DNA from: Pseudomonadota bacterium
GTDB lineage: Bacteria > Pseudomonadota > Gammaproteobacteria > Burkholderiales > Burkholderiaceae_C
Length of the DNA: 46,264 nt
Assembly: GCA_018241325.1 (NCBI GenBank)
Contig: JAFEEB010000010.1
Location: 83,268 to 129,531, forward strand
Direction: 5' to 3'
Part shown: positions 1 through 46,264 of the stretch, in pieces
Layout of the letters: every line of letters starts with the position of its first letter
Numbering within the stretch: the stretch's first letter is position 1
Position numbers and translations under genes: made by a program
The notes under the pieces: model-generated
Databases searched by the model: none
What the model was told of the DNA's origin: nothing
What the model saw: only the letters and a program-made list of their open reading frames with translations

Positions 1-426
1 GCGTATCTGTACCACCAGCCCTGCCACGACCCGATGAAGCAGCAGGATTCGCTCAAGACCGTCAAGGCCCTGATCGGCGAGCAGGTCCTCAAGAGCGAGC
101 GCTGCTGCGGCGAGTCGGGCACGCTGGGCGTCACGCGGCCGGACATCTCCACGCAGGTGCGCTTTCGCAAGGAGCAGGAGATCAAGAAGGGCGAGGCCGC
201 CTTGCGCGCCAGCGGCGCCGTGGGCGAGCAGGCCAACGTCAAGATCCTGACCAGCTGCCCCAGCTGCCTGCAAGGGCTCAAGCGCTACGAGGACGACCTG
301 ACCAACGGCCTGCTGGAGGCCGACTACATCGTCATCGAGATGGCCCGCCACATCCTGGGTGAGGGCTGGCTGCCCGACTACGTGGCCCGCGCCAACGCCG
401 GCGGCATCGAGCGGGTGTTGGTTTGA
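1..426 (+). CDS. FAD-linked oxidase / Fe-S oxidoreductase, C-terminal part (5' end outside window)
   Basis: Partial gene: the reading frame is open from base 1 and ends at TGA 424-426. The visible 141 residues hold the cysteine-rich (CCG, PF02754-type) domain. It shows a 'HQPCHDP' segment, then 'CCGESGTLG', then 'TSCPSCLQG', which are cysteine clusters of the kind that bind Fe-S centres in glycolate oxidase GlpC/GlcF-like and heterodisulfide reductase-like proteins. In this family the domain forms the C terminus of large FAD-binding oxidoreductases with a 4Fe-4S module. The N-terminal flavin part is not in the window, so substrate and full architecture cannot be read here. The stop codon runs directly into a dispersed AT-rich repeat. 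Confidence 0.75.
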   Translation, partial: AYLYHQPCHDPMKQQDSLKTVKALIGEQVLKSERCCGESGTLGVTRPDISTQVRFRKEQEIKKGEAALRASGAVGEQANVKILTSCPSCLQGLKRYEDDLTNGLLEADYIVIEMARHILGEGWLPDYVARANAGGIERVLV

Positions 427-490
427 TGACTATAAAAACAGTAGCTGCCTACGCTTGATGGGCGGGCGCTACAGCCTGATTTTGCTTGAA
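427..490 (+). repeat. AT-rich dispersed repeat (family R2), flush with stop codon
   Basis: Starts directly after the TGA of the preceding gene with TGACTATAAAAACAGTAGC and continues as a GC-rich 'CTGC..ACGC' segment, then 'GCTTGAA'. Related sequence occurs near 9475, 16474, 33028, 37900 and 46136. Function unknown; its place in the 3' untranslated region suggests an RNA or terminator-like role. Confidence 0.6.
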
Positions 491-509
491 GCCGCCGGAC
501 CGGCCGCGG

Positions 510-1703
510 TCATGGCTCTGGGGCGGGCGAGGGCGGTGGCGCGGGCGAGGGCGGTGGCGGTGGCGCCGGAGTGCTCGCCGCCACCGGCGCCGGCGCCTCG
601 TCCTCGGCCACGCTGAACAGCGCCCAGGCGGCGACGAACAGCGCCGCGATCGCCGGGCCGATGACGAAGCCGTTGAGCCCAAAGAGCGAAATGCCGCCGA
701 TGGTGGACAGCAGCACCAGAAAGTCGGGCAGCTTGGTCTCCTTGCCCACCAGGATGGGGCGCAGCACGTTGTCCACCATGCCCATCACCCCCGCGCCCCA
801 CACCGCCAGGCCAACGCCCGAGGGCAGCGAGCCGGTGGCCATCAGGTAGATGGCGACTGGCGCCCACACCAGCGCCGCGCCCACGGCCGGCACCAGCGAC
901 AGCACCGCCATGGTCACGCCCCACAGCACCGCGCCGCCAATGCCCAGCACGGCGAACGCCATGCCGCCCAGCAGCCCCTGCACCAGCGCCACCACCACCG
1001 TGCCCTTGACGGTGGCGCGCACCACGGTGGCGAACTTGTGCAGCAGGTAATTCGTGTGCGCCGCCTGCATGGGCACGGCGCCGCGGATCATGCGCGCCAG
1101 ATCGCGCCCGTCGCGCAAAAAGAAAAACAGCAAGTACAGCGTGATCCCCAGGTTGACCATCACCAGCAGCGTGTTCTGTCCGATCGCCAGCGCCCGCGCC
1201 GTCAGCGCCTGGCCGCCTTGCACCAGGGCCGCCGACACCTTGTCCATCACGTCCTGCAGGCTGACCACCCCAAAGCGCCCCATCAGCCCATGCACCCAGG
1301 CCGGCAGCGCATCCACCACCTGCTGAAAATACGCGCGCAAGTCCAGCCCGCCGCTGCGCACGCGCTGGCTGAAGGCGGCCGCCTCGTCGATCATGGCGGC
1401 GATGATCAGGGTCAAAGGCACCACCACGATGAGCAGGCAGATCAGCAGCGTGCCGATGGCCGCCAGCGTGTCGTGCCCGCGCAGCTTCACGCACAGGCGC
1501 CGCTGCAGCGGCATGAACATCAGCGCCAGCACCATGGCCCAGAACACCGCGCCGAAAAACGGCGAGATGACCCAGCAAAAGGCCACGGTGACCCCCGTCA
1601 GCAAAAGCAGGAAGACGGCGCGTTGCAGGGCAGGGGAGTTCACGGTGGCGGGCTTGGGCAGCAATGGGTCCGAAAGGGTAGCAGATGCCCATGGCCGAGC
1701 CAT
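510..1703 (-). CDS. AI-2E family transporter (PerM/YdiK-like membrane protein)
   Basis: A polytopic inner-membrane protein of the AI-2E exporter family (PF01594). The sequence shows N-terminal hydrophobic segments ('VFLLLLTGVTVAFCWVI', 'VLALMFMPL'), a soluble middle part with 'WVHGLMGRFG', and C-terminal helices with the family-typical 'LRPILVGKETKLPDFLVLLS' followed by a 'GGISLFGLNGFVIGP' motif. Family members have been linked to autoinducer export or Na+/H+ exchange, but the substrate here is unknown. The start is uncertain: ATG at 1703 is used here, but GTG at 1643 (protein starting VNSPALQ) fits the usual family N terminus better. The C-terminal tail is proline-rich and partly made by an 18-nt tandem duplication (523-558). 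Confidence 0.85.
   Translation of the reverse strand: MARPWASATLSDPLLPKPATVNSPALQRAVFLLLLTGVTVAFCWVISPFFGAVFWAMVLALMFMPLQRRLCVKLRGHDTLAAIGTLLICLLIVVVPLTLIIAAMIDEAAAFSQRVRSGGLDLRAYFQQVVDALPAWVHGLMGRFGVVSLQDVMDKVSAALVQGGQALTARALAIGQNTLLVMVNLGITLYLLFFFLRDGRDLARMIRGAVPMQAAHTNYLLHKFATVVRATVKGTVVVALVQGLLGGMAFAVLGIGGAVLWGVTMAVLSLVPAVGAALVWAPVAIYLMATGSLPSGVGLAVWGAGVMGMVDNVLRPILVGKETKLPDFLVLLSTIGGISLFGLNGFVIGPAIAALFVAAWALFSVAEDEAPAPVAASTPAPPPPPSPAPPPSPAPEP
523..558. repeat. Perfect 18-nt tandem duplication in the 3' end of the AI-2E gene
   Basis: GCGGGCGAGGGCGGTGGC occurs at 523-540 and again at 541-558, followed by a partial third unit. On the minus strand it encodes the Pro/Ser/Ala-rich C-terminal tail. 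The length is likely variable between strains through slippage. Confidence 0.85.
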
Positions 1704-1783
1704 GGGTCCGAGCCGCCGCCGGCGGCGGGCCATGGCCGCGCGCGGCACAATGGGCCTCGCCTCTTGATGACTCACCCCCAGCG

Positions 1784-2245
1784 ATGACAACTCCCAGCCC
1801 TTCTCCCGTGGCCCAGAAGTCCGCCTCCGCACCGCCGCCCGAGGCCATCACCATCCACGCCAGGTCGCGCGTGCTGGAGCTGGTGTGGGCCGACGGCAGC
1901 CGCTATCGCGTGCCCTTCGAGCTGATGCGCGTGTACTCGCCCTCGGCCGAGGTCGCTGGCCATGGCCCCGGCCAGGAGGTGCTGCAAACCGGCAAGCGCG
2001 AGGTGCAGATCACGGCCATGAACCCCGTGGGCAACTACGCCGTGCAGCCGCGCTTTTCGGACGGGCACGAGAGCGGCATCTTCACCTGGGAATACCTGCG
2101 CCACCTGGGCGCCAACCAGGAGCAGCTGTGGCGCGACTACGAGGCCCGCTTGGCGGCCGCCGGCCGCGATCGCGACACGCCCATGCCCACGCTGGGCAAG
2201 GCGCCGGCCGCGCCGATGGTGTTTCATGCCAAGAAGCCGCGCTGA
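1784..2245 (+). CDS. DUF971 (gamma-butyrobetaine hydroxylase-like N-terminal domain) protein
   Basis: A 153-residue protein matching the DUF971/GBBH-like N-terminal domain (PF06155). It shows 'LELVWADGSRYRVPFELMR', then 'MNPVGNYAVQPRFSDGHESG' and 'IFTWEYLRHLG', all typical of stand-alone family members. ATG 1784 is chosen because earlier in-frame codons encode a non-family extension. Role unknown: the domain is found in enzymes and as a small protein next to Fe-S or ubiquinone genes. In related betaproteobacteria this gene commonly precedes ubiE; here ppc lies between them in the opposite orientation. Confidence 0.85.
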   Translation: MTTPSPSPVAQKSASAPPPEAITIHARSRVLELVWADGSRYRVPFELMRVYSPSAEVAGHGPGQEVLQTGKREVQITAMNPVGNYAVQPRFSDGHESGIFTWEYLRHLGANQEQLWRDYEARLAAAGRDRDTPMPTLGKAPAAPMVFHAKKPR

Positions 2246-2415
2246 GTCGTCTTCGAACAAGGCGATTGCGGCCGACTGCGATTCGAGCCCCACGGATCGG
2301 ACGGCTGCGGAGCAAGCCAGGCCAGTGACCGCCGCAGCCGGGCTTGGCCCGGTTGCTGGCGGTGCCCCCTGAAAGGGGGGAAGCGCAACAACGCGAAGCG
2401 TGTGGAGATTGGGGG
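2246..2415 (-). repeat. Dispersed repeat (family R1), abuts ppc stop codon
   Basis: The region between the DUF971 gene and ppc. Read on the minus strand it starts at the ppc TAA with CCCCCAATCTCCACACGC, then has a 'TTCCCCCCTTTCAGGGGGC' palindrome and a GC-rich tail with 'GCTTGCTCCGCAGCC'. It is a diverged relative of the copies at 17264, 17967 and 42478, and also lies exactly at a stop codon. It may act as the ppc terminator. Confidence 0.6.
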
Positions 2416-5295
2416 TTAGCCTGTATTGCGCAAGCCCGCCGCAATGCCGTTGATGCAGATGTGAATGCCCGTTTGCACGCGCTCGTCGCCGGGCGCAGCG
2501 CGCCAGCGGCGCAGCAGCTCCACCTGCAGGTGGTGCAGCGGGTCGATGTAGGGAAAGCGGTGGCGAATGGAGCGCGCCAGCGCCGGGTTGCCGGCCAGGC
2601 GGCTTTTCTCGCCGGTGATCTGCGTGAGGGCATCGACCGTGCGATGCCATTCGGCCTGGATGGCGGCAAACACCTTCTTGCGCAGGCGCGCGTCGGGCAC
2701 CAGCGCGCTGTAGCGCGCGGCCAGCGCCAAATCGCTCTTGGCCAGCACCATGTCCATGTTGGACAGCAGGGTGCTGAAAAACGGCCACTGGCGCTGCATT
2801 TTTTGCAGCAACGCCTGCTGTGCCTTCGGGTCTTTGCCGGCGGTGTGGATGAAGGCCTGCACGGCCGAGCCGAAGCCGTACCAGCCCGGCAAGGTGAGGC
2901 GGCACTGGCCCCAGCTGAAGCCCCAGGGAATGGCGCGCAAGTCCTCGATCTTCTGGTTGGCCTTGCGCGAGGCCGGGCGCGAGCCCAGGTTGAGCTGGGC
3001 GATCTCGCGAATCGGCGTGCCGTTGAAGAAATAGTCGGCAAAGCCCGGCGTCTCGTACACCAGGGCGCGATAGGCCGCCATGCTGGCGCGCGAGAGCTGC
3101 TCGGCCGCTTCCAGAAACGCCGGGCTGGCCGGCTTGGTGGGCTGCAATAGCGTGGCCTCCAGCGTGGCGGCCACAAGAGTCTCCAGGTTGCGCCGGCCGA
3201 TCTCGGGGTTGGCGTATTTGGAGGCAATGACCTCGCCCTGTTCGGTCAGGCGGATCTGCCCGCGCACGGTGCCCGGCGGTTGCGCCAGGATGGCCTGGTA
3301 GCTGGGCCCGCCGCCACGCCCCACGGTGCCGCCGCGGCCGTGGAACATGCGCAGGCGGATCGGCGCCCCCACGCTCACCGCTGCGCGCGGTTCGCTGCCC
3401 TCCAAGGGGGCTGCCGCACCTTGGGACGGCCCGGCGGTGCGGCCCGCGTTCATCTCGTCGAAGATTTGCACCAGCGCGATTTCGGCGCGGTACAGCTCCC
3501 AGTTGCTGGTGAAGATGCCGCCGTCCTTGTTGCTGTCGCTGTAGCCCAGCATGATGTCCTGCTCGGCCCCGCCGCGTTGCAGCAGCGTGGTGATGCCGGG
3601 CAGCTCGTAGTACTCGCGCATGATGGGCGCGGCGTTGCGCAAGTCTTCGATGGTCTCGAACAGCGGCACCACGATCAGGTCTGCATGACCGCCGGCATCC
3701 AATGTGCCTTGCATCAGGCCTGTTTCTTTTTGCAGCAGTAGCACTTCCAGCAAGTCGCTCACCGTCTCGGTGTGGCTGATGATGCAGTGGCGGATGGCCT
3801 CGGCGCCGTAGCGCTGGCGCAGGCGCAGGGCGGTTTCGAAGATGGCGATCTCGCCTTGCGTGTGCGCCGAATACGCCGCCCCCATCACGCGCAGCGGCCG
3901 CGCGTCGTTGAGCAGGCCCAGCAGCAGCGTGCGGCGCGCGTCCTCGGGCAGGGCGGCGTAGTCGGGGTGGATGCGCGCGGTGGCCAGCAGCTCGGCCACC
4001 ACGCGCTCGTGCTGGTCGGAGCTTTGGCGCAAATCCACCGTGGCCAGGTGAAAGCCGAACACCTCGACGGCGCGCATCAGCGGGCGCAGGCGCTCGGCGG
4101 CCAGCACGCCGGCGCGGTGCGATTGCAGCGAGGCGTCGATCACCTGCAAGTCGGCCAGGAAGTCGGCCGCGCTGGCATAGGCGTTTTGCGGCGCCACGGC
4201 GTGGCGCGCGGCCTCGCCGCCGGCCAGGTCCCGGAGCGTGGCGGCCAGGCGCGCGTAGATGCCGGTGAGCGCGCGGCGGTAGGGCTCGTCGCTGCGGTGT
4301 TCGCTGGTGTCGGGCGAGCGCGCGGCCAGTTGCCCCATGGCGGGCGAGACCTGCACCAGGTTGGCCGACAGGGACAGCTCGCGCCCCAGGTGGTGCACCT
4401 CCGTCAGGTAGTGGCGCAGCGCCACCTCGGCCTGGCGGCGCAGGGCCAGCGCCAGGGTGTCGGCGCCGACGTTGGGGTTGCCGTCGCGGTCGCCGCCGAT
4501 CCACTGCCCCATGCGCAGAAAGGGCGCCACGTGAGCCGCGCCGCCCAGCGCGTGCTCCAGCTCGGCATACAGCTTGGGGATTTCGCGCAGGAAGGTGGAC
4601 TCGTAGTAGGACAGGGCGTTTTCGATCTCGTCGGCCACCGTCAGCCTGGAAAAGCGCAGCAGCCGCGTCTGCCACAGCTGCGCCACGCGGGCGCGCAACT
4701 GCGCCTCGTTGGCGGCCAGCTCGCGCGGGGTCAGCGTGTCCTTGGCGGCGCCGGGCCGCTGGGCGCGCGCCTGGATGTCGTCGCGCTGGGCCAGCAGCTG
4801 GGCGATCTCGCGCTCGGCGTCCAGGATGCTCTTGCGCTGCACCTCGGTGGGGTGGGCGGTGAGCACCGGGGCCACGTAGGCACCGGCCAGGGTCTGCACG
4901 ATGCGCGCATCGCTCAGCCCGGCGCGGCGAAGGCGCGTGAAGGCCACCTCGATGCTGCCCTCCTGGCTGCTGCCGGCGCGCTCGTGCACGGCGCGGCGGC
5001 GGATGTGATGGCGGTCCTCGGCCAGGTTGGCGAGGTGGCTGAAGTAGGTGAAGGCGCGGATCACGCTCACCGTCTGGTCGCCGCTGAGCGAGGTCAGCAG
5101 TTTCTTGAGCGCCCGGTCGGCGCGCGGGTCGGCGTCGCGGCGATACGCCACCGACAGCTGGCGCACCTGCTCGACCGTGTCGTAGGCGCTGGCGCCCTCC
5201 TGCTCGCGAATCACGTCACCCAGGATGCGCCCGAGCAGGCGAATGTCCAGGGTCAGCGGGAGTTCCTTGTCGGCTTTGCGGGCGCTGGGTGTCAT
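2416..5295 (-). CDS. ppc: Phosphoenolpyruvate carboxylase
   Basis: Converts phosphoenolpyruvate and bicarbonate to oxaloacetate, an anaplerotic cytoplasmic reaction. The 959 residues carry the family signatures: '[13 protein letters not shown]' (catalytic His about 148), '[10 protein letters not shown]', '[10 protein letters not shown]', the mobile loop '[15 protein letters not shown]' near residue 648, and the C-terminal '..GLRNTG' that binds the allosteric site. It is longer than the roughly 880-residue E. coli enzyme. Part of the difference is an alanine/proline/serine-rich in-frame insert of about 28 residues at roughly 617-644, just before the FHGRGG loop, encoded by a repeat-like palindromic segment (3366-3446). 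The catalytic motifs are intact, so it is probably active. It faces its neighbours and separates DUF971 from ubiE. Confidence 0.96.
3366..3446. repeat. Palindromic repeat-like insert within ppc coding sequence
   Basis: The segment holds 'GCCCTCCAAGGGGGC' (3397-3411) and an 8-bp inverted repeat GCCGCACC (3413-3420) / GGTGCGGC (3436-3443). It resembles the CCCTCCAAGGGGGC-type intergenic repeats common in Comamonadaceae. It keeps the ppc frame open and adds about 28 residues. That it is a transposed repeat is inferred from composition and from the otherwise conserved flanks. Confidence 0.55.
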
Positions 5296-5417
5296 GGCGG
5301 GTCGAAGGCGGGCCGGGTCGGCGCGGTGGCTGCGCTACAGTTGAATATGGGTCGGCGCCGATGCGCGGCAACGCGAGAGCGCCGACCGCACTGGGGGCGA
5401 GACGCATCGTAGCGCCT

Positions 5418-5432
5418 TCGATCGACGATCGA
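5418..5432. promoter_or_regulatory. Short palindrome upstream of ubiE
   Basis: TCGATCGACGATCGA has 7-bp arms around one base, 19 bases before the ubiE ATG and within the 155-bp gap shared with the divergent ppc. It could be an operator or a small hairpin in the leader; no regulator can be named. Confidence 0.3.
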
Positions 5433-5450
5433 CATATCGAACGGGTTGTC

Positions 5451-6185
5451 ATGACCAGCACGCATTTTGGATACGAGACGGTGGACGAGCAGGACAAGGC
5501 GCGGCGCGTGCGCGGCGTGTTCGACTCGGTCGCCACGCGCTACGACCTGATGAACGACCTGATGTCCGGCGGCCTGCACCGGCTGTGGAAGCGCTACACA
5601 ATCATGGTGGCCAACCCGCAGCCCGGCCAGCGCGTGCTGGACATTGCCGGCGGCACGGGCGACTTGGCGCTGGCTTTCGCCAAAAAGGTGGGTCCCACCG
5701 GCCAGGTGGTGCACACCGACATCAACGAAGCCATGCTGCGCACCGGGCGCGACCGCCTGCTGGACGCCGGCGTGATCCTGCCCACCACGGTGTGCGACGC
5801 CGAGCATTTGCCCTTTGCCGACGGCCATTTCGATCGGGTCAGCGTGGCTTTCGGCCTGCGCAACATGACGCACAAGGACGCCGCGCTGCGCGAGATGGCG
5901 CGCGTGCTCAAGGTGGGCGGCCGGCTGCTGGTGCTGGAGTTTTCGCAGGTGGCCGCGCCGCTGCGCAAGGCCTACGACCTGTATTCCTTCAGCGTGCTGC
6001 CGCGGCTGGGCCGGCTGGTGGCGGGCGACGCCGACAGTTACCGCTACCTGGCCGAGTCGATCCGCATGCACCCCGGCCAGGCGGAACTAAAGGCCTTGAT
6101 GAAGGTCAATGGCTTCGGCCACGTCGATTTTCACAACCTGAGCGGCGGCGTGGTGGCGCTTCACGTGGGCATCAAGTGCGCTTGA
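5451..6185 (+). CDS. ubiE: Demethylmenaquinone / 2-methoxy-6-polyprenyl-1,4-benzoquinol methyltransferase
   Basis: The SAM-dependent C-methyltransferase of ubiquinone (and, where present, menaquinone) synthesis. The 244 residues match UbiE along their length: '[19 protein letters not shown]' near the N terminus, SAM-binding 'DIAGGTGD' at 64-71, '[20 protein letters not shown]', 'LEFS', and '[13 protein letters not shown]'. ATG 5451 gives the usual family start with few residues before the first motif. It opens a same-strand run with the Tim44-like, SCP2-like and ubiB genes, so it is probably a ubiquinone operon. Confidence 0.96.
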
Positions 6186-6260
6186 CGTCTGTTCATTTTT
6201 CGCGTGTTCGGGCACAATGGCCCTGCTTTCCATCCATCTGACCTTGGGAGATCACCTCGG

Positions 6261-7235
6261 ATGAAATTCAATCAATTCCTGTCCCGCCTGATGACGGTGC
6301 TGCTGGCGGTGTTCCTGGTGGGCGCCTTCACCTTCGAGGCCGAAGCCAAGCGCATGGGCGGCGGGGGCTCCTTCGGGCGCCAGTCCAGCAACGTCACCCA
6401 GCGCCAGGCCACGCCGGCAACGCCCAGCCAGGCCACCAATGCCGCCAATACGGCCGGTGCCGCCGGTGCCGCGACCGCGCGCAAGCCCTGGGCGGGCATG
6501 CTGGGCGGGCTGGCCGCCGGCCTGGGCCTGGCCTGGCTGGCCCATTCGCTGGGCCTGGGCGCCGGTTTTGCCAACATCCTGCTGATCGGCCTGCTGGTGC
6601 TGGCGGCGTTTGCGGTCGTGGGCATGCTGCGGCGCGCACGCCAGGGTGGTGCGACGGCTCCCACCATGGCCTACCAGGGCGTCGGCGCGGCCCACCCCGT
6701 GACGCCGCCGCAGTACAACCCCACCAAGGTGGGCAACGACGCGTCGGCGCGCCCCTGGGAGTCCCAGGCGGCAGCCTTCGACGGCGGCGCGCCGGTGGGC
6801 GGCGGCTCCATGATCGGCTCGGCCTTGAAGGGCGCGCAAAGCTGGGGCATTCCGTCCGACTTCGATGTCGCCGGCTTCACCGAAGCGGCCAAGCGCAACT
6901 TCATGTCGCTGCAGCGCGCCTGGGACGGCTCGGACATCCCGACGCTGCGCGCCATGATGACCGACGAGATGCTGGCCGAGATCCAGGGCCAGCTGGCCGA
7001 GCGCGAGCGCACGGCCCCCGGCCAGGTCAACGTCACCGAGGTGAACATGCTCGAGGCGCAGCTGCTGGGCATCGAGGAGCAGGGCGACGTGTACATGGCC
7101 AGCGTCGAGTTCAGCGGCATGATCCGCGAGGACGCCTCGGCCGGCCCCAGCCCGTTCCGCGAAGTGTGGAACATGACCAAGCCCACGAACGGCCGCGGCG
7201 GCTGGCTGGTGGCGGGGGTGCAGGCGCTGCAATGA
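6261..7235 (+). CDS. Tim44-like domain membrane protein
   Basis: A 324-residue protein with an N-terminal signal-like segment ('LMTVLLAVFLVGAFTFEAEA'), a Gly/Ser/Gln-rich stretch, a transmembrane pair near residues 80-125 ('ANILLIGLLVLAAFAVVGML') and a C-terminal Tim44-like domain (PF04280, about 200-324) with 'FMSLQRAWDGSDIPTLRAMM'. In mitochondria Tim44 anchors the import motor. The bacterial homologues are of unclear function but sit next to ubi genes in betaproteobacteria. ATG 6261 is preceded by GGGAG at 6247 and gives the hydrophobic signal directly. Followed by a strong hairpin (7277-7301). Confidence 0.85.
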   Translation: MKFNQFLSRLMTVLLAVFLVGAFTFEAEAKRMGGGGSFGRQSSNVTQRQATPATPSQATNAANTAGAAGAATARKPWAGMLGGLAAGLGLAWLAHSLGLGAGFANILLIGLLVLAAFAVVGMLRRARQGGATAPTMAYQGVGAAHPVTPPQYNPTKVGNDASARPWESQAAAFDGGAPVGGGSMIGSALKGAQSWGIPSDFDVAGFTEAAKRNFMSLQRAWDGSDIPTLRAMMTDEMLAEIQGQLAERERTAPGQVNVTEVNMLEAQLLGIEEQGDVYMASVEFSGMIREDASAGPSPFREVWNMTKPTNGRGGWLVAGVQALQ

Positions 7236-7276
7236 CCCGATGCCGCGTGTCGCGCGGCCTTGGTCACACCCCACCC

Positions 7277-7301
7277 AAGGGCCCCGATTTCGGGGCCCTT
7301 T
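7277..7301 (+). terminator. Intrinsic terminator-like hairpin
   Basis: AAGGGCCCCG / CGGGGCCCTT forms a perfect 10-bp stem with a 4-base loop, followed by a short T run. It lies 40 bases after the Tim44-like gene and before the SCP2-like gene. It may reduce read-through between the two halves of the ubi cluster. Confidence 0.7.
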
Positions 7302-7364
7302 GTCATGGCGCGCCGGGCCGGTGCCCGGCCGCGGCCAGGCCATTTGTCATCAATAATCACGGCC

Positions 7365-7907
7365 ATGAACATGAAGTCTCCCTTTTCCGCCGTTGCCGAG
7401 GGCCTGGCCAAGCTGGGCGCCGGCCTGAAGGCGCCTGACTGGCTGGTCGATGAAACGCAGCACCGCCTGGTGCTGTTTCTCAATCACGTGCTGATGCAAG
7501 AGCCCGAGGCGCAGGCGCGGCTGGCGCGCCAGCAGGGGCGGGTGGTCAAGCTGCAATGGGGCGACTTCTGGATGCAGCTGGCGGTCACGCCCGCCGGCCT
7601 GTGCGAGCGTGCGCCGGCGGCCGAGCCGGACTTGCTGCTGACGGTGACCGACGCGACGCCCCTGGGTTTGCTCAAGGATGCGTTGCGCGGCGACAAGCCG
7701 GGCGTGCGCATCGAGGGCGACGTGCAATTGGCCGCCGAGGTGAGCTGGCTGATCGACCACGTGCGCTGGGACGCCGAAGAAGACCTCTCGCGCCTGGTCG
7801 GCGACGCGCCGGCGCACACCCTGGCGGGCATCGGCCGCGCCATGGCGCAGGCCTTGCGCCAGCTGGCGGCCCGGCTGCCCGGCGCCGGCAAAGCGGCCCA
7901 TTCGTGA
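7365..7907 (+). CDS. SCP2-domain ubiquinone biosynthesis accessory factor (UbiJ-like)
   Basis: A 180-residue soluble protein with a sterol-carrier-protein-2-like fold signature: '[19 protein letters not shown]', '[18 protein letters not shown]', '[20 protein letters not shown]' and '[13 protein letters not shown]'. This resembles UbiJ, the lipid-binding accessory factor that organises the Ubi complex in E. coli. It lies between ubiE and ubiB, as ubiJ does in E. coli, and its TGA overlaps the ubiB ATG by one base, so translation is probably coupled. The ATG at 7371 is an alternative start. Confidence 0.82.
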
Positions 7908-9472
7908 TGCGCCTGACGCGCGCCGTCACGATCGTGTGGGTGGCCTTGCGCCACGGCCTGGACGAGTTGGTGCTGACCAGTTTCCAGCACCCCGGCCTGC
8001 GGCTGCTGGGGCGCATGGTCCGGATGGGGCGCGACCTGTCCGCCCCGCGCGGCCAGCGCCTGCGCGAGGCGCTGGAGCAGCTGGGCCCCATCTTCGTCAA
8101 GTTCGGCCAGGTGCTGTCCACCCGGCGCGACCTGCTGCCGCTGGACATCGCCGATGAGCTGGCGCTGCTGCAAGACCGCGTGCCGCCGTTTCCGGCCGAG
8201 GTGGCGATGGCCACCATCGAGCGCGCGTTTCGCAAGCCGGTGGACCAACTGTTCACCCGGTTCGAGCGGGTGCCGGTGGCCAGCGCCTCGATCGCGCAGG
8301 TGCACTTTGCGACCTTGGTGGACAAGGCAGGGCGCGAGCGCGACGTGGCCGTGAAGGTGCTGCGCCCGGGCATGCTCAAGGTCATCGAGCAGGATTTGCA
8401 GCTGATCCGCATGATGGCCGGCTGGATCGAGCGGCTGTCGGCCGACGGCAAGCGCCTCAAGCCGCGCGAGGTGGTGGGCGAGTTCGACAAATATCTGCAC
8501 GACGAGCTGGACCTGGTGCGCGAGGCCGCCAGCGCCGCGCAGCTGCGCCGCAACATGGCGGGGCTGGACTTGGTTCTGATCCCCGAGATGATCTGGGATT
8601 TGTGCCGCTCCGACGTGATCGTGATGGAGCGCATGAGCGGCATCCCCATCGGCCAGGTCGATCGCCTGCGCGAGGCGAACGTGGACATCCCCAAGCTGGC
8701 GCGCGACGGCGTGACCATCTTCTTCACCCAGGTGTTTCGCGACGGGTTTTTCCATGCCGACATGCACCCGGGCAACATCATGGTCAGTGTCGAGCCGGGC
8801 ACCTTCGGGCGCTACATCTCGCTGGACTTCGGCATCGTCGGCACGCTCACCGAGTACGACAAGGAATACTTGGCGCAGAACTTCACCGCCTTCTTCCGGC
8901 GCGACTACAAGCGCGTGGCCGAGCTGCACGTGGAAAGCGGCTGGGTGCCCCGGGACACGCGCATCGACGAGCTCGAATCGGCCATCCGCAGCGTGTGCGA
9001 GCCCTACTTCGACCGCCCGCTCAAGGACATCTCGCTGGGCATGGTGCTGATGCGGCTGTTTCAGACCTCGCGGCGCTTTCACGTCGAAATCCAGCCGCAG
9101 CTGGTGCTGCTGCAAAAGACGCTGCTCAACATCGAGGGGCTGGGGCGCGAACTCGATCCCGAGCTGGACCTGTGGAGCACGGCCAAGCCCTTCCTCGAAA
9201 AGTGGATGCTCGAGCAGGTCGGGCCCAAGCGCCTGTGGCGCGAGCTGCGCCAGCAGGCGCCGTACTACGCCCGCATGCTGCCCGACCTGCCGCGCCTGCT
9301 GCACGAATACCTGCGCCAGAACACCCGCGAGGCGCCCGATGCCGAGCTGCGCCTGTTGCTCGCCGAGCAGCGGCGCACCAACCGCCTGCTGCAGGCGCTG
9401 CTGTACGCCGTCGCCGGCTTCGTGCTGGGGCTGATCGTCATGCAGATCCTGGTGCGGGTGCTGATTTTCTGA
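7907..9472 (+). CDS. ubiB: Ubiquinone biosynthesis regulatory protein kinase UbiB
   Basis: A member of the atypical ABC1/ADCK kinase-like family needed for ubiquinone synthesis. The 521 residues show the family KxGQ motif ('[16 protein letters not shown]', about residues 63-78), the alanine-rich loop '[10 protein letters not shown]', the catalytic lysine region '[10 protein letters not shown]', '[13 protein letters not shown]', the metal-binding 'DFGIVG', and a hydrophobic C terminus ('[21 protein letters not shown]' region) that anchors it in the inner membrane. The ATG overlaps the preceding TGA. It ends the ubi operon and is followed by a reversed R2 repeat. Confidence 0.96.
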
Positions 9473-9474
9473 AT

Positions 9475-9533
9475 GAAAACTGGCTGCGACGCCCGGTAGG
9501 AAAGCGCGGGTAGCTATCAAAAATATAGTTGCC
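9475..9533 (-). repeat. AT-rich dispersed repeat (family R2), reversed copy
   Basis: Contains 'GCGCGGGTAGCTATCAAAAA' then TATAGTTGCC, the reverse complement of the ATAGCTGC..CGC core seen at 37900-37943 and 46136-46190. It fills most of the ubiB to symporter gap. Confidence 0.6.
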
Positions 9534-9591
9534 AAAAACAGCGACAATCGCGCGTCGCGTTGATCCCTGCCTCTTGCCCCGGAGACAACCC

Positions 9592-11040
9592 ATGCTGGTG
9601 AGCTTCATCGTCTTGTACCTGCTGGCGTCCATCGCCATCGGCCTGTTTGCCGCCCGGCGGGTGCACAACACGGCCGACTACGCGGTGGCCGGACGAACGC
9701 TGCCCTTGCCGGTCATCATCGCCACCACCTTCGCCACCTGGTTCGGCGCCGAGACGGTGCTGGGCGCGCCGGCCAAGTTTGTGGCCGAGGGCCTGCACGG
9801 CACGGTGGAAGACCCGTTTGGCGCCGGCCTGTGCCTGGTGCTGGTGGGCCTGTTCTTCGCGCGCAAGCTGTACGCGATGAACATCATCACCATCGGCGAC
9901 TACTATCGCCGGCGCTTCGGCCGCACGGTCGAGGTGCTGTGCTCGGCCATCATCATCTTCAGCTACCTGGGCTGGGTGGGCGCGCAGGTGACGGCGCTGG
10001 GCCTGGTGTTCAACCTGCTGAGCGCCGGTGCCATCTCGCTGGCCTGGGGCATGGTCATCGGGACGGCGATCGTGCTGGTCTATACGCTGTACGGCGGCAT
10101 GTGGTCCGTGGCGCTGACCGACTTCGTGCAGATGATCGTCATCACCGTCGGCCTGCTGCTGATCGCCTGGTACGCGGCGGACCTGGCGGGTGGTGCCGGC
10201 AAGGTGATCGACTACGCCGCGCGCGAGGGCAAGTTCAACTTCTTTCCCACCGGCGGCGCCAAGGAGTGGACCTTCTTTTTTGCCGCCGCCATCACCATGA
10301 TGCTGGGCTCCATTCCGCAGCAGGACGTGTTCCAGCGCGTGATGTCGTCCAACAACGCCACCACGGCGCGGCGCGGCCCGGTGGCCGGCGGCCTGCTGTA
10401 CATCGGCTTTGCCTTCGTGCCGATGTTCGTGGTCGTCGCCGCGCTGATCGTCATGCCCGGCACCTCGGGTCTGCTCTCAGACGACCCGCAGAAGGTGCTG
10501 CCCACCCTGGTGATGGAGCACATGCCGGTGGCGCTGCAGGTGGCCTTCTTCGGTGCGCTGCTGTCGGCCATCATGTCCACCGCCTCGGCCACCATGCTGG
10601 CCCCCTCGACCACCTTCGTCGAGAACATCCTGCGCAACCTGCGCCCCGGCATGAGCGACGCCCAGACGCTCAAGGCCATGCGCATCAGCGTGCTGGTGTT
10701 CACCGTCTGCGTGCTGATCTACTCGATCACCATGGAAGGCTCGTCCATCTACGAGCTGGTCTCGGGCGCCTACCAACTGCCCCTGGTCGGCGCCTTCGTG
10801 CCGCTGGCCTTCGGCGTCTACTGGAAGCGCGCCACCACCCAGGGCGCGTTGCTGGCCATGGGGCTGGGCATCGGCGTTTGGCTGCTGTTCGTCGCCAGCC
10901 CGATGCTGCGCGAGGCCTTTCCGCAGCAGCTGGCCGGCGTGCTGGCGGCGCTGGCGGGCATGGTGTTCGGCTCGCTGGCGCCCCAGTGGCTGCCCGACCA
11001 CAAGGGCCACGCGCCCCACTACGCGGCCAGTGCCGGGTGA
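9592..11040 (+). CDS. Sodium:solute symporter family protein
   Basis: A 482-residue polytopic membrane protein of the SSF family (PF00474). It starts with a helix ('LVSFIVLYLLASIAIGLFAA'), then the family-typical 'TADYAVAGRTLPL' and 'ATWFGAETVLGAPAKFVAEG', 'YYRRRFGRTVEV', 'LYGGMWSVALTDFVQM' and 'AALLSAIMSTASATMLAPST'-like segments. These fit the LeuT-fold sodium-coupled permeases such as PutP. The substrate cannot be told from sequence. ATG 9592 has GGAGA eight bases before it. It is transcribed alone, between R2 and the fmdB promoter. Confidence 0.92.
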   Translation: MLVSFIVLYLLASIAIGLFAARRVHNTADYAVAGRTLPLPVIIATTFATWFGAETVLGAPAKFVAEGLHGTVEDPFGAGLCLVLVGLFFARKLYAMNIITIGDYYRRRFGRTVEVLCSAIIIFSYLGWVGAQVTALGLVFNLLSAGAISLAWGMVIGTAIVLVYTLYGGMWSVALTDFVQMIVITVGLLLIAWYAADLAGGAGKVIDYAAREGKFNFFPTGGAKEWTFFFAAAITMMLGSIPQQDVFQRVMSSNNATTARRGPVAGGLLYIGFAFVPMFVVVAALIVMPGTSGLLSDDPQKVLPTLVMEHMPVALQVAFFGALLSAIMSTASATMLAPSTTFVENILRNLRPGMSDAQTLKAMRISVLVFTVCVLIYSITMEGSSIYELVSGAYQLPLVGAFVPLAFGVYWKRATTQGALLAMGLGIGVWLLFVASPMLREAFPQQLAGVLAALAGMVFGSLAPQWLPDHKGHAPHYAASAG

Positions 11041-11076
11041 GTGCGCGCTCGGGTGCGCCGGAATCGGCGCGCCGCC

Positions 11077-11082
11077 TATAAT
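11077..11082 (+). promoter_or_regulatory. Putative -10 element for the FmdB gene
   Basis: A perfect TATAAT lies 41 bases before the FmdB ATG in the 83-base gap after the symporter gene. The -35 region at the right distance is poor, so the promoter call rests on the -10 hexamer alone. It may drive the FmdB-DUF502-aspS run. Confidence 0.45.
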
Positions 11083-11123
11083 CGAGGGTTTTTCGCTCAC
11101 GCCGGCCGGCCCCGGGCCACCCC

Positions 11124-11492
11124 ATGCCCATCTATGCCTACAAGTGCGCGTCCTGCGGCTTTGCCAAGGACGTGCTTCAAAAAATGTCCGATGCCCCGCT
11201 GACGGTTTGCCCGTCCTGCGGCCAGCCGCGCTTTGCCAAGCAGGTCACGGCGGCCAGCTTTCAGCTCAAGGGCTCGGGCTGGTACGTGACGGACTTTCGC
11301 AACGAAGGCGCGCCCGCGGGCGAGGGCGACAAGAAGCCCGAAGCGGCCGCGGCACCCGATGCGGCAGCGCCCGCGCCCGCCCCGGTCGCTGCGTCTACGT
11401 CTGCGTCTGCGCCGGCACCGGCGCCCGCTCCGGCGTCGACGCCGGCGCCTGCTCCCGCGCCGACAGCGAGCGGCGGATCGCACACGGCCTGA
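11124..11492 (+). CDS. FmdB family zinc ribbon protein
   Basis: A 122-residue protein whose first 60 residues are the FmdB-type zinc ribbon (PF09723): 'MPIYAYKCASCGF' with CxxC and 'VCPSCGQPRFAKQVTAASF' with a second CxxC, followed by 'FQLKGSGWYVTDFR'. The rest is a low-complexity Ala/Pro/Ser tail that is probably disordered. The family is thought to be regulatory, but no precise function is established. It precedes DUF502 and aspS, a conserved betaproteobacterial order. Confidence 0.92.
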   Translation: MPIYAYKCASCGFAKDVLQKMSDAPLTVCPSCGQPRFAKQVTAASFQLKGSGWYVTDFRNEGAPAGEGDKKPEAAAAPDAAAPAPAPVAASTSASAPAPAPAPASTPAPAPAPTASGGSHTA

Positions 11493-11514
11493 TCGCGCAT
11501 CGGACGCACCATCC

Positions 11515-12207
11515 ATGATGATCCGCCTGCGGCAATACTTCATCACCGGCCTGCTGGTGTGGTTGCCCATGGGCGTCACGGTGTGGGTGCTGCTGTGGCT
11601 GGTGGGCATTTTGGACAGCGTGTTCCAGGGCGTGCTGATCGCCTTCGAGACCATGGTGCCGCCGCTGCAGCCGCTGGCCAACCAGTTGCGTCACATTCCG
11701 GGGCTGGGGGTGATCCTGGTGGCCATCGTCATCGTCGGCACCGGCCTGTTCGTGGCCAACATGTTCGGCCAATGGTCGCTGCGCCAGTGGGACCGCCTGA
11801 TGACGCGCATCCCGGTGGTGCGCAGCATTTATTCCAGCGTCAAGCAGGTGTCCGACACGCTGTTTTCCGGCTCCGGCCATGCGTTTTCAAAGGCCTTGCT
11901 GGTGCAATACCCGCGCCAGGGCGCCTGGACCATTGCGTTTCTCACCGGCCATCCCGGCGGCGAGGTGGCGGCGCGCCTGGGCGAGGGCTATCTGAGCGTG
12001 TACGTGCCCACCACCCCCAACCCCACCTCGGGCTTTTTCCTGGTCGTGCCGCGCGCCGACGTGATCGAGCTCGCGATGAGCGTTGACGAGGCGCTCAAGT
12101 ACGTCATCTCCATGGGCGTGGTGGCCCCGCCGCCGGTGCGCGAGTCGGTGGCGCTGCCACCCGTCCCGGCGGCCGCTGCCCAGCCGGCCTCTTCGCCCGA
12201 TCCCTGA
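11515..12207 (+). CDS. DUF502 domain membrane protein
   Basis: A 230-residue inner-membrane protein of the DUF502 family (PF04367). Two N-terminal transmembrane helices ('[20 protein letters not shown]' and '[20 protein letters not shown]') are followed by '[19 protein letters not shown]', '[16 protein letters not shown]' and '[13 protein letters not shown]', which are the most conserved family blocks. Function unknown. The tail is Pro/Ala-rich. The start could be ATG 11515 or 11518. It sits between FmdB and aspS, separated from aspS by 25 bases, so the three are probably co-transcribed. Confidence 0.9.
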
Positions 12208-12232
12208 TGTTTTCCTGAAAGCAAGTTCACCC

Positions 12233-14026
12233 ATGTCCATGCGTACCCACTACTGCGGCCTCGTCACCGAGGCCTTGATCGGCCAGAGCGTGACCCTGTG
12301 CGGCTGGGTCAACCGCCGGCGCGACCACGGCGGCGTGATCTTCGTCGATTTGCGCGATCGCGAAGGCTATGTGCAGGTGGTGTGCGATCCGGACCGCGCC
12401 GAGATGTTCAAGACGGCCGAGGACTTGCGCAACGAGTTCTGCATCCAGATCCACGGCCTGGTGCGCGCGCGCCCCGAGGGCACGACCAACGACAACCTCA
12501 AAAGCGGCAAGATCGAGGTGCTTTGCCAGCAGCTCACGGTGCTCAACCCCTCCGTCACCCCGGCGTTTCAGCCCGACGACGACAACCTGTCGGAAACCAC
12601 GCGCCTGACCCACCGCGTGCTCGATCTGCGCCGGCCGGTGATGCAGCGCAACATGATGCTGCGCTACAAGACGGCGATCCAGGTGCGCAACTTCCTCGAC
12701 AAAGAGGGCTTCATCGACATCGAAACGCCCATGCTGGGCAAGAGCACGCCCGAGGGCGCGCGCGACTACCTGGTGCCGTCCCGCGTGCACGACGGCCAGT
12801 TCTACGCGCTGCCGCAGTCGCCCCAGCTGTACAAGCAGATGCTGATGGTGTCCGGCTTCGACCGCTACTACCAGATCACCAAGTGCTTCCGCGACGAAGA
12901 CCTGCGCGCCGACCGCCAGCCCGAGTTCACGCAGATCGACTGCGAGACCTCGTTTCTGGACGAGCAGGAAATCCGCGACATCTTCCAGCGCATGATCAAG
13001 GAAGTGTTCCAGACCCAGCTGAACGTGGACCTGGGCGAATTCCCGGTCATGGCGTATCAGGAGGCGATGCACCGCTTTGGCTCGGACAAGCCCGATCTGC
13101 GCGTCAAGCTCGAGTTCACCGAGCTGACCGACGTGATGAAGGACGTGGATTTCAAGGTCTTCTCCGGCCCCGCCACCACCCCGGGCGGGCGCGTGGTGGC
13201 GCTGCGCGTGCCGGGGGGGGCGCAGATTTCGCGCGGCGAGATCGACGGCTACACCGAGTTCGTCAAGATTTACGGCGCCAAGGGCCTGGCGTGGACCAAG
13301 GTCAACGAGGTCGCGAAAGGGCGCGACGGGTTGCAGTCGCCCATCGTCAAGAACATCCACGACGCCGCGCTCGCCGAAATCCTCAAGCGCACCGGTGCGC
13401 AGGACGGTGACGCGCTGTTCTTCGGCGCCGACAAGGCCAAGATCGTCAACGACGCCATCGGCGCGCTGCGCCTGAAGGTGGGCCTGGGCGAGTTCGGCCG
13501 CAAGAGCGGCCTGTTCGAAGACCGCTGGGCGCCGCTGTGGGTGGTGGACTTCCCCATGTTCGAGTACGACGAGGACAACGCCCGCTGGGCTGCCGTGCAC
13601 CACCCCTTCACCAGTCCCAAGGAAGGTCACGAGGACTACATGGACAGCGACCCGGGCCGCTGCGTCGCCAAGGCCTACGACATGGTGCTCAACGGCTGGG
13701 AGCTGGGTGGCGGCTCGGTGCGTATCCATCGCGCCGACGTGCAAAGCAAGGTGTTCGCCGCCCTCAAGATCAGCCCCGAAGACGCGCGCGCCAAGTTCGG
13801 CTACCTGCTGGACGCGCTGCAGTACGGCGCGCCCCCGCACGGCGGCCTGGCCTTCGGTCTGGATCGCCTGATTACCCTGATGACCGGCAGCGAATCCATC
13901 CGCGACGTGATTGCCTTCCCCAAAACCCAGCGCGCGCAAGACTTGCTCACGCAAGCGCCCAGCGCGGTTGACGAAAAGCAGCTGCGCGAGCTGCACATCA
14001 AGCTGCGCAATTCGGCGGCGGCGTGA
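12233..14026 (+). CDS. aspS: Aspartate--tRNA(Asp/Asn) ligase
   Basis: A class IIb aminoacyl-tRNA synthetase of 597 residues with the bacterial-type architecture: an N-terminal OB fold for anticodon binding, motif 2 '[20 protein letters not shown]', a GAD insertion domain, and C-terminal motif 3 '[15 protein letters not shown]'. In the OB fold it has '[10 protein letters not shown]' (His32) and 'RARPEGTTN' (Gly81), where the discriminating E. coli enzyme has Leu and Lys. These are the marks of non-discriminating AspRS, which also charges tRNA-Asn with Asp for GatCAB to amidate. The start could be ATG 12233 or 12239. Confidence 0.96.
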
Positions 14027-14090
14027 CGCGCCGCACGGCGCCGGGGTTGGTGCTCTGCTAGGATGAAATCTTTGTTCAGGAGGTTCGTTC

Positions 14091-14420
14091 ATGTCCAACG
14101 TTTCCGAAATGGTTGATTCCGCCGATCAAGCCAAAGAAGAGCTCGTGGCCAACCTGCGCCGCGTGATTTCCGATGCCGAAGACCTGCTGGCGGCCACCGC
14201 GGGCGACGCCGACAGCAAGATTGCCGAGCTGCGCGCTCGCGCCCGCCAGAATCTGGCCGTGGCGCGCGACAAGCTGGCCGACGCCGACGCCGCGCTGCGC
14301 GCGCACGCCCGCCGCGCCATGAACGCCACCGACGACTACGTGCACGACAACCCCTGGTCGTCCATTGGCGCGGCCGCGGCCATTGGCATGCTGGTGGGCG
14401 TGCTGCTGGGCCGCCGCTGA
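14091..14420 (+). CDS. DUF883 family protein (ElaB/YqjD-like)
   Basis: A 109-residue helical protein with a long amphipathic region (about 1-80) and a C-terminal hydrophobic anchor ('WSSIGAAAAIGMLVGVLLGRR'), matching DUF883/YqjD and ElaB. E. coli YqjD is a C-tail-anchored membrane protein that associates with ribosomes in stationary phase. The start is firm: a strong AGGAGG lies 8 bases before the ATG. It heads a yqjD-yqjE-yqjK-like trio, suggesting a stress- or stationary-phase membrane function. Confidence 0.9.
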   Translation: MSNVSEMVDSADQAKEELVANLRRVISDAEDLLAATAGDADSKIAELRARARQNLAVARDKLADADAALRAHARRAMNATDDYVHDNPWSSIGAAAAIGMLVGVLLGRR

Positions 14421-14445
14421 TGGCTGGCGCCTGCGGGCGTGCGGC

Positions 14446-14835
14446 ATGGGTGGGGCGACCGTGACAGCGGGGGTCGAAAGCACGGCCACACGGCTGCGGC
14501 AGCTGCTGGCCGACGCAGCCGAGCTGGTTCAGGTCCGGCTGGAGTTGCTCAGCCTGGAAGCGCGCGAGGACATCGGCCAGTTGCTGACCTTGGGCGTGCA
14601 GGCGGCGCTGGCCGTGGTGCTGCTCAGTTTTGGTCTGATCTTTCTGGCGCTGTTTCTCACTGTCATGCTGTGGGACAGCCAGCGCCTGCTGGCCTTGGGC
14701 ATTTTCTCGACCGCGTTTCTGGGCGGCGGCGTAGTGCTGGCCCTGCTGGCCTGGCAACGCCTGCGCCGTGGCTTGCGGCTGTTTCGCGCCAGCATCCAGG
14801 AGTTGCGCGCCGACCGGGAGCGCTTGCGTCCATGA
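14446..14835 (+). CDS. Phage holin family / YqjE-like membrane protein
   Basis: A 129-residue protein with two transmembrane helices ('ALAVVLLSFGLIFLALFLTV' and 'LGIFSTAFLGGGVVLALLAW') between charged ends. This is the Actinobacteriophage holin III/YqjE fold (PF07332). The match to the phage holin domain reflects topology; there is no prophage here. It lies directly after the YqjD-like gene and overlaps the next gene by 4 bases (ATGA). GTG 14461 is an alternative start. Confidence 0.82.
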   Translation: MGGATVTAGVESTATRLRQLLADAAELVQVRLELLSLEAREDIGQLLTLGVQAALAVVLLSFGLIFLALFLTVMLWDSQRLLALGIFSTAFLGGGVVLALLAWQRLRRGLRLFRASIQELRADRERLRP

Positions 14836-15179
14836 GCGCGAAGGCCCATCCGATGAACGCCGATCTGCCTTCGGGGCCCCGCGACTTGGCGGCGCGGCGC
14901 GAGCGCCTGCTGCTGCGCTCGGCCCAGTTGCGCGAGCAATTGGGCAGCCGCGCGCGCGTGCTGCGGCCCGCCCTGCGCACGGTCGATCGCGTGCGCGGCG
15001 GCGCGCAGGCCGTGCGTGACAACCGCAGCTGGGTGCTGCTGGGCGGCGCGGCGCTGGTGGGCGCCGTGCTGGTGCGCCCGCGCCTGATGATGGGGCTGGG
15101 CCTGCGCGTCTGGTCGGGCTGGCAGGCGTTTCAGCGCGTGCGCCCCATTGCGCGCACACTGTGGCGGCAACTGCTCTGA
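14832..15179 (+). CDS. Small YqjK-like / hypothetical membrane protein
   Basis: A 115-residue protein beginning with a basic helical stretch ('LAARRERLLLRSAQLREQLG') and a C-terminal hydrophobic segment ('WVLLGGAALVGAVLVRP'). Its place after YqjD- and YqjE-like genes and its 'RRERLLLRSAQLR' pattern resemble YqjK. No enzymatic motif is present and its function is unknown. The ATG overlaps the previous TGA, so translational coupling is likely. ATG 14853 is an internal alternative. Confidence 0.72.
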   Translation: MSAKAHPMNADLPSGPRDLAARRERLLLRSAQLREQLGSRARVLRPALRTVDRVRGGAQAVRDNRSWVLLGGAALVGAVLVRPRLMMGLGLRVWSGWQAFQRVRPIARTLWRQLL

Positions 15180-15208
15180 CCGCTCGCACGCACGAGAGGG
15201 CCCGCGCC

Positions 15209-15700
15209 ATGCCGCAGCCCACGCCAGCTCCTTCCAAACCCTTCAAGATTCCCCGGTCGGTGCTGGTGCTCATCCACACCGCCGCACTGGACGTGCTGCT
15301 GATTCGCCGCGCTGACATCGAGGCCGAGTTCTGGCAATCGGTCACCGGCAGCCAGGACAGCGAGGGCGAGGCCCTGCTCGATACCGCCGTGCGCGAAGTG
15401 CGCGAGGAAACCGGGCTGGACGCCTGCGCGCCGGGCTTCGCGCTGACCGACTGGAACCTGGAGAACGTCTACGACATCTATCCGCGCTGGCGCCATCGCT
15501 ACGCGCCGGGCGTGACGCGCAATGTCGAGCACGTGTTCGGGCTGCGCGTGCCCGCCGACGCAGCGGTGCGGCTGAATCCGCGCGAGCACACCGATTGGGT
15601 GTGGCTGCCCTGGCGCGCGGCGGCCGACCGCTGCTATTCATACACCAACGCCGAGGCTTGCCTGCTGCTGCCGCGCTTTGCCGAGTCGGAGTCATCGTGA
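15209..15700 (+). CDS. nudB: Dihydroneopterin triphosphate diphosphatase
   Basis: A Nudix hydrolase of 163 residues resembling NudB (NtpA), which removes pyrophosphate from dihydroneopterin triphosphate, the step after FolE in folate synthesis. It shows the NudB-type 'FWQSVTGSQDSEGEALLDTA' leading into 'VREVREETGL' (Nudix box, about 47-70), 'NVYDIYPRWRHRYAPGVTRN' and 'EHTDWVWLPWRAA'. The glycine-to-glutamate spacing of the Nudix box is one residue longer than the general consensus. folE itself lies one gene downstream, so two consecutive pathway steps are encoded close together. Confidence 0.9.
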   Translation: MPQPTPAPSKPFKIPRSVLVLIHTAALDVLLIRRADIEAEFWQSVTGSQDSEGEALLDTAVREVREETGLDACAPGFALTDWNLENVYDIYPRWRHRYAPGVTRNVEHVFGLRVPADAAVRLNPREHTDWVWLPWRAAADRCYSYTNAEACLLLPRFAESESS

Positions 15701-16473
15701 TCGAAGCGCCACCTGGGGACATCCTGGTGCCAGCGCACCTGCGCGTGGCCACCTACAACATTCACAAGGGGGTGCAGGGCATCGGCCCGACGCGCCGGCT
15801 GGAGATCCACAACCTGGCGCTGGCCGTGGACAGCCTGGACGCGGACATCATCTGCCTGCAGGAGGTGCGCGCCGAAAACCGCCGGGAAGCCCAGTACTTC
15901 GAGCGCTGGCCCGCGCAGCCCCAGGCCGATTTCCTGGCGCCACTGGGCTACGAGGTGGCTTATCACACCAACGCCGTCACCAAGGATGGCGAGCATGGCA
16001 ACGCGCTGCTCTCGCGCTGGCCCATCATCCACGTGCGCCACGAAGACATGTCGGACCACCGCTTCGAGCAGCGCGGCCTGCTGCACGCCGAGCTGCGCGT
16101 TCTGGGCGCGCCGCTGCACGTCGTGGTCGTGCACTTCGGCCTGATCCCGGCCAGCCGCCTGCGCCAGACCATCCACCTGCGCCGCTACATCGCACGCGAG
16201 GTGCCACTGGACGAGCCCCTGCTGGTGGCCGGCGACTTCAACGACTGGGGCACACGCGTGCAGCGCCTGCTGCACGTCGATGCGCTCAAGGGTTTCGAGG
16301 GCGAGCGCACGCGCACCTACCCCTCGCGCTTTCCGGTGGCGCAGCTCGACCACATCTACGCCCGCGGCATGCTGCCGCTCAGCCTGCAGGCGCCGCGCGG
16401 GCGGGTGTGGCAGCGCATGTCCGATCACCTGCCCCTGATTGCAGAGTTTCAGCTCACGGCGCACGTCCAATAA
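15697..16473 (+). CDS. Endonuclease/exonuclease/phosphatase family protein
   Basis: A 258-residue EEP-superfamily metallohydrolase (PF03372). Motifs in order: 'VATYNIHKG' near the N terminus, 'CLQEVRAE' (metal-binding Glu), 'VVVHFGLIP', 'VAGDFNDWG', 'LDHIYARG' and the terminal 'MSDHLPLIAEF' with the catalytic Asp-His. Substrate (nucleic acid or phospholipid) unknown; relatives often sit next to cardiolipin synthase genes in Burkholderiales. The start is GTG 15697 overlapping the nudB stop (GTGA), which puts the first motif at the usual distance. Followed by a reversed R2 repeat. Confidence 0.9.
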   Translation: MIEAPPGDILVPAHLRVATYNIHKGVQGIGPTRRLEIHNLALAVDSLDADIICLQEVRAENRREAQYFERWPAQPQADFLAPLGYEVAYHTNAVTKDGEHGNALLSRWPIIHVRHEDMSDHRFEQRGLLHAELRVLGAPLHVVVVHFGLIPASRLRQTIHLRRYIAREVPLDEPLLVAGDFNDWGTRVQRLLHVDALKGFEGERTRTYPSRFPVAQLDHIYARGMLPLSLQAPRGRVWQRMSDHLPLIAEFQLTAHVQ

Positions 16474-16502
16474 GCGCGGGCAGCTATAAAAATTATAGTA
16501 TG
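16474..16502 (-). repeat. AT-rich dispersed repeat (family R2), reversed short copy
   Basis: 'GCGCGGGCAGCTATAAAAAT' followed by TATAGTATGG starts at the stop codon of the EEP gene. Its AT-rich end contains TATAAA and TATAGT hexamers and may also serve as the folE promoter. Confidence 0.55.
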
Positions 16503-16538
16503 GCGTCCGCACGCCGCTGCTGCTACCATCACCGCTTC

Positions 16539-17267
16539 ATGAGCCGCATTCACCCCGCCACCCCTTTGCACGCCGCGGACGAGGACGAGGGCACACCCGT
16601 CTCGGTCAAGATTCGCGAGCGCATCCGCGCCGCCGGGCAGCGCTTCAACGCCAACGACAACATCGCCGAGTTCATCCAGCCGGGCGAGCTGGACGGCCTG
16701 CTGGACGAGGTCGAAGGCAAGATGCAGGCCGTGCTCGACAGCCTGGTGATCGACACCGCGCGCGACCACAACACGGGCAAGACCGCGCGGCGCGTGGCCA
16801 AGATGTACCTCAACGAGGTGTTCCAGGGCCGCTACACGACAGCGCCCACCATCACCGAGTTTCCCAACGCCGAGCACTTGAACGAGCTGATGATCGTCGG
16901 CCCCATCACCGTGCGCAGCGCGTGCAGCCACCACCTGTGCCCCATCATCGGCAAGCTGTGGATCGGCGTGATGCCCAACGAGCACACCAACGTCATCGGC
17001 CTGTCCAAATACGCGCGCCTGGCCGAGTGGATCATGGGCCGCCCCCAAATCCAGGAAGAAGCCGTGGTGCAACTGGCCGACGTGATCCAGCACAAGACCA
17101 AGCCCGACGGCCTGGCGCTGGTCATGCAGGCCTCGCACTTTTGCATGGCCTGGCGCGGCGTCAAGGACATGGACAGCAAGATGATGAACTCCGTCATGCG
17201 CGGCGTGTTCCTGAAGGACGCCAACCTGCGCCGCGAATTCCTGTCCCTCATCCCCCGGAACCCCTGA
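16539..17267 (+). CDS. folE: GTP cyclohydrolase I
   Basis: Converts GTP to 7,8-dihydroneopterin triphosphate, the first step of tetrahydrofolate synthesis. The 242 residues contain 'DHNTGKTARRVAKMYLNEVF', the zinc-binding region 'VRSACSHHLCPIIGK' (Cys129, His131/His132), 'GLSKYARLAEW' and 'QASHFCMAWRGVKD' with the third zinc ligand Cys202. The length and motifs are those of a bacterial type IA enzyme. nudB, the next step, lies 0.8 kb upstream. The stop TGA is part of the CTGAAATG end of repeat R1, so the repeat either inserted exactly at the stop or supplies it. Confidence 0.96.
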   Translation: MSRIHPATPLHAADEDEGTPVSVKIRERIRAAGQRFNANDNIAEFIQPGELDGLLDEVEGKMQAVLDSLVIDTARDHNTGKTARRVAKMYLNEVFQGRYTTAPTITEFPNAEHLNELMIVGPITVRSACSHHLCPIIGKLWIGVMPNEHTNVIGLSKYARLAEWIMGRPQIQEEAVVQLADVIQHKTKPDGLALVMQASHFCMAWRGVKDMDSKMMNSVMRGVFLKDANLRREFLSLIPRNP

Positions 17268-17533
17268 AATGAAGCACACCCCCAGTCTTCACTCGCTGCG
17301 CGATGTTTCGCTCACCCCCTTGCAGGGGGCCGAGCCTGCGCACAAAAGGTCCGGTGGACCTTTTGTTGGCTGGCGAGGGGCCGGGCCACTGGCCCGGCGC
17401 GGCCTGCAAGGCTCGCCAGTGGCCGGGGAGACCCCGGCCACGGCGATCGCTGGAGCGGCCTGCTCCGCGGCCATTCGGCTCTTGGGGTTTCATGCGCTGC
17501 CGGTGGCGTGCGTCGCCATGGCCAACTGAAATG
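17264..17533 (+). repeat. Dispersed repeat R1, long copy between folE and BLUF gene
   Basis: A 270-bp element bounded by CTGAAATG at 17264-17271 and again at 17526-17533. It carries 'CACCCCCAGTCTTCACTCGC' then 'TGCGCGATGTTTCGC', a CCCCTTGCAGGGGG palindrome, the hairpin ACAAAAGGTCC/GGACCTTTTGT (about 17341-17365) and a GC-rich tail. The left CTGAAATG holds the folE stop; the right one holds the BLUF start ATG. Relatives lie at 2246, 17967 and 42478. Confidence 0.85.
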
Positions 17534-17953
17534 CTGGTCCGATTGCTCTACGCCAGCCGCGCGGTGGACAACACCCAGCCGGCCGTGCAAGCCATTCTCG
17601 ACTCGGCCCGGCGCCACAACCAGGACAGCGGCGTGACCGGCGTCCTGGTGTATGGCGGCGGCGTGTTCATGCAGGCGATCGAGGGCGGGCGCCAGGCCGT
17701 GAGCGATCTGTACGGCACCATCTCGCGCGACCCCCGCCACAAGGACGTGGCCCTGCTGCACTACGAAGAGATCGTGGAGCGGCGCTTCGGCAGCTGGACC
17801 ATGGGCTTGGTCGACGTCAGCCGCGTCAACGCCAGCGTGCTGCTCAAATACTCCGAGCGCGCCGTGCTCGACCCGTATGCTGTCTCCGGCAAGGTGTCGA
17901 TGGCCTTGCTGGAAGAGCTGATCGCCACCGCCAGCATCCTCAGCCATACCTGA
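17531..17953 (+). CDS. BLUF domain blue-light photoreceptor
   Basis: A 140-residue single-domain BLUF protein that should bind FAD and sense blue light. The photocycle residues are all present: Tyr7 ('LLYASRA'), Asn30 ('RRHNQDSGVTGVLVY'), Gln48 in 'FMQAIEGG', and Trp89/Met91 in 'FGSWTMGLVD'. The C-terminal 40 residues form the short capping helices typical of small BLUF proteins such as BlrB or PixD. No output domain is fused, so it must signal through a partner. The start ATG lies in the right-hand CTGAAATG of repeat R1 with no clear ribosome binding site. The gene is enclosed by two inverted R1 copies. Confidence 0.94.
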   Translation: MLVRLLYASRAVDNTQPAVQAILDSARRHNQDSGVTGVLVYGGGVFMQAIEGGRQAVSDLYGTISRDPRHKDVALLHYEEIVERRFGSWTMGLVDVSRVNASVLLKYSERAVLDPYAVSGKVSMALLEELIATASILSHT

Positions 17954-17966
17954 GCGCGCGTTCGTT

Positions 17967-18119
17967 CGTGTCAGTGGTCCACAAAGCTGCGCGCCACCCG
18001 CAGGGCATGAAGCTCCAAGAGCCGAGAGGCCGCGGAGCAGGCCATGCCAGCGATGTCCCCTGCAAGGGGGTAGGCGAAACATCGCGCAGCGAGTGAAGAC
18101 TGGGGGTGTGCCATTTCAG
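17967..18119 (-). repeat. Dispersed repeat R1, inverted copy between BLUF and DMT genes
   Basis: Read on the minus strand it starts with CTGAAATG at 18119-18112 and matches the first ~64 bases of the 17264 copy with a 2-base gap and about three mismatches, including an identical AGTCTTCACTCGCTGCGCG region. It ends near CTGACACG (17974-17967). Its outer end runs into the first codons of the DMT gene. Confidence 0.85.
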
Positions 18120-18136
18120 CGCAAGCGCTGGCCCTG

Positions 18137-18994
18137 GTGCTGCTGGCTGGGCTGATCCATGCTGGCTGGAACATCCTGGCCAAGAAGACGGGCGGTGACG
18201 CCCGTTTTGCCTTTTTCACCTCGGCCTGGCAGATGGCGGTGTGGGCCCCGCTGGGCCTGTGGCTGGCCTGGCGCGCCGTGCCCGCCTGGGGCGCGGCCGA
18301 ATGGGCCGTGATCGGCGCCAGCGCGCTGTTGCACGTGGTGTATTTCGTCACCCTGCTGCGCGGCTACCGCGCGGCCGACCTGACGGTGGTCTATCCGCTG
18401 GCGCGCGGCACCGGGCCGCTGCTGTCATCCATCGGCGCGGTGCTGCTGCTGGGCGAGACGGTCACGCCGCGCGGTGTGCTGGGCGTGCTGGGGGTGGTGC
18501 TGGGCGTGGTGCTGATTGCCGGCGGCGCGCGCCTGTGGCGGCCCGCGGCCTCGCTCGCGGCCCGCCAGCAACTGCACCGCGGCCTGTACTACGGTCTGGT
18601 GACGGGGGTGTGGATTGCCGGCTACACCGTGGTCGATGGCTACGCCGTGAAGGTGTTGGCCATCTCGCCCATCCTGGTGGACTACATGGGCAACGCCGCG
18701 CGCGTGCTCTTGCTGGCGCCGGTGGCGCTGCGTGACCGCGCCGAGACGGCGCGGCTGTGGCGCGCGCAGTGGCGCGGCGCGCTGGGGGTGGCGGTGTTCA
18801 GCCCCATCGCCTACGTGCTGGTGCTCTACGCCGTGCAGCAGGCTCCGCTGTCGCACGTGGCGCCGGCGCGCGAGGTCTCGATGCTGTTTGCCGCGCTGAT
18901 CGGCGGGCGCCTGCTGGGCGAGGGCGACCGCGTGGCGCGTGTGGCCGGGGCGCTGCTGATCGGGATGGGGGTGGTGTTGCTGGCCCTGGGGTAG
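18137..18994 (+). CDS. EamA/DMT family transporter (start uncertain)
   Basis: A drug/metabolite transporter-superfamily permease with about ten hydrophobic segments and two EamA repeats. Typical features are 'AGLIHAGWNILAKKTGG' in helix 1, 'YRAADLTVVYPLARGTGPLL' ending repeat 1, and 'QQAPLSHVAPAREVSMLFAA' with 'GGRLLGEGD' in repeat 2. The substrate is unknown. No in-frame ATG exists. GTG 18137 is the first standard start codon but falls inside the first helix; the natural N terminus seems to begin about eight codons earlier, where only ATT 18113 (inside the end of repeat R1) is available. The repeat may have replaced the original start and ribosome binding site. Confidence 0.85.
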   Translation: MLLAGLIHAGWNILAKKTGGDARFAFFTSAWQMAVWAPLGLWLAWRAVPAWGAAEWAVIGASALLHVVYFVTLLRGYRAADLTVVYPLARGTGPLLSSIGAVLLLGETVTPRGVLGVLGVVLGVVLIAGGARLWRPAASLAARQQLHRGLYYGLVTGVWIAGYTVVDGYAVKVLAISPILVDYMGNAARVLLLAPVALRDRAETARLWRAQWRGALGVAVFSPIAYVLVLYAVQQAPLSHVAPAREVSMLFAALIGGRLLGEGDRVARVAGALLIGMGVVLLALG

Positions 18995-19087
18995 CGCGCC
19001 CACCGGCACGGAATGGGCAGCCGCGCGTGCCTTGGCCATTTCCCCAAGGTTTTCGCCCCATCTTCAATAGGGGAATAATGCAAGCCC

Positions 19088-19110
19088 CGCCGCCACGGCT
19101 TGTGGCGGCG
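19088..19110 (+). promoter_or_regulatory. Leader hairpin upstream of the BMP lipoprotein operon
   Basis: CGCCGCCAC / GTGGCGGCG forms a 9-bp stem with a 5-base loop, 27 bases before ATG 19138. An AT-rich GAATAAT (about 19073-19079) just upstream could be a -10 element. The rest of the 143-base gap from the DMT gene holds no gene. The hairpin could be an operator or leader structure controlling the oxygenase operon. Confidence 0.35.
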
Positions 19111-19137
19111 CGCCACTTCCCATCCACTGAACCGACC

Positions 19138-20304
19138 ATGCACACCGACCTCAAGAAACGCACGCTGCTGCAGATGGCTGCTGCCGCCGCCGTGGCCCCG
19201 CTCGCCCTCGCGGCCTGCGGCAAAAAAGACGAGGGCGCTGCGACGGCAGCGCCATCGCCTGCCGCCGGACCCGCGGCAGCGGCGCCCAGCGCCGAGCCGT
19301 TGAAAGCCGCCTGGATCTACGTCGGCCCGGTGGGCAGCGCCGGTTGGAGCTTCGAGCACGACCTGGGGCGCAAAGAGGTGCAAGCCGCGTTCGGCAACCG
19401 CGTGCAAACCAGCTTCGTCGAAAGCGTGCCGGAGGGGGCGGATACGGAGCGGGTGTTGCGCGATCTGGTCAGCCAGGGCAACAACATGATCTTCGGCACC
19501 AGCTTCGGGTTCATGGAGGCCATGGTGAAGGTGGCGCCCGAATTTCCCCATGTCCGGTTCGAGCATGGCACGGGCTACAAGACCGGCCCCAACCTGAACG
19601 TCTATGACTCGCGCTTTTACCAGCCGGTCTACCTCGCCGGCATCATCGCCGCCAGCATGAGCAAGACCGGCGTGCTCGGCTGCGTGGGCTCCGTGCCCAT
19701 TCCCGAGGTGCTGCGCAACATGAATGCCTTTGCCCTGGGTGCGCAAAGCGTCAAGCCCGACATCAAGCTGCGCGTGGTTTTCATCAACAGCTGGTTCGAT
19801 CCGCCCAAGGAGACCGAGGCGGCCAACGCCTTGATCAACGGCGGCGCGGACGTGCTGCTGCAAAACACCGATTCACCCGCCGTGATCCAGGCCGCCGCGC
19901 AAGCGGGCAAGCTGGCGTTCGGCTGGGATTCGGACATGAGCGAAATCGGCGGCAAGGCCCATCTGGGGTCGGTCATCGTGGACTGGGGCCCCTACTACAA
20001 GAAGGCCGTCGGCGCCGCGCTGGACGGCACGTGGAAGGGCGGGCAAGTGACGCGCTGGGGCATGCCGGAGGGACAGAACCTGCTGATCAAGGTGTCCGAC
20101 CAGGTGCCCGCCGAAGCCAGGGCCAGGCTTGAAAAGGCCGAGGCCAGCATCAAGGATCGCAGCTTCGACGTGTTCAACGGCCCGCTGGCCGACCGCGACG
20201 GCACCGAGCGCCTGGCGGCCGGCAAGCGCGCCGACGATGCGTGGTTGGGGGGCATCGACTTCTTCATCAAGGGCATCGAAGGCCAGATCCCGACGGCCAA
20301 GTGA
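19138..20304 (+). CDS. BMP family ABC transporter substrate-binding lipoprotein
   Basis: A 388-residue exported lipoprotein. The N terminus has a basic stretch, a hydrophobic core and the lipobox 'LALAAC' with lipid-accepting Cys27, followed by an Ala/Pro linker. The rest is a BMP/PnrA-type periplasmic binding domain (PF02608): 'AAWIYVGPVGSAGWSFEHD', 'FGTSFGFMEAM', 'FEHGTGYKTGPNLNVYDSRF', 'YLAGIIAASMSKTGVLGCVG' and 'VLLQNTDSPAVIQAA'. Characterised family members bind purine nucleosides or related compounds. No permease or ATPase gene adjoins it. It stops 9 bases before the oxygenase gene and shares its operon, so it may deliver or sense the oxygenase substrate. ATG 19078 is a less likely start. 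Confidence 0.92.
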   Translation: MHTDLKKRTLLQMAAAAAVAPLALAACGKKDEGAATAAPSPAAGPAAAAPSAEPLKAAWIYVGPVGSAGWSFEHDLGRKEVQAAFGNRVQTSFVESVPEGADTERVLRDLVSQGNNMIFGTSFGFMEAMVKVAPEFPHVRFEHGTGYKTGPNLNVYDSRFYQPVYLAGIIAASMSKTGVLGCVGSVPIPEVLRNMNAFALGAQSVKPDIKLRVVFINSWFDPPKETEAANALINGGADVLLQNTDSPAVIQAAAQAGKLAFGWDSDMSEIGGKAHLGSVIVDWGPYYKKAVGAALDGTWKGGQVTRWGMPEGQNLLIKVSDQVPAEARARLEKAEASIKDRSFDVFNGPLADRDGTERLAAGKRADDAWLGGIDFFIKGIEGQIPTAK

Positions 20305-20313
20305 GGAGCGCAA

Positions 20314-21222
20314 ATGACGGTCGAATCGGTTGTCTGGGACGAGTGGTATCCCGTCGCCATCGCGGAAGACGTCACCCCGTGCAAGGTCTACAAGACCCGG
20401 CTGCTGGGACACTCGATCGAATATGCATGCGATGCTGCCGGCCGGCTGACGGCCTGGCGCGACAATGCCGAGCGCACACCGTGCCGGGCGCTCACGCGCT
20501 ATCACGCGCACTGGGTCTCGCTGGGCGAGCCGTCCGACGGGTTCTTTGCACTGCCCGAGTTCGATGAGCCCGACCGGCGCGCGCTGGGCGCCGGCTCCAT
20601 GGCGGTGCATGTGTCGGGCCTGCGCGCGATCGAGAACTTTCTGGACATGGCGCACTTTCCGTATGTGCACGATGGCTATCTGGGCTCGGAGCCCTACACC
20701 GATGTGCTGCCGTATGACGTGTCGATTGAGCCACCGGGCGAGATCTTTGCCCGCAACTGCCGCTTCTTTCAGCCCAAGGGCGCGCCAACCGCTGCCGAGG
20801 AGGGCCATGACGCGCAGTACGTCTACCGCGTGGCGCGCCCCTTCGTGGCCTTGCTTTACAAGAGCTCGCCCGGACACCAGGAGCGCATGGACGTGATCGG
20901 CCTGTTCGTGCAGCCGCTGACCGAGGAATGGTGCAAGGCGCATACCTTGCTGCTGTACCTGGACGAAACCACCCCCGACTCCGGCCTGCGCCTGTTCCAG
21001 CAGACCATCTTCGGCCAGGACCTCATGCTGCTGAGCAACGAGATCCCCAAGAAGATGCCGCTGGATTCGCGTTTCGAGATTCCGGTCCGGGCCGATGCCA
21101 TGTCCATGGCCTATCGCCGCTGGCTGGATCAACGGGGCGTCAGGTACGGCACCTACCGGGAGCTCGAATCACCGGCCATGCCCGCGCCGGCGGGGCATTT
21201 GCCGACCGGGGAAATCGCATGA
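20314..21222 (+). CDS. Rieske-less oxygenase catalytic subunit, NdmC-like
   Basis: A 302-residue protein of the aromatic ring-hydroxylating oxygenase alpha-subunit type. The catalytic mononuclear iron motif is intact: 'ENFLDMAHFPYVHDG' gives Asn108, Asp111, His114 and His119, with a probable third ligand Asp in 'FGQDLMLLSNE'. The N-terminal region, where a Rieske domain should carry CxH and CxxH, has neither (only scattered Cys23, Cys39 and Cys57). Such a protein needs a Rieske cluster from elsewhere; the next gene encodes one. The same arrangement is known for NdmC, the 7-methylxanthine N7-demethylase subunit of Pseudomonas putida CBB5. ATG 20314 follows GAGGAG by 7 bases. It overlaps the next gene (ATGA). 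The substrate is inferred, not shown. Confidence 0.85.
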   Translation: MTVESVVWDEWYPVAIAEDVTPCKVYKTRLLGHSIEYACDAAGRLTAWRDNAERTPCRALTRYHAHWVSLGEPSDGFFALPEFDEPDRRALGAGSMAVHVSGLRAIENFLDMAHFPYVHDGYLGSEPYTDVLPYDVSIEPPGEIFARNCRFFQPKGAPTAAEEGHDAQYVYRVARPFVALLYKSSPGHQERMDVIGLFVQPLTEEWCKAHTLLLYLDETTPDSGLRLFQQTIFGQDLMLLSNEIPKKMPLDSRFEIPVRADAMSMAYRRWLDQRGVRYGTYRELESPAMPAPAGHLPTGEIA

Positions 21223-23024
21223 GCGAGGCTTTGGATTTTGCGTGGTTTCCGGTCGCCGGCGCGGGCGATCTGGTGGAGCGCCACATCTTTGCGGGCGAAC
21301 TCCACAACGTCGAGCTGGCGCTGTGGCGCGACGACGACGGGTGCGTGAACGCCTGGGACAACCGCTGCTGCCATCGCGGCGCGCGCCTGACCATGGGCGT
21401 CAACACCGGTCACCGCGTGCGCTGCCAATACCATGGCTGGCAGTACCGCAGCGGCGACGGCCAGTGCATCGTCCTTCCGGCGGCATCGCAAACACCGCCG
21501 CCCACCAGCGTGTGCGCACACACGTTCGCGGCGGTCGAGCGCAACGATCTGGTGTGGGTCAACCTGAACCTGCCGGCAGGCAGCCCCGCGCGCCCCACGC
21601 CGCACGACTGGCTGATCGCGGCGCCGACCGCCGATCGAACGCAGCGGGCGCTGCAGTGCTTTGTTCTTCATGCCGACGCCGAGACGGTGCTGACGGGCGT
21701 GCAACGCTACCCGGCGTTTGATTCGGGGTTGTCCGCGGACCCCTCCGTTGCGCTGCGGCGCAGCCAGCGCGCCGTCCGTCTGTCCTGGAGCGAGGGCGGG
21801 CAGACCATCCAGCTCCATTTGCTGCTGCAACCCGCGCGCACCGACAAGACCATCGTCCACGCCGTGCTCGAGGCCCGCACCGATGCGATGGCCCTGGCGC
21901 AGTGGCCGGCGCGCCACCAGGCGGCGATGAAGCGGCTGCGCCACCGCCTCGTCGGCGAGGGGCGGGTGTCGGACTTTCCGCTCAGCACATCCGACGACGC
22001 CCATGTGCAGCCGCCGCCCCAACCGAAGACGCGTCGGCGAGGCTCCGAGCGGCTGCTCAAGGCCCGCGTCACCCGAGTCACCGAAGCGGCGCAGGACATC
22101 CGCAGCTTCGAGCTCGAACCCGAGGACCCGGGCGACATCGGCGCCTTGGCCGACTTCATTGCGGGCGCACACATCGACGTGCTGACGCCGGCCGGCATGC
22201 TGCGCCAATACTCCATCGTCAGCGCACCGGGCGAGATCAACGCCGGCAGCGCGCACGGGTTTCGCGGCGTCACCATCGCGGTCAAGCGCGAGCCCGATTC
22301 GCGCGGGGGCTCGGCCTCCATGCACGAGCAGGTCCGGGACGGCGCGATCATCGAGATCTCGCGCCCCAAGAACCATTTTCGGCTGGCCAACAGCGGCGGT
22401 GCGCTCTTTTTGGCCGCCGGCATCGGCGTCACGCCCCTGCTGTCCATGGCCGGGCAAATGGCGGCCACGCGCCGGCCCTACGCGCTGCATTATTTTTCGC
22501 GCTCCGCGGCGCATGTGGCGTTTGGCGAGCGGCTGGCTGCCTTGCAGGACGTGCATTCGCACCTGGGGCTGTCGCCCGAAGAGACCTTGGCGACCATCGA
22601 GACGGTGCTGGCTGCCATGGATCCGCAAATGGACGTTTACGTGTGCGGTCCCCGCCCCTTCCTGGATGCCATCGTCGGCGCAGCCCAAAAAGCGGGTCTG
22701 CCGGCGGACCGCGTTCATTTCGAGCTCTTTTCCAACACCGTTTCGCACCAGGGCGACCAGCCCTTCAAGGTGCGCCTGGCGCGCAGCGGCATCGAGCTGA
22801 ACGTTGCGGCCGGCCAATCGCTCTCGCAGGTGCTGGCGGACCACGGGATACCGATCGAGACGTCGTGCGAGCAAGGCGTTTGCGGAACCTGCATGGTGAC
22901 CGTGCTCGAGGGCACGCCGCAGCACCGGGACGTCTATTTGAGCGAGGACGAGAAGCGCGCCGGGCACTGCATGCAGGCGTGCGTCTCGCGCAGCGCCTCC
23001 GAGTGGCTGGTGCTTGACCTGTGA
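21219..23024 (+). CDS. Rieske-flavin-ferredoxin fusion reductase, NdmD-like
   Basis: A 601-residue multi-domain electron-transfer protein. Residues 1-75 form a Rieske [2Fe-2S] domain (Cys50-x-His52, 16 residues, Cys69-x2-His72 in 'RCQYHGWQYRSG'). About 90-240 look like a worn oxygenase catalytic domain without iron ligands. About 265-500 form a ferredoxin-reductase module with 'RQYS' (329-332, flavin), 'AAGIGVTPLLSM' (about 400, NAD) and 'VCGPRPF' (475-481). The C terminus is a plant-type ferredoxin: Cys550, Cys555, Cys558 and Cys588. An extra N-terminal Rieske domain on such a reductase is the hallmark of NdmD. It should pass electrons from NADH to the Rieske-less subunit encoded just upstream. 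Confidence 0.9.
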   Translation: MSEALDFAWFPVAGAGDLVERHIFAGELHNVELALWRDDDGCVNAWDNRCCHRGARLTMGVNTGHRVRCQYHGWQYRSGDGQCIVLPAASQTPPPTSVCAHTFAAVERNDLVWVNLNLPAGSPARPTPHDWLIAAPTADRTQRALQCFVLHADAETVLTGVQRYPAFDSGLSADPSVALRRSQRAVRLSWSEGGQTIQLHLLLQPARTDKTIVHAVLEARTDAMALAQWPARHQAAMKRLRHRLVGEGRVSDFPLSTSDDAHVQPPPQPKTRRRGSERLLKARVTRVTEAAQDIRSFELEPEDPGDIGALADFIAGAHIDVLTPAGMLRQYSIVSAPGEINAGSAHGFRGVTIAVKREPDSRGGSASMHEQVRDGAIIEISRPKNHFRLANSGGALFLAAGIGVTPLLSMAGQMAATRRPYALHYFSRSAAHVAFGERLAALQDVHSHLGLSPEETLATIETVLAAMDPQMDVYVCGPRPFLDAIVGAAQKAGLPADRVHFELFSNTVSHQGDQPFKVRLARSGIELNVAAGQSLSQVLADHGIPIETSCEQGVCGTCMVTVLEGTPQHRDVYLSEDEKRAGHCMQACVSRSASEWLVLDL

Positions 23025-23040
23025 GCGCAGGACCCCGTTC

Positions 23041-23721
23041 ATGATCACTTTGTACGACTACGAGCTGTCCGGAAACTGCTACAAGGTCCGGCTTTTTCTG
23101 GACATCCTGAAGGTCCCCTACGTCAAGCGCCCGGTCGAGTTCTATCCCGGCTTCGAGCACAAGAGCGATGCCCTGCTCGCGCTCAACCCCTTGGGCCAGT
23201 TGCCGATCCTCGATGACGCCGGCTTTGTCCTGCGCGACGCGCAGGCCATCCTGAGCTATGTCGCGCAACGCTACGCGCCGGGCAGCGCCTGGTATCCGGT
23301 GTCCGACGCCCGCCGTCTGGGTGAAACCAACATGTGGTTGGCTTTTGCCAACGAGCTGACCGCCACCGCGTCGGCGGCGCGCTTGCAGCAGGTGTTCGAG
23401 TTCGACCTGGATGGCGACAAGGCGCGCCGCGGGGCCTACCAGCTGTTTCGCATTCTCGACGAGCATCTGTGGCTGTCCGAGCGCGCCCCCGAGGGTGGAT
23501 GGCTGTGCGCGGGCGCGCACCCGACCATCGCCGACCTGGCCTGTTTCCCGTATGTGATGCTGGCCCCCGAGGGGGGCGTCAGCCTGCTCGACTTTCCGGC
23601 CCTGCGGCGCTGGACCGATCGCGTCAAGCGCATTCCGGGGTTTTCCGTGATGGCCGGCATCTTTCCGGCATCGCCGTCGCGCCAGCAAGCCCCGACCGAG
23701 CGCGGCGCCATCGCGATGTAG
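23041..23721 (+). CDS. Glutathione S-transferase family protein, NdmE-like
   Basis: A 226-residue protein with an N-terminal thioredoxin-like GST domain ('LYDYELSGNCYKVRLFLDIL', 'NPLGQLPILDDAGFVLRDAQ', 'AILSYVAQRY') and an all-helical C-terminal domain ('GGWLCAGAHPTIADLACFPY'). Alone it would be called a GST of unknown substrate. As the fourth gene behind an NdmC-like and an NdmD-like gene it corresponds to NdmE, a GST-like protein needed structurally for N7-demethylase activity in Pseudomonas putida. The start ATG lies 16 bases after the reductase stop, with GCAGGA before it. A catalytic role with glutathione is not excluded. Confidence 0.88.
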   Translation: MITLYDYELSGNCYKVRLFLDILKVPYVKRPVEFYPGFEHKSDALLALNPLGQLPILDDAGFVLRDAQAILSYVAQRYAPGSAWYPVSDARRLGETNMWLAFANELTATASAARLQQVFEFDLDGDKARRGAYQLFRILDEHLWLSERAPEGGWLCAGAHPTIADLACFPYVMLAPEGGVSLLDFPALRRWTDRVKRIPGFSVMAGIFPASPSRQQAPTERGAIAM

Positions 23722-23760
23722 GTGCGATGCGGGCCATTGCGGCCGCTTGCGCTTGCTGGA

Positions 23761-25461
23761 TCAGCGCGTGGCGCTATCGTTTTGATTGTCTTCGGCGGCG
23801 CGGCGGTTCGCGTCCAGGGCGGCCAGCAACTCCGCGTCGCTGCGATACAGATGCAGCCGCTCATCCGGCGCCAGCAGGCCGGCGGCGCGCAGCACGGTCT
23901 CGGCGGGCAGCTTCAGGCCACTCACCCGCAAGGCCACGTCGCGCTGCAGCAGCTGGGCCCACACCCGGGCAAACACCTCTGCGCCGGTCACGTCGATGTG
24001 ATTGATCGGCTGCGCCAGCACGCACACCTGGCGCGTGTCGGGGTGCTCGGTCAGGTACTCGGTCACGTGGCGCTCGAACGCGCCGGCGCTGGCAAAGTCC
24101 AGCGCCGCGTCCATGCGCAGCGCCAGGGTGTGCGGCGCCAGGGGCGGCAACTGCCACAGGTGGCGGTCGCGCAAAGTGCCATCCGGGTGCAGGCCGGCCT
24201 CGATGATGCGCGGGTGCAGGTTCTGGTATAGAAAGTGCGACAGCGCCATCAGCACCCCGGCCAGCACGCCCCAATACAGCGCCGGCGCCGCAGCGATGGT
24301 GATGACGAAGGTGAGCAGCGCGATCGCGCCCTCCACGCGCGAAATGCGCCACACGCGCAAAAACTCGCGCGGCTTGAGCAGGCCCACCACCGCCACCACC
24401 ACGATGGCCGCCAGCACCGCCTGCGGCACGTGGCGCAGCCAGGGCGTGAAAAACAGCAGCGCCAGCAGCACCACCGCCACCGAAAAAATCGTGGCCCAGC
24501 CGGTCTGCGCGCCGGCATACAGGTTGAGCGCCGAGCGCGAGAACGAAGAGCTGGTGGCGAACGAGCCCGACAGGCCCGAGACGATCTTGGCCAGCCCCTG
24601 GCCGATCAGGTCCTGGTCCTGGTCCCAGCGCTCACCCTTGCGCTGGTTGTCCACCTTGGCGCTGGAGGCGGTTTCCAGAAAGCTGATCAGGGTCACCACC
24701 AGCGTGGGCAGCACCAGTTGCCCCAGCGCCTCGGCGCCCGGCCAGGTCGGGATGTACAGCGAGGGCAGGCCTTGCGGCAGCAGGCCGATCACCTTGCCGC
24801 CGCTGGCCTCGAAGCCCAGCGCGCCGCTCACGGCCGCCGCCGCCAGCACCACCACCAGAATGCTGGGAAAGGTGGGTCGCCAGCGCCGCGCCAGCCACAG
24901 CAGGGCGAGCGATACCAGGCCGAAGGCCGCCGCGCCGGCATCGAACGCCGGCGCGTGCAGCATCTGTCCCCAGGGGCCTTGAAAGCCCAGCAGCGCCGGC
25001 AATTGCGAGGTGATGATCAGCACCGCGGCCGCCTGCGTGAATGCCATCAGCACCGGCGAATTGACCAGGTTGAGCAGCCAGCCGAAGCGCGCCAGCCCCA
25101 GCGCGGCCTGCAGCAGTCCGGACATCAGCGCCAGCCACACCGCCAGGTCCACCCACTGGGCCGTGCCCGGCGTGGCCAGGGGGGCGAGCCCGGCGGCAAT
25201 CAGCAAGCTGGTCAGCGCCACCGGCCCGACCGACAGCCGCGCCGAAGCCGAAAACAGCACGGCCGCCAGCGCCGGCAACAGCGATGCGTAGATGCCCGTG
25301 ATCAGCGGCATCCCGGCCAGCTGGGCGTAGGCCACGCCCTGCGGAATCACCATCAGTCCCACCGTGAGGCCGGCCATGGCCTCGTTGCGCAGCAGCGCCG
25401 CCGTGGGACGCGGCCAGCGCAGAAACGGCAGGCGGCGGGTCAGGCGAGCGGACAGATGCAT
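23761..25461 (-). CDS. SulP family inorganic anion transporter with STAS domain
   Basis: A 566-residue SLC26/SulP transporter. The membrane part (about 25-410) shows 'GLTVGLMVIPQGVAYAQLAG', 'GIYASLLPALAAVLFSAS', 'LSVGPVAL' and 'GSFATSSSFSRSALNLYAGA'. The C-terminal STAS domain (about 440-550) includes 'INHIDVTGAEVFARV'. Family members move sulfate, bicarbonate or dicarboxylates; the substrate cannot be decided here. The gene is convergent with the Ndm-like operon, 39 bases from its last stop, and divergent from the DUF4124 gene. Confidence 0.93.
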   Translation of the reverse strand: MHLSARLTRRLPFLRWPRPTAALLRNEAMAGLTVGLMVIPQGVAYAQLAGMPLITGIYASLLPALAAVLFSASARLSVGPVALTSLLIAAGLAPLATPGTAQWVDLAVWLALMSGLLQAALGLARFGWLLNLVNSPVLMAFTQAAAVLIITSQLPALLGFQGPWGQMLHAPAFDAGAAAFGLVSLALLWLARRWRPTFPSILVVVLAAAAVSGALGFEASGGKVIGLLPQGLPSLYIPTWPGAEALGQLVLPTLVVTLISFLETASSAKVDNQRKGERWDQDQDLIGQGLAKIVSGLSGSFATSSSFSRSALNLYAGAQTGWATIFSVAVVLLALLFFTPWLRHVPQAVLAAIVVVAVVGLLKPREFLRVWRISRVEGAIALLTFVITIAAAPALYWGVLAGVLMALSHFLYQNLHPRIIEAGLHPDGTLRDRHLWQLPPLAPHTLALRMDAALDFASAGAFERHVTEYLTEHPDTRQVCVLAQPINHIDVTGAEVFARVWAQLLQRDVALRVSGLKLPAETVLRAAGLLAPDERLHLYRSDAELLAALDANRRAAEDNQNDSATR

Positions 25462-25559
25462 GGATGGGGGCGAAGGTTGTCAGCGCATCGGTGCGACAGG
25501 CGTTAAATTCGAATCGCCCCGCAGGCGCCCACGGAGCGGCCGCTTCGCCGCATTGGAGA

Positions 25560-26150
25560 ATGATGATAACCACCACAACGCCCGCCCTTGTCCCGCGCAC
25601 GCTCCTGGCGCTGGCGCTGTTCGCGCCCCTGCTGGCCGGCGCGCAAGCCTACCGGTGCCAGGACGCCGCGAGCGGCCGCACGCTCTACACCGACCAGCCC
25701 TGCAAGGGCGGCGCCACCGTGGTGCCCAGGCCCACGGACGAACAACTGCGCCTGGACGCCGAACGCACCCAGCAAGCGCGCGAGCGGGCCGTGCAGCAGC
25801 GCGAGGACGCCGTGCTGCGCCAGCAGCAGCAACTGGATGCCGCCCGCACCGCCGAGGCCCAGCGCCCGCGGCCCGTGCCGCCGGCCGAATCCGACGCCTG
25901 CCGCCGTGCCCGCGAGGAGGCCAGCTTTCGCGCCGCCAGCGTGACGGCCACCGAGGAGCAGGTGCGCACCGCACGCGCCAACGCCGCGCTGGCCTGCGGG
26001 CAGCCCGCGCCGGCCGAAGTGATCGTCGTGCCGCCGCCCCCGCCGCGCTGGCGCCCCCCGCGTCCGTGGGACGACCCGCTGCCGCGCCCGCACCGCCCGC
26101 CGCCCCCGCCGCAGTACGCCCCCGGCACCGAGCCCCTGCCGATGCGCTGA
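25560..26150 (+). CDS. DUF4124 domain secreted protein
   Basis: A 196-residue protein with a signal peptide ('LLALALFAPLLAGAQA') followed at once by the DUF4124 motif 'YRCQDAASGRTLYTDQPC' (PF13511). Then come a charged, glutamine-rich probable coiled coil (about 60-105), a 'ACRRAREEASF' segment, and a proline-rich C terminus ('PPPPPRWRPPRPW'). The domain is common in periplasmic proteins of beta- and gammaproteobacteria, but its role is unknown. The start could be ATG 25560 or 25563; GGAG lies just before it. Confidence 0.85.
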   Translation: MMITTTTPALVPRTLLALALFAPLLAGAQAYRCQDAASGRTLYTDQPCKGGATVVPRPTDEQLRLDAERTQQARERAVQQREDAVLRQQQQLDAARTAEAQRPRPVPPAESDACRRAREEASFRAASVTATEEQVRTARANAALACGQPAPAEVIVVPPPPPRWRPPRPWDDPLPRPHRPPPPPQYAPGTEPLPMR

Positions 26151-26259
26151 AAAAACGACAACCGGGCCCGCGTCCGGCCCGCTGCGCCCGGTGATGACCG
26201 ACACGGCCCGTTGCAGCGCAGCGAGGGCGTGGGTCATGGGCCATCCGGTCCGCCGGCGA

Positions 26260-27480
26260 TTACCGCCACCACTGCGTCAGCGCGTGGATGAGCAGGCCCA
26301 CCGCGCCGCCGACCACCGTGCCGTTGATGCGGATGAACTGCAAGTCCTGCCCCAGGTGGCGTTCCAGTTCGTCGCTCATCTGGCGCGCGTCCCAGGCTTG
26401 TACGCGGGCCTCGATGAAGGCGGCGATGTCGCCCCGGTGGCGCTCCAGCAGGCGCGGCGCGGCCGCTTGCAGCTCGGCGTTGATCCAGGCGCGCAGCGCG
26501 TCGTGGGTGGCCAGGTGCGCGCCCAGGTTCTGCGCGCCGGCCGCGATGCGCTGGTGCGTCCATGATGCGGGCGCGCGCAGGTCGCGATCGAGCCAGGCCA
26601 GCAAGTCGCCCCAGGCCTGACGCACGTGCAACCCCAGCACCGGGCTGGCCAGCAGTTCGTCGCGCCCCTGCGCGACGCGCTGCTGCCAGGTCGGGTCCTG
26701 CTGCAAGCGCTGGGCCCAGTCGGCGGCCAGCGCGTCGAAACGCTGGCGCAGCGGGTGCGCGGGGTCTTCGGTCATCTCCAGCAGGGTGCGGGCCAGGATG
26801 ACGATGACCTTGCGCGTGGCCAGCCGTGCCGCGACCTGGTCCAGGCCCAGCAGCTTCAGCGCCTTGACCTCGCGCGCGATGGCGTCGCTGATGCCGTCTT
26901 GCACGGCGTCTTCGCCCAGCAGCCGCGCGCCCTGGCTCACCAGGCCGTCCAGCAGGGCCTGGTGCCGGCCGTCTTGCACCAGCGCCTGCAGCAACTGGCC
27001 CGACAGGCGCGCCGCGTCGATCTGCCGCAGGCCGCCGCGCGCCAGCTCGGTCACGGCCTCGTGCACGGCCGGCTCGTCCAGCGCGGCCACCGCCCAGCGG
27101 GCCAGGGCCGTGCCGTGATCGGCGACGCGGGCGGCGTTGGCGGGCTGCGCCAACCAGTGGGCCAGGCCCGCTGCCGCGTCCACGCCGCGCAGGCGCGCCA
27201 GCACCCAGTCGGTCGCCAGAAAATGGGTGGCGATGAACTGCGCCAGCTGGCGGCCGATACGGTCCTTGCTGGCCGGCACGATGGCGGTGTGCGCAATGGG
27301 CAGGCCCATGGGGTGGCGAAACAGGGCCACCACGGCAAACCAGTCGGCCATGGCGCCCACCAGCGCCGCCCCGGCAAACGCGGCCACGTAGCCCCAGGCC
27401 GGGTGCCGAGCCTGCAGCGCCGTGGCCAGCACGTACAGGGCTGCGGCGGCCAGCAGCAGGGCGAGGGCGGCGCGCTTCAT
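26260..27480 (-). CDS. DUF445 family membrane protein
   Basis: A 406-residue protein of the DUF445/YjiN family (PF04286). It has an N-terminal hydrophobic region ('[19 protein letters not shown]', '[20 protein letters not shown]'), the conserved '[20 protein letters not shown]' followed by '[11 protein letters not shown]', a long helical domain, and a C-terminal helix with '[20 protein letters not shown]'. Function unknown. The ATG overlaps the apaH stop (ATGA), which fixes the start and suggests co-translation with apaH. Confidence 0.92.
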
Positions 27481-28319
27481 GCGGGGCCCGGCCGCTGGGC
27501 CTGCGGGCAGCGCACCTGGATGCGCTCGGCCACGTGGGCGCCGGGCTCCAGTCGCACGGCCGTCAGGCAGCCGCCCCACACGCAGCCGGTGTCCAGCGAC
27601 AGCAGGGTCGGTCGGTTGTCGATCCAGCCCAAGGTGGACCAGTGGCCGAAGGCCAGCACCTCGCCCGCGGTCCGGCGGCCCGGCACGTCGAACCAGGGCA
27701 GGTAGCCCGGCGGGGCCGCAGCCGCGCCGCCCTCCTTGGTGGCGAACTCCATGCGCCCGTCGGGCGTGCAAAAGCGCAGGCGCGTCAGGGCATTGACGAT
27801 GACCCGCAGGCGGTCGGCGCCTTGCAGATCGCCCTGCCACCGGTCGGGCTCGTTGCCGTACATCTGCTGCAGGAAGTCGGCCCAATCGGCGCTGCGCAGC
27901 ACGGCCTGCACTTCGGCGGCCAGGGCCAAGGTTTGTGCGCTCGTCCAGGACGGCAGCACGCCCGCGTGCACCATCAGCACGTCGTGCTCGCGCCAGGCCA
28001 GGGGGCGCTGGCGCAGCCAGCGCAACAGCGCCTCGCGCTCGGGCGCGGCCAGCACGTCGGTGGCGGTGTCCAGCCGGTGCGGGCGGCGCACGCCGCAGGC
28101 CAGGCCCAGCAGGTGCAGGTCGTGGTTGCCCAGCAGGGTTTGTGCGGCGTCGCCCAGGGCCACCAGGCGCCGCAGCGCGGCCAGCGAGGCCGGCCCGCGG
28201 TTGACCAGATCGCCCAGCACGATCAGCCGGTCGCGGCTGGGTGAGAACGCCACGGTGTCGAGCAATTGCCCCAGGGCCGCGTCGCAGCCCTGCACGTCGC
28301 CAATCAGGTAGAGTGCCAT
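27477..28319 (-). CDS. apaH: Bis(5'-nucleosyl)-tetraphosphatase (symmetrical), Ap4A hydrolase
   Basis: Hydrolyses Ap4A to two ADP and can decap Np4-capped RNA. The 280 residues carry the metallophosphoesterase signatures 'LIGDVQGC' at the N terminus, '[10 protein letters not shown]', '[15 protein letters not shown]' and '[10 protein letters not shown]', then the ApaH-specific 'FATKEGG', '[20 protein letters not shown]' and '[11 protein letters not shown]'. The ATG is only 32 bases from the start of the divergent CorC-like gene, so its promoter must overlap that gene or its leader. rppH, another RNA 5'-end pyrophosphohydrolase gene, lies 7 kb away. Confidence 0.96.
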
Positions 28320-28351
28320 GGCGCTGAATTCTCCACCAGGCGCTGTTCTGC

Positions 28352-29650
28352 ATGGACTTTATCCTGATCGTTTTTCTGACCCTGCTCAACGGCGTGTTCG
28401 CCATGTCCGAGCTTGCCGTGGCGTCCAGTCGCAAGGCCCGGCTGGCCGCGCTGGAAGAAGGCGGAGATACCGGTGCCAGTGCCGCGCTGCGCTTGATGGA
28501 GCGGCCCACCCAGTTTCTGTCCACGGTGCAGGTGGGCATCACCTCCATCGGCATGCTCAACGGCATCGTGGGCGAGGCGGCCTTCAGCGGGCCGGTGGCC
28601 GACTGGCTGGCGGGCCTGGGTCTGGGCGCGTCGGCCGCGTCGATCACGGCCACCGCGCTGGTGGTGACGGCCATCACCTTTACCACCATCATTTTTGGCG
28701 AACTGGTGCCCAAGCGCATCGGCCAGATGTTTCCGGAAAGCGTGGCCCGCTGGATTGCCCGGCCCATGACCTGGTTGGCGCAATTGGCCAAACCCTTTGT
28801 CTGGCTGCTGTCCTTGTGCACCCAAGGCATGCTCAAACTGCTGCGCATCGACGAGTCGAAAAGCCGCAGCGTCACGGTCGAGGAAATATCGGCCAGCCTG
28901 GAGGAGGGCGTGGACGCCGGCCTGATTGAAGCGCACGAGCATCAAATGGTGCGCAATGTGTTTCATCTGGACGACCGGCCCCTGACCTCCCTCATGGTGC
29001 CACGGGCCGAGATTGAATGGCTGGATTCGGATTTGACCGCGGCGCAGGCACTCGAGCGCGTGGCGCACGCCGGTGAAAAAGGCGCGCATTCCTGGTATCC
29101 GGTGTGTCGCGGCGGGCTGGACGAGGTCAAGGGCGTGATTTCGGTGGCGCACCTGCTGGAATTGAACCCATCGTCCGCGGATGCCATTGATTCGCATGCC
29201 CAAGCCGCCCAGTTCGTGCCCGAAACCCTCAGCGCCATGGAAATGCTCGAGCAATTGCGCGCCAAGTCCGGGCGTCTGGCCTTTGTGGTGGACGAATACG
29301 GCGTGGTGCAGGGCATGATGACGCCGCGCGATTTTCTGGAAGCCATTACCGGCGAGCTCAAGCCCGATGCCGATATCGACGCCTGGGCCACGCCCGTGCA
29401 TGGCGGGGGCTGGTTGCTGGACGGTTTGATGCCCATCAGCGAGTTGAAGGCGCGGCTGAATATCGACGGCTTGCCGTTGGAGGACAAAAGCCGCTACAAC
29501 ACCCTGGCCGGTTTGCTGATGTCGGTGCTGGGCCGATTGCCGCAAACCGGCGAGAAAATCGAATGCGCCGGTTGGATATTCAGCGTGGAGGAAATGCAGG
29601 GACGGCGCATTGAAAAGGTGCGTGCCCACCTGGCGGCGCCGATGAATTGA
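28352..29650 (+). CDS. Hemolysin/CNNM family protein (DUF21-CBS-CorC_HlyC)
   Basis: A 432-residue membrane protein with an N-terminal DUF21 transmembrane domain ('[20 protein letters not shown]', '[20 protein letters not shown]', '[15 protein letters not shown]'), a CBS pair ('[11 protein letters not shown]' to '[20 protein letters not shown]') and a C-terminal CorC_HlyC domain ('[20 protein letters not shown]'). Relatives (YtfL/PaeA, CNNM) act in Mg/Co or polyamine export; the historical hemolysin name is misleading. A paralogue of similar length lies at 31619. Only 32 bases separate it from divergent apaH. Confidence 0.93.
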
Positions 29651-29686
29651 AAAGCGGGCGGCCCGAATCGGGCCATTGAATGGCCC

Positions 29687-29723
29687 AAAGTGATGGTATA
29701 TTGCAAATCCTCAAAATCACTTT
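29687..29723 (+). promoter_or_regulatory. Inverted repeat over the hns -10 region
   Basis: AAAGTGAT (29687-29694) and ATCACTTT (29716-29723) are perfect 8-bp arms around an AT-rich core holding a TATATT hexamer at 29697-29702. A TTGAAT lies upstream at 29676-29681, with short spacing (15). This is a candidate operator or leader hairpin for the H-NS gene that starts at 29736; autoregulation is only inferred. Confidence 0.4.
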
Positions 29724-29735
29724 GAACCATTCATC

Positions 29736-30029
29736 ATGGCAAGTCTGAAGGAACTGCTGCTCCAGCAAAAAGAACTCGCAGCCCAAATCGAGGCCGCGCG
29801 CAAGCGTGAAATCTCCGACGCCGTGCAACAGGTGCGCGCCCTGGTGGCCGAGCACGGTTTGTCGGTCGAAGATGTGTTTCCCAATCGCCGCGGCCGCAAG
29901 GCCGCGGGCGCTGGCGGCAAGGTGGCGCCCAAATACCGCGACCCGGCCACGGGCACCACCTGGACCGGCCGCGGCAAGCCCCCGCGCTGGATCGAAGGCA
30001 AGGACCGCGCCCAGTTCGCCATCGGCTGA
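29736..30029 (+). CDS. H-NS family nucleoid-associated protein
   Basis: A 97-residue H-NS-type protein. Residues 1-45 form the helical oligomerisation part ('LKELLLQQKELAAQIEAARK'). A short basic linker ('RRGRKAAG') follows, and residues 67-86 are the DNA-binding motif YRDPATGTTWTGRGKPPRWI, with the TWTGRG core that enters the minor groove of AT-rich DNA. It is shorter than E. coli H-NS, as usual in Burkholderiales. Such proteins silence horizontally acquired AT-rich genes. The gene stands alone, with an inverted repeat over its promoter and a strong terminator behind it. Confidence 0.94.
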   Translation: MASLKELLLQQKELAAQIEAARKREISDAVQQVRALVAEHGLSVEDVFPNRRGRKAAGAGGKVAPKYRDPATGTTWTGRGKPPRWIEGKDRAQFAIG

Positions 30030-30047
30030 GCGTTTTCGCACCCCGGC

Positions 30048-30074
30048 AAAGGCGCCCCTTGCGGGCGCCTTTTT
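30048..30074 (+). terminator. Intrinsic terminator of the hns gene
   Basis: AAAGGCGCCC / GGGCGCCTTT gives a 10-bp stem with a 5-base loop and a T run, 18 bases after the hns stop codon. Confidence 0.85.
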
Positions 30075-30154
30075 CATGGCGACGCGTGGGCCCTTGCGGG
30101 ATACGCGACAATTGCGACAGCACCATCATTTCCCTTACGCGCACAGGAATCACC

Positions 30155-30490
30155 ATGACGGATCAAGATACCCAGCAACGCATCGAGCAACTCGTCAAAG
30201 GCCACGAGCTCGTGCTGTTCATGAAAGGCGACGCCAACTTTCCCATGTGCGGCTTTTCCGGCCGTGCCATCCAGATCCTCAAGGCCGTCGGCGTGGACAC
30301 GGCGGCCGCGCTGACCACGGTCAACGTGCTGGAAGACGAAGGAATCCGTCAGGGCATCAAGGACTACAGCCGCTGGCCCACCATTCCCCAGTTGTATGTC
30401 AAGGGCGAGTTCATCGGCGGCTCGGACATCATGATGGAGATGTACGAGTCGGGTGAACTGCAGCAGCTGTTGGGCGGCCAAGCCACCTGA
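30155..30490 (+). CDS. grxD: Monothiol glutaredoxin, Grx4 family
   Basis: A 111-residue monothiol glutaredoxin that carries or delivers [2Fe-2S] clusters. It contains the signature CGFS (Cys32-Ser35 in 'FPMCGFSGRAIQIL'), 'KDYSRWPTIPQLYVKGEFIG' and 'GGSDIMMEMYESGEL', which are the glutathione-binding regions. The length is typical of GrxD/Grx4. ATG 30155 is preceded by CAGGA. It lies between two strong terminators, so it is monocistronic. Confidence 0.95.
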   Translation: MTDQDTQQRIEQLVKGHELVLFMKGDANFPMCGFSGRAIQILKAVGVDTAAALTTVNVLEDEGIRQGIKDYSRWPTIPQLYVKGEFIGGSDIMMEMYESGELQQLLGGQAT

Positions 30491-30508
30491 CGCCTTGCAG
30501 CCCTGGCA

Positions 30509-30540
30509 GCAAAACGGACGCCCGCGGGCGTCCGTTTTGC
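30509..30540. terminator. Perfect 32-bp palindromic terminator after grxD
   Basis: GCAAAACGGACGCCCG is followed directly by its exact reverse complement, ending in TTTTGC. A-rich and T-rich ends on both sides allow termination from either direction, though only grxD is near. Confidence 0.88.
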
Positions 30541-30722
30541 TTGCGCCGGAGCACCGCAGCGGTCCATCGCGCTGCACGCCACCGGCGCGCATGAAACCGG
30601 CGCGGCCCATGCGCAGGCCCTCGCGCAAGGGCAGGGCCGCCGCGCCGACTGCGTCGCCCTTGCCACGCGCAGCGTGAGGGCAGGGGACAGGCGCGAAGCC
30701 CTCAGGGGGTTGTCGCTTTATT
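30541..30722 (-). repeat. GC-rich intergenic repeat-like segment after the YidB-like gene
   Basis: No gene is seen here. Read on the minus strand it starts at the YidB-like gene stop as TGAAATAAAGCGACAACCCC, then 'CTGAGGGCTTCGCGCC' and GC-rich inverted repeats. The TGAAAT start at a stop codon recalls the left end of R1, but the body differs. Repeat status is inferred. Confidence 0.35.
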
Positions 30723-31457
30723 TCAGGCGCGCGTGTCTTCGGCAGACGCAGGCGCGCTGCCGGACGGTGAGGCCGCAGCGGCCGGCTCGGAGGCCGCAGG
30801 CTGCGCCTCGGATGCGGCCGGCGCCTCGGCCGGGGCGGGTGCGGTGGCAGGCGCCGCATCGGACGCCTGCGGCGTTGCGGGCGCCGATGCCGGCGCCTCG
30901 ACCGCCGCAGGCGAGGGGGCAGGGGCCTTGTCCTTGCCACAGTAGCTCAGGCCGAACAGCGCAGCCAGCACCACCACCACCCAGGGCAGCCAGTTGAGCA
31001 GGCCGCCGCTGCCGCCCGCCGATGCGGTGGCTGCGGTGGGTGCGGCGATCAATTGATCGCCTGCGGCGGCCAGGGCCTGCACCTCGGCCGGCAAGCTGTT
31101 GGGCAAGCTGCCGCCGGGCGTGAGCTTGCCCACCACGGCCGGCAGCAGGTAGCCCAGCGCGGCGGTGACGTTGTCGCGTCCCAGCTCGAGCTTGCCGCTC
31201 ACCAGCGACAGCAGGCCGCCGCTGGAGCCCAGCACGGTTTCCAGCTGGCTGTTGCTGATCGCCTGTGCGCTGGGGCCGCCGCCCAGCCAGGACTGCACGA
31301 TCGGTCCCAGGCCGGCGGCCTTGAATTTTTCGAGGAAACCCAGCAGCCCCCCGTTGTCCTTGGCCGTCATGTAGGCCAGCAGCATTTGCAACACGGGCAA
31401 GGCCTTGTCACCCAGGCCAAAGCGCACAGCCGCTTCGCGGATCAGCACCTCATACAT
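30723..31457 (-). CDS. YidB-like DUF937 domain protein
   Basis: A 244-residue protein. The N-terminal 130 residues match DUF937/YidB ('LQMLLAYMTAKDNGGLLGFL', 'FKAAGLGPIVQSWLGGGPSA', 'ISNSQLETVLG'). A hydrophobic segment ('WLPWVVVVLAALFGLSYCG') and a long Ala/Pro/Glu-rich tail of about 70 residues follow. Function unknown. ATG 31457 is chosen over GTG 31469 because GAGG sits at the right distance for the former. The low-complexity tail after the membrane segment suggests an extended domain outside the cytoplasm. Confidence 0.85.
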   Translation of the reverse strand: MYEVLIREAAVRFGLGDKALPVLQMLLAYMTAKDNGGLLGFLEKFKAAGLGPIVQSWLGGGPSAQAISNSQLETVLGSSGGLLSLVSGKLELGRDNVTAALGYLLPAVVGKLTPGGSLPNSLPAEVQALAAAGDQLIAAPTAATASAGGSGGLLNWLPWVVVVLAALFGLSYCGKDKAPAPSPAAVEAPASAPATPQASDAAPATAPAPAEAPAASEAQPAASEPAAAASPSGSAPASAEDTRA

Positions 31458-31618
31458 CTCGAACCTCACTCATTCGGTGTTTTGCGTGGATGCGCCGGAC
31501 GGGAGGCGGCGCAGTGTTGAAAAAATTATAGTCAGCCCCCTTCATCGCGCCGCCGCGGCAGCGCCAGCGCTTGCCCCTACACTGGCTGGACGCCGCCTGA
31601 ATCGACGCGCCCCTGCCC

Positions 31619-32926
31619 ATGAGTCTGACGCAAAGCCTGTTGCTCATTTTGCTGCTGATTGGCGCCAGTGCGTTTTTTTCGCTGGCGGAGATCGCGCTGG
31701 CTGCCTCGCGCCGCCTGCGCCTGCAACAGCTGGCCGACGACGGGGACCTGCGTGCATTGCAGGTGCTGCAGGTGCAGGAGCAGCCCGGCTACTACTTCAC
31801 GACGGTGCAGATTGGCGTGAACGCAGTGGCCATTTTGGGCGGCATCGTGGGCGAAGGCCTGTTCGGCCCGCCGCTGGCCGCCGTGCTGGGCCGGTGGCTG
31901 GCCGAGCCGCATGCGGGCCAGCTGGCCTTTGCCGTGTCGGTGCTGGGGGTGACCTCGCTGTTCGTGGTATTTGCCGACCTGCTGCCCAAGCGCCTGGGCA
32001 TGACGCAGCCCGAGCGCATGGCCTTGCGCCTGATCGGTCCGATGCATGCCGTGCTGGTGTTGCTCAAGCCCATCGTGTGGCTGTATTCGCGCTGCACCGA
32101 CCTGATCATGCGGGCGCTGGGCCTGCCGCTGCAGCGCGACGAGCGCATCACGCCCGACGACATCCTGGCCCTGGCCGAGGCGGGCACGCTGGCCGGCGTC
32201 ATCGACCGGCCCGAGCAGCAGGTGATCGAAAACCTGTTCGAGCTGGAGACCCGCCCCGTCAGCAGCGCCATGACGCCGCGCGACCGCATCGTGTGGCTGC
32301 ACCACGACGACCCCGACGCGGTGGTGCGCGCGCGCATCGCGGCCGAGCCCTTTTCGACCTACCCGGTCTGCCGCGGCGAGCTGGATCAGGCCATCGGCTA
32401 CGTGGACGCCAAGGAGCTGTTCCAGCGCGTGCTCAACGGCCAGCCGATCAGCCTGACCGACGAGGCGCTGCTGCACAAGCTGGTGGTGGTGCCAGACCGG
32501 CTGAGCTTGTCGGAGGTGCTGCACCACTTTCGCCAGCAGCACGAGGACTTTGCGCTGATCGTCAACGAGTACAGCACGGTGGTCGGCGTGGTCACGCTCA
32601 ACGACGTGATGAGCACCGTGATGGGCACGCTGGTGGAACCCGAGGACGAGGAGATGATCGTGCGGCGCGAGGACGGCTCCTGGCTGATCGATGGCCTGAC
32701 GCCCATGCAGGACGTGCTGCGCGCGCTGGATTTGGAGGAGCCGCCCAACGCCACCGAGTACGACACCATCGCCGGCTTTCTGATGTGGATGCTGCGCCGC
32801 GTGCCGCGCCGCACCGACCGCGTGGTGTGGGGCGGCTACCGCTTCGAGGTGATGGACGTGGACAACTACCGCATCGACCAGGTGCTGGTCACGCAGGAGG
32901 CGGTGGCGCAGGAAACGCCGCCTTGA
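31619..32926 (+). CDS. Hemolysin/CNNM family protein (second copy)
   Basis: A 435-residue protein with the same DUF21-CBS-CorC_HlyC layout as the gene at 28352. It shows 'FFSLAEIALAASRRLRLQQL', 'YYFTTVQIGVNAVAILGGIV' and 'ADLLPKRLGMTQPERMAL' in the membrane part, 'MTPRDRIVWLHHDDPDAVV' and 'IVNEYSTVVGVVTLNDVMS' in the CBS pair, and 'YDTIAGFLMWMLRRVPRRTD' in the C-terminal domain. It is clearly diverged from the neighbouring paralogue, so they are not a recent duplication. Ion or polyamine efflux is the family role; the specific substrate is unknown. Confidence 0.93.
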   Translation: MSLTQSLLLILLLIGASAFFSLAEIALAASRRLRLQQLADDGDLRALQVLQVQEQPGYYFTTVQIGVNAVAILGGIVGEGLFGPPLAAVLGRWLAEPHAGQLAFAVSVLGVTSLFVVFADLLPKRLGMTQPERMALRLIGPMHAVLVLLKPIVWLYSRCTDLIMRALGLPLQRDERITPDDILALAEAGTLAGVIDRPEQQVIENLFELETRPVSSAMTPRDRIVWLHHDDPDAVVRARIAAEPFSTYPVCRGELDQAIGYVDAKELFQRVLNGQPISLTDEALLHKLVVVPDRLSLSEVLHHFRQQHEDFALIVNEYSTVVGVVTLNDVMSTVMGTLVEPEDEEMIVRREDGSWLIDGLTPMQDVLRALDLEEPPNATEYDTIAGFLMWMLRRVPRRTDRVVWGGYRFEVMDVDNYRIDQVLVTQEAVAQETPP

Positions 32927-32931
32927 ACAGC

Positions 32932-33025
32932 CGAACGCAGAGGGCGCACAGGATTCGAAAAAGACGCAAAATTGAATTTTTCTGCGTCTTCTGCGAAATT
33001 TTTGCGTCCTCTGCGTCCGGTTGTT
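32932..33025. repeat. ACGCAGAGG-type dispersed palindromic repeat
   Basis: The left arm 'ACGCAGAGGGCGCACAGGAT' with AAAGACGCAAAA, and the right arm 'TTTTTCTGCGTCTTCTGCG' with 'TTTTTGCGTCCTCTGCGT', form an imperfect long hairpin around GAATTTTT. Tandem (C)TGCGTC-CTCTGCG units are a known type of intergenic repeat in Comamonadaceae. It may end transcription of the upstream gene. Confidence 0.6.
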
Positions 33026-33027
33026 CA

Positions 33028-33058
33028 GCTATTGTTTATATAGCTGCTTGCGCAATAC
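33028..33058 (+). repeat. AT-rich dispersed repeat (family R2)
   Basis: TATTGTTTATATAGCTGCTT followed by GCGCAATA carries the R2 core. It lies between two convergent genes, immediately before the stop codon of the transglycosylase gene. Confidence 0.55.
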
Positions 33059-33711
33059 TCAAGCCGGCTGGCCTTCGAATATCCATTTTTTCTGCGCGCC
33101 AAACACCGCATTGGGATATTGCGGCTGGCCGCGCGAGCCGTTGTAGCGGCCCAGCGCCATGTACAGGTTGCCCTGTTCGCGGTCGAGGTAGTGGCGCAGG
33201 ATGACGCAGCCGAAGCGCAGGTTGGTCTGCATGTAAAACAGCTTGCCCGGGTCGCCGTCGCCGATCACGCGGCTCCAGAACGGCATGACCTGCATGTAGC
33301 CGCGCGCGCCCACCCGCGAGACGGCGTATTTGCGGAACGCGCTCTCCACCTGCACCAGGCCCAGCACCAGCGAGGGGTCCAGCCCCGCGCGGCGCGCCTC
33401 GTACCACAGGGTCTGCAAAAAGCCGATGCGGGTGTCGAAGTCCTTCTGGCGGCCGTACAGGCGGTCGCTCATGTGCGAGAGCCAGCGCAGGTAGGCCAGC
33501 CGCGCCTCGGTGCTGGCAAAACTGGGCACGGGGGGCGCGTCGTTGGCGATGGCGGCCGACAGGGCCGAGCGCACGGCGTCGGCCAAGGGCTCCTCCAGCT
33601 GGCCGCCGGCCCGGGCCGCGCGCGGCCATAGCATGGCGCCGGGCAATGCCAAGGCGGCGCCCATCAGGGCGCGACGCCCCACCGCGGCCTGCGGCGCCGG
33701 CTCGCGCGCCA

Positions 33712-33712
<1 letters not shown>
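33059..33712 (-). CDS. Lytic transglycosylase domain protein
   Basis: A 217-residue exported protein. The N terminus holds 'GRRALMGAALALPGAMLW' and ends 'ARAGG', a signal peptide with a paired arginine that could use Tat. The SLT domain (about 100-215) shows the catalytic glutamate Glu123 in 'GLVQVESAFRKYAVSRVGAR' and 'GYMQVMPFWSRVIG', followed by 'YNGSRGQPQYPNAV'. It should cleave peptidoglycan with formation of anhydromuramic ends. The ATG overlaps the proS stop by one base (TGATG), so it is co-translated with proS, an odd but common betaproteobacterial pair. Confidence 0.9.
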
Positions 33713-35457
<1,745 letters not shown>

Positions 35458-35562
35458 GGATGGGGGCGCCGCGGGCGCGCCGGGCATGGGGTTGGTGCCC
35501 ACTTGCCGCGCGGCGCGCGCCATGCATAATGGACACAATTTCTTGAATTCAGAGGTTTGATT

Positions 35563-36204
35563 ATGCTTGACCGGGAAGGCTTTCGCCCGAACGTCGGCAT
35601 CGTCTTGCTCAACCAGAAAAATCAGGTTTTTTGGGGCAAACGCATCCGCACCCACTCTTGGCAGTTTCCGCAGGGCGGCATTGACCGGGGCGAATCGCCC
35701 GAGCAGGCGATGTTCCGCGAGCTGCACGAAGAAGTGGGATTGCAGCCGGAGCATGTGCGCATCGTGGCCCGAACCCGTGATTGGTTGCGCTATGAGGTGC
35801 CCGACCGGTTCATCCGCCGCGACGCCCGTGGTCATTACCGCGGCCAAAAGCAGATCTGGTATCTGCTGCAGCTGGTGGCGCACGATTGGCAGCTGAACCT
35901 GCGCGCCACCAACCACCCCGAGTTCGACGCCTGGCGCTGGAACGACTACTGGGTGCCGCTGGACGTGGTGGTGGAGTTCAAGCGCGGCGTGTACGAGCTG
36001 GCGCTGACCGAGCTGTCGCGCTTTTTGCCGCGCCCCGAGCAGCGCAACCGCTATCTGCGTGGCGGCTTGCGCGGGCATGAGCGCGTGAGTGCGCCGATGG
36101 CCGTCGATGCGCCCGTCTCCCAGCCCGCGGCGCTTGACTTGCCGCCCGGCGGCAGTTTGGTCGGGGGCTTGCGCACGCCTTTGGCGTCCAGGGGCGAGCC
36201 GTGA
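35563..36204 (+). CDS. rppH: RNA pyrophosphohydrolase
   Basis: A Nudix hydrolase that removes pyrophosphate from RNA 5' ends and starts RNase E-dependent decay. Residues 1-160 match RppH: '[20 protein letters not shown]', '[20 protein letters not shown]' with 'ELHEEVGL' (Nudix box, about 38-60), '[13 protein letters not shown]' and '[20 protein letters not shown]'. The 213 residues exceed the about 176 of E. coli because of a Pro/Ala-rich C-terminal tail. ATG 35563 has AGAGG before it; a CATAAT -10-like hexamer lies at 35524. Its stop overlaps the GTG of the next gene. Confidence 0.94.
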
Positions 36205-36731
36205 TTGGCCGCGCGCACGCGCGCTGGGCGGGCCTTTTTCTGGCCGGTGCGCTGCTGGCGCTGGCGCTGCCGGTGAGTGCCCAATACGCCGACCTGGACC
36301 GCGCCGACTGGAAGGAAGACACGCCACCGCCGCCACCGGCCTACAACGTCAATCGGCTGATCGAGATCGAAATGCCGCGGACTTCCGCCATCAAGATGGG
36401 GGTCGATCCCGACACCATCCGCGTCAATGTCGAAACCGGCATCGTGCGCTACGTGGTGGTGGCGCGCGGGACCTCGGCGGTCAACGCCTCGTACGAGGGC
36501 ATTCGCTGCGCGACGGGCGAATACCGGGTCTATGCGCGCCAGGTGCAGGGCGGGCCCTGGACGGATGCGGACGACTCCGAATGGAAAAGCGTCCGCGATC
36601 AGTCCGGCGTGGTGGTGCGCCACCCCTACCAGCTGGCACGTGGGGGCATGTGCATCGGCACGGCGGTGCGCGCGTCGGTGCCCGAGATCGTGCGCGAGCT
36701 CAGGACCGGCAACCAGTCGCTGTACTACTGA
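36201..36731 (+). CDS. CNP1-like family exported protein
   Basis: A 176-residue protein with a signal peptide ('[20 protein letters not shown]') and a CNP1-like domain (PF08750) with '[20 protein letters not shown]', '[20 protein letters not shown]', '[15 protein letters not shown]' and '[14 protein letters not shown]'. First noted as a neisserial protein; function unknown. The start is GTG 36201, overlapping the rppH stop (GTGA). Its last 7 bases overlap the end of the convergent proB gene. Confidence 0.85.
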
Positions 36732-37885
36732 GCGGCCCGCGTGAGCACCAGGTTGTCGCGGTGCACCATTTCGGGCTCGCCGCTGTAGCCCAGCAGGCCC
36801 TGGATGTCACCCGAAGGCCGGCGGCACAGCAGGCGCGCCTCGCCGCTTGAATAGTTGGCCAGGCCGCGCGCCAGCTCCAGCCCGGCCACGTCCCGGATGG
36901 CGATCACGTCGCCGCGCGAGAACTCGCCCTCCACCTGCGTCATGCCGATGGGCAGCAGGCTCTTGCCCGCATCGCGCAGCTTGGTGGCCGCACCCGCATC
37001 GACCGTGACCGCGCCGCGCAGCTGCAGGTGGTCGGCAATCCACTGCTTGCGCGCCTGCGTCTTGTGCGTGGGCGCCACCAGCAGGGTGCCGATGTTCTCG
37101 CCCGCGGCCAGGCGCAGCAGGGCGTCGCTCTCGCGCCCCCAGGCGATCACGGTGGAGGCGCCCGAGCCCGCCGCGCGCCGCGCCGCCACGATCTTGGTCA
37201 GCATGCCGCCGGTGCCGATGCCCGAGCCCGCGCCACCGGCCATGCGCTCGAGTGCCGGATCGCCTGCGCGCGCCGTGTGCACGAACTCGGCCCTGGGGTC
37301 GCGCCTGGGGTCGGCCGTGTAAAGCCCGCGCTGGTCGGTCAGGATCACCAGCAGGTCGGCCTCGATCAGGTTGGCCACCAGCGCGCCCAGGGTGTCGTTG
37401 TCGCCCACCTTGATCTCGTCGGTGACCACGGTGTCGTTCTCGTTGATGACCGGCAACACCTGGTGTTGCAGCAGCGTCATCAGGGTGGAGCGGGCGTTCA
37501 GATAGCGCTCGCGGTCGGCCAGGTCGGCGTGCGTGAGCAGCACCTGCGCGCTGCGCAGGCCCTGCTCGCGCAGCTTGGTCTCGTACATCTGCGCCAGGCC
37601 CATCTGCCCCACGGCCGCTGCCGCCTGCAACTCGTTCACCTCGCGAGGGCGCTGGGCCCAGCCCAGGCGCTTCATGCCTTCGGCAATCGCCCCGCTGGAG
37701 ACCATCACCATCTGGCGCGGGGGCTGGCCGTCGGCGCCGCGCTCCAGCAACGCCATCTGGCGGCACCACTCGCCAATGGCCGCCTCGTCCAGCCCGCGGC
37801 CTTCATTGGTCACCAGGCTGGAGCCCACCTTGACCACGATGCGACGCGCCTGACGCAGCACCTGAGCGCTTGATTCTTGAGTCAT
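36725..37885 (-). CDS. proB: Glutamate 5-kinase
   Basis: Phosphorylates glutamate in the first step of proline synthesis. The 386 residues have the amino acid kinase domain ('[20 protein letters not shown]', '[20 protein letters not shown]', '[20 protein letters not shown]', '[15 protein letters not shown]') and a C-terminal PUA domain (about 285-370) ending with '[17 protein letters not shown]'. The PUA domain is typical of bacterial ProB. It lies downstream of obgE on the same strand, with an R2 repeat in the 55-base gap, an order that is widespread in betaproteobacteria. Confidence 0.96.
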
Positions 37886-37899
37886 TGAAGGCCGTGGCC

Positions 37900-37943
37900 C
37901 GCGCCCAGAAAGCGCAAGCAGCTATATTTCTAATAGTGTTTCA
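37900..37943 (-). repeat. AT-rich dispersed repeat (family R2), flush with obgE stop
   Basis: Read on the minus strand it starts at the obgE TGA with AACACTATTAGAAATATAGC and continues TGCTTGCGC. It has the same orientation relative to the stop codon as the copies at 427 and 46136. Confidence 0.65.
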
Positions 37944-39002
37944 TTGGTCGGCAAAACGCGGATCCACCGGCTCGTCGCCGGCGGCGGCGCGCTGCTCGGC
38001 GTGCACGTGCTGAAAGATGGACTGCACCAAGGGCTCGCAGCCCTCGCGCGTGAGGGCCGAAATCTCGAACACCGGGCCCTTCCAGCGCAGGCGGCGCACA
38101 AAGTCCTTCACGCGTGCGGCCCGCTCCTCGGCCGGCACCATGTCCAGCTTGTTGAGCACCAGCCAGCGCGGCTTGGCGTGCAGCGCCGGGTCGTACTTTT
38201 TCAGCTCCTTGACGATCGCGCGGGCCTGCGCGACCGGGTCCACCCCTTCGTCAAACGGTGCAATGTCCACGATGTGCAGCAGCAGGCGCGTGCGCTGCAG
38301 GTGGCGCAGGAACTGGTGGCCCAGGCCGGCGCCTTCGGAGGCGCCCTCGATCAGCCCCGGAATGTCGGCAATCACAAAGCTCTGCTCCGGCCCGACGCGC
38401 ACCACGCCCAGATTGGGGTAGAGCGTGGTGAAGGGGTAGTCGGCGATCTTGGGCCGCGCGTTGCTGACCGCTGCAATGAAGGTGGACTTGCCCGCGTTGG
38501 GCATGCCCAGCAGGCCCACGTCGGCCAGCACCTTGAGCTCGAGCTTGACGCTGCGCCGCTCGCCCGGCCAGCCGGGGGTTTTTTGCCGTGGCGCGCGGTT
38601 GATGGCGCTCTTGAAGCGCAGGTTGCCAAAGCCGCCGTCGCCGCCCTTGGCGATCATGATTTTTTCGCCCGCCGTCAGCAGTTCGAACAGCACGTCGCCC
38701 GTCTCGGCGTCGCTGATGATGGTGCCCACCGGCATCTTCAGCGTGATGTCGCCGCCGGCCGCGCCGAACATGTCCGAGCCCATGCCGTGCTCGCCGCGGC
38801 CGGCCTCGTGCCGGCGCGCGTAGCGGAAGTCGATCAGCGTGTTCAGGTTGACGTCGGCCACGGCGAACACGTGGCCGCCGCGCCCGCCGTCGCCGCCGTT
38901 GGGGCCGCCGAATTCCTTGAATTTCTCGTGGCGGAAGGACACGCAGCCACTGCCGCCATCGCCGGCGGCAATGTCGATGAACGCTTCGTCAACGAATTTC
39001 AT
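37941..39002 (-). CDS. obgE: GTPase Obg
   Basis: A ribosome- and stress-associated essential GTPase. The 353 residues show the glycine-rich Obg fold ('[20 protein letters not shown]', '[14 protein letters not shown]') and a G domain with P-loop 'GMPNAGKST' at 166-174, '[20 protein letters not shown]', 'NKLDMV' and 'ISALTREG'. The C-terminal extension is short, as in other proteobacteria. It follows rplU and rpmA, the classical rplU-rpmA-obgE order, but a hairpin at 39049-39071 lies between rpmA and obgE. Confidence 0.97.
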
Positions 39003-39048
39003 GATTTCAAGTGTAGGGCTTGCAGCGCGCGGACCGCCCAGAAACGCC

Positions 39049-39071
39049 AAAGCCCCGCGGCGCGGGGCTTT
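39049..39071. terminator. Hairpin between rpmA and obgE
   Basis: AAAGCCCCGC and GCGGGGCTTT form a perfect 10-bp stem with a 3-base loop between rpmA and obgE on the minus strand. It could act as a partial terminator that lowers obgE expression relative to the ribosomal protein genes. Confidence 0.7.
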
Positions 39072-39097
39072 GGTCGGGGCCGAAGTCGTGCAGGGCT

Positions 39098-39358
39098 TCA
39101 GGCCACCGGGGTCACGTTCACCAGGTGCCGGTTCAGGGCGCCCTTGATGGCAAAGGACACCTGCCCATCGACCAGCGCGAACAGGGTGTGGTCCTTGCCC
39201 ACGCCGACGTTGGTGCCGGGGTGAAACCGGGTGCCGCGCTGGCGCACGATGATCGAGCCGGCGCTGATGGTTTGACCGCCGAACGCCTTTACGCCCAGCA
39301 TCTTGGGCTGCGAGTCGCGGCCGTTGCGTGTGGAGCCGCCGCCTTTTTTCTGTGCCAT
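39098..39358 (-). CDS. rpmA: 50S ribosomal protein L27
   Basis: An 86-residue ribosomal protein of the large subunit, near the peptidyl transferase centre. It starts [20 protein letters not shown], which is the typical L27 N terminus without the cleaved Firmicutes extension, and continues '[20 protein letters not shown]' and '[14 protein letters not shown]'. It lies 13 bases after rplU and is part of rplU-rpmA-obgE. Confidence 0.98.
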
Positions 39359-39371
39359 GTCGCTTTACTCC

Positions 39372-39689
39372 TTATTGGCCGCCGTTGATCGTGCCGATCT
39401 CAAGCTCGGTGTAGTCTTGGCGGTGGCCCTGGCGCTTTTGATAGTGCTTGCGCCGACGCATCTTGAAGATGCGCACCTTGTCGTGCCGGCCATGCGCCAG
39501 CACCTTGGCCACCACGGTGGCGCCGGACACCAGGGGAGCGCCCACCTTCAAGTCGCTGCCGCTACCGACGGCGAGCACCTGATCGAGGGTGATTTCCTGG
39601 CCAACGTCCGCAGCAATCTGTTCTACTTTGATCTTCTCGCCGCTGGCAACGCGATACTGCTTGCCACCGGTTTTTATGACCGCGTACAT
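39372..39689 (-). CDS. rplU: 50S ribosomal protein L21
   Basis: A 105-residue large-subunit protein. It starts [20 protein letters not shown] and includes '[20 protein letters not shown]' and '[20 protein letters not shown]', the L21 signature near the C terminus. ATG 39689 gives the conserved family N terminus. It heads rplU-rpmA-obgE, with a good promoter at 39742-39770. Confidence 0.98.
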
Positions 39690-39741
39690 ATGAAACCCTT
39701 GTATGTTGAGCTTCACCGGACGAATTTCCGGTGAACTGCGC

Positions 39742-39770
39742 ATTATATCGGCACTTGCGCTGACGGGCAA
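39742..39770 (-). promoter_or_regulatory. Sigma-70-type promoter for rplU-rpmA-obgE
   Basis: On the minus strand TTGCCC (39770-39765) is followed after 17 bases by a perfect TATAAT (39747-39742), 52 bases before the rplU ATG. The divergent ispB gene has its own TATAAT at 39811-39816, without a clear -35. Confidence 0.65.
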
Positions 39771-39884
39771 ATCGCGTTGCATCCACCCCGCGGGTGCGCC
39801 AGCCCCTCCCTATAATCCGGGCGCGGCCGCGATGGCCGGCACCTGCCGCCTGCGCGGCCCTCAAACCGCCCCGAACCCCGCCCC

Positions 39885-40868
39885 GTGTCCGTTCCGCCAT
39901 CCCCCTACCAACGCGCGCTGGAGTTGGCCGCCGCCGACATGCGCGAGGTCGACGCCACCATCGCCCGGCGCTTGGATTCGGGCGTGCCGCTGGTGGGCGA
40001 GGTGGCGCGCTACATCATCGCCTCGGGTGGCAAGCGCCTGCGCCCCGTGCTGCTGCTGCTGACCTGCGGGGCGCTGGGCTGCACCAGCGGGCAGCGCTTC
40101 AACCTGGCGGCGGTGGTGGAGTTCATCCACACCGCCACCTTGCTGCACGACGACGTGGTGGACGAGTCCACCCTGCGCCGAGGCAAGTCCACCGCCAACG
40201 AGGTGTTCGGCAACCCCGCCAGCGTGCTGGTGGGCGACTTTCTGTACTCGCGCGCCTTCCAGATGATGGTCGAGACCGGCAGCATGCGCGTGATGCAAAT
40301 CCTGGCCGACGCCACCAATGTCATCGCCGAGGGCGAGGTCTTGCAGCTGATGAACATCCGCGACGCGGCACTCGACGAGGCCGCGTATTTGCGCGTGATC
40401 CGCTCCAAGACCGCCAAGCTGTTCGAGGCCAGCTGCCGCCTGGCCGCCGTGCTGGCGGGCAGCCCCGCTGCGGTGGAAGCGGCCTGCGCCGAATACGGCC
40501 AGTCGCTGGGCACGGCGTTTCAGATCATCGACGACGTGCTGGACTATGAAGGCGACGCCACCGAGTTGGGCAAGAACCTGGGCGACGACCTGCGCGAAGG
40601 CAAGGTCACGCTGCCTTTGATCCTGGCCATGCAGCGCGGCAGCCCCGACGACGCCGCCCTGGTGCGCCGCGCCATCGAGTCGGGCAGCACCGACGATCTG
40701 CCTGCGATCCTGCAAATCGTGCGCGACTGCGGCGCGCTGCAACAGGCCCGCGGCGTGGCGTCCGCGCAAGCGCGGCGCGCCGTCGATGCCCTGCAGGGCT
40801 TTGCGGCAAATATCTACACCGAGAGTTTGCTAGAATTGTCGGCTCAGCTGCTTCAGCGGCGTTCGTGA
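39885..40868 (+). CDS. ispB: Octaprenyl diphosphate synthase / trans-polyprenyl synthase
   Basis: Makes the long prenyl chain of ubiquinone by adding IPP units. The 327 residues carry the two aspartate-rich motifs: 'TATLLHDDVVDESTLRRGK' (Asp89, Asp90, Asp93) and 'FQIIDDVLDYEGD' (Asp216, Asp217, Asp220), plus 'GGKRLRPVLLLLTC' and 'GDFLYSRAFQMMV'. It links functionally to ubiE and ubiB in the same window. The start is GTG 39885. Divergent from rplU, as in many proteobacteria. Confidence 0.94.
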   Translation: MSVPPSPYQRALELAAADMREVDATIARRLDSGVPLVGEVARYIIASGGKRLRPVLLLLTCGALGCTSGQRFNLAAVVEFIHTATLLHDDVVDESTLRRGKSTANEVFGNPASVLVGDFLYSRAFQMMVETGSMRVMQILADATNVIAEGEVLQLMNIRDAALDEAAYLRVIRSKTAKLFEASCRLAAVLAGSPAAVEAACAEYGQSLGTAFQIIDDVLDYEGDATELGKNLGDDLREGKVTLPLILAMQRGSPDDAALVRRAIESGSTDDLPAILQIVRDCGALQQARGVASAQARRAVDALQGFAANIYTESLLELSAQLLQRRS

Positions 40869-40893
40869 CCCATCGGGCTTGCGCACGCGAAAT

Positions 40894-40970
40894 CGGGGTG
40901 TAGCTTAGCCTGGTAGAGCGCTACGTTCGGGACGTAGAGGCCGGAGGTTCGAATCCTCTCACCCCGACCA
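40894..40970 (+). tRNA. tRNA-Pro (anticodon CGG)
   Basis: A 77-base cloverleaf beginning CGGGGTG and ending CACCCCGACCA, with the CCA end encoded. The D arm contains AGCCTGGTAG, the anticodon stem CTACG/CGTAG encloses TTCGGGA with anticodon CGG at 40928-40930, and the T arm has GGTTCGAATCC. It reads CCG codons, a frequent proline codon in this GC-rich genome. Confidence 0.97.
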
Positions 40971-40985
40971 GACAAAACGCACAAG

Positions 40986-41016
40986 AGCCCAAGCGACCTT
41001 GTCGCTTGGGCTTTTT
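40986..41016. terminator. Terminator after tRNA-Pro, possibly bidirectional
   Basis: AGCCCAAGCGAC / GTCGCTTGGGCT gives a 12-bp stem with a 3-base loop followed by TTTTT. It lies between the tRNA gene and the end of the convergent ABC transporter operon. Confidence 0.88.
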
Positions 41017-41026
41017 GCCGTGGGCC

Positions 41027-41773
41027 TCAAGCGTTCGTCAGAGTCTTGACGAAATCGCGCGTGCGCGGGTCTTGCGCCTGCTCGAAAACAGCCTTCGATG
41101 CGCCGGCCTCGACCACCGCGCCGTCCAGCAGAAACACCGTGTGGCTGGCCACTTGGGCGGCCAGGCGCAGGTCGTGCGTGGCCATCAGCATGGTCATGCC
41201 TTCGCGGGCCAGTTCGCTCAGCACGGCCACCACCTCGGCGGCCAGGCCGGGGTCGAGCGCGGAGGTGGGCTCGTCGCACAGCAGCACGGCCGGCTCGGGT
41301 GCCAGCGCGCGCGCAATCGCCACGCGCTGCTGCTGGCCGCCCGAGAGGCTGGCGGGCCAGGCGTCGGCCTTGGCGCGCAGGCCCACCTTGTCGAGCAGTT
41401 GCAAGGCGCGGTCGTGGGCGCGTGCCTTGTCCCAGCGCTTGACGGTGAGCAGACCCTCCATCACGTTCTGCACCGCCGTCTGGTGGGCAAACAGCTGGAA
41501 GTTCTGGAACACCATGCCGGTTTGCTGGCGAATGCCTTGCACCGCCGCGCGGCCCAGGCGCACGCCGGGGCTGAAACGCACGGTCTCCGATCCAATCGTC
41601 AGGCTGCCGGCGTCGGGCATCTCCAGCAGGTTGACGCAGCGCAGCAGCGTGCTCTTGCCGCTGCCCGAGGGGCCGATCAGCGCCGTGACCTGTCCCTGCG
41701 CGATATCGACGCCCACCGAGCGCAGCACTTGGTGCCCGGCAAAGGACTTGCAGATGCCCTGCAGCGCGATCAT
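41027..41773 (-). CDS. Amino acid ABC transporter ATP-binding protein (cystine/polar amino acid type)
   Basis: A 248-residue ATPase of the polar amino acid uptake family (GlnQ/TcyN-like). It shows Walker A 'LIGPSGSGKSTLLRCVNLLE', the Q-loop region 'TGMVFQNFQLFAHQTAVQNV', signature 'SLSGGQQQRVAIARALAPEP' and Walker B with D-loop 'VLLCDEPTSALDPGLAAEVV'. It forms an importer with the permease, whose stop it overlaps (ATGA), and the binding protein upstream. The cystine assignment follows from the binding protein and is moderate. Confidence 0.93.
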   Translation of the reverse strand: MIALQGICKSFAGHQVLRSVGVDIAQGQVTALIGPSGSGKSTLLRCVNLLEMPDAGSLTIGSETVRFSPGVRLGRAAVQGIRQQTGMVFQNFQLFAHQTAVQNVMEGLLTVKRWDKARAHDRALQLLDKVGLRAKADAWPASLSGGQQQRVAIARALAPEPAVLLCDEPTSALDPGLAAEVVAVLSELAREGMTMLMATHDLRLAAQVASHTVFLLDGAVVEAGASKAVFEQAQDPRTRDFVKTLTNA

Positions 41774-42450
41774 CGCTGGCCCTCGGCGAACATCGCGTGG
41801 CGACTGAAGTGGCGCTCCAGCCGCACCTGCAGGGACGAGAGCACGGAGCACAGCACCAGGTAGATCAGCGCGGCCTCGACATACAGCACCAGCGGCTCGT
41901 AGGTGACGGAGGCAATGCGCTGCGCGGCCTGAAAGATCTCGGGCACGGTGATGACGGCCGCCAGCGAGGTGTCCTTGACCAGCGCGATGAACGAGTTGGC
42001 CAGTGGCGGCACGGCCACGCGCGCGGCCTGCGGCAAGATGGCGCGGCGCAGCGCCTGCGCGCGCGTCATGCTGAGGGAGTAGGCCGCGTCCCACTGGCCC
42101 CTGGGGATGGCCTCGATGGCACCGCGGATCACCTCGGCGTTGTAGGCGCCGATGTTGAGCGAAAAACCGATCAGTGCCGCCGCCAGCGGGTCGAGCACGA
42201 TGCCCACGCTGGGCAGGCCATAGAAGATGACGAAGAGTTGCACCAGCAGCGGCGTGCCGCGGATCAGCCAGACGTAAAAGCGCACCAGCGCCACCAGCGG
42301 TGGCGGGCCGAACAGCCGCGCCAGCGCCGCCGCGAAGGCCAGCAGCAGGCCGACCGCAAACGACAGCAGCGCCAGCGGCACCGTGAACTTGATCCCCCCG
42401 ACCAGCAAGGGTCCGAGGGATTGCCACATCAGGAGCAGCCAGTCCGGCAC
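41770..42450 (-). CDS. Amino acid ABC transporter permease (cystine/polar amino acid type)
   Basis: A 226-residue HisM/YecS-type inner-membrane permease with about five helices. It begins with 'LGPLLVGGIKFTVPLALLSF' and shows 'FYVWLIRGTPLLVQLFVIFY', the typical 'NIGAYNAEVIRGAIEAIPRG' with 'QWDAAYSLSM' (coupling to the ATPase) and 'LPQAARVAVPPLANSFIALV'. The start is GTG 42450. A repeat R1 separates it from the binding-protein gene upstream on the same strand, so expression of the three may be uneven. Confidence 0.93.
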   Translation of the reverse strand: MPDWLLLMWQSLGPLLVGGIKFTVPLALLSFAVGLLLAFAAALARLFGPPPLVALVRFYVWLIRGTPLLVQLFVIFYGLPSVGIVLDPLAAALIGFSLNIGAYNAEVIRGAIEAIPRGQWDAAYSLSMTRAQALRRAILPQAARVAVPPLANSFIALVKDTSLAAVITVPEIFQAAQRIASVTYEPLVLYVEAALIYLVLCSVLSSLQVRLERHFSRHAMFAEGQR

Positions 42451-42477
42451 GATCCTTCAATCGATGCGCGTGCAGCG

Positions 42478-42652
42478 CATATCAGTTATCCATGGCGCTG
42501 CGCGCCACCCGCAGCCGATGAACCCCGAAGAGCCGCAAGGCCGCGGAGCGGGCCATGCCAGCCGGGGTCTCCCCGGTCACTGGAGATGCCCCCTTCGAGG
42601 GGGTGGGTGGAACATCGCGCAGCGAGTGGAGACTGGGGGTGTTTCATTTCAG
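42478..42652 (-). repeat. Dispersed repeat R1 between binding-protein and permease genes
   Basis: Read on the minus strand it starts CTGAAATG (42652-42645), whose TGA is the stop codon of the binding-protein gene. It continues 'AAACACCCCCAGTCTCCACT' with CGCTGCGCGATGTTCC, a CCCCCTCGAAGGGGG palindrome and GC-rich inverted repeats, and ends CTGATATG (42485-42478). It is close in sequence to the 17264 and 17967 copies. Confidence 0.85.
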
Positions 42653-43452
42653 CGGATCTTGGACGCGAGGTCTTCGCCGAAATAGCGTTCGGAGATCTGC
42701 TTGTAGGTGCCGTCGGCAATGATGGCGTCGATGGCCTTGTCGATGGCGGCTTTCAGCGGTGTCTGGCCCTTGCGCATCAGCACGCCGGAGCGGCCGAACT
42801 CGGCGCTGTCGTCGCGCGCCACCACCTTGACCTTGGCTTGCGGCTGCTGCTTCTTGAAGTCGAGGTAGGACAGGTAGTCGTTGACGGTGGCGTCCACGCG
42901 GCCCGCCAGCAGCAGGGCCACGGCGTCGTTGAAGCCCTGCACGGCGACCACCTGGGCGCCGTTGCGCTCGGCCAGCTTGGCGAAGTTGCTGCTGATGCTG
43001 TTGGCCGAGCGCTTGCCCTTGAGGTCGGCAAAGCCATGGATGCTGTCGTTGTCGGCGCGCACGATCAGCGCCGCGGCCGAGGCGATGTAGGGCCTGGAAA
43101 AGTCGTACTTGGCCTGGCGCTCGGCGGAGATGCCGACCTGGTTGATGACCACGTCGTAGCGGTTGACGTTCAGGCCCGCGATCAGGCCGTCCCACTTGCC
43201 CTCGACGAACTCGGGCTTGACGCCCAGCTTGGCGGCGATGGCGCGGCCGATGTCCACGTCGAAGCCCACCAGCTTGTTGTCCGAGGTTTCGTGGAAGGTG
43301 AAGGGGGCGTAGGTGCCCTCGGTGCCGATGCGGATGACGCCGGTCTTCTGGATGGCCGCCAAGTCGTCGTCGGCGGCCAGGGCGGGCGCGCCGGCCAGGG
43401 CGGACAGGCCTGCCAGACCCAGGGCCAACAGCAGTTTCTTCAGGAGCTTCAT
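42649..43452 (-). CDS. Transporter substrate-binding protein, probable L-cystine binding (TcyJ/FliY-like)
   Basis: A 267-residue periplasmic binding protein. The signal peptide 'KLLLALGLAGLSALAGAPAL' ends at 'ALAA'. The mature part has 'GVIRIGTEGTYAPFTFHETS', 'LVGFDVDIGRAIAAKLGVKP', 'VEGKWDGLIAGLNVNRYDVV' and 'NQVGISAERQAKYDFSRPYI'. The WDG.IA.L...R.DVVINQV pattern is that of FliY/TcyJ, which bind L-cystine in enterobacteria. ATG 43452 gives a normal signal peptide. The TGA stop belongs to the end of repeat R1. Downstream on the same strand are its permease and ATPase. Confidence 0.92.
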   Translation of the reverse strand: MKLLKKLLLALGLAGLSALAGAPALAADDDLAAIQKTGVIRIGTEGTYAPFTFHETSDNKLVGFDVDIGRAIAAKLGVKPEFVEGKWDGLIAGLNVNRYDVVINQVGISAERQAKYDFSRPYIASAAALIVRADNDSIHGFADLKGKRSANSISSNFAKLAERNGAQVVAVQGFNDAVALLLAGRVDATVNDYLSYLDFKKQQPQAKVKVVARDDSAEFGRSGVLMRKGQTPLKAAIDKAIDAIIADGTYKQISERYFGEDLASKIR

Positions 43453-43590
43453 CGCGCGGGCTTTCAAAAAATCGAGCGCCCAAGAGGCGCTGCGGAAATG
43501 ACGGTTTCGATTGTATGAGTGCACCCGTGCCGCGCCAACGATTGATTTCGGATGTGCATATGCCGCGCCCCGCCATGGCCGGCGTTCGGG

Positions 43591-44079
43591 CTACGGGGGT
43601 TGCTGGGTGCGCCGCATCGGGGCGTTCATGGCCTCGGCCTGCCGCTGCAGCCGCTGCAAGAAGCCCTCCAGCGCAAGCACCTCGTCCGCGCGGAGCGTCG
43701 ACAGCAGTTGCCGATTGATCTCGATGATGCGGGGCAGCAGCGCGGCGTAGAGGGCGCGGCCCGCTTCGCTCAGGTGCAGCAGCACCTCGCGGCGATCGCT
43801 TGGACGCGGGGTGCGCTCCACCAGGCCCTTGTCCGCCAGGAGGGTGAGGGCGCGCGAGGTCTGCGCGCGGTCCAGGCCGCTGCGTTCGGCCAGCTGCGAC
43901 GAGAGCACGCCCTCGTGCGTGGCCAGCAGCGCCAGCACCCGCCACTGGCGCCGCGTGACGCCGAACTCGCCCTCGACCACCCGCGTGACCACCTGGCCGG
44001 CGCTGGTTTGCAGATGCCACATGGCATACAGCAGCATGTCGTCCAGCGTCCGGGGGGTGAGCAGATGGCGGTCGGGCAT
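43591..44079 (-). CDS. MarR family transcriptional regulator
   Basis: A 162-residue winged-helix regulator. It contains 'LLYAMWHLQTSAGQVVTRVV', 'FGVTRRQWRVLALLATHEGV', the recognition region 'SSQLAERSGLDRAQTSRALT', the wing 'KGLVERTPRPSDRREVLLHL', and a C-terminal dimerisation helix. MarR proteins usually respond to small aromatic or organic ligands and control a divergent operon. Here the divergent genes are two Bug receptors and a sulfatase, with an inverted repeat at 44101-44113 between them. ATG 44079 is chosen; TTG 44097 would give a longer form. Confidence 0.92.
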   Translation of the reverse strand: MPDRHLLTPRTLDDMLLYAMWHLQTSAGQVVTRVVEGEFGVTRRQWRVLALLATHEGVLSSQLAERSGLDRAQTSRALTLLADKGLVERTPRPSDRREVLLHLSEAGRALYAALLPRIIEINRQLLSTLRADEVLALEGFLQRLQRQAEAMNAPMRRTQQPP

Positions 44080-44100
44080 GCGGGTAATTCCGGGCAAGGA

Positions 44101-44134
44101 TTGACTTTGTCAATTGATCTTGGGCAACTACAGT
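44101..44134. promoter_or_regulatory. Candidate MarR operator and promoter of the Bug-receptor genes
   Basis: TTGAC-TTT-GTCAA at 44101-44113 is a perfect 5-bp inverted repeat, followed by a TCAATTGA palindrome at 44110-44117. A possible promoter for the rightward gene is TTGTCA (44107-44112), 16 bases, TACAGT (44129-44134). The inverted repeat overlaps its -35, a suitable place for repression by the divergent MarR protein. Confidence 0.5.
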
Positions 44135-44177
44135 GCCTGATTTTGGTCACCCCGTGTCACCCACCCGGAATTTCACC

Positions 44178-45140
44178 ATGCTTCGACGCCTTGCAATCCA
44201 AGCCACCGCGGCCGCCATGGCCGCCCCATTTGCCTCGCTGGCGCGCGCGCAGTCCGGCGGCACCTTGAGCATCGTGGTGCCCTATGCCCCCGGCGGCTCC
44301 AGCGACCGCGCCGCCCGCATCATCGCCGACAAGCTGGGCAGCCGGCTGGGCCAGACGGTGATCGTCGAGAACAAGACCGGCGCCGGTGGGCGCGTGGCCA
44401 TGCAGCAGACCAAGGGCGTGGCCGCCAGCCAGACCGTGCTGGTGCTGGCCAACCCGGCCACCATGGTGGTGGCGCCGCTGGTGTTCAAGAACAACGGCTA
44501 CGACCCCGAGCGCGACTTTCAGCCGGTCTCGCAGGTCAGCGACTACGAGTTCGGCGTGGCGGTCTCCACCTCGGTGCCGGTCAAGGCGCTGAGCCACCTT
44601 CTGGCCTGGCTGCGCGCCAACCCCCAGCAGGCCAACATCGGGGTGCCGGCCACCGGCAGCCTGCCGCACTTTTTTGCGCTGATGATGGGCGAGAAGGCGC
44701 ACATCGACGCGCAGGTGGTGGGCTATCGCGGCTCGGGCCCGCTGATCACCGACCTGATCGGCGGCCAGGTGCCGGTGGCGGTGGACACGCTGGACACCTT
44801 GCTGCCCCAGCACGAGGCGGGCAAGCTGCGCATCCTGGCGACCTCGGGGCGCAGGCGCTCGCTGTTTTCGGCCGATATCCCCACCTTCAAGGAGGCCGGG
44901 CTGGACCTGGTGGGCACCGGCTGGAACGCGCTGTTTGCGCCGGCCAGCATGCCCAAGGACCGCGTCGCGCGCCTGGGCGCGGCCGTCGAGCAGGTGATGC
45001 GCGAGGAGGCCACGCGCCGCCTGTTTCACGACGCCAGGATGGTGGCCGTCGCCAGCACGCCCGCGCAAACCGCGGCCATGCTCAAGGCCTATCGCGCGCA
45101 GTGGGCGCCGGTGGTGCAAAAGTCGGGCTACCAGCCCTGA
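44178..45140 (+). CDS. Tripartite tricarboxylate transporter substrate-binding protein (Bug family), first copy
   Basis: A 320-residue periplasmic receptor of the Bug/TctC family (PF03401). The signal peptide runs to 'ASLARAQS'. The family blocks are 'IVVPYAPGGSSDRAARIIAD', 'VIVENKTGAGGRVAMQQTKG', 'YDPERDFQPVSQVSDYEFGV', 'IGVPATGSLPHFFALMMG' and 'VGYRGSGPLITDLIGGQVPV'. Many Bug proteins are orphan receptors for carboxylates and other acids; no TctAB membrane genes are in the window. ATG 44178 follows a possible MarR-controlled promoter. Confidence 0.92.
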   Translation: MLRRLAIQATAAAMAAPFASLARAQSGGTLSIVVPYAPGGSSDRAARIIADKLGSRLGQTVIVENKTGAGGRVAMQQTKGVAASQTVLVLANPATMVVAPLVFKNNGYDPERDFQPVSQVSDYEFGVAVSTSVPVKALSHLLAWLRANPQQANIGVPATGSLPHFFALMMGEKAHIDAQVVGYRGSGPLITDLIGGQVPVAVDTLDTLLPQHEAGKLRILATSGRRRSLFSADIPTFKEAGLDLVGTGWNALFAPASMPKDRVARLGAAVEQVMREEATRRLFHDARMVAVASTPAQTAAMLKAYRAQWAPVVQKSGYQP

Positions 45141-45163
45141 TGGCCTTCGCCCTGGAGACTTCG

Positions 45164-46138
45164 ATGTTCACCCAACGCTTGATCACCCGCGCCCTGACAG
45201 GCGTCTTGTGCGCCGCGTGCCTCGGCGGCGCGGCGTTCGCGCAAGACGCCTATCCGTCGCGCACCGTGAAGTTCGTCAACAACTTCCCGCCCGGCGGCCC
45301 CTCGGACATCATCGCGCGCTCGCTGGCGCACGAGTTGCAGCAGTCGCTCAAGCAGTCCTTCATCGTCGAGAACAAGCCCGGCGCCTCGGGCAACATCGGT
45401 GCCGACCAGGTGGCCAAGAGCGCGCCCGACGGCTACACGGTGCTGATCGGCATCGACACCGCGTTCACCGTCAACCCGCACATCTACAAGGGCCTGCCGT
45501 TCAAGCCGGCCGACTTCAAGCCCGTGATGGTGATGGCCTCCTCCGGCCTGCTGGTGGGCACCAACCCCGGCACCGGCTTCAAGACCCTGGCGGATCTCAT
45601 CGCCGCGGGCAAGAGCCGCGACGTCACCTTCAGCTCCGCCGGCTCGGGCAGCCCCGGTCACCTGGCCGTGGAGCTGTTCAAGGAAGCCACCGGCATGAAG
45701 ATCACCCAGGTGCCCTACAAGGGCAACAGCCCGGCGGTGGCCGCCGTGCTGTCGGGCGAGGTGAACGCCGGCGTGCTGGCCACGCCGGGCATGCTGCCGC
45801 ACGTCAAGGCGGGCAAGATCACCGCGCTGGCCGTCACCAGCCGCCAGCGCTCGCCCTTGGCGCCCAGCGTGCCGACGGTGGCCGAGGCCGGCTACAAGAA
45901 CCTGGAGCAGGAGGTGCTGTACGTCGCCATGGTGCCGGCGGCCACGCCCGACGCCGTGGTGCAGACCCTGCAAAAAGGCTTTGCCGACGCCCTGGCCCAG
46001 CCCCAGGTCAAGCAGCGCCTGCTGGACCTGGACCTGGTGCACGAAGGCCTGACGGGCGCCGCGGCCAGCAAGCGGCTGGCCGATCTGTCGGCGCGCTACG
46101 AGCGGGTGATTCGCGCCACCGGCATGCACGTCGAGTGA
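45164..46138 (+). CDS. Tripartite tricarboxylate transporter substrate-binding protein (Bug family), second copy
   Basis: A 324-residue Bug/TctC receptor with a signal peptide ending 'GGAAFAQ', then 'YPSRTVKFVNNFPPGGPSDI', 'VENKPGASGNIGADQVAKSA', 'YTVLIGIDTAFTVNPHIY' and 'VPYKGNSPAVAAVLSGEVNA'. It is diverged from the first copy, so the pair probably binds different ligands. ATG 45164 is preceded by GGAGA; ATG 45140 overlapping the previous stop is an alternative. The stop runs into an R2 repeat before the sulfatase gene. Confidence 0.93.
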   Translation: MFTQRLITRALTGVLCAACLGGAAFAQDAYPSRTVKFVNNFPPGGPSDIIARSLAHELQQSLKQSFIVENKPGASGNIGADQVAKSAPDGYTVLIGIDTAFTVNPHIYKGLPFKPADFKPVMVMASSGLLVGTNPGTGFKTLADLIAAGKSRDVTFSSAGSGSPGHLAVELFKEATGMKITQVPYKGNSPAVAAVLSGEVNAGVLATPGMLPHVKAGKITALAVTSRQRSPLAPSVPTVAEAGYKNLEQEVLYVAMVPAATPDAVVQTLQKGFADALAQPQVKQRLLDLDLVHEGLTGAAASKRLADLSARYERVIRATGMHVE

Positions 46139-46190
46139 TGATATATTTTTGATAGCTGCTCGCGCTTTCTGCACAAGGGACAGAGGCTGA
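46136..46190 (+). repeat. AT-rich dispersed repeat (family R2), flush with stop codon
   Basis: From the TGA of the second Bug gene it reads TGATATATTTTTGATAGC, then TGCTCGCGCTTTCTG, ending just before the sulfatase start. This is the closest copy in the window to the ATAGCTGC-TCGCGC core. Confidence 0.65.
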
Positions 46191-46191
46191 A

Positions 46192-46264
46192 ATGACTAAA
46201 AATCGCCCCAACATCATCTACATCGTCGCCGACGACCTGGGCTATGCCGACCTGGGCTGCTACG
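46192..46264 (+). CDS. Sulfatase, N-terminal fragment (3' end outside window)
   Basis: The first 24 residues begin MTKNRPNIIYIVADDLGYAD, followed by LGCY. This is the characteristic start of type I sulfatases (PF00884), where the Asp-Asp pair binds the active-site calcium. The formylglycine motif CxPxR lies beyond the window, so class and activity cannot be confirmed. There is no signal peptide before the motif, which suggests a cytoplasmic enzyme. It lies 53 bases behind the second Bug receptor gene and may be part of the same MarR-controlled unit for taking up and desulfating an organic sulfate ester. Confidence 0.85.
   Translation, partial: MTKNRPNIIYIVADDLGYADLGCY

Follow-up and report, generated by a model that had tools for sequence, protein, structure and literature searches.

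A BMP-headed NdmCDE-type operon without NdmA or NdmB in a Burkholderiaceae_C bacterium and its probable role in N-demethylation of methylated purine bases

The 46,264-nucleotide stretch of contig JAFEEB010000010.1 analysed here (the window) carries a compact four-gene operon that, judging from its sequence, probably serves to take up a methylated purine base and to N-demethylate it oxidatively. Motifs, predicted folds and tree placement give good support to its assignment to the NdmCDE kind, and what is new here is an NdmCDE-type operon that is headed by a BMP gene and stands without NdmA and NdmB. Its most interesting part is that each of the two alpha subunits has seemingly lost what its partner kept. 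The operon contains the following features:

19138..20304, plus strand: BMP-family (AtzT-like) substrate-binding lipoprotein, 388 aa (Pfam Bmp, E 8.6e-49)
20314..21222, plus strand: NdmC-type catalytic alpha subunit, 302 aa, with the iron site kept and the Rieske cluster loops lost
20314..20526, plus strand: NdmC residues 1-71, Rieske-domain remnant without cluster ligands (hhalign)
20644..20670, plus strand: NdmC residues 111-119, D-x2-H-x4-H iron-site helix, invariant in 59/59 rows
21019-21021, plus strand: NdmC D236, third iron ligand by homology, invariant in 59/59 rows
21219..23024, plus strand: NdmD-type protein, 601 aa, a fusion of Rieske alpha-prime part, FNR-type reductase and plant-type ferredoxin (Pfam)
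21219..21971, plus strand: NdmD residues 1-251, predicted complete Rieske-oxygenase alpha fold, with the cluster present and the iron-site motif absent
22041..23024, plus strand: NdmD residues 275-601, phthalate-dioxygenase-reductase-like flavin/NADH/2Fe-2S module
23041..23721, plus strand: NdmE-type GST-like subunit, 226 aa (GST_N_3, E 2.2e-12)

In line with the initial annotation, the four genes are tightly spaced on the plus strand (gaps of 9, -4 and 16 bases) and the coordinates agree; the first product was recognised by Pfam as a BMP protein, with a lipobox-like LALAAC read in its sequence, and the fourth as GST-like through a GST_N match. A promoter scan of positions 18800-24000 returned no sigma-70-like site, and five terminator-like sites were found against a shuffled mean of 3.4. 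No formaldehyde-oxidation gene or regulator was seen within the operon, and NdmA/NdmB, TIM-barrel, GntR, purine permease and Frm proteins had no match in the window. The 5' neighbour (18137-18994) is an EamA transporter match (Pfam), and the convergent 566-aa ORF on the 3' side (23761-25461) has the look of a SulP-type transporter from reading its translation.

The oxygenase subunit had been described as having iron ligands and no Rieske cluster, and this description held. Pfam recognised VanA_C only, with no Rieske domain, and D111, H114, H119 and D236, which we take by homology to be iron ligands, were invariant in all aligned NdmC-type rows (the window plus 58 of 79 sequences, those of fitting length, with near-copies left out). 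In a wider set of 158 catalytic-subunit sequences, from which matches below 80 bits had been dropped, the iron-site pattern was missed in eight (two one-piece oxygenases, two fragments and four second NdmC copies). Residues 1-95 aligned with the Rieske domain of the NdmD-type protein (hhalign E 2.6e-13), the cluster-binding stretch being missing from NdmC. The nearest solved fold to the predicted NdmC model was that of the one-piece Rieske oxygenases SxtT/GxtA, which carry both metal sites on a single chain, whereas the sites encoded in the window are split over two.

For the placement of this subunit, NdmC of Pseudomonas putida MT178 plasmid pTmex-577K (L011) was used as proxy for NdmC of P. 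putida CBB5, which itself lay outside the comparison; L011 was among the 261 records of the catalytic-subunit plasmid search. It is a caffeine-type ndm cluster, the oxygenases of which matched the solved CBB5 proteins NdmA (764.6 bits) and NdmB (785 bits) over nearly their whole length and the NdmD C-terminal domain of which matched the solved NdmD ferredoxin (163.8 bits over 87 residues). Within the organism's own family, 113 of 299 genomes had some match to the catalytic subunit and nine, the window's included, had an NdmC-type match above 225 bits starting within the first 30 residues; a scan of the genome collection gave at least 551 relatives, the best 80 of which were retained. In the catalytic-region tree (quick IQ-TREE with SH-aLRT and no bootstrap; 90 of 154 rows, every fourth late locus), 64 Rieske-less subunits formed one side of a branch with an SH-aLRT of 100, and 19 one-piece Rieske oxygenases of the own family (SH-aLRT 96) adjoined that side, with two more one-piece rows unplaced. 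A FastTree build of the catalytic set left out six of 158 rows (two fragments and four duplicates). Among the rows counted as one-piece, L042 and L043 have a Rieske motif; L038 has no clean Rieske motif in its frame and owes the label to an overlapping Rieske match at its place in L071. The subunit of the window, 51.6% identical to L011 NdmC, fell with it in a 22-row clade (SH-aLRT 97), which is divided into a nine-row sub-branch with the window (86) and a 13-row sub-branch with L011 (99). The subunit thus groups with NdmC of a caffeine-type cluster, and no placement with a non-purine oxygenase was obtained. In the Rieske-domain tree (quick IQ-TREE, SH-aLRT, few columns), the 39 alpha-prime rows (31 genome-collection loci, six others, L011 and the window) came together at a support of 83, reductase-fused or not, and in both trees the window clustered with L079, L083, L080 and L082.

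The first gene points to purine bases. It had been assigned to a family known for purine nucleosides, but its product was instead closest to the purine-base binders AtzT (6pi5, guanine; 358.7 bits) and Brucella 3s99 (adenine modelled; 355.8 bits), with matches of nearly whole length. It is identical to AtzT at 164 of 334 positions (49%) and retains six of the nine residues surrounding guanine, including five of the seven direct contacts; the changes, in AtzT numbering, are Y45W, which is still aromatic, T139V and N220D. AtzT binds guanine at 0.11 uM and 2-hydroxyatrazine at 2.2 uM, and N220 contacts the guanine, as given in the accessible text of its description (PMC6834077). With most of the guanine pocket kept, the window protein is a putative AtzT-like purine-base binder. 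Among the best 80 of at least 551 relatives, a BMP-family match was present in 45 loci (identity from 29% up), a purine permease match in 12, an NdmA/B-like gene of at least 50% identity in six and a guanine deaminase of at least 50% in nine; we rely on this last figure since the 12 of 80 loci counted for guanine deaminase overall include matches of 24-28%. In Mesorhizobium sp. AR02, the source of the query, guanine deaminase lies directly behind the GST gene. The window's own genome has matches over the cut-off to guanine deaminase (478.5 bits), the xanthine dehydrogenase XdhB (1278.9 bits) and a class III, frmA-type alcohol dehydrogenase (714.4 bits), and the same contig carries two further BMP genes with an A_deaminase-family gene between them, as well as BMP-type ABC permease and ATPase genes, the ATPase running to the contig end.

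The same context keeps a purine oxygenase of another kind in view, an enzyme that would hydroxylate the ring in the manner of HpxDE and would not be an N-demethylase. HpxD/HpxE, for which ring hydroxylation of a purine has been proposed, is a two-component, purine-linked Rieske system that we liken to the operon by description alone. Related one-piece oxygenases, for which we know of no reaction, are also found beside a BMP gene: in the family, 18 of 21 had a BMP match within about 1.5 kb on each side (L041 partial), and in two genomes of the same genus the one-piece gene is next to BMP transporter and amidohydrolase-type genes. Over the same distance no reductase or GST-like match was found beside the 21 one-piece genes; a third genome of the genus (G015) had no match to the catalytic subunit, and no one-piece homologue of this oxygenase type was found in the window genome. 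AtzT, moreover, binds unmethylated bases. Against such an activity, NdmC is the nearest of the subunits to which a reaction has been assigned, and homologues of NdmC, NdmD and NdmE are all present, so that ring hydroxylation appears improbable and N-demethylation the better reading.

The third gene product had been taken for a reductase with an added N-terminal Rieske domain. The Rieske domain is indeed present (Pfam reports Rieske, NAD-binding, DmmA-like_N and Fer2 domains), and its residues C50, H52, C69 and H72 are invariant in all 44 NdmD-type rows (the window plus 43 of 61), but the predicted fold indicates more than an added domain, namely a whole decayed alpha subunit. In the AF2 model (mean pLDDT 86.4, pTM 0.68), residues 1-251 match the one-piece Rieske oxygenases SxtT/GxtA strongly; GxtA was fifth in the Foldseek ranking but row 50 of the 50 matches listed by VIA, where reductases fill the rows. 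A profile of residues 118-275 aligned with the NdmC catalytic profile at E 4.5e-5 and probability 68.7 (hhalign, default options), whereas six unrelated controls gave E values of 0.19-0.68 in the same comparison; under other hhalign options the match to NdmC had an E of 0.0011 and a probability of 8.0, and against the one-piece oxygenases the NdmD catalytic half reached E 0.04. The sequence signal for a decayed catalytic half is hence modest and depends on the settings, and the case for it rests mainly on the AF2 fold. This modest signal is what speaks for a plainer protein made of a Rieske domain and a linker, in which residues 140-246 would be no decayed catalytic domain, a reading that the predicted fold makes quite implausible. 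Both chains are predicted to have the complete alpha fold with one metal site each, and we infer that the N-terminal part of NdmD is a second alpha subunit, homologous to NdmC, and that the pair arose by reciprocal losses, so that neither chain would function alone. This architecture was not found in the freely readable portion of the NdmCDE and Rieske oxygenase literature and may be in print.

The operon had further been proposed to be a stand-alone relative without NdmA/NdmB-like subunits. This holds not only for the window but genome-wide: NdmA and NdmB are absent from the whole 96% complete genome, the best matches being partial (62.2 and 65.2 bits). The arrangement is thus real, but it is not special to this organism and is widespread among relatives. 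Stand-alone loci of rhizobia, Devosia, Granulosicoccus and actinobacteria have the same subunits, no NdmA/B match and often a purine BMP context, but many of them include a whole ABC transporter, GntR or GuaD and some a second NdmC, whereas the operon of the window is limited to four closely packed genes. The closest of the matches listed, L079 (MAG of Comamonas sp. SCN 65-56), has a catalytic subunit 74% identical and the four genes in identical order at 67-86% identity, and this recurrence makes the gene order more than chance. When L079 was compared with 10 kb on each side, all window frames of at least 120 aa matching it at E 1e-15 were inside 18736-23760, indicating that the operon is transferred or retained as a whole. 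With NdmCDE of P. putida CBB5 the operon shares the Rieske-less NdmC, the Rieske-plus-reductase NdmD, the GST-like NdmE and the adjacency of their genes; it differs in being BMP-headed, in having no match to NdmA/NdmB, TIM-barrel, GntR, purine permease or Frm proteins around it in the window and in belonging to a separate sub-branch (with L011 as proxy). In the 13-row sub-branch of L011, ten rows have an NdmA/B-like gene in the locus and L010, L012 and L092 have none. A leftover or transferred part of a caffeine cluster, still acting in caffeine breakdown with NdmA/NdmB encoded elsewhere, would fit the presence of caffeine-type clusters in the 22-row clade, but it is largely refuted and very improbable given the absence of NdmA/NdmB from the genome, their absence from the other eight loci of the nine-row sub-branch in the stretches examined and the conservation of the BMP-first operon in L079. 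According to the accessible parts of earlier reports, NdmCDE homologues without assigned function occur in 18 further organisms (PMC4408171), and partial ndm sets include ndmCD of Acinetobacter strains, suggested to be able to convert 7-methylxanthine (PMC8055839); stand-alone NdmCDE-like genes as such are therefore not new.

Among the best 80 of at least 551 relatives, an NdmC-type subunit together with a Rieske match was present in 77 loci and a GST-like (NdmE-type) gene as well in 72, several of the others being near contig ends. The electron-transfer module changes its place from locus to locus. Rieske domain and reductase were in one frame in 65 of these 80 loci, including L086 and L088, which are short and have the ferredoxin domain alone after the alpha-prime part. 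L137 and L064 encode Rieske protein and reductase separately, L070 instead joins the reductase and the NdmC-type subunit in a single frame next to a separate Rieske protein, and stand-alone Rieske proteins of about 215-260 residues, with no reductase match in the stretch examined, occur in several loci. By eye, the C-terminal alpha-prime remnant is retained in these forms, which suggests a structural role for it. The Rieske cluster on contig C11 was ruled out as NdmD-like, its reductase and oxygenase being separate genes among catabolic-looking ORFs (by reading).

Electrons are passed between neighbouring subunits in Rieske oxygenases. From established Rieske chemistry, and with the domains and motifs for each step present, we infer the following path. 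The AtzT-like lipoprotein would bind the base and deliver it to an ABC transporter, for which the purine-type one elsewhere on the same contig is the probable candidate. NADH would reduce the flavin and then the plant-type ferredoxin of the NdmD-like protein, from which electrons would move on to the Rieske cluster in its alpha-prime part and then cross between subunits to reach the mononuclear iron in the NdmC-like partner; in Rieske oxygenases about 12 angstroms separate the cluster of one subunit from the iron of its neighbour (review, accessible part, PMC12445004). The iron would activate O2 and hydroxylate the N-methyl group with release of formaldehyde, and guanine deaminase and xanthine dehydrogenase would then act on the demethylated purine. 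We predict mixed contacts of NdmC with the NdmD alpha-prime part, since in two stacked homotrimers every functional site would be matched with a dead one. The CBB5 enzyme is a 3:3:3 complex of 360 kDa that is specific for 7-methylxanthine and needs its partners, NdmC alone being insoluble (PMC10380055, as accessible), and the structure of the NdmCDE complex was still unsolved in the accessible part of a 2026 paper (PMC13237722). The GST-like protein may hold the complex together; a requirement for such a partner is known for the CBB5 enzyme only. The substrate is most likely 7-methylxanthine or 7-methylguanine, and 51.6% identity to L011 NdmC does not fix it. That the substrate is an s-triazine or another N-alkyl heterocycle outside the purines is most unlikely, as AtzT, although a binder of 2-hydroxyatrazine, binds guanine about 20-fold tighter (PMC6834077, accessible text) and matches to BMP, guanine deaminase, xanthine dehydrogenase or purine permease proteins, some at low identity, occur in 55 of the best 80 of at least 551 loci.

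For the family as a whole, we tentatively raise the possibility that NdmCDE enzymes are obligate heteromers which arose by reciprocal alpha-subunit decay from a BMP-linked one-piece oxygenase, that they mainly serve to salvage 7-methylguanine or 7-methylxanthine arising from the turnover of nucleic acids and that caffeine came later, via NdmA/NdmB. Among the listed matches of the literature naming 7-methylguanine, as far as accessible, no paper paired it with Rieske. With the Rieske site confined to one chain and the iron site to its homologue, electron crossing between subunits would be obligatory, and inter-subunit transfer could therefore be studied without a competing homomeric route. If the stand-alone branch handles 7-methylguanine, it would give bacteria a way to process a common modified base.

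Sharing of one NdmD and one NdmE by at least two NdmC-type matches was seen in 24 of 80 loci (the best 80 of at least 551 relatives, with the match listing read by eye), and loci with at least two such matches, for example L095, L101, L103, L110 and L123, were mostly rhizobial. In the tree of catalytic subunits, the second NdmC copies, as sampled, formed a separate nine-row clade, and four of them lacked the usual iron-site pattern. One genome, G116, contained three NdmC-type systems (L063, L064 and L070) with at least two distinct domain arrangements, one of the three being adjoined by NdmA/NdmB-like genes.

Rearranged fusions were also found. In L070 (11917–13728 and 11163–11897), the reductase with its flavin, NADH and ferredoxin domains is in one frame with the NdmC-type subunit and the Rieske alpha-prime gene is separate, the reverse of the NdmD fusion, in which Rieske alpha-prime is joined to the reductase. 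The NdmD-type proteins of L086 (from about 10880) and L088 (from about 10940) are short, at approximately 390–400 amino acids, and consist of Rieske alpha-prime followed by a plant-type ferredoxin, without flavin and NADH domains.

The NdmC of L090, from a record labelled as a Phycisphaerae MAG, is identical over the tree columns to that of Stutzerimonas xanthomarina, and L090 is probably a misbinned contig. In Cupriavidus sp. EM10 (L078, 3800–15650), an ndm-type cluster is spread over several frames, with fragmented NdmB, TIM-barrel and GntR matches; sequencing errors are perhaps responsible for the broken frames.

A one-piece Rieske oxygenase paired with a purine-type BMP gene (L038–L058, L071–L074) is frequent in the window's family. 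Within about 1.5 kb on each side of the oxygenase, a purine-type BMP gene was present in 18 of 21 loci (one match being only partial) and a reductase match in none of the 21.

The following genes precede the window's operon, with no evident link to it:

15595–18994, upstream: endonuclease/phosphatase-family, GTP cyclohydrolase I, BLUF and EamA genes

Elsewhere on the window's own contig (L059, 7400–14178), a deaminase-family gene lies between two further BMP genes, and genes for a BMP-type permease and ATPase adjoin them, a set that is likely to include a transporter serving the window's lipoprotein.
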